IMG/VR virus record: IMGVR_UViG_3300028779_000032
Span: 1 to 23,228 of that record
Origin: a virus
Direction: 5' to 3' (one strand)
Length of the DNA: 23,228 bases
Below the pieces are notes generated by a model, which worked only from the letters and a program-made list of their open reading frames with translations, had not been told where the DNA came from and did no database searches. Position 1 is the first letter of the stretch, and each line of letters opens with the position of its first letter. Positions 1-23,228 of this stretch are shown one piece after another. Both the position numbers and the translations under genes were made by a program.

Positions 1-1077
1 CGGCTCGGCCCCCCACCCTGGCCATGTGTTGTAGTAGCCGCTGCCATTGATGAAGCCCTGCGGTGAGCCTGGGGCATAGGCAAGTCCGGTCGCATCGCAG
101 CGCCACGGGAACTTCATCCAGCGGTCGGCCGCGTTGACCCGCTTCATCGTCACCGTGCCGTCGTCATTGATCTCGGACTCGAACACGGTCGCGTTCGCGT
201 AGAGGCTCTTGGTGAATGCCTCTGGGCGCATCTTCAGGTTGGTCTTGCGCTCCATGACCTGATTGATGTCGCGCACGAAGACCAGTTCGTCGTTCATTTC
301 CCACAGGGCCTTGGTGATGCTGAGCATCTTCGCCTGGAGCAGAACCTGATTGAAGTCGCGCTTGTCGGCCATGCTCTTGAGCACGTCGTCCAGGCCGCTC
401 TTGCCACCCGCCACGACCTCGGGCATCTCGACGAAGTAGACGTAGGCACCCAGCGCAGCTAGCCGCTCAGCCAGCACGTTCGCGGCCTTGCACACTCCTG
501 GCTTGGTGCGCGCGTCACTGTCGAAGTCGATGTAGACCTTGCGGCGGCACCAGTTGATCTGCTGAAGCTCGGGCAGGAAGTCGAGTCCCTCCTTGCCGTT
601 CATGAAGGACCACACGCCGCCCAGGCCGATGCACGGATAGCCATGCTTGCAGGCGCATGCTGCCTTCTTCTCACCCTCTGCGAGGTGTATCGGGTAACGA
701 ACGTCCTTGAGGATCTCAGGCCAGTTCGTCACATTGGTCGGGAAGTAGGCCGCGAGGCCGGTTCCAGGTGCTTGCGCGTAGCGTTGACTCTTGCCGGTGG
801 CGACCGAGACCAGATCGGTCTGTTCCTTCAGGTAGCGAATGCGTGAGTAAGGCTCAGCGCCAGGATGGTTGATGAAGGGCTGGCCGGTCCACGGGTCGTA
901 GTAGGGAATGAGCAGGGAGGGAATGTCCTTGAATGATGGGTGCAGTGCCTTGGTCTCCGCTGCGCTCAGTGCGATCATGCCCAGTGCGTCCTTGTCGGAC
1001 TCGTCCAGGTCTGATCGTTCGAGGTCGTGCAGCGCAAGAGTCAAAGCTTCCTGCGGTGGAAGCTTCTTCTTAGGCAT
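1..1077 (-). CDS. Primase/helicase, TOPRIM-type N-terminal part (partial at window edge)
   Basis: The reverse strand is open for 359 codons from an ATG at 1077 to the window edge, so the C-terminus is missing. An AGAGG Shine-Dalgarno lies 5 bases before the ATG. The TOPRIM-like region (DUF3854 type) is visible: AEGEKKA near residue 134 gives the acidic residue, a G-rich stretch IGLGGVW follows near 150, and YIDFDSDA near 182 gives the D-x-D metal site; KSGLDD follows near 226. After about residue 255 the protein resembles the region before the ATPase of superfamily 3 helicase/VapE-like proteins (AADRWMKF, then LAYAPGSPQ). The expected role is priming and possibly unwinding at the phage replication fork. 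The helicase ATPase motifs would lie beyond the window, so that half is inferred. It is co-directional with the small upstream gene and divergent from the virion genes. Confidence 0.8.
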   Translation of the reverse strand, partial: MPKKKLPPQEALTLALHDLERSDLDESDKDALGMIALSAAETKALHPSFKDIPSLLIPYYDPWTGQPFINHPGAEPYSRIRYLKEQTDLVSVATGKSQRYAQAPGTGLAAYFPTNVTNWPEILKDVRYPIHLAEGEKKAACACKHGYPCIGLGGVWSFMNGKEGLDFLPELQQINWCRRKVYIDFDSDARTKPGVCKAANVLAERLAALGAYVYFVEMPEVVAGGKSGLDDVLKSMADKRDFNQVLLQAKMLSITKALWEMNDELVFVRDINQVMERKTNLKMRPEAFTKSLYANATVFESEINDDGTVTMKRVNAADRWMKFPWRCDATGLAYAPGSPQGFINGSGYYNTWPGWGAEP

Positions 1078-1085
1078 GCGGACCT

Positions 1086-1499
1086 CTATCGGGTATTGAT
1101 GCGGGTGATGATCAACTGGATAGGTGAGTAGTCTGAGGTGTGCTCCCTGGACAGCCGCTTCATCACACCACGGCCCATCGATATGCGCTGACGCAGCGTG
1201 CTCTCCTTCAGGCCGGTGAGTTCAACCAAGGCCGCGTAGCCGGTGATGATGCGATCCTCAAGGCACTTGACCTCGCGCTGGGTGTCGATGTGCTCGACCA
1301 CGAACTTCTGACTGTTGCGGTAATCCTCCCAGTGCTTGGCCATCTGGTTGGGTGCCTCGACCGGCTGCGCGCTGGCCAGCATGGTCCTGAGGCTAGTGAT
1401 ACGTTGATCCGCTACCTCGCGATGTTTGACCGGAAGCTGCTGGGCGAACTCCCCGCAGGCCTCCAGCGCAAGCTCTGCTACCTGCTTGAAATCCAGCAT
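1086..1499 (-). CDS. Small HTH-like protein upstream of primase
   Basis: This 137-residue protein is preceded on the minus strand by an AGGAG Shine-Dalgarno about 6 bases from the ATG, and its stop overlaps the Shine-Dalgarno of the primase gene (8-base gap), which supports this strand over the overlapping plus-strand reading. The N-terminal 75 residues are helical and charged. Residues around 90-117 (YAALVELTGLKESTLRQRIS, then MGRGVMKR) have the look of a winged or plain helix-turn-helix of the kind that reads 'LTGLSESTLRxRxxxGR'. It may be a DNA-binding regulator or replication accessory factor. I do not recognise a named family. It is the first gene of the leftward operon as seen here. Confidence 0.65.
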   Translation of the reverse strand: MLDFKQVAELALEACGEFAQQLPVKHREVADQRITSLRTMLASAQPVEAPNQMAKHWEDYRNSQKFVVEHIDTQREVKCLEDRIITGYAALVELTGLKESTLRQRISMGRGVMKRLSREHTSDYSPIQLIITRINTR

Positions 1500-1824
1500 A
1501 TTCTGGCTCCTAGGGTGGTGAATCAGGTAAGGTGAACCGAAACGGGTGGTGATGAATGATAGGTCGGTTGCCAGGAAAAATCTCGTATTACTTTTAAGTT
1601 ATTTTGCCCCTCGATCCCCCCAACCAGGGGCTATGCGAGGTCGGAAAAACCCGGCACCTATACCAGATGTCTTGATCTTCTCAATGATGTTTTATGAGTA
1701 AATGACAAGTTCATCAAGTGCGATATGAACAAAACACCCCGAAAATCCATAAACCGAACGCTCGTTCTGCTTTTTCAGAATGCGTAACAAAGGCCTGAAA
1801 GCCGCGCCACTGTAAGAAATAATG

Positions 1825-1839
1825 TGTAACGCTGTTACA
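1825..1839. repeat. 15-bp palindrome TGTAAC-GCT-GTTACA
   Basis: A perfect inverted repeat with 6-bp arms and a 3-base centre, typical in size of an operator for a dimeric repressor. The right half plus flank (TGTTACAGA, 1833-1841) recurs at 2094-2102, just before the virion operon. The binding protein is unknown. Confidence 0.45.
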
Positions 1840-1890
1840 GAAAACACAATTCTTTCCGGCACTCTCCCCCCTTATGGTTTTACTTATACT

Positions 1891-1904
1891 AAATAGATCT
1901 ATTT
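1891..1904. repeat. 14-bp perfect palindrome AAATAGATCTATTT
   Basis: A self-complementary 14-mer in the AT-rich control region, directly after a TATACT hexamer (1885-1890) that could be a -10 element. In AT-rich DNA such palindromes can arise by chance, so a role as operator is only possible. Confidence 0.35.
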
Positions 1905-1963
1905 TCTAATACTATATATATATATTTCTCTTCTTTTCTATAAGAAATTAAGAAGAAATAATC

Positions 1964-1979
1964 TGTTATTCTGAAACTG
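1964..1979 (+). repeat. Repeat unit TGTTATTCTGAAACTG
   Basis: This 16-mer matches 2040-2055 at 14 of 16 positions in the same orientation, 76 bp apart. Its core ATTCTGAAA also occurs inverted at 1773-1781. Spaced degenerate copies in an intergenic control region suggest binding sites (operators or iterons). Confidence 0.45.
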
Positions 1980-2014
1980 AATTCAAATTTTCCTTGTGCT
2001 GTATAGCTGCCTTT

Positions 2015-2055
2015 CTGTTTCGTATTCCGTTTTAAAATGTGTTATTCCGAAACAG
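2015..2055. repeat. 8-bp inverted repeat (CTGTTTCG ... CGAAACAG) containing second direct-repeat copy
   Basis: CTGTTTCG at 2015-2022 is exactly complementary to CGAAACAG at 2048-2055, with 25 bases between. The right arm is also the end of the TGTTATTCCGAAACAG repeat unit at 2040-2055. It could act as a protein-binding site or a stem in an mRNA leader for the terminase operon. Confidence 0.4.
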
Positions 2056-2170
2056 GTTATTTTTTCTTTCCGTGTTTTGATTCGACTTAGATGTGTTACA
2101 GATCTGGAAATCGTGCCCCTCCACCAGATAGTCTGGGCTGGACCCCTTGCGTGGCTGCACACTTGTCCCT

Positions 2171-2938
2171 ATGGCGAAGGCATCAACCACCCCCACAGCG
2201 AATGCAGCGGCTTCGGCCTCTGCACAAGCCCAGGCTGCTCGTCATGCCCTGCATGTGCAGCGCAAGGCAGAAGCTGTGCAGATGCAGGCTGCTGGCCTGT
2301 CTCCGAAGGACATCGCTGTGCGGCTAGGCATTTCTACCACGACTGTGCTCCGCATGATCGCACCTGCGACAGCCGCGCCCACAGTGGCTGCACCCGTGCC
2401 CACTGCGCCCGCGCCCAATGCGACCGGACCATCACCCGCAAAGCCGCGCCCCAAGCGCATCTTCGCAAACCTGCCATCACACCCTCGCATGATCATCGCG
2501 AAGGATCGCCGCGCACGGTGCTTGGAGATGCGCATTGCGGGCCTGTCTGAGCGTGAAATTGCCGCGCGCCTTGGTGTGAGTAAGACCCAGGTTGTGCGCA
2601 TGCTGGCAACATCACTCGATGCCCTGAACGCCAGCGAGATGAATGGCGCACAGCGTCTGCGCAGGATCGAGCTTGAGCGGTGCGAGAAGATGATGAAGGG
2701 CCTGATGCCCCACTTTCGCGACCCTCGCTATGTGGACAGCCTTCTGCGCATACAGGAGCGTGCCGCGAACTACCTTGGATTGGATGCACCGAAGCGTGAA
2801 GAAGTTATTCAGAAGACCATGGGCGTGGAAGAGCAACTGGACCTCAGTGCATTAGCACCTGAGGAGTTGCGCACACTGGATGAGATCCTGGCAAAGTGTG
2901 GGGTTCTTGTGCAGGAGGCGCATCGTGCAAAGACCTAG
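2171..2938 (+). CDS. terS: Terminase small subunit
   Basis: The product has 255 residues from the ATG at 2171; a TTG at 2147 in the same frame would add 8 residues, an in-frame stop at 2129 rules out anything longer, and neither start has a good Shine-Dalgarno. TerS recognises the packaging site and regulates the large subunit. Two similar helix-turn-helix units are visible, residues 31-64 and 113-146, both reading AGLS-x3-IA-x-RLG-x-S, separated by a Pro/Ala-rich linker. The C-terminal third (RLRRIELERCEKMMKGLMPH, then ERAANYLGLDAP near 200) matches the oligomerisation/C-terminal part of phage small terminases. Its position directly before TerL, with the TerL start inside its 3' end, supports the call. 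The duplicated HTH is unusual; most TerS have one DNA-binding unit per subunit. Confidence 0.85.
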   Translation: MAKASTTPTANAAASASAQAQAARHALHVQRKAEAVQMQAAGLSPKDIAVRLGISTTTVLRMIAPATAAPTVAAPVPTAPAPNATGPSPAKPRPKRIFANLPSHPRMIIAKDRRARCLEMRIAGLSEREIAARLGVSKTQVVRMLATSLDALNASEMNGAQRLRRIELERCEKMMKGLMPHFRDPRYVDSLLRIQERAANYLGLDAPKREEVIQKTMGVEEQLDLSALAPEELRTLDEILAKCGVLVQEAHRAKT

Positions 2939-4466
2939 CCTCCCCCTCGCTGTGCGTGAGATCGTGAAGCGCAAGCTGGCACGCGTGAATCTGCTCGACT
3001 TCATCATGTATACGAAGCCGGACTACCTCGCTGGCTGGTTCCAGCAATTGCTGTGCAGGCGCATGGATCGCTTCCTGCAACGCGTTGTGAACAAGGAAGG
3101 CCCGCGCATGCTGGTGTTCGCACCTCCGCGCCACGGCAAGACCGAGATCGTCTCTCGTCGCTTCCCTGCATACTGCCTGGGTCGCTACCCTGACATGGCC
3201 TTCATTGGCACGTCGTGGGGCAACGATTTGGCATCCTCCATCAACCGCGATGTGCAGCGTGTGATATGCAGCGAGGAGTATGGCGAACTGTTCCCCGACA
3301 CGAACCTGTGGGGCAAGAACATCCGCACCGTCGCTGATGGGTCGTATCTGCGCAACAGCGACATCTTCGAAGTCGTGAATCATCGTGGCGTCTACAAGAG
3401 CGCAGGGCGCGGTGGTGGTATCCCTGGTCGCGGTGGCGACATCATCCTGATGGACGACGTGGTCAAGGACAATGAGGAAGCGTTCTCCGAGACCGTGCGC
3501 GCATCGACGTGGGATTGGTATGTGAACGATCTCTATACCCGCAAGATGCCTGGGGCTGGGATCCTGCTCATCATCACACGACGACACGAGTTCGACATTG
3601 CGGGTCATCTGCTCGACAACATGAAGAAGGGCGGCGAGCAGTGGGAAGTGATTTCATTCCCGGCCGTCGCTGAGCATGACGAGTTCGACGAAGACGGCAC
3701 GCTGCTGCGCAAGGAAGGCGACCCTCTGCACAAGGAGCGTTACTCGCTGAAGGAGTTGATGGAGATCAAGATCGGCACTGCGGACGAGCCGGGTGTCGGA
3801 TCCAAGGTGTGGGCCTCGCTCTACCAGCAGCGTCCCAGTGCGGCCGAGGGCAACCTGTTCAAGCGTGAATGGTGGAAGTTCCTGCGGCCGATCAAGCAGC
3901 CCATCGAGATGGGGCCGAGCGAGCGTCGTGCATACTTCCGCGAGCTTGGCATTCTGCGCATCATTCAACGCTGGGATACGGCACTGGGCGAGACGAAGCA
4001 GGACGACTACACGTCATGCGTCACGCTCGGTATCGCGCGCAATCGCTACTACATCATCGACGTGTGGAAAGGCAAGCTGCAATTCCCCGACGTGAAGCGT
4101 GCCGTGCAGCAGCAGTTTGACAAATGGCACCCGCAGAAGGTCTACGTGGAAGGTGGTGGCAGTGCATCAGGCAAGGCTACAGTGCAGGCCATGAAGCGCG
4201 AATGCACAGTGCCGATCTTCGAAACCATCACGTCCACTGACAAGGTGCTGCGCGCGGACACGGTGAGTCCTGCGGTCGAGTCCGGTTTCGTGACGATCCT
4301 CGAAGGCGGCGAATGGTGCGCAGGCTTCGTGGACAACTGCGCGAACTTCCCCAATGCTCAGCACGACGATGATGTGGACGCGTTCATCGGTGCGATGGAA
4401 ACGGCCATGACCAAGGGCGCGGGCATGCACATCAGTGATGACTTCCTCGCAGCGATCGGTGCGTGA
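2925..4466 (+). CDS. terL: Terminase large subunit (packaging ATPase/nuclease)
   Basis: I place the start at the GTG at 2925 because AGGAGG lies 6 bases upstream; this overlaps TerS by 14 bases. The ATG at 2880 in the same frame lacks such a signal. The 513-residue protein has the ATPase Walker A-like loop APPRHGKTE (about residues 66-74), a Walker B segment IILMDD followed by the catalytic-glutamate region DNEE (about 173-185), and the C-terminal RuvC-like nuclease with RWDTALGE (about 350), VYVEGGG (about 407) and the acidic HDDDVDAF near the end. It drives ATP-dependent DNA translocation into the prohead and cuts the concatemer, docking on the portal. All key residues look intact. Confidence 0.95.
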   Translation: MQRPSLPLAVREIVKRKLARVNLLDFIMYTKPDYLAGWFQQLLCRRMDRFLQRVVNKEGPRMLVFAPPRHGKTEIVSRRFPAYCLGRYPDMAFIGTSWGNDLASSINRDVQRVICSEEYGELFPDTNLWGKNIRTVADGSYLRNSDIFEVVNHRGVYKSAGRGGGIPGRGGDIILMDDVVKDNEEAFSETVRASTWDWYVNDLYTRKMPGAGILLIITRRHEFDIAGHLLDNMKKGGEQWEVISFPAVAEHDEFDEDGTLLRKEGDPLHKERYSLKELMEIKIGTADEPGVGSKVWASLYQQRPSAAEGNLFKREWWKFLRPIKQPIEMGPSERRAYFRELGILRIIQRWDTALGETKQDDYTSCVTLGIARNRYYIIDVWKGKLQFPDVKRAVQQQFDKWHPQKVYVEGGGSASGKATVQAMKRECTVPIFETITSTDKVLRADTVSPAVESGFVTILEGGEWCAGFVDNCANFPNAQHDDDVDAFIGAMETAMTKGAGMHISDDFLAAIGA

Positions 4467-5518
4467 TGGGGAGCGGCTATGGGGCTACTTCGCGACTTGC
4501 TCTGGCTGCTCCGAGTCATCGTTGCAGTATTACTGCCGAGGTCTATCAGAAGACGCAGAGCGATTACGAAGCGATGGCGCAGGCACTAGCGACTGCGCAG
4601 GACGGCGAAGGCGCAGGTCATCCATTCCACGGCAACCAGCACACGGGCGGCACTGGGCGTGCTGAGCATGCTGAACAAGTCCCTGGTATGTCAAACGCTA
4701 GTATCGACATTGAGAAGTTCTGGGAGAAGGAAGACGCTGCGCACGAAGCTCGCAACGAGGCTGTGCGTGAATACAACAAAGCGATCACGGGCAAGGGCTG
4801 GGCTAAGAAGGAAGATTGGAAAGTCGCACAGGCTGAGATGGAGAAAGCAGAGCAGGCCTGGAAAGACGCCAAGAAGGAAATGAAGCAGGCCGAACTGAAA
4901 TGGCTCAAGCCTGGGATGGAGCATGCCAAGGCTGTGTGCATTGAAGAGGCCAAGCGTCAGGACTTCCCTGTGGACAAGCTGAAGTTCACGACCAGTGAGA
5001 AAGAGTTCAACGTCGGCGGAAATTCATTCAGCGAGGCTGGGCACTTCGACCCAGTCACGAAAGAGATCACATGCCGCTTGAAAGGTATGGCACTGAGCAG
5101 CAAGACAGCAGGCCTGGAGACTATCTCGCATGAGCTTGGGCATGTCGCGTTCCACGTTGCCGAAGACACGGTAGGTCGTGGCAAGCTGTGGAGCATAGCT
5201 CGTGAGAAGGAGCTTGCAGAAGCCGGTGGTGTGAGTGACTACAGCAAATCCTATTGGAGCAAGGCTGGCGCTGGTGTGCATTGCATCGGCAGTGGATACA
5301 ACCGTCTCGCAGTGAATGAGACCATCGCAGAGATCCACTCCAAGGCTGCGGTGGAGCACGCGGCTGCGAAGTATGAGGGCAGGCCTGAGAAGACGCTCAA
5401 GGAGCTTGGCGTGCCCGAGGTGTGGAAGACGCAATACAACGACATCATGGGCATATCGAAGTGGCCCACGGGTGCGCATGACTCACGGCTCAGTGTCACT
5501 GAAGAGGTGGACGCATGA
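4463..5518 (+). CDS. Tagged zincin-like metallopeptidase, putative capsid cargo
   Basis: The reading begins at GTG 4463 or ATG 4466, overlapping the TerL stop; no strong Shine-Dalgarno is visible, so the start is uncertain. The 351-residue protein has a short N-terminus, then the tag GHPFHGNQHTGG at residues 52-63, a charged coiled-coil-like segment at about 83-150, and a zincin active site HELGH at 223-227. A downstream NETIAEIH (285-292) could give the third zinc ligand of a gluzincin (E290). The tag is shared with the portal and protease products of this phage. Location between TerL and portal in the head cluster suggests a virion or prohead protein. It might process capsid proteins, or be carried into the host; the sequence does not decide. 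No signal peptide or membrane segment is seen. Confidence 0.7.
   Translation: MMGSGYGATSRLALAAPSHRCSITAEVYQKTQSDYEAMAQALATAQDGEGAGHPFHGNQHTGGTGRAEHAEQVPGMSNASIDIEKFWEKEDAAHEARNEAVREYNKAITGKGWAKKEDWKVAQAEMEKAEQAWKDAKKEMKQAELKWLKPGMEHAKAVCIEEAKRQDFPVDKLKFTTSEKEFNVGGNSFSEAGHFDPVTKEITCRLKGMALSSKTAGLETISHELGHVAFHVAEDTVGRGKLWSIAREKELAEAGGVSDYSKSYWSKAGAGVHCIGSGYNRLAVNETIAEIHSKAAVEHAAAKYEGRPEKTLKELGVPEVWKTQYNDIMGISKWPTGAHDSRLSVTEEVDA
4619..4651 (+). repeat. GNQH tag copy 1 (in zincin-like protein)
   Basis: Encodes HPFHGNQHTGG. The DNA run TTCCACGGCAACCAGCAC (4625-4642) is identical to the run at 13257-13274 in the protease gene. Confidence 0.8.
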
Positions 5519-5667
5519 CTGCCGTGGTGAAGGACTTCGTGATCGATGGCCGCAAAGGCACGTATGCACAGCTTGACAATGGCCTCTTCAAGTTCGTGTT
5601 CGACGATGGTGAAGTGCGCATTGCGCGCAAGAACACTGAGACCGTGCCCGTGAAGGAGAAGCAATGA
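5515..5667 (+). CDS. 50-aa hypothetical protein
   Basis: A 50-residue ORF that starts in an ATGA overlap with the upstream stop and ends in an ATGA overlap with the next start, which strongly suggests translational coupling and a real gene. The sequence alternates hydrophobic and charged residues (KGTYAQLDNGLFKFVFDDGE) like a small beta-barrel or beta-hairpin protein. I do not recognise it. No transmembrane segment or signal peptide is seen. Confidence 0.65.
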   Translation: MTAVVKDFVIDGRKGTYAQLDNGLFKFVFDDGEVRIARKNTETVPVKEKQ

Positions 5668-6032
5668 TCACCATCACCGCACTCCTTCTGCTCGCCGCTA
5701 GCCTGTCCGCTCCACTGGCCATCCCGCCCATGCCCGAGCCTGTGCCCCTGCGCGCGGACGACAAGGCCAAGGCAGACTTCATGAACGACGCGGTGGAGAT
5801 GGCGGCTGACTACATCCTCATGGCCTTGGACGCGATGGAGAAGGCGCACAAGCATGGTTGCAGCATCGAGCTTACTGACCAGGGCTTCGAGAATGGCGAA
5901 TTCTCGGAGTTCTTCAAGCTTGTGTGCGCGCTCATCGGTGGCTATTTCAAATCACACGGCTACGATGTTTCCGCGTCCACTGAAGGCAACACCGCAACCA
6001 TCCATGTCCAGTTGACGGAGCTGCAATCATGA
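5664..6032 (+). CDS. Small protein with predicted signal peptide
   Basis: The 122-residue product starts in a 4-base overlap, with AAGGAG just upstream. Its first 19 residues (MITITALLLLAASLSAPLA) look like a secretion signal with a hydrophobic core and an A-x-A-like cleavage end (APLA before IPPMPEP), although the positive N-region is missing, which weakens the prediction. The remainder is acidic and helical with two cysteines and ends in beta-like sequence. I do not recognise a family. An exported protein between terminase and portal genes is unusual; it could act in the envelope, for example against superinfection, or the hydrophobic start may simply be a buried helix. The stop overlaps the portal start by 4 bases. 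Confidence 0.65.
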   Translation: MITITALLLLAASLSAPLAIPPMPEPVPLRADDKAKADFMNDAVEMAADYILMALDAMEKAHKHGCSIELTDQGFENGEFSEFFKLVCALIGGYFKSHGYDVSASTEGNTATIHVQLTELQS

Positions 6033-8425
6033 GTCTATTTTCCTGGCTGGACCGCAAGCGCAGAGGCTACTGGGCACTCGCAGTGTGCGAGTGGCGCAGG
6101 CACCAGCATCATGTCGAAGTGGCAGAGGTTCTGAGCAAGCACAAGCAGCACATCAGCGAAGCGTTCCTCGCACGCCTGGAAGAGGACAATGAAGGCAAGT
6201 CCGGTATCTACCACGCGCACGAAATGCCGGTGCCGCAGTGGACCGTCAAGCCATACACGCCACCCATGAAGGTCATGTGCTCGGACGGCAAGATGCTGGA
6301 CGAGCACGTCCTGGCCATGGACGACCAGCTAGGCGCGATGTGGAAGGGCTACGACAACCAGCACGCCATGGGCATGACCGGCCTGGGCTTCCCTGGCTTC
6401 CCCTACCTGAACGAACTCACGCAGATCAGCGAGTATCGCGACATCAGCGAGCGCACTGCGAAAGAGATGACCCGCAAGTGGATCAAGTTCCGCAGCACGG
6501 GCGATCACAAGCGCGACAAGGAGATCAAGCAGATCGAGGTCGAGCTTGTGCGTCTGCATGCGAAGAACATGTTCGAGCGGTGCGCTGTGCTCGATGGCTT
6601 CTTCGGGCGTGGCCAGATCTACCTGGACTTCGGTGACAAGGAGATCGACGACGTCGAGGAGATCGGCAGCAAGCTGCTCATCCAGCACGAGAAGATCAAC
6701 AAGAAGCACCCGCTCCAGGCACTGAAGGTCATCGAGCCAATCACGACCTACCCCGCGACCTACAATTCGACCTACCCGCTGCGCCAGGACTACTACGAGC
6801 CGACCTCATGGTGGGTCTACGGTGCGCGCGTCGATGCCTCACGTCTGCTCACGTTCGTGGCCCGCCCACTACCCGACCTGCTCAAGCCGATCTACAATTT
6901 TTCGGGAATGAGTTTGAGCCAGCTTGCCCAGCCGTATGTTGACTACTGGATGAGCACGCGGGACAGCGTCGGTCGTCTGCTCAAGAACTTCTCATGCAGC
7001 GTGCTGAAGACGGACCTGTCCTCGATCCTCCAGGGCGAGGGCTATGACGAATTCCTGAAGCGCGCGCGCATGTTCAATGCACTGCGCGACAACCAGGGTC
7101 TGATGGTCCTGGACAACGAGGGCGAGGCATTCGAGAAGCACGAGACCAGCCTGTCCGGCCTGGACAAGTTGCAGGCGCAGGCGCAGGAGCACATGGCCGC
7201 AGTGGCGAAGACCCCACTCACCATCCTCATCGGCATCACGCCCACGGGTCTGAACACGACGGCCGAGGGCGACATCACGATCTACAACAACCACATCAAC
7301 AACCAACAGGAGTCGATCTTCCGGCCCAACCTGGAGCGTCTGGTCAAGATCATCATGCTGTCCCTATTCGAAGAGATCTACGACGACATCACGTTCGACT
7401 TCGTCGATCTGGTCAGCCAGACCGAGAAGGAAAAGGCCCTGATGCGCAAGTCCGAGGGCGAGACGGATCAGGTCTACGTCACGATCGGCGCAGTCAGCCC
7501 TGAAGAGGTGCGCGGCAAGATCGCAGCGGATCCCGACAGCGGCTACGACGACCTGGACGTGGATCACCCGGAGGGCAAGCTGGGCCTGCCTCCCCCACCG
7601 GCCGGTGCTATGCCTCCCAAGGGCAAGGGCGGCGCAGGTGGCGCGGGTGGTGGAGGATCCACACAGGCCGAGAACACGGCCGAGACGAACGCTGCATTCA
7701 ATTCGCCTGGGGATTCGGTTCTGCATGATCACGCGTATGGACTCTGGATGGACGCGATCGCGCAGGACGAGTTCAACGGCAACCAGCATACTGGCGGCAT
7801 TGGTGGTAAGAACGACTCACCACTCGCGAAAGCGACGAAGCTCTCGTCAGCCGCACAGAGGTCCACGAACCGTGCGTGGACCGCTGGCTCCAAGGCTGCT
7901 CACCTGAAGGCGCAGCATGCGCATCAACGAGCACTGGCTGCTCATCAAGCGGCCTTGGGGTCAGCCACCAGCAACCTGAGCCATGTGCATCACGCGTTCA
8001 TCGACGCGCACCATGCGGCCATCATCGCCCATGGCCTGAAGGCGAACGAGAAGCACAACGAGGCCGAGGACGCGAACCCTGAGGGCATCAACCAATACAC
8101 CGGCACGGCTGCACCCAAGACCTATCCGGGTGTGGGCGCGCACGAGCATGCACAGGCGGGCTACGAGGCTTCGATGAAGTCCGTGCAGCTTGCGGCCAAG
8201 TCCGGCGACAAGCAGCTTCTGGCCAGTGCGCGCGCAGCGGGCGAGGCCACCTACGCTGCCATGGAGTCCGGCAAGACGGCAGACTTCAACACTGCGGCCA
8301 GCATGCACGGCAAGCTCGCCACTGAGTGCGTGACATCCAATCATCTCGACGAAGCACAAGCACACATGGATGCGTCGGAACGTCTGAAGTGGGCAGGCAT
8401 GAAGATAGCGGAGGGAGCGGAATGA
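6029..8425 (+). CDS. Portal protein (DUF1073 type) with tagged C-terminal extension
   Basis: Residues 1 to about 530 match the DUF1073/phage_portal_3 group: an N-terminal part with FPGFPYLNEL near 125, a long helical core, and the typical end motif NNHINNQQESIFRPNLERLV near 415-435. Portals form the dodecameric ring at one capsid vertex for DNA entry and exit. Databases often label this domain 'anti-CBASS Acb1-like'; I see no paired H-x-T phosphoesterase motifs, and the position after terminase argues for portal. Beyond residue 530 a Gly/Pro-rich linker leads to the tag EFNGNQHTGG (581-590), an Ala/His-rich helical module, a second tag NPEGINQYTG (683-692) and another helical module to residue 798. 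Usual family members of this type are around 450-550 residues, so about 250 residues are extra. The start overlaps the previous stop by 4 bases. Confidence 0.88.
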   Translation: MSLFSWLDRKRRGYWALAVCEWRRHQHHVEVAEVLSKHKQHISEAFLARLEEDNEGKSGIYHAHEMPVPQWTVKPYTPPMKVMCSDGKMLDEHVLAMDDQLGAMWKGYDNQHAMGMTGLGFPGFPYLNELTQISEYRDISERTAKEMTRKWIKFRSTGDHKRDKEIKQIEVELVRLHAKNMFERCAVLDGFFGRGQIYLDFGDKEIDDVEEIGSKLLIQHEKINKKHPLQALKVIEPITTYPATYNSTYPLRQDYYEPTSWWVYGARVDASRLLTFVARPLPDLLKPIYNFSGMSLSQLAQPYVDYWMSTRDSVGRLLKNFSCSVLKTDLSSILQGEGYDEFLKRARMFNALRDNQGLMVLDNEGEAFEKHETSLSGLDKLQAQAQEHMAAVAKTPLTILIGITPTGLNTTAEGDITIYNNHINNQQESIFRPNLERLVKIIMLSLFEEIYDDITFDFVDLVSQTEKEKALMRKSEGETDQVYVTIGAVSPEEVRGKIAADPDSGYDDLDVDHPEGKLGLPPPPAGAMPPKGKGGAGGAGGGGSTQAENTAETNAAFNSPGDSVLHDHAYGLWMDAIAQDEFNGNQHTGGIGGKNDSPLAKATKLSSAAQRSTNRAWTAGSKAAHLKAQHAHQRALAAHQAALGSATSNLSHVHHAFIDAHHAAIIAHGLKANEKHNEAEDANPEGINQYTGTAAPKTYPGVGAHEHAQAGYEASMKSVQLAAKSGDKQLLASARAAGEATYAAMESGKTADFNTAASMHGKLATECVTSNHLDEAQAHMDASERLKWAGMKIAEGAE
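7769..7798 (+). repeat. GNQH tag copy 2 (portal)
   Basis: Encodes EFNGNQHTGG; the DNA differs from copies 1 and 5 at few positions (TTCAACGGCAACCAGCAT). Confidence 0.8.
8075..8104 (+). repeat. NQYTG tag variant, copy 3 (portal)
   Basis: Encodes NPEGINQYTG, which matches the NPEGHNQYSG in the small protein at 11732-12091. Confidence 0.7.
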
Positions 8426-8616
8426 ACGACCTCGACACCCTGCGCTTCTACCGCTTCCAGGCCCAGCCACTGCTGGTCCATCTCTACCAGGAAGCCAAGC
8501 TCCCCGCGCCGGTTGATGGGTTCGACTACAAGATCGAAGGGCCACGTCTGGTGGCTGCACTACGCGAACAAGGATTCAGTTTTCAGTTCATCACCAAGGA
8601 AGAGAAGAAACCCTGA
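8422..8616 (+). CDS. 64-aa hypothetical protein
   Basis: The ATG at 8422 overlaps the portal stop by 4 bases and is preceded by GGAGGG, so I prefer it to a start inside the portal gene. The product (MNDLDTLRFYRFQAQPLLVH onwards, 64 residues) is mixed helical and basic/acidic with no recognisable motif. It probably belongs to the head cluster. Function unknown. Confidence 0.65.
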   Translation: MNDLDTLRFYRFQAQPLLVHLYQEAKLPAPVDGFDYKIEGPRLVAALREQGFSFQFITKEEKKP

Positions 8617-8635
8617 ACCACTCTGGAGGCCTGAA

Positions 8636-8869
8636 ATGGCTACTTTCGTTTTCACCTGCTGCGGCCGAACCGTCACGGACCCCAACCAGAACGGTGCCTC
8701 TGCCACGTTCGAGCATCTCTGCATTGGCGACGTGCCCTGCATCGGTCTCGCCAACAACGTGAATCCTGCGTCCGCGACGATAGACGTGCCGACCGAGATC
8801 GTTGACCCCGGCACCGGCACGGTCGTCGGCACCGATGGCGGCACGCCCACGAACGGCGACGGCCAGTAG
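8636..8869 (+). CDS. 77-aa Cys-containing hypothetical protein
   Basis: An ATG at 8636 follows GGAGG by 7 bases. The 77-residue product begins MATFVFTCCGRTV and has further H-L-C and P-C motifs near residues 27-35, so four cysteines and a histidine could bind a metal or form disulfides. The second half is a low-complexity Thr/Gly/Asp tail. I do not recognise a family. It ends one base before the next ATG, consistent with coupled translation. Confidence 0.6.
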   Translation: MATFVFTCCGRTVTDPNQNGASATFEHLCIGDVPCIGLANNVNPASATIDVPTEIVDPGTGTVVGTDGGTPTNGDGQ

Positions 8870-8870
8870 A

Positions 8871-11315
8871 ATGCCTCTGCGCGCACCGGGTCCGAACCCG
8901 ATCCTGCTCTCGCCCGTGCAGCCCAGTGCGGCTGTCCGGGCTTGGTATGCCCGCAGGCTTGACGCGCAGATCACCAGCATGCACCAGCACGTCCAGGTGG
9001 CCATCCAGGGCCTCTGGGAGACGAACCAGCCTGTCCATGTCGCCACGTTCCCGGCCCACGTCCTGGGCGGGCTGCTGGACCGGCTGGAGGCTCATTACGT
9101 CGAGCAGTTCAACCTGCGCGCCAGCGAAGTCGTCCACGGCTTCCTGCACCGCTGCCTGGACCACGTCGATTTCGCCTTCGGGGCAAGCCTGCGCAAGGCT
9201 GGCTTCCAGGTGGCCGCGCGTGGCCCGCTCACCTACGATGCCCTGGCCATGGACGAGTTCGAGGAGGATCTGCATCCTCGTGATGACCATGGCCGGTTCG
9301 CAGGCAGTGACTGGACCGGCCCATGTGGCAACCAGGAACTGAGCACACGCATTCCGAAGGAAACCAAGACTCGGAAGAACGATCCAGAACACGTGATGCT
9401 CAAGTCTGACCTCCAGGCGCTGCGTGACGCGCCCGCGCTGAACGACAAGAGCAAGACGCCGTGGGAGAAGATTGCGGAGTGCGTCTCATCCTATCCGAAC
9501 TTCCAGGCCCAGCCCGGTGACACGCCTGACCGGATCATCGAGCGATACATCAACGACGGTGTGAAGAACCTGCAATATCTCTACGACCGCATGTCCCCTG
9601 AAGATCGTGACCGTGCGATGCAATGGTATGACGGTGCGCACGACATTGCGACCGGCTTCGCGCAGAAGTTCGGACTGAGTACTGCACAGGCGTCCGCAGC
9701 TATTGCCACCCTCTCCCCCAAGCGTGACTGGAGGGAGAACGTATCCCTGGCCGAACGATACATGGACATCATGCATGACCATCAAGGTGCGAGGTGGGAC
9801 TCCGAAATGTCGAAGTTCTCCACCGAAGCGGGAGCCAAGGACTTCGCGAACAAGGAAGTCATGTCTCGCGTCGAGGGTAAGACCCTGGGCGAATTGAACA
9901 GTGCTGCGGACAAGGCCCTGTGGCTCATAGCCTACGATGGTGTGCACAACGAACGAGGATTCCGCGAGATCTCGCCCGAAGGAAAGTTCGGTGAGTTCGT
10001 GAAGAAGGATGATGGCTCGCTGAACAACATCGGGGGTGCGAGCGTGGTGCAGGTTGCACACATGGTGCAGGTTTACGAGCATGGTGATGCCCGGACCATC
10101 AGTGATGCACTGGGCGACGGCCACAAGGTGCGCAACTTCTACAACAACATCTACAATCCGAACTCCACTGAAGGTCATGTGACCATCGATACGCACGCGG
10201 TGGCGGGGATCCTGCTTCGCCCACTGGGACTCACCGACAACGAGGTGACGCAGAACTTCGGTGGTGGCAAGCCAGCGGTTAGTGAAGCGTCCACAGGGAT
10301 CAAGGGCACCTACTGCCTCAACCAGGAGGTATTCAAGCGCGCGGCTGAACTGGAGCATCTGCTGCCACGCCAGATGCAGTCCATCTGCTGGACATCCGCA
10401 CAGACCTTGTTCACCACGGGATTCAAACATTCGGATGGTGAGAAGAAGGTCTCCGCACTCTGGCAGAAGTATCACGACTCGAAAGGAGCGATGTCCCTTG
10501 GTCAACTCCATAAAGAAATCTCCGAAGCCTCAGGTAAGAAAATCGAACGTCCGTCCTGGGCCAATCGAGCACCTTCTGAAAAGTCTTGGCCGTCCACTTA
10601 CGAGAGAAAACTGGCTCCGAGTGAACTACCTGTTCATGCCGATTCCAGAGCCATGGACGCAAGAGGACGAGAACGAATTGCCGCCTTCTTTACGAAGACC
10701 CCTGCCGTGACGATGGATGCGACGACCATGCCGCCGAAGATCCCGTTCATCAAGCGCAAGGATCTGTGGGGCCATCTCGCGTTGAAGTTCGAGATGACGC
10801 CCAGCATGCGTCGTGCCCTGGCTGAGAGGCTGGACGACAACGTCGGCCTGATCAGCACGAAGCCGAACAAGGGTGGGACGATCTCGCGGCAATACTTCGG
10901 TCTCATCCGTGACCGTGTCTACAAGAGCATCAACAAGGGACGTGACCTGACCGGCCTGACTGAGGATCTGCACGAGGCTCTCGGCATCACGCGCAGACGT
11001 GCAGGCCTGATCGCGCGTGACCAGAACAACAAGGCCACCTCACTGTTCGTGCGCACAAGGCAGAAAGAGATCGGCATCAACAAGGCTCAGTGGATGCACA
11101 CCGCAGCGTCCATTCACCCGCGTCTGGAACATGAAGGCTGGGATGGCATGCCCTACCTTGTGGACGAGGGTATGCAGAGCATGGAGGAAGGTGAGCAGCA
11201 GTGGCCAGGAAGCGCGATCAACTGCGGGTGCTTGAGCATGCCCATCATCCCCGGCTACAACGACGAAGGTGACGAATACAGCACACTCAAGGACGATGAG
11301 GAGGAAGCAGGATGA
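8871..11315 (+). CDS. MuF-type head morphogenesis protein with large inserted domain
   Basis: I use the ATG at 8871, next to the upstream stop, rather than an upstream in-frame codon inside the previous gene; 814 residues. The MuF/SPP1 gp7-like fold is present in two pieces: residues 1-114 (ending LRKAGFQV) and about 638-800 (FEMTPSMRR, then AGLIARDQ, QWMHTAASIHPRLEHEGWDG near 740 and INCGC near 783-787). In typical members these halves are adjacent. Between them lie about 520 extra residues. They begin with LAMDEF (125-130) and HPRDDHGRF (135-143), include a domain with ATLSPKRDWRENV (near 279-291) and VTIDTHA (437-443) resembling phage DUF7178-like/HhH-glycosylase-like proteins, and end with RAMD (593-596) and VTMD (613-616). 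MuF proteins are minor capsid proteins that can carry effectors into hosts. The insert's activity is inference. Confidence 0.82.
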   Translation: MPLRAPGPNPILLSPVQPSAAVRAWYARRLDAQITSMHQHVQVAIQGLWETNQPVHVATFPAHVLGGLLDRLEAHYVEQFNLRASEVVHGFLHRCLDHVDFAFGASLRKAGFQVAARGPLTYDALAMDEFEEDLHPRDDHGRFAGSDWTGPCGNQELSTRIPKETKTRKNDPEHVMLKSDLQALRDAPALNDKSKTPWEKIAECVSSYPNFQAQPGDTPDRIIERYINDGVKNLQYLYDRMSPEDRDRAMQWYDGAHDIATGFAQKFGLSTAQASAAIATLSPKRDWRENVSLAERYMDIMHDHQGARWDSEMSKFSTEAGAKDFANKEVMSRVEGKTLGELNSAADKALWLIAYDGVHNERGFREISPEGKFGEFVKKDDGSLNNIGGASVVQVAHMVQVYEHGDARTISDALGDGHKVRNFYNNIYNPNSTEGHVTIDTHAVAGILLRPLGLTDNEVTQNFGGGKPAVSEASTGIKGTYCLNQEVFKRAAELEHLLPRQMQSICWTSAQTLFTTGFKHSDGEKKVSALWQKYHDSKGAMSLGQLHKEISEASGKKIERPSWANRAPSEKSWPSTYERKLAPSELPVHADSRAMDARGRERIAAFFTKTPAVTMDATTMPPKIPFIKRKDLWGHLALKFEMTPSMRRALAERLDDNVGLISTKPNKGGTISRQYFGLIRDRVYKSINKGRDLTGLTEDLHEALGITRRRAGLIARDQNNKATSLFVRTRQKEIGINKAQWMHTAASIHPRLEHEGWDGMPYLVDEGMQSMEEGEQQWPGSAINCGCLSMPIIPGYNDEGDEYSTLKDDEEEAG
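9273..9299 (+). repeat. HPRDDHGRF tag (MuF protein)
   Basis: Encodes HPRDDHGRF at the beginning of the inserted part of the MuF protein. It differs from the GNQH tag but holds the same kind of junction position and a similar His/Gly-rich character. Confidence 0.6.
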
Positions 11316-11479
11316 GCGAAGATCTCGCAACCAAGATAGCCGAAGAAGAGCAGCAACTCAGCGAAGACCTCGCCGTGTTCGAGGCTCAGTCAGACCCACA
11401 GCCCGATAGCGCACCCGTTCCTGTGAGTGACCAGGATGCGATCGCTCTCACGCAGTCCACCCTTTACCCTCAGAGCTAG
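11312..11479 (+). CDS. 55-aa acidic hypothetical protein
   Basis: A 55-residue ORF starting in an ATGA overlap with the MuF stop and preceded by GAGGAGGAAGCAGG. The N-terminal half is an acidic helix (MSEDLATKIAEEEQQLSEDL); the rest is Pro/Gln/Ser-rich and probably disordered. It could be a small scaffold or chaperone-like factor, but nothing shows this directly. Confidence 0.6.
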   Translation: MSEDLATKIAEEEQQLSEDLAVFEAQSDPQPDSAPVPVSDQDAIALTQSTLYPQS

Positions 11480-11489
11480 GAGCGATAAA

Positions 11490-11723
11490 ATGTCCGCAGC
11501 CCAAGACAACGCTTTCGCCGCTACCGCAGTGGCCGACAACCTCACCAACCTCGCCAATGTGAGCATGTCCTCGACTCAGCACTTCCAGGCCAATCAGGCT
11601 CACAGCATGGCGGCTGCGGCATGGAGCTCGGTCGGCACGCCAACAGCCAAGATTGCCTATCACAACAACCTCTCGGCTGTGCATCTCACCACTGCGATCC
11701 AACTCCGCACTGCGGGTAAATAG
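11490..11723 (+). CDS. 77-aa Ala/His-rich helical protein
   Basis: ATG at 11490 with TAGGAG 8 bases upstream; an earlier in-frame ATG lies within the previous gene and is less likely. The 77-residue product is rich in Ala, His, Asn and Ser. Its C-terminal half (AHSMAAAAWSSVG, then AYHNNLSAVHLTTAI) fits a two-helix pattern also seen in the following gene and in the portal extension: A-H-S-x-A-A-x-x-W, a G-P turn, then Y/H-rich helix. It carries no GNQH tag itself. Possible minor capsid or decoration element. Function unknown. Confidence 0.65.
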   Translation: MSAAQDNAFAATAVADNLTNLANVSMSSTQHFQANQAHSMAAAAWSSVGTPTAKIAYHNNLSAVHLTTAIQLRTAGK

Positions 11724-11731
11724 GAGCCGCC

Positions 11732-12091
11732 ATGCCTCCGCTGAAGAACTCGATCACGATGGACAGCAACCCCGAAGGCCACAACCAATATTCAGGTGGT
11801 TCAGGCAGGGCTGAGAAGGCAGCGAAAGCTGGCAGCAAGGCCTTGAAGAAGGTTTTCGGCAAGTCGGCCAGTGGCACTCAGGGCGCATCGCAAGCAGCCT
11901 TCGCAGCCACCAAGGTAGCGAACAAGGCAAACACAGCGAAGGCACACACGGCGGCTAACGCTGCACATTCCAAAGCTGCACAGGAATGGCATCGTGCCGG
12001 TGGACCGGAAGGTGAAAGACAGGCCCAGGCACATGAATCTGCCGCACACACCCACAGCATGGCCGCGAGCGCACTTCGCGCGAGCAAGTAA
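11732..12091 (+). CDS. 119-aa tagged Ala/His/Lys-rich helical protein
   Basis: ATG at 11732 with AGGAG 7 bases upstream. The 119-residue product begins with SITMD (residues 7-11), immediately followed by the tag NPEGHNQYSGG (13-23) and GRAEKAAK, a continuation resembling GRAEHAEQ after the zincin tag. The remainder is basic and Ala-rich with a helical hairpin (AHSKAAQEWHRAGGPEG, then QAHESAAHTHSMAASAL) like the preceding gene. It is almost just a tag plus one module, so it could be a minimal capsid cargo or DNA-condensing internal protein; basic Ala-rich proteins fit that, but this is inference. Confidence 0.72.
   Translation: MPPLKNSITMDSNPEGHNQYSGGSGRAEKAAKAGSKALKKVFGKSASGTQGASQAAFAATKVANKANTAKAHTAANAAHSKAAQEWHRAGGPEGERQAQAHESAAHTHSMAASALRASK
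11768..11800 (+). repeat. NQYSGG tag variant, copy 4
   Basis: Encodes NPEGHNQYSGG near the N-terminus of the 119-aa protein, directly after an ITMD motif (11753-11764). Confidence 0.7.
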
Positions 12092-12117
12092 CAAGCACCA
12101 TCACCAGAGGAGGTCTT

Positions 12118-12525
12118 ATGACCCTGATCGAGAACGTCGAAGCCATCACCACCAACATCACCAAGGCGAATGAAATCTGGGCCGCGATGGAGCCGCTCAA
12201 GAAGGAGTTCGAAGAACTGGCCCGCCCGCTGACCAAGCTGGACAAGGCCAAGAACTACTTCGGCGTCAAGCCGGACGGCAATGCCTACGTCATCAGCTTC
12301 AACCCGCAGAACGGCATGCCTGAGTTCCGCGAAGCCTACCCGCTGCCCGAGGCGGATTACGCGGCCGAGCAGGCTGCACAGGCCGAGGCGGATGCGCTCG
12401 CTGCCGCTGCTGCCCCAACTCTTGGCGTGTCGAACTCGAACGATGGAGGCCCCGCCAACGTGGCCGCACAGGCTGAGGCAGATGCCCTGGCACCCAATGT
12501 CGTTCCTCTTGGCCCGATCTCCTAG
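12118..12525 (+). CDS. 135-aa hypothetical head-cluster protein
   Basis: ATG at 12118 preceded by AGAGGAGG. The N-terminal 70 residues are helical and charged (NEIWAAMEPLKKEFEELARP) followed by a short beta-like stretch (AYVISFNPQNGMPEF). The C-terminal part is Ala-rich and holds a near-duplicate AAQAEADALA (about residues 85-94 and 116-125). I do not recognise a family. Position before the protease suggests a head assembly role. Confidence 0.7.
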   Translation: MTLIENVEAITTNITKANEIWAAMEPLKKEFEELARPLTKLDKAKNYFGVKPDGNAYVISFNPQNGMPEFREAYPLPEADYAAEQAAQAEADALAAAAAPTLGVSNSNDGGPANVAAQAEADALAPNVVPLGPIS

Positions 12526-12539
12526 CACTTCAACCAAGA

Positions 12540-12569
12540 CTCCTTTGCGGGATAACTACCCGCCCGGAG
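12540..12569 (+). promoter_or_regulatory. Hairpin that may mask the protease Shine-Dalgarno
   Basis: GCGGG (12547-12551) pairs with CCCGC (12559-12563) around a 7-base loop, and CTCC (12540-12543) pairs with GGAG (12566-12569), which is the Shine-Dalgarno of the protease gene (ATG 12576). The stem could limit protease translation. It lacks a U-tract and is not a typical terminator. Confidence 0.4.
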
Positions 12570-12575
12570 AGCAGC

Positions 12576-13775
12576 ATGAGCACCCTAGGCCTAGACAGCA
12601 TCACGATGGACAAGAGCACCGCTCGCAGGACAGATGCGAACGGGTTCCTCCACGTCGATGGGTGCAACATCTCGAAGGCCACGGTGAACCCGTATCTGGG
12701 CGTGGAGATTCCGAACTGGGAGTCTCTGGGCCTGGAGCGGGACAAGAAATACATGATCCTCAGGCCACCGGAAGAACTGAAGAAGGCAGCGAGCACGTTC
12801 AACAATCTGCCCCTGATGAACAAGCACATCCCGGTGGACAAGTTCAACCTGGAGGATCCTGAGGTCAAGAAGCACTACGTCGGCAGTACGGGCACCGACG
12901 CAGTGTTCGATGACCCATACCTGGTCAACTCGCTGGTCATCCACACGCAGACTGCGATCAAGGAAGTGGAGGACGAGACCAAGCAGGAACTGTCCTGCGC
13001 GTATCGCTACAAGATCGTGATGAAGTCCGGCGTATTCAAGGGTGAGGCATACGACGGGCACATGGAGGAGATCGAGGGAAACCACGTCAGCCTCGTTACC
13101 GAAGGTCGTGCTGGCCACGAGGTGATGGTGCGCGACTCGATGGACTTCATCCGCTACAAGCATGTGGCCAACGTCGTGCGCGAGGCTCTCAAAGTCTCTC
13201 CCGCACAGCGTCTGATGGATGCGCTCGGTATCGACGGTGACGTTCCCGGCCACGAGTTCCACGGCAACCAGCACGTCGGCGGCATGGGCAAGGTGTCGAA
13301 CACCGTGAACCGGATGATGTCGTGCGTCAGGAACTTCGACGGCAAGCTGAGGAAGGATGCTGGGTTCACGTTCAGTGCGCAGACCCGTGAGGATGTCACC
13401 AAGGGCATCTCGGTTGGTGTGCATCCAGAACGTGGCCTTGTGATCGACCCCAAGAACATGAGCGCAAAGGAACTCGAAAAGCACGCCGCGCAGTGGCTCG
13501 AAAAGAACAAGGAACTGTTCAAGGACAAGAGCATGAAGGTCGGAGGTTGGGTGGATCCGAAGACCGGCGAGCTTTGCCTCGACGTGGTGAAGATCTACGC
13601 ACCGCAGCAGATGAAGCAGGCCATGGCCGCAGGTTCGCAGCATGACCAGCAGGCCATCGCCAACCTGGGTGCCATCCACAGAGGCGACTGGGGCCACGCG
13701 TTCATCGACACAGGTGGCACCGGCAAGAAGATGGGCACGCACATAGCGAAGGGAGGACGACATGCCGCAGCGTAA
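12576..13775 (+). CDS. DUF2213-type prohead protease with tagged C-terminal domain
   Basis: ATG at 12576, GGAG 6 bases upstream; 399 residues. Residues 1-190 match DUF2213, a predicted head maturation protease group: ARRTDANGFLHVDG (16-29), LPLMNKHIPVD (78-88), DPYLVNSLVIH (113-123), ELSCAYRY (138-145) and HVSLVTEGRAG (170-180). The conserved His and Ser in these motifs are candidate catalytic residues. The tag GHEFHGNQHVGG (225-236) then leads to a C-terminal domain with a conserved-looking core (TKGISVGVHPE near 275, VGGWVDPKTGELCLDVVKIY 322-341, IDTGGTG 377-383) that I recall from other phage and mobile-element multidomain proteins, function unknown. Many relatives instead carry the scaffold at their C-terminus; here that is a separate gene. 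The stop overlaps the next ORF by 14 bases. Confidence 0.82.
   Translation: MSTLGLDSITMDKSTARRTDANGFLHVDGCNISKATVNPYLGVEIPNWESLGLERDKKYMILRPPEELKKAASTFNNLPLMNKHIPVDKFNLEDPEVKKHYVGSTGTDAVFDDPYLVNSLVIHTQTAIKEVEDETKQELSCAYRYKIVMKSGVFKGEAYDGHMEEIEGNHVSLVTEGRAGHEVMVRDSMDFIRYKHVANVVREALKVSPAQRLMDALGIDGDVPGHEFHGNQHVGGMGKVSNTVNRMMSCVRNFDGKLRKDAGFTFSAQTREDVTKGISVGVHPERGLVIDPKNMSAKELEKHAAQWLEKNKELFKDKSMKVGGWVDPKTGELCLDVVKIYAPQQMKQAMAAGSQHDQQAIANLGAIHRGDWGHAFIDTGGTGKKMGTHIAKGGRHAAA
13251..13283 (+). repeat. GNQH tag copy 5 (protease)
   Basis: Encodes HEFHGNQHVGG at the boundary between the DUF2213 domain and the C-terminal domain. It shares an 18-base identical run with copy 1. Confidence 0.8.
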
Positions 13776-14124
13776 GGGTGCATACGTTCTGTTCGACCCA
13801 AGCATGGGTGCCAAGAAAATCGTCGATGTGCTCATGGGCCTGCACAGCAAGATCGCAGCGGACCAATCGATCACATCCGACATCGAGGAGAGGGAAGACA
13901 CGAACCCGAAAGAAGGAAAGTCGAAATACGGCAGCGTCACATTCGCAGATCCCAAGAACCACAAATACCCACTCGACACTCCTGAACACGTTCGCGCTGC
14001 CGCGAGCTACTGGGGCATGTCGAAGAACCGTTCCAAGTATTCACAGGAGGACCAGACGACGATCTCACATCGCATCAAGGCAGCGGAGAAGAAATTCAAG
14101 ATCGGTAACCACTCCGACAAATGA
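13762..14124 (+). CDS. DUF6582-type small head protein
   Basis: ATG at 13762 with GGGAGG 5 bases upstream, overlapping the protease 3' end by 14 bases. The 120-residue product starts with a short region (MPQRKGAYVLFDPSMGAKKI) and ends with a domain reading KYGSVTFADPKNHKYPLDTP, EHVRAAASYW and SHRIKAAEKKFKI. This is the pattern I know from DUF6582, often fused to or placed next to phage prohead proteases and capsid genes. The biochemical role is not known to me. Confidence 0.75.
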   Translation: MPQRKGAYVLFDPSMGAKKIVDVLMGLHSKIAADQSITSDIEEREDTNPKEGKSKYGSVTFADPKNHKYPLDTPEHVRAAASYWGMSKNRSKYSQEDQTTISHRIKAAEKKFKIGNHSDK

Positions 14125-14146
14125 ACACCCAACCAGGAGGCCTGTA

Positions 14147-15130
14147 ATGGGCAAAAAGTTTCGTCAATTGACTGGCCAGGGGCAGACCGTGAAGGGTGCC
14201 CTGGCTTTCTATCTCGCGCCTAAGATGGCCGAGGATCAGCGTCTCAAGGCCGGTGAACTGGACAATGTGCTGAAGAGCATCACGCCCGGTCGCTATGAGA
14301 AGCAGATCAACGGCATCGTCGGTACCGTCAAGGAGAAGTTCGAGGCTCGTCTCGCAATGGACGAGTCCCTCGACGACCTGTCGGATCTACTGGCCACACT
14401 CATCCCGGCCGAGGGTGAGTATGCGATGGACGCGAAGGGCTGTGTCAAGGGCAAGGATGAGGCAGAGGACGAGGATGACGACAGCGACGATGACGCTGCC
14501 GACATGGAGATCCCGCCCAACTTCCTGAAGAACTCCACGATGAAGCCCAAGAAGAAGGGCGCGAAGGACAGTGCGGCCAAGCTGACCGAAGAGCAGGGCA
14601 GTGGCCAGTCTTCGAAGAACCTCGCTGACAGCAAGGAGGAAGAGGACGACATCGACGACGAGGAAGAGGACAAGGACGACGAGTCCGACGAGTCCGACGA
14701 CGAGGAGGGAGAAGAGGAGGACGACGCGGAGGAGAAGCCCAAAGGAAAGGACAAGAAGATGAACAAGGACAAGAAGGGCAGTGCGAAGGACAGCAAGCCC
14801 AGCATGGACGCGGCCTTCCGCAGCCTGCGCACCCTGGCCACCCAGGACTCCATGCACGAACTCCAGGCGCGCTACGAAGCGCAGGAAGCCGTGCGGCCCT
14901 ACGTCGGCAAGATCGACGTGCTGGCCTGTGACAGCGTGTTCGGCATCTACAAGCTTGCCCTGACCGCGAACAAGATCGACACGCGCGGCGTGCCGGAAAC
15001 CGCGTTCCCCGCGATGGTGAAGATGCTCCCCGGCAAGCTGGCCATGGATCAGAAGATCGAACTGGCCCAGGACGGCACGGGTGACGACAGCTTCCGCAAG
15101 CAGTTCCCCAACGCTCCCACTCTGGCTTAG
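14147..15130 (+). CDS. Acidic scaffold-like head assembly protein
   Basis: ATG at 14147 with AGGAGG 7 bases upstream is preferred over in-frame codons inside the previous gene; 327 residues. Residues 100-220 are extremely acidic Asp/Glu/Lys-rich and disordered. The C-terminal section (ARYEAQEAVRPYVGKIDVLA near 241-260, then DSVFGIYKLAL) matches the C-terminal scaffold part that in many relatives is fused to the DUF2213 protease. It likely scaffolds the prohead and is degraded by the protease. Four M-D motifs are present: LAMD (69-72), YAMD (92-95), PSMD (218-221) and LAMD (298-301), possible cleavage points. Placement between the protease and capsid genes is typical. Confidence 0.75.
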   Translation: MGKKFRQLTGQGQTVKGALAFYLAPKMAEDQRLKAGELDNVLKSITPGRYEKQINGIVGTVKEKFEARLAMDESLDDLSDLLATLIPAEGEYAMDAKGCVKGKDEAEDEDDDSDDDAADMEIPPNFLKNSTMKPKKKGAKDSAAKLTEEQGSGQSSKNLADSKEEEDDIDDEEEDKDDESDESDDEEGEEEDDAEEKPKGKDKKMNKDKKGSAKDSKPSMDAAFRSLRTLATQDSMHELQARYEAQEAVRPYVGKIDVLACDSVFGIYKLALTANKIDTRGVPETAFPAMVKMLPGKLAMDQKIELAQDGTGDDSFRKQFPNAPTLA

Positions 15131-15142
15131 GAGGATAACAAC

Positions 15143-16144
15143 ATGACTGGTGGTTTTCAGTCTCAAGTCTACAGCTACCCCGCTCCTGCGGTGGTCGGTG
15201 CTCGTGCGAGCATGAATCCGACCGCGACCATTGCGGCTGGTCCGCTTGGTCTCACCGCTGGTGCTCTCGGCCTTACGGTCGGCAAGTTCGCGTGGGTCTC
15301 CTACGCGCAGGCCGGTGGTGCTGGTGTCGCCAACAACTTCTCCCCCACCCAGCCCGCTCTTCCGGCCGGGTTCGTGAACAACGAGCAGCAGGCGTTGGTT
15401 ACGACTTGGTTGGGCAACAACGGCCTCGTGGTGCCTCCGGGCTACCAATGCACGCTGTTCGGGCGCGGCGATTTCTGGGCCAAGGCTATCTACAACGACT
15501 GCGCTGTCGGGAACAAGGTCTTCGCGAACCTGTTCTCCGGTGATGTCTACGGTGCTGCCACCGGTTCGTTCGTGAGTGCTGCGGTCGGTGCTTCTGCATC
15601 GATCACCGCGACCACCACGGCCGGATCCTACAGCATGAACGTCACCGCTTTCGCCGCCGGCACGCTCGCTGTGGGCCAGCAGATCAGCGGCCCCGGTCTC
15701 ACCAACGGCAACTACTACATCGAGTCCGGCGGCACCCTCGTGCTGCCCGCCTCGTCCGGCACCGGCACCATCAACCTGACCCAGGCTGCTGTGGCCGCTT
15801 CGACCGGCGGCACCTTCACCACCGTCGCGAACGTCGGCATCGGCGGCTGCGTGTGCTCCAGCGTCTCGTCTGCTTCCAGCACCACGCTGACCATCAACAC
15901 GGTCACCAGCGGCACCATCGTCCCTGGACAGATGATCCAGCAGATCACCAGCATCCCCGCGAACAACTGGGTGGCCAGCATCGGCACCTTCAACGGGACT
16001 TCCGGCACCGTCATCATGGGCCTCGCCAGCACGGGCACGATCACCGCGCAGGCTTGCAACTTCTCCGCGTGGATCGAGACCCCCTGGTATTTCCTTTCTG
16101 CCGGGAACGTCGGTGACCTCTGCAAGATCGGCATCTTGAACTAG
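15143..16144 (+). CDS. Capsid cement/decoration protein with inserted beta domains
   Basis: ATG at 15143 after AGGAGG; 333 residues. Residues 1-140 (QVYSYPAPAVVGARASMNP, FAWVSYAQ, QQALVTTWL, PPGYQCTLFGRGDFW) match the 'structural cement protein Gp24-like' pattern that binds the outside of the capsid. Two Thr/Gly-rich beta repeats follow: 152-219 (AGTLAVGQQISGPGLTNGNY) and 238-303 (SGTIVPGQMIQQITSIPANN). The last 30 residues (ETPWYFLSAGNVGDLCKIGI) look like the return of the core. Typical members are shorter, so the two repeats are insertions. A related repeat is inserted in the sheath. It lies directly upstream of the capsid gene. Confidence 0.78.
   Translation: MTGGFQSQVYSYPAPAVVGARASMNPTATIAAGPLGLTAGALGLTVGKFAWVSYAQAGGAGVANNFSPTQPALPAGFVNNEQQALVTTWLGNNGLVVPPGYQCTLFGRGDFWAKAIYNDCAVGNKVFANLFSGDVYGAATGSFVSAAVGASASITATTTAGSYSMNVTAFAAGTLAVGQQISGPGLTNGNYYIESGGTLVLPASSGTGTINLTQAAVAASTGGTFTTVANVGIGGCVCSSVSSASSTTLTINTVTSGTIVPGQMIQQITSIPANNWVASIGTFNGTSGTVIMGLASTGTITAQACNFSAWIETPWYFLSAGNVGDLCKIGILN
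15596..15799 (+). repeat. Inserted beta domain, copy A (cement protein)
   Basis: Encodes residues 152-219 with the pattern T-x-x-A-x-G-T-L-A-V-G-Q-x-I-x-G-x-G, then N-Y-Y-I and S-G-T-G-T-I-N-L. Similar in pattern to 15854-16051 and 19734-19967. Confidence 0.55.
15854..16051 (+). repeat. Inserted beta domain, copy B (cement protein)
   Basis: Encodes residues 238-303 with TLTINTVTSGTIVPGQMI and WVASIGTFNGTSGTVIM, a diverged version of copy A. Confidence 0.5.
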
Positions 16145-16156
16145 GAGCGATGAGCC

Positions 16157-17230
16157 ATGAAGAGTTTCACTTCCAAAACCAAAAACTTCGCCAAGTATTA
16201 TGGCATTGGCGTTGATTCCGGCGAGGCTTTCCTCCAGCCCTGCGTGGACGTTCGTCGTCCCGGCATCGCAATGGACCAAGCTCTTGAGATGGCCATGGAT
16301 GCCCCGGTCAACCTGCTGCAAGCGGGCCTCGTCACCATCGGCAACGCGGGCATCCCTGCCTACCTCGCCAACTACCTCGACCCCGAGGTGGTGCGCGTGT
16401 TCACCGCACCGCTCAAGGCCGTCGAGATCTTCGGTGAGCAGAAGAAGGGCGACTGGACGACCGATACCGCCCAGTTCCCTGTGATCGAGAGCACGGGTGA
16501 AGTGTCGAGCTACGGCGACGATGATGACAACGGCCTCGCACAGGCCAACGTGAACTGGGAACCTCGTCAGTCCTATCACTACCAGATCTTCACTCGCTGG
16601 GGTGACAAGGAGATGGCGAAGGTCGGTCTCGCGAAGATCGATTGGGCTGCTGAACAGAACGTGTCCAGTGCGCTCATCATGAACATCTTCCAGAACAAGA
16701 GCTACTTCCTGGGCGTGGCCGGACTGAGCAACTACGGGCTTCTCAACGACCCGTCGCTGCCCGCTGCGATCGCTCCGCTCAATGGTGCGTGGACCTCGTC
16801 CACCACGGGCGTGCAGATCTTCGCGGACATCCAGAACATGTTCGTCACGCTTCAGCTTCAGCTTGATGGCAACATCGAGATGGAAGACGAACTGAGCCTG
16901 TGCTTGCCCCCCGCGAAGCAGCCCTACCTGCTGACCCCGATGCTCAACACCTATGGCACCGCGACCGTCAAGCAGTTCCTCAAGGAAGCCTTCCCCAAGC
17001 TCAAGATCTTCACCGCTGTGCAGTACACGCTCTCCACTGGCGTGAACACTGCGCAGTTGATTGCGCCCAGCGTCCAGGGCCAGAAGACTGGCTTCTGCGC
17101 CTTCACTGAAAAGAGCCGCAGCCATGCGATCGTCCGCAAGACCTCGTCCACCCACCAGAAGAAGTCCGGCGGCACCTGGGGAGCAATCGTCAAGATCCCC
17201 GCTGCCATCGTCACCCTCTCTGGTTTCTAG
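16157..17230 (+). CDS. Major capsid protein
   Basis: ATG at 16157 following AGGAGCGATGAGCC; 357 residues. The sequence resembles the DUF2184-type 'major capsid family' (HK97 fold): LVTIGNAGIPAYLANYLDPE near 59-78, KAVEIFGEQKKGDWTTDTAQ near 90-110, SNYGLLNDPSLP near 194, LLTPMLNTYGTATVKQFL near 257 and a Lys/Ser-rich end. It forms the icosahedral shell. Two motifs, IAMD (37-40) and MAMD (45-48), lie just before the conserved capsid core, so cleavage there would remove an N-terminal delta-like region of about 40-48 residues. That cleavage is inference. Neighbours are the cement protein and connector genes. Confidence 0.88.
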   Translation: MKSFTSKTKNFAKYYGIGVDSGEAFLQPCVDVRRPGIAMDQALEMAMDAPVNLLQAGLVTIGNAGIPAYLANYLDPEVVRVFTAPLKAVEIFGEQKKGDWTTDTAQFPVIESTGEVSSYGDDDDNGLAQANVNWEPRQSYHYQIFTRWGDKEMAKVGLAKIDWAAEQNVSSALIMNIFQNKSYFLGVAGLSNYGLLNDPSLPAAIAPLNGAWTSSTTGVQIFADIQNMFVTLQLQLDGNIEMEDELSLCLPPAKQPYLLTPMLNTYGTATVKQFLKEAFPKLKIFTAVQYTLSTGVNTAQLIAPSVQGQKTGFCAFTEKSRSHAIVRKTSSTHQKKSGGTWGAIVKIPAAIVTLSGF

Positions 17231-17240
17231 GGAGCCTCCA

Positions 17241-17666
17241 ATGGCCCAGATTCCTTCCGTCACCGTCTACTGCAAAATGTGGAACGGTTACACCCTCCAG
17301 GTGGACCAGAAGCGTGTGCATCTTCGCGGAAGTGCTCATTACCTCCAGCCGAATCCGAACCGCAAGTTCAAGGCTGTCCCTGAAGATCAGGTGATCTACG
17401 GAGACACCATGACACTCGTGGCCGAGGATTTCTGGCTGGAGTGGGTGAGGCGCATGACCCACGACGGCACCGAGAAGTTCGACCCCTTCGAAAAAGGTCT
17501 CATCTACGCGCACAAGAACAAGGCTGATGGTGCCGCCCATGCCAGGGAACTGGAGAACGAGAAGCACGGTACTGAGCAGATCGATCCCAACGTCAAGCTG
17601 AAGGACAAGAAGGGCCGCACAGTGGGCGGAAAGCTTGATGATCGCGAAACCCCTGATGAGGAGTAG
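17241..17666 (+). CDS. 141-aa conserved-looking head-tail region protein
   Basis: ATG at 17241 next to GGGAG, directly after the capsid gene; the longer in-frame reading begins inside the capsid gene and is rejected. The first 85 residues are beta-like (VTVYCKMWNGYTLQV, KVRLRGS-like VHLRGSAHY, QVIYGDTMTLVAEDFWLEWV). The C-terminal 50 residues are charged and Lys/Glu-rich, probably disordered. Proteins of this type follow capsid genes in related myoviruses and siphoviruses. I do not know its exact role. Confidence 0.7.
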   Translation: MAQIPSVTVYCKMWNGYTLQVDQKRVHLRGSAHYLQPNPNRKFKAVPEDQVIYGDTMTLVAEDFWLEWVRRMTHDGTEKFDPFEKGLIYAHKNKADGAAHARELENEKHGTEQIDPNVKLKDKKGRTVGGKLDDRETPDEE

Positions 17667-17669
17667 GCC

Positions 17670-18098
17670 ATGACCGTGGTGGTGTTCAATTCACAGAGTT
17701 TCACCCAGCGATACCCGGAGTTCAACACCATTGACCCGGCACTGCTGGGCCTGTATTTCAACGAGGCCTGTGGCTACCTGAACAACACCGATGGCTCGCC
17801 CGTCACTGACATAAACCTGCGCACGACCATGCTCAACATGATCACTGCGCACATTGCCTGCTTGAACGCTACGACGAATGGTGTCGTCTCAAACCCGCTC
17901 GTGGGCAGGATCTCCAGCGCAAGCGAGGGATCCGTCCACGTCACGGTGGAAGACGGCAAGCCTTCTTCATACGCTGCGTGGTTCAAGCAGACGCAATACG
18001 GTGCGTCCTATTGGCAGATGTCCAACCAGTATCGGCGCATGCACTACTTGGCTCCCTGTGAGGGTCAGAACTACAACGGCCCACGAGGTGGTTTCTGA
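17670..18098 (+). CDS. DUF4054-type head-tail connector protein
   Basis: ATG at 17670 after GAGGAG; 142 residues. The pattern FTQRYPEFNTIDPALLGLYF, then NLRTTMLNMITAHIACL, GRISSASEGSVHVTVE and AAWFKQTQYGASYWQMS fits the DUF4054 family, which belongs to the gp6/gp15-like connector (head completion) proteins that ring the portal. It would seal the packaged head and form the tail-docking site. Its position after the capsid genes and before a tail-completion protein agrees. Confidence 0.8.
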   Translation: MTVVVFNSQSFTQRYPEFNTIDPALLGLYFNEACGYLNNTDGSPVTDINLRTTMLNMITAHIACLNATTNGVVSNPLVGRISSASEGSVHVTVEDGKPSSYAAWFKQTQYGASYWQMSNQYRRMHYLAPCEGQNYNGPRGGF

Positions 18099-18634
18099 TG
18101 TCTGAAAACGAAGTGAAGATTCTCGGAATGGAGCAGCTTGACACCAAGTTCAAGCAGTTCTTCGCGCACATGCTCGGCAACCCTACCGTGTCCGTTGGCT
18201 TCCACAGCGATGCACAGGCTGGGTGGCCGGGTCCGCGTCCGAAGGGACCAGCCGGGATCAAGAGTGGGAGGCGCAGCGACAATGCCAAAGGCAGTCAGCA
18301 ACCCGCTGCCATGGTCGCGTTCATCCTGAACGCTGGTGCGCCTGAGAAGCACATCCCACCTCGCCCTTTCTGGGATCAATGGAAAGAGAAGTATGGCCCG
18401 ACCTGGGGCGACCTGATCAAGGCCGGACTCATCAACACAGGAATGGATTCCAAGCTAGCACTCGAACAGGCAGGTGTGTTGATCGCTGCGCAGTTGCAGC
18501 AGACCATCATTGAATTCACTGAGCCTGACGATTCCGACGAGACGAAGAAGCGCAAGCAGTTCGTCGAAGGCAACAAGGTGCTGATCGACTCGCACGGCAT
18601 GATTGATAGCGTGAAGTCGCGGGTGCAATCATGA
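18098..18634 (+). CDS. Neck/tail-completion protein (HK97 gp10-like)
   Basis: ATG at 18098 overlaps the previous stop by one base (TGATG). The 178-residue product has the features of HK97 gp10/P2 S-like tail-completion proteins: an N-terminal VSVGFHSDAQ (31-40), the motif AAMVAFILNAGAPEKHIPPR-PF around 70-90, and the C-terminal NKVLIDSHGMIDSVKSRV. These proteins connect the head connector to the tail. The following start overlaps its stop by 4 bases. Confidence 0.8.
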   Translation: MSENEVKILGMEQLDTKFKQFFAHMLGNPTVSVGFHSDAQAGWPGPRPKGPAGIKSGRRSDNAKGSQQPAAMVAFILNAGAPEKHIPPRPFWDQWKEKYGPTWGDLIKAGLINTGMDSKLALEQAGVLIAAQLQQTIIEFTEPDDSDETKKRKQFVEGNKVLIDSHGMIDSVKSRVQS

Positions 18635-19008
18635 ACCTGCATGGGATCATTTCCGGTGCAGTGGGAGCAGTCAATCCCAGAATGCTGATCAGCTACTCAG
18701 CATGCACCCCAATCATCACGGCTACACCCGGTGGACCGCGCACACCTACCTACTTGCCTGCGACCAACATCACCGCGCAGGTGCAGGAACTCACCACGGG
18801 CGACCTGAAGCATGTAGACGATCTGAACATGAGCGGACTGAAGCGCAAGCTGTGGTCTTCACAAATCATGAACGGTATAGACCGTGCTGCGGGACTTGGT
18901 GGTGACAAGGTTGTGCTGCCGGACGGCACCACTTGGCTCGTGGTGCAGATCCTGGAGAAGTTCCCAGACTGGAACAGCGTGGTCATCGTCAAGCAGGTGA
19001 ACCCATGA
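18631..19008 (+). CDS. 125-aa structural (neck/tail) protein
   Basis: ATG at 18631 overlaps the upstream stop (ATGA). The 125-residue product contains ITAQVQELTTGDLKHVDDLN, then GGDKVVLPDGTTWLVVQILE and a C-terminal DWNSVVIVKQ. This beta-rich arrangement is common in the neck region of phages with DUF3383 sheaths, usually annotated as hypothetical. I infer a head-tail joining role from its place. Confidence 0.72.
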   Translation: MNLHGIISGAVGAVNPRMLISYSACTPIITATPGGPRTPTYLPATNITAQVQELTTGDLKHVDDLNMSGLKRKLWSSQIMNGIDRAAGLGGDKVVLPDGTTWLVVQILEKFPDWNSVVIVKQVNP

Positions 19009-19544
19009 CCCTCGTGAACACACCCATCGATCAGAGCGTGCTCGCAGCCATCCAGGCCTGGATCATGAGCATCACCGGGCTGAGCATACAGGATGTCATC
19101 CCCGCCCACGACAACCGTGTGCCACCCCCTGGAACTCCGTTCATCATCGTCTCTCACCTGTCCAGAAAGGCCTATGAAGTTCCCCTTTCCACCTGGGACG
19201 GTGTCAGCACTGAGACCACCAGCGTCGGCCTGGACTACACGTTCCAGATCGACAGCTATGGTGATGGTGCTTCGGACTGGGCACTCATCATGCAGACCGT
19301 GTTCAGGTCTGACCAGACCGCATCGTTCTTCGAGGCCTGGGGATTAGCCAACAACTTCACCATCGACCCTCTCTACACTGACGACGCAACGCACATGGCG
19401 ATTGTAAATGATGAGAGCCAATACGAGGAGCGGTGGATGCAGAAGATGCATTTCGCTGTGGTCTTCAGCGTCACCGCAGCCCAGCAGTTCATGAACCAAG
19501 TCGTCGTCGGATCCATCAACGTGCAAGCAACCTATCCACGATAA
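19005..19544 (+). CDS. Neck terminator protein, gp12-like
   Basis: ATG at 19005 overlaps the previous stop by 4 bases and is preferred over a codon inside the previous gene; 179 residues. The pattern (N-terminal helix, DNRVPPPGTPFIIVSHLSR, YTFQIDSYGDGASDWALIMQ, then LYTDDATHMAIVNDESQYEE-RW and AAQQFMNQVVV) fits the phage neck terminator gp12-like/LIC_12616 family. Such proteins cap the tail tube and accept the head. It is directly upstream of the sheath gene. Confidence 0.8.
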   Translation: MTLVNTPIDQSVLAAIQAWIMSITGLSIQDVIPAHDNRVPPPGTPFIIVSHLSRKAYEVPLSTWDGVSTETTSVGLDYTFQIDSYGDGASDWALIMQTVFRSDQTASFFEAWGLANNFTIDPLYTDDATHMAIVNDESQYEERWMQKMHFAVVFSVTAAQQFMNQVVVGSINVQATYPR

Positions 19545-19556
19545 ACGAGGAGCAAC

Positions 19557-21359
19557 ATGTCGATTCCTGCCTCAAATATTGTCCAGGTCGTGCCAAGTGT
19601 TTTGAGCGCAGGTGGCAACCCCCTCGCTCTGAACGGCCTGATCCTGTCCAACTCCCCCAACCTACCGGTCGGTGCGCCGATCGGCTTCTCCAGTCCCGCA
19701 GCCGTGCTGGCCTATTTCGGCAGCTACGCGTGGGCGGGCACTGCCACCTGTTCCGGCTCGACCCTCACCATCGTCTCGACCACGCTCGGCACGGCTGGCA
19801 ACTATGCCCCCCTTGCCGTGGGACAGGGCATCCAGGGCCTGCTCGCGACCGGGTGCCCTCCTGGCACCTACATCACCGCGATGGGCACCTACAGCACCAC
19901 CACGGGCACGGGAACGGTCACCATCAACACGACCTGGACCCAGGCCTCCGCGCAGGCGATCACCAGCAACTCGCTGGAATACAACATGGCCCAGATCTAC
20001 TTCCAGGGCTACACGCTCGGCACGCTCAAGCCCACCCAGTTGTGGTTCTCGCGCTACGCGCAGACCGCACTCCAAGGCTTCTTCCGGGGTGCCCCGGTCC
20101 CGACCACGACCACGCTCGCCACGCTCCAAGCCATCACCACTGGCACCCTGACCATGACCCTGAACGGGGCTGCTGTCACCGTCGCGGCCACCAACCTGTC
20201 CTCCGCGACCTCGCTGTCCAATGCGGGTGTCGTCCTCGCTGCGCAGTTGGTCACGGGTGGCGCACCGGCCGGGACCACCTGCACCTACAACTCCCTGTTC
20301 AACGCGTTCGTCATCCAGTCCGGCACCACGGGAATCGGCGCGGTCACGGTCTGCGGCGGCACCTCCGCTGCGATCGCTCAGATGGGCTTGGGTTCAGGTG
20401 TCACCTCGCTCGGCACCACCTCAGCCATGACCCCGGCCGCGGCCATGGCCACCGTCGTCCTGGGCACCCAGAACTGGGCCTGCTTCACCTCCGCGTTCGA
20501 GCCGGTCATTGCCGACAAGATCGCGTTCTCGGCCTGGACCAACGGCACGGGTGGGCAGTTCGTCTATGCCCCCTACGACAGCGACACCACGATCGTCACG
20601 ACTGGCCAGGGTGCGGGCGGATCTGTCTCCTGCATTTCCTACTGGTGTTCGCAGCGCACGGGCGGGTTCAACTACAACGGCACCTGCTCCCAGTATCAGG
20701 ATCCGCTTGCTTCAGCCTTCGTGCTCGGCTTCGTCGCCAGCATCAACTGGGCCGCTCCTGGCGGGCGTGCTGCCATCCAGGCCAAGCAGACCACGGGCGT
20801 GAGTGCAACCATCAGCGATCCGACCTCCTACGCGAACGCGATCTACAACAACACGAACTTCTTCGGTGCTTTCGCCACTGCGAACTACCCGTTCACCATC
20901 TTCACCAATGGCAGCATCAGTGGTCCGTTTGCATGGCTCGACAGCTACGTCAGTGCGATCTGGCTCAATGCGGCCATTCAGCTTGCTGAAGTGAACAACA
21001 TGCTGATCCAGCAGAGCATCCCCTACAACGCGACCGGCTACAACATGATCGAGTCTGCCGCGTGCTCGGGACCGTCTTCGCCCGTGCAGATGGCACTGGT
21101 CAATGGTGTGATCAACAAGGGTGTCCTGCTCACCGCAGCGCAGGCTTCTGCTGTGAACACCGCAGCCAGCGTGAATGCGCAGAACCCCAATCAGGGAATC
21201 AACATCGCGTCCACCCTGCCCACCACTGGGTATTACTTCCAGGTTGGTGTCGCTTCCGGCACTGCGCGCATGAACAGGACTTCGCCTCCCTGCACCCTCT
21301 GGTATATGGATGGTGGCTCGGTGAATCAACTCAACGTCGCTTCCATCAACATCCAGTAG
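19557..21359 (+). CDS. Tail sheath-like protein (DUF3383)
   Basis: ATG at 19557 after GAGGAG; 600 residues. The start (VVPSVLSAGGNPLALNGLIL) and AAVLAYFGS, then AQIYFQGYTLGTLKPTQLWF-SRY match DUF3383, the contractile sheath group of many GC-rich myoviruses. Near the C-terminus are VNGVINKGVLLTAAQASAVN and a beta-like end. Residues 60-137 hold an extra Thr/Gly-rich beta domain (APLAVGQGIQGLL, PPGTYITAMGTY) between two conserved core segments. This resembles the repeats in the cement protein and probably lies on the outside of the sheath. Directly followed by the tube gene. A long parallel frame exists here but is not coding. Confidence 0.88.
   Translation: MSIPASNIVQVVPSVLSAGGNPLALNGLILSNSPNLPVGAPIGFSSPAAVLAYFGSYAWAGTATCSGSTLTIVSTTLGTAGNYAPLAVGQGIQGLLATGCPPGTYITAMGTYSTTTGTGTVTINTTWTQASAQAITSNSLEYNMAQIYFQGYTLGTLKPTQLWFSRYAQTALQGFFRGAPVPTTTTLATLQAITTGTLTMTLNGAAVTVAATNLSSATSLSNAGVVLAAQLVTGGAPAGTTCTYNSLFNAFVIQSGTTGIGAVTVCGGTSAAIAQMGLGSGVTSLGTTSAMTPAAAMATVVLGTQNWACFTSAFEPVIADKIAFSAWTNGTGGQFVYAPYDSDTTIVTTGQGAGGSVSCISYWCSQRTGGFNYNGTCSQYQDPLASAFVLGFVASINWAAPGGRAAIQAKQTTGVSATISDPTSYANAIYNNTNFFGAFATANYPFTIFTNGSISGPFAWLDSYVSAIWLNAAIQLAEVNNMLIQQSIPYNATGYNMIESAACSGPSSPVQMALVNGVINKGVLLTAAQASAVNTAASVNAQNPNQGINIASTLPTTGYYFQVGVASGTARMNRTSPPCTLWYMDGGSVNQLNVASINIQ
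19734..19967 (+). repeat. Inserted beta domain, copy C (tail sheath)
   Basis: Encodes residues 60-137, with STLTIVSTTLGTAGNYAPLA, VGQGIQG, PPGTYITAMGTY and TGTGTVTIN, related in pattern to the two cement-protein repeats. Confidence 0.55.
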
Positions 21360-21370
21360 AGGAGAGCCAC

Positions 21371-21802
21371 ATGGCCACTATTACCTCCGCAAATGCCACC
21401 TTCGTCTTGACCGTGCCGGGTCTGTTCTCGTCCGGTGTGGCCATCTCGCAGTGGGCCGCTGACGACATGTTCACGTCCGATGCGATTCCCATCCTCGAAG
21501 CCATGATGGGCGTGGATGGCCACCTGTCGGCCGGTTGGCTCCCGCACCCGGTGAAGTTCAAGCTCAAGCTCGCGGCCGACTCGGTGAGCATCACCGTGTT
21601 CGACCAGTGGGCCGCGATGATGAACACCAACCGTGATGCGGTCATCGGATCAGCCATCATCACCATGCCGGGGAACAATTCGAAATACAACCTGAACAAC
21701 CTGTTCCTCGAAACCTACAAGCCCATACCTGACGCCAAGAAATTCCTTGAGCCGCAGGAATTCACCCTCATCGTCGAATCCATCACCAAAGGCCCGATGT
21801 AG
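21371..21802 (+). CDS. Tail tube protein
   Basis: ATG at 21371 after GGAGAG; 143 residues. The N-terminal ITSANATFVLTVPGLFSSGV, then MGVDGHLSAGWLPHPVKFKL, ADSVSITVFDQW and KPIPDAKKFLEPQEFTLIVE match the inner tube protein that follows DUF3383 sheaths in many phages (DUF3277-like/'tail tube'). Hexameric rings of this protein form the tube through which DNA is delivered. The longer in-frame reading starts inside the sheath gene and is rejected. Confidence 0.85.
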   Translation: MATITSANATFVLTVPGLFSSGVAISQWAADDMFTSDAIPILEAMMGVDGHLSAGWLPHPVKFKLKLAADSVSITVFDQWAAMMNTNRDAVIGSAIITMPGNNSKYNLNNLFLETYKPIPDAKKFLEPQEFTLIVESITKGPM

Positions 21803-21817
21803 ATCTAGGAGATTGCC

Positions 21818-22270
21818 ATGGCACGCAGAACAAAGACCATCACGATCCCACACAAGGAAAAGGACAACCGTGACGAGGGAAAGACTTTCTTCCTCCAGGA
21901 GATGGGTGCTGTGCAGGCCGAGAAGTGGGCTATGCGCGTGCTCATCGCCATATCCGGCCCAGGCACCAAGATCCCGAACAAGGCTGGCCTAGCCAGCCTT
22001 GCAGAGGCTGGCATGTCCTTGTTCACGATGCTCGGCAACATCAGATGGGAGCAGGCAGAGCCTCTTCTCAACGAGATGATGCAGTGCGTCATGCGCAAGG
22101 AATCGGCCACGGTCATCCGGCCCCTGGTGGAGGAGGACATCGACGAGATCACCACCCTGCTCATGCTTCGTAGGGAGGTGCTTGAACTGCACCTGGGTTT
22201 TTCGTTGGCCGAAAAGTTCCAGACCTTGGGGTCGGAACCACCGGCAAATTCCGATTCGCAGACTACCTGA
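21818..22270 (+). CDS. Tail assembly chaperone, short (0-frame) product
   Basis: ATG at 21818 after TAGGAG; 150 residues. The product is helical, with GTKIPNKAGLASLAEAGMSL and EDIDEITTLLMLRREVLELH, matching chaperones encoded between tube and tape measure genes (analogous to lambda G). Such proteins coat the tape measure during tail assembly and are not in the virion. The last 22 residues past the slippery site are the 0-frame ending (ending SDSQTT). A longer product arises by -1 frameshifting at 22195-22201. Confidence 0.82.
   Translation: MARRTKTITIPHKEKDNRDEGKTFFLQEMGAVQAEKWAMRVLIAISGPGTKIPNKAGLASLAEAGMSLFTMLGNIRWEQAEPLLNEMMQCVMRKESATVIRPLVEEDIDEITTLLMLRREVLELHLGFSLAEKFQTLGSEPPANSDSQTT
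22195..22247 (+). promoter_or_regulatory. Programmed -1 frameshift signal (slippery heptamer plus hairpin)
   Basis: The 0-frame reads CTG GGT TTT TCG, giving the heptamer G-GGT-TTT (22195-22201) of the X-XXY-YYZ type. Downstream, GTTCC-A-GACC (22216-22225) pairs with GGTC-GGAAC (22230-22238) around the loop TTGG, with one bulged A: 9 base pairs. An outer helix TTG-g-CCG (22205-22211) with CGGCAA (22242-22247) can extend it. The -1 frame is open from 22186 to 22431. Confidence 0.82.
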
Positions 22271-22431
22271 ACGTCAGCCCGCTCATTGGAGTGATCGTGA
22301 GCAAGCAATACGCGACACTCCATGAGTTGGAGACGGTCTACGGTGGAGAAGATGCATACAACTTCTTCGAAATAATTTCTGTGAACAACTACAACGAAGA
22401 ACTCGTCAGCAATAGCCACAAGGACAAGTGA
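22201..22431 (+). CDS. Tail assembly chaperone, frameshifted C-terminal part
   Basis: This is the -1-frame extension of the chaperone: 76 residues from the first shifted codon (TTC 22201) to the TGA at 22429-22431. No start codon with a Shine-Dalgarno precedes it, so it should be made only as a fusion of 128 + 76 = about 204 residues, like lambda G-T. It reads like real protein (GTTGKFRFADYLNVSPLIGV, then LHELETVYGGEDAYNFFEII), and the segment YGGEDAYNFFEI resembles the C-terminal part of such chaperones in related phages. It probably recruits the tape measure protein or tube subunits. Confidence 0.78.
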   Translation, partial: FVGRKVPDLGVGTTGKFRFADYLNVSPLIGVIVSKQYATLHELETVYGGEDAYNFFEIISVNNYNEELVSNSHKDK

Positions 22432-22432
22432 C

Positions 22433-23228
22433 ATGGCTTCACCACTCGCAGAACTCCTAATCGTCATCGGCGTTGACCACGAGAAGGCCGAGAAGGCCAT
22501 TGAGTCGATGTCGGAGAAGGTGAAAGAGAACTTCAAGGAAATGGGCAAGACCGTCCTGGAGTTCCTTGGTGTTCTGGGTGGTGTGGCCGAGTTTGCGAGC
22601 TTCTTCGAGCACACGATTCAGGCCCAGGTCGCAGTTCAGCGGCTCTCACAGGAATTCCATATAGGCTCGGAAGAGATCAGCACGTTCCAGATCGCAGCCG
22701 AGCGTGTTGGGGGCACTGCTGAAGGTGTGAATTCCACCATCACCAGCTTGGGCGAGAAGCTCTCTGTTCTGGGCACCAAGATGCGCGGTGCGCGCATGTC
22801 CGGCATGGCACTGGGCATGGCCATGGGCTACGAGGGCAAGCAGGCCGAAGAGATGGGCGTCAAGATCTTCAAGGGCATGAAGGCCCCGGAAGCCCTGGCG
22901 AAGATTACCGAGAGCATGCATGGCATGGAGTTCGGCAAGGCCATGAAGCTCGGCCAGATGATTGGTATGGACGAAGGATCAGTTCGCTTGGCAACCAAGA
23001 CCAAGGAGGAATACGACGAACTGATAGATCGTGCGAAGCAGTTCGCCATGACTCAGGAGGAGACCGAGTCAGCAGAGAAATTCGAGGAAGCTCAGAAGGA
23101 TATGGAAGCTGCCATGCACAAGGTGGGCATGGAGATCATAGACCACATCCTACCCGCACTTCAGTGGATGGCTGACAAGCTGGCTATGGCTAGTGCAGCC
23201 ATGGCTAAACACCCACAATTCGCCAAGC
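22433..23228 (+). CDS. Tape measure protein, N-terminal part (cut by window edge)
   Basis: ATG at 22433, one base after the chaperone stop, with a weak AAGGA about 9 bases upstream. At least 265 residues are present and the frame stays open to the window edge. The N-terminus (AELLIVIGVDHEKAEKAIES, then LEFLGVLGGVAEFASFFEHT) is typical of tape measure proteins, followed by long helical Met/Ala/Glu/Lys-rich sequence (GEKLSVLGTKMRGARMSGMA). It sets tail length and is threaded through the tube. Length and the usual C-terminal lytic or membrane segments cannot be judged here. Confidence 0.82.
   Translation, partial: MASPLAELLIVIGVDHEKAEKAIESMSEKVKENFKEMGKTVLEFLGVLGGVAEFASFFEHTIQAQVAVQRLSQEFHIGSEEISTFQIAAERVGGTAEGVNSTITSLGEKLSVLGTKMRGARMSGMALGMAMGYEGKQAEEMGVKIFKGMKAPEALAKITESMHGMEFGKAMKLGQMIGMDEGSVRLATKTKEEYDELIDRAKQFAMTQEETESAEKFEEAQKDMEAAMHKVGMEIIDHILPALQWMADKLAMASAAMAKHPQFAK

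Follow-up and report, generated by a model that had tools for sequence, protein, structure and literature searches.

A tagged C-terminal domain on a DUF2213 head maturation protease belongs to a widespread, unnamed phage family and may be virion cargo

The window, by which we mean the whole stretch of DNA analysed here, is a 23,228-base IMG/VR virus record. Its plus strand carries a head maturation protease gene of 399 aa (12576..13775), identified by matches to PF09979 (DUF2213, residues 17-188, E 1.1e-45, placing the ORF within the DUF2213 family) and to phrog_2229, head maturation protease (E 1.4e-80). Behind the protease part stands a short tag, GHEFHGNQHVGG (residues 225-236; 13248..13283, plus strand), followed by a C-terminal segment of 163 residues (237-399; 13284..13772, plus strand) with the stop codon next to it. 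The segment consists of a short tail and what we call the "GGW domain", our name for the unnamed phage domain underlying PHROG 17808 and PHROG 3170. The conserved core runs from GFTF to GGTG (about residues 261-383; 13356..13724, plus strand) and the signature GGWVDPKTGELCLD lies at 13542..13583 on the same strand. The preliminary description of this DNA had pointed to a conserved-looking core and a Gly-rich end after the tag, and both VGGWVDPKTGELCLDVVKIY and IDTGGTG are found in the segment. A pattern search of viral contigs returned 3 contigs with close relatives of the segment, all carrying the same fusion at 79-97% identity. When the window was compared with one of its relatives, L003 (one pair, NG86), dN/dS was 0.11 for the core, 0.03 for the tag region and 0.31 for the protease part (residues 1-200); on this one pair, the value for the core indicates that the segment is maintained by purifying selection.

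Tags are also found in other genes of the window. The expression G.?NQ[HY][TVSI]G, written, as were the other tag expressions, after examples had been seen, matches 5 sites in 23 reading frames of the window versus 0.003 expected in shuffles. Besides the protease, the sites are in the portal gene (6029..8425, plus strand), the C-terminal extension of which has two tags, GNQHTGG at residue 584 and GINQYTG at residue 686; in the gene of a 119-aa protein (11732..12091, plus strand), near the N terminus (SITMDSNPEGHNQYSGG); and in an ORF at 4463..5518 (plus strand), where the tag GHPFHGNQHTGG is accompanied by a HELGH motif that is zincin-like by eye and has no Pfam match. The MuF gene (9273..10703, plus strand) carries the tag HPRDDHGRFA and a DUF7178-containing insert. 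Relative to L003, identity is 67% in the N-terminal part of MuF, 98.7% in the DUF7178 insert and 80% in the MuF end; relative to L001 it is 42% in the insert and 98.5% in the MuF end. These contrasts between insert and flanks show that the DUF7178 cassette is exchanged among close relatives, bounded by the tag. The limits of the cassette are the HPRDDHGRFA tag and a following AVTMD.

The route into the GGW family was a weak tblastn match (E 0.2) to a 111-residue stand-alone protein of the gut phage MT835542; the family was then extended to similar phage contigs, actinophages, a Fusobacterium phage and five bacterial genome contigs. A candidate hit in Escherichia phage EK8 was set aside. An alignment of the first eight members has 17 invariant columns, including the start methionine, and in an alignment of sixteen members G, V, G, W and A are invariant. 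Against a profile made from 14 members outside this protease group, the window segment scores 57.6 bits (E 2.3e-16), versus 13.3 bits for the top score among 3000 shuffles. With three separate sub-profiles the scores are 51.8, 35.4 and 81.9 bits; masking the 14-residue GGW motif leaves 17.7, 17.9 and 38.6 bits, the best shuffles reaching 11.2, 7.7 and 6.3. Residues 257-386 of the window protein are also 35% identical to part of L093, an otherwise unrelated giant protein with a frame of 2748 residues; this match comes from a direct blastp against 119 pattern-hit ORFs, and its E of 1.8e-18 holds for that small set. The segment has the invariant G-G-W and the near-invariant G27, F28, G41, G95, D100, A113 and Q122 (segment numbering), the G-G-W invariance being partly by construction because most relatives were gathered with a motif that itself contains GGW and was built from family members. 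In QxAI[FWY]D, the window copy has N for D; as D is present in 73 of 104 scored copies among the matches listed, it is common and not defining. These sequence comparisons place the segment in an unnamed, widespread phage domain family.

That the domain lacks a name, as had been noted at the outset, holds for the databases searched: Pfam and NCBIfam gave no credible match to it in the window segment or in 16 members, and the Pfam LPD models gave no match to the 16 members at E 1 (some LPDs may have no Pfam model). Matches to DUF2024 (E 0.0013) and to the NCBIfam vinyl phenol reductase (E 0.0033), each in one of the 16 members, were not taken as credible. PHROG 17808 matches 12 of the 16 and PHROG 3170 matches 6, including the window (E 1 or better); both PHROGs are of unknown function, and the window segment itself is matched by phrog_3170 only, weakly (E 0.015). 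No usable match came from PDB sequences, whether the query was the segment or the family profile, and further single-protein scans found no relative.

The AlphaFold model of the window segment has a mean pLDDT of 90.4 and a pTM of 0.85, with the last five residues below pLDDT 50; the model of another member, L044, reaches a pLDDT of 95.8 and a pTM of 0.88. The predicted layout is an N-terminal helix and then strands and helices, in which a hairpin is probably made up of the GGW strand (84-90) and the one after it (97-105). A Foldseek search of the PDB with the L044 model gave no match at E 0.001, and VIA-align reached a Z of at most 3.8 with L044 and 3.7 with the model of the window segment; the absence of a PDB match does not amount to a new fold. 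PDB rows resembling eIF4E (best E 0.29, TM 0.26; VIA Z up to 3.1) were set aside as noise. Versus viral structure models, 19 matches were obtained at E 0.001 or better, among them, by name, PBSX XkdF, a zeta-toxin protein and a 433-residue protein of phage Spud. In the aligned sequences, the invariant G-G-W and the near-invariant D and Q look like a candidate binding site more than a catalytic one. The C-terminal end of the protease is confirmed as a real, separately folded domain, in agreement with the preliminary description.

IMG/VR viral contigs were scanned with a DNA motif covering the GGW part, which recovered at least 119 stretches. Among the matches listed, the reading frame scores above 40 bits in 109 of the 119 and below it in ten (34.3 in one of them). 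By stop-to-stop frame, 66 of the 109 confirmed stretches among these matches lie in frames of at least 400 aa (the longest of 2978), 9 in frames of 200-399 and 34 in frames of less than 200; deduplication at 85% identity leaves, again among the matches listed, 77 distinct domains, 39 of them in frames of at least 400 aa. Three of the 109 (L083, L114 and L122) are the window's own family. GGTG is found within the domain or up to 30 residues past it in 17 of the 109 (among the matches listed), including the same number, three, from the window's own family. The preliminary description had placed the pattern in large multidomain proteins of phages and mobile elements. The phage part of this is borne out by the 66 long frames; for conjugative elements it is not, tblastn of plasmids having returned one partial match (E 0.3), on a Rhizobium plasmid, which was rejected as its translated frame lacks the GGW motif, and nothing with a second query. 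In actinobacterial genomes the domain was found in 2 of 296, one of which is the seed genome itself, and it thus looks rare in those chromosomes. An Actinoalloteichus protein (L021:3467-4246) has a membrane-anchor-like stretch, recognised by eye, and then the GGW domain.

The proteins that carry the domain are varied. In 31 deduplicated carrier ORFs of at least 200 aa, drawn from the first 80 loci and scanned at E 0.001, we found portal domains in 5, LPD38 in 2, DUF7178 in 2, GNAT in 2, MuF in 1 and ART-PolyVal in 1 (some below curated cut-offs), and one match each to MafB, DUF3990, a methyltransferase, a zinc peptidase and DUF6861. When ten carrier ORFs were scanned singly, a portal match exceeded the cut-off in 2, 4 had a sub-cut-off match only and 4 had none. 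PHROG 6651 (internal virion protein) matches 1 of the 31, and an annotated internal virion protein contains the domain in the Synechococcus phages S-CBP42, Syn5 and P60 and in cyanophage SS120-1. The profile search with a list of fused partners that had been proposed for this segment thus yields portal, MuF, LPD38 and ADP-ribosyltransferase domains, and also stand-alone copies. At E 0.01 the domain is found in 188 mycobacteriophage records, 187 under Mycobacterium and one under Mycolicibacterium, with some phages present under two accessions. The locus was inspected in one of these phages, Breeniome, where gene 105 encodes the GGW domain and lies between the major capsid and head decoration genes, adjoining gene 104. 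Stretch L158:6204-9384 corresponds to Breeniome genes 104 and 105, and TAREQFEMLxPW near the N terminus is common to both proteins. In Breeniome 105 the GGW domain stands behind an HDFFGH stretch, which is recognised by eye in L104 and L105 as well. Several actinophages have single-domain copies with no head gene annotated in flanks of 2.5-3 kb, Arthrobacter phage MissSwiss gp48 and Mycobacterium phage BabyRay gp12 being examples; these copies suggest that the domain does not need the virion and acts on its own. A Streptomyces phage Dagobah copy (L027:2453-2848) is deposited as 'putative DNA endonuclease VII', a name we rejected as a guide to the domain; its 131 aa are mostly GGW domain.

If the segment were a standard part of DUF2213 proteases, its relatives should carry it, and they do not: six DUF2213 protease relatives, 46-62% identical, are without it. 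The GGW profile scored four of the six at 0.5 bits or less and did not report the other two (MT839840 and L166). What stands at the end of these proteases differs. The L163 and L164 proteases have helical-looking modules behind NPEG[IV]NQYTG tags, L166 ends in another short module, and the protease ORFs of AP22, Aeromonas phage 4_D05 and MT839840 end in a scaffold-like region; one further relative, L165, is cut by the contig end. The protease ORFs of L163, L164 and L166 share a small module, KGHKDSxGKxAPWVI, located at the C terminus or close to it. The window has a scaffold-like gene (14147..15130, plus strand), the tail of which matches the C-terminal part of the AP22, MT839840 and 4_D05 protease ORFs. 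With the low-complexity filter off, the E values are 2e-8 for AP22, 2e-6 for MT839840 and 4e-4 for Aeromonas 4_D05; without its acidic stretch the gene still matches, at 8e-8, 2e-7 and 5e-5, respectively. The window's scaffold-like gene thus matches what are fused tails elsewhere, so that in the window protease and scaffold are encoded separately, and what follows the protease is the tagged domain. By these comparisons the GGW segment is not a usual part of DUF2213 proteases.

Among the matches listed, a recognised tag stands within 80 residues upstream of the GGW domain in 19 of the 109 confirmed stretches: MKDxxGHGS in 10, RDxxG[RKQ][FW] in 5, GNQH in 2 and two others in 1 each. Both GNQH cases are the window's own family, so this tag has not been seen before a GGW domain elsewhere. 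A first tag test had given 8 of 74 versus 0.3 in shuffles, the 8 including near-duplicates (L062/L065 and L072/L076) and the window's own family (L114). In a single frame, L105:873-3515, the tag KGGxGSGNFGHxGRPGxxGGS occurs three times, each time before another module, one of which is a putative metallopeptidase (PF04298, below its cut-off).

The MKDxxGHGS tag is a feature of gene arrays. Among the matches listed, ten contigs have 3-7 genes each starting with MKDxxGHGS, 50 genes in total (L061, at 6945-9512, L044, L050, L066, L077, L084, L098, L108, L130 and L156); as L044/L050/L061 and L108/L156 are near-identical in DNA, they represent seven distinct arrays. In the eight contigs tested, each array has exactly one GGW gene, and the gene bodies are mutually unlike save for one pair in each of two contigs. 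A large-terminase-like ORF, recognised by eye, is near the L061 array and has a homologue in 6 of 7 other contigs tested. By eye, the array genes include a metallopeptidase-like one (HEIGH, L066) and an ADP-ribosyltransferase-like one (L108).

A further short motif is concentrated in the head genes of the window. In six head proteins (6029-17230) [AT]MD occurs 11 times versus 0.92 expected, and in twelve other window proteins 0 times versus 0.66; as the motif was picked after looking, this enrichment is only a lead. [ATG]MD is enriched in AP22 (5 versus 0.25) and Aeromonas phage 4_D05 (3 versus 0.34), and shows no enrichment in MT839840, L163 and L164. [AT]MD is possibly a protease site.

Fusion of the domain through a tag to a maturation protease had been taken to suggest delivery or regulation. 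Delivery is the option favoured by the sequence data, through the fused partners, the shared N-terminal tags and the head-gene neighbourhoods; for regulation of the protease we found no evidence. Since distant phages fuse the domain to portal, minor-head or giant proteins, or make it alone, it is probably a virion passenger and not a part of the protease. We consider it rather probable that it is an exchangeable cargo domain that goes into the head on the protease, is ejected and acts on a host target. The GGW domain, behind its short glycine-rich tag, would be carried into the prohead by the DUF2213 protease; probably cut free by proteolysis close to the tag, it would remain in the head; and it would enter the host with the DNA and there act on its target. 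Counting against this reading are the single-domain copies away from annotated head genes, the recognised tag upstream in only 19 of the 109 confirmed stretches among the matches listed, with GNQH confined to the window's own family, and the N for D in this copy.

An assembly function, in which the domain anchors the protease to scaffold, capsid or portal, or keeps it inactive, and is destroyed at maturation, is unlikely in our view. It keeps some weight because in some phages the very position of the domain is taken by a scaffold-like region of the protease, and fusions to portal, MuF and internal virion proteins agree with it as well. However, related proteases do without the GGW domain, single-domain copies such as MissSwiss gp48 and BabyRay gp12 have no annotated head genes nearby, and there are copies in bacterial genomes, one of them behind the membrane-anchor-like stretch noted by eye. 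The many single-domain copies, some away from annotated head genes, would also suit an expressed anti-host or anti-defence protein that is never delivered and is fused to the protease here by accident, but its repeated fusion to unlike head proteins and the N-terminal tags shared near terminase-like genes make this improbable. That the segment is decaying sequence without function is scarcely credible: the N for D in QxAI[FWY]D and the low confidence of the last residues would fit decay, but the core has a dN/dS below that of the protease part (one pair) and a fold predicted at pLDDT 90.

The cargo reading may extend further, to a modular system common to many tailed phages, in which short tags mark interchangeable domains for head loading and ejection, [AT]MD-type sites close to the tags may be cut by the prohead protease, and the GGW domain is one widespread cargo. 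The tags concerned are GNQHxGG / NPEGxNQYTGG, PRDxxGRF, GSGNFGHxGRPG and MKDxxGHGS, on portal, MuF and protease fusions or on separate proteins. We put forward this extension tentatively, as a plausible idea that we would not yet expect to hold.

Several known systems resemble parts of this picture. One is the polyvalent proteins, for which fusions to portal and MuF are described, as are 40 LPDs whose function is unclear (Iyer et al. 2017, PMC5512222). The GGW domain has such settings too: it sits in giant phage proteins together with LPD38 and ART-PolyVal and is fused to portal and MuF. A number of GGW relatives combine several domains of different function in one protein; unlike these, the window protein is a head protease with the GGW domain alone. 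In PMC5512222 'prohead protease' occurs in the reference list only. MuF polymorphic toxins (PMC5576092) are similar in being a head protein with an exchangeable extra domain and differ in the carrier, which in the window is a protease. T4 internal proteins with a capsid targeting sequence (PMC5694885) share a short N-terminal sequence on unlike small proteins, which compares with the MKDxxGHGS arrays, whereas the window tag is internal in portal and protease. PHROG 17808, PHROG 3170 and PHROG 6651 (internal virion protein) are existing groupings matched by GGW family members. In the open PubMed Central set no paper was found with the tag strings, and DUF7178 and DUF6582 had zero occurrences among the papers listed.

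A single domain now links many hypothetical phage proteins, including those in the 188 mycobacteriophage records, and the short tags that precede it and other modules are possible head-loading signals. If tags do load cargo, the proteins that phages inject would become predictable from sequence.
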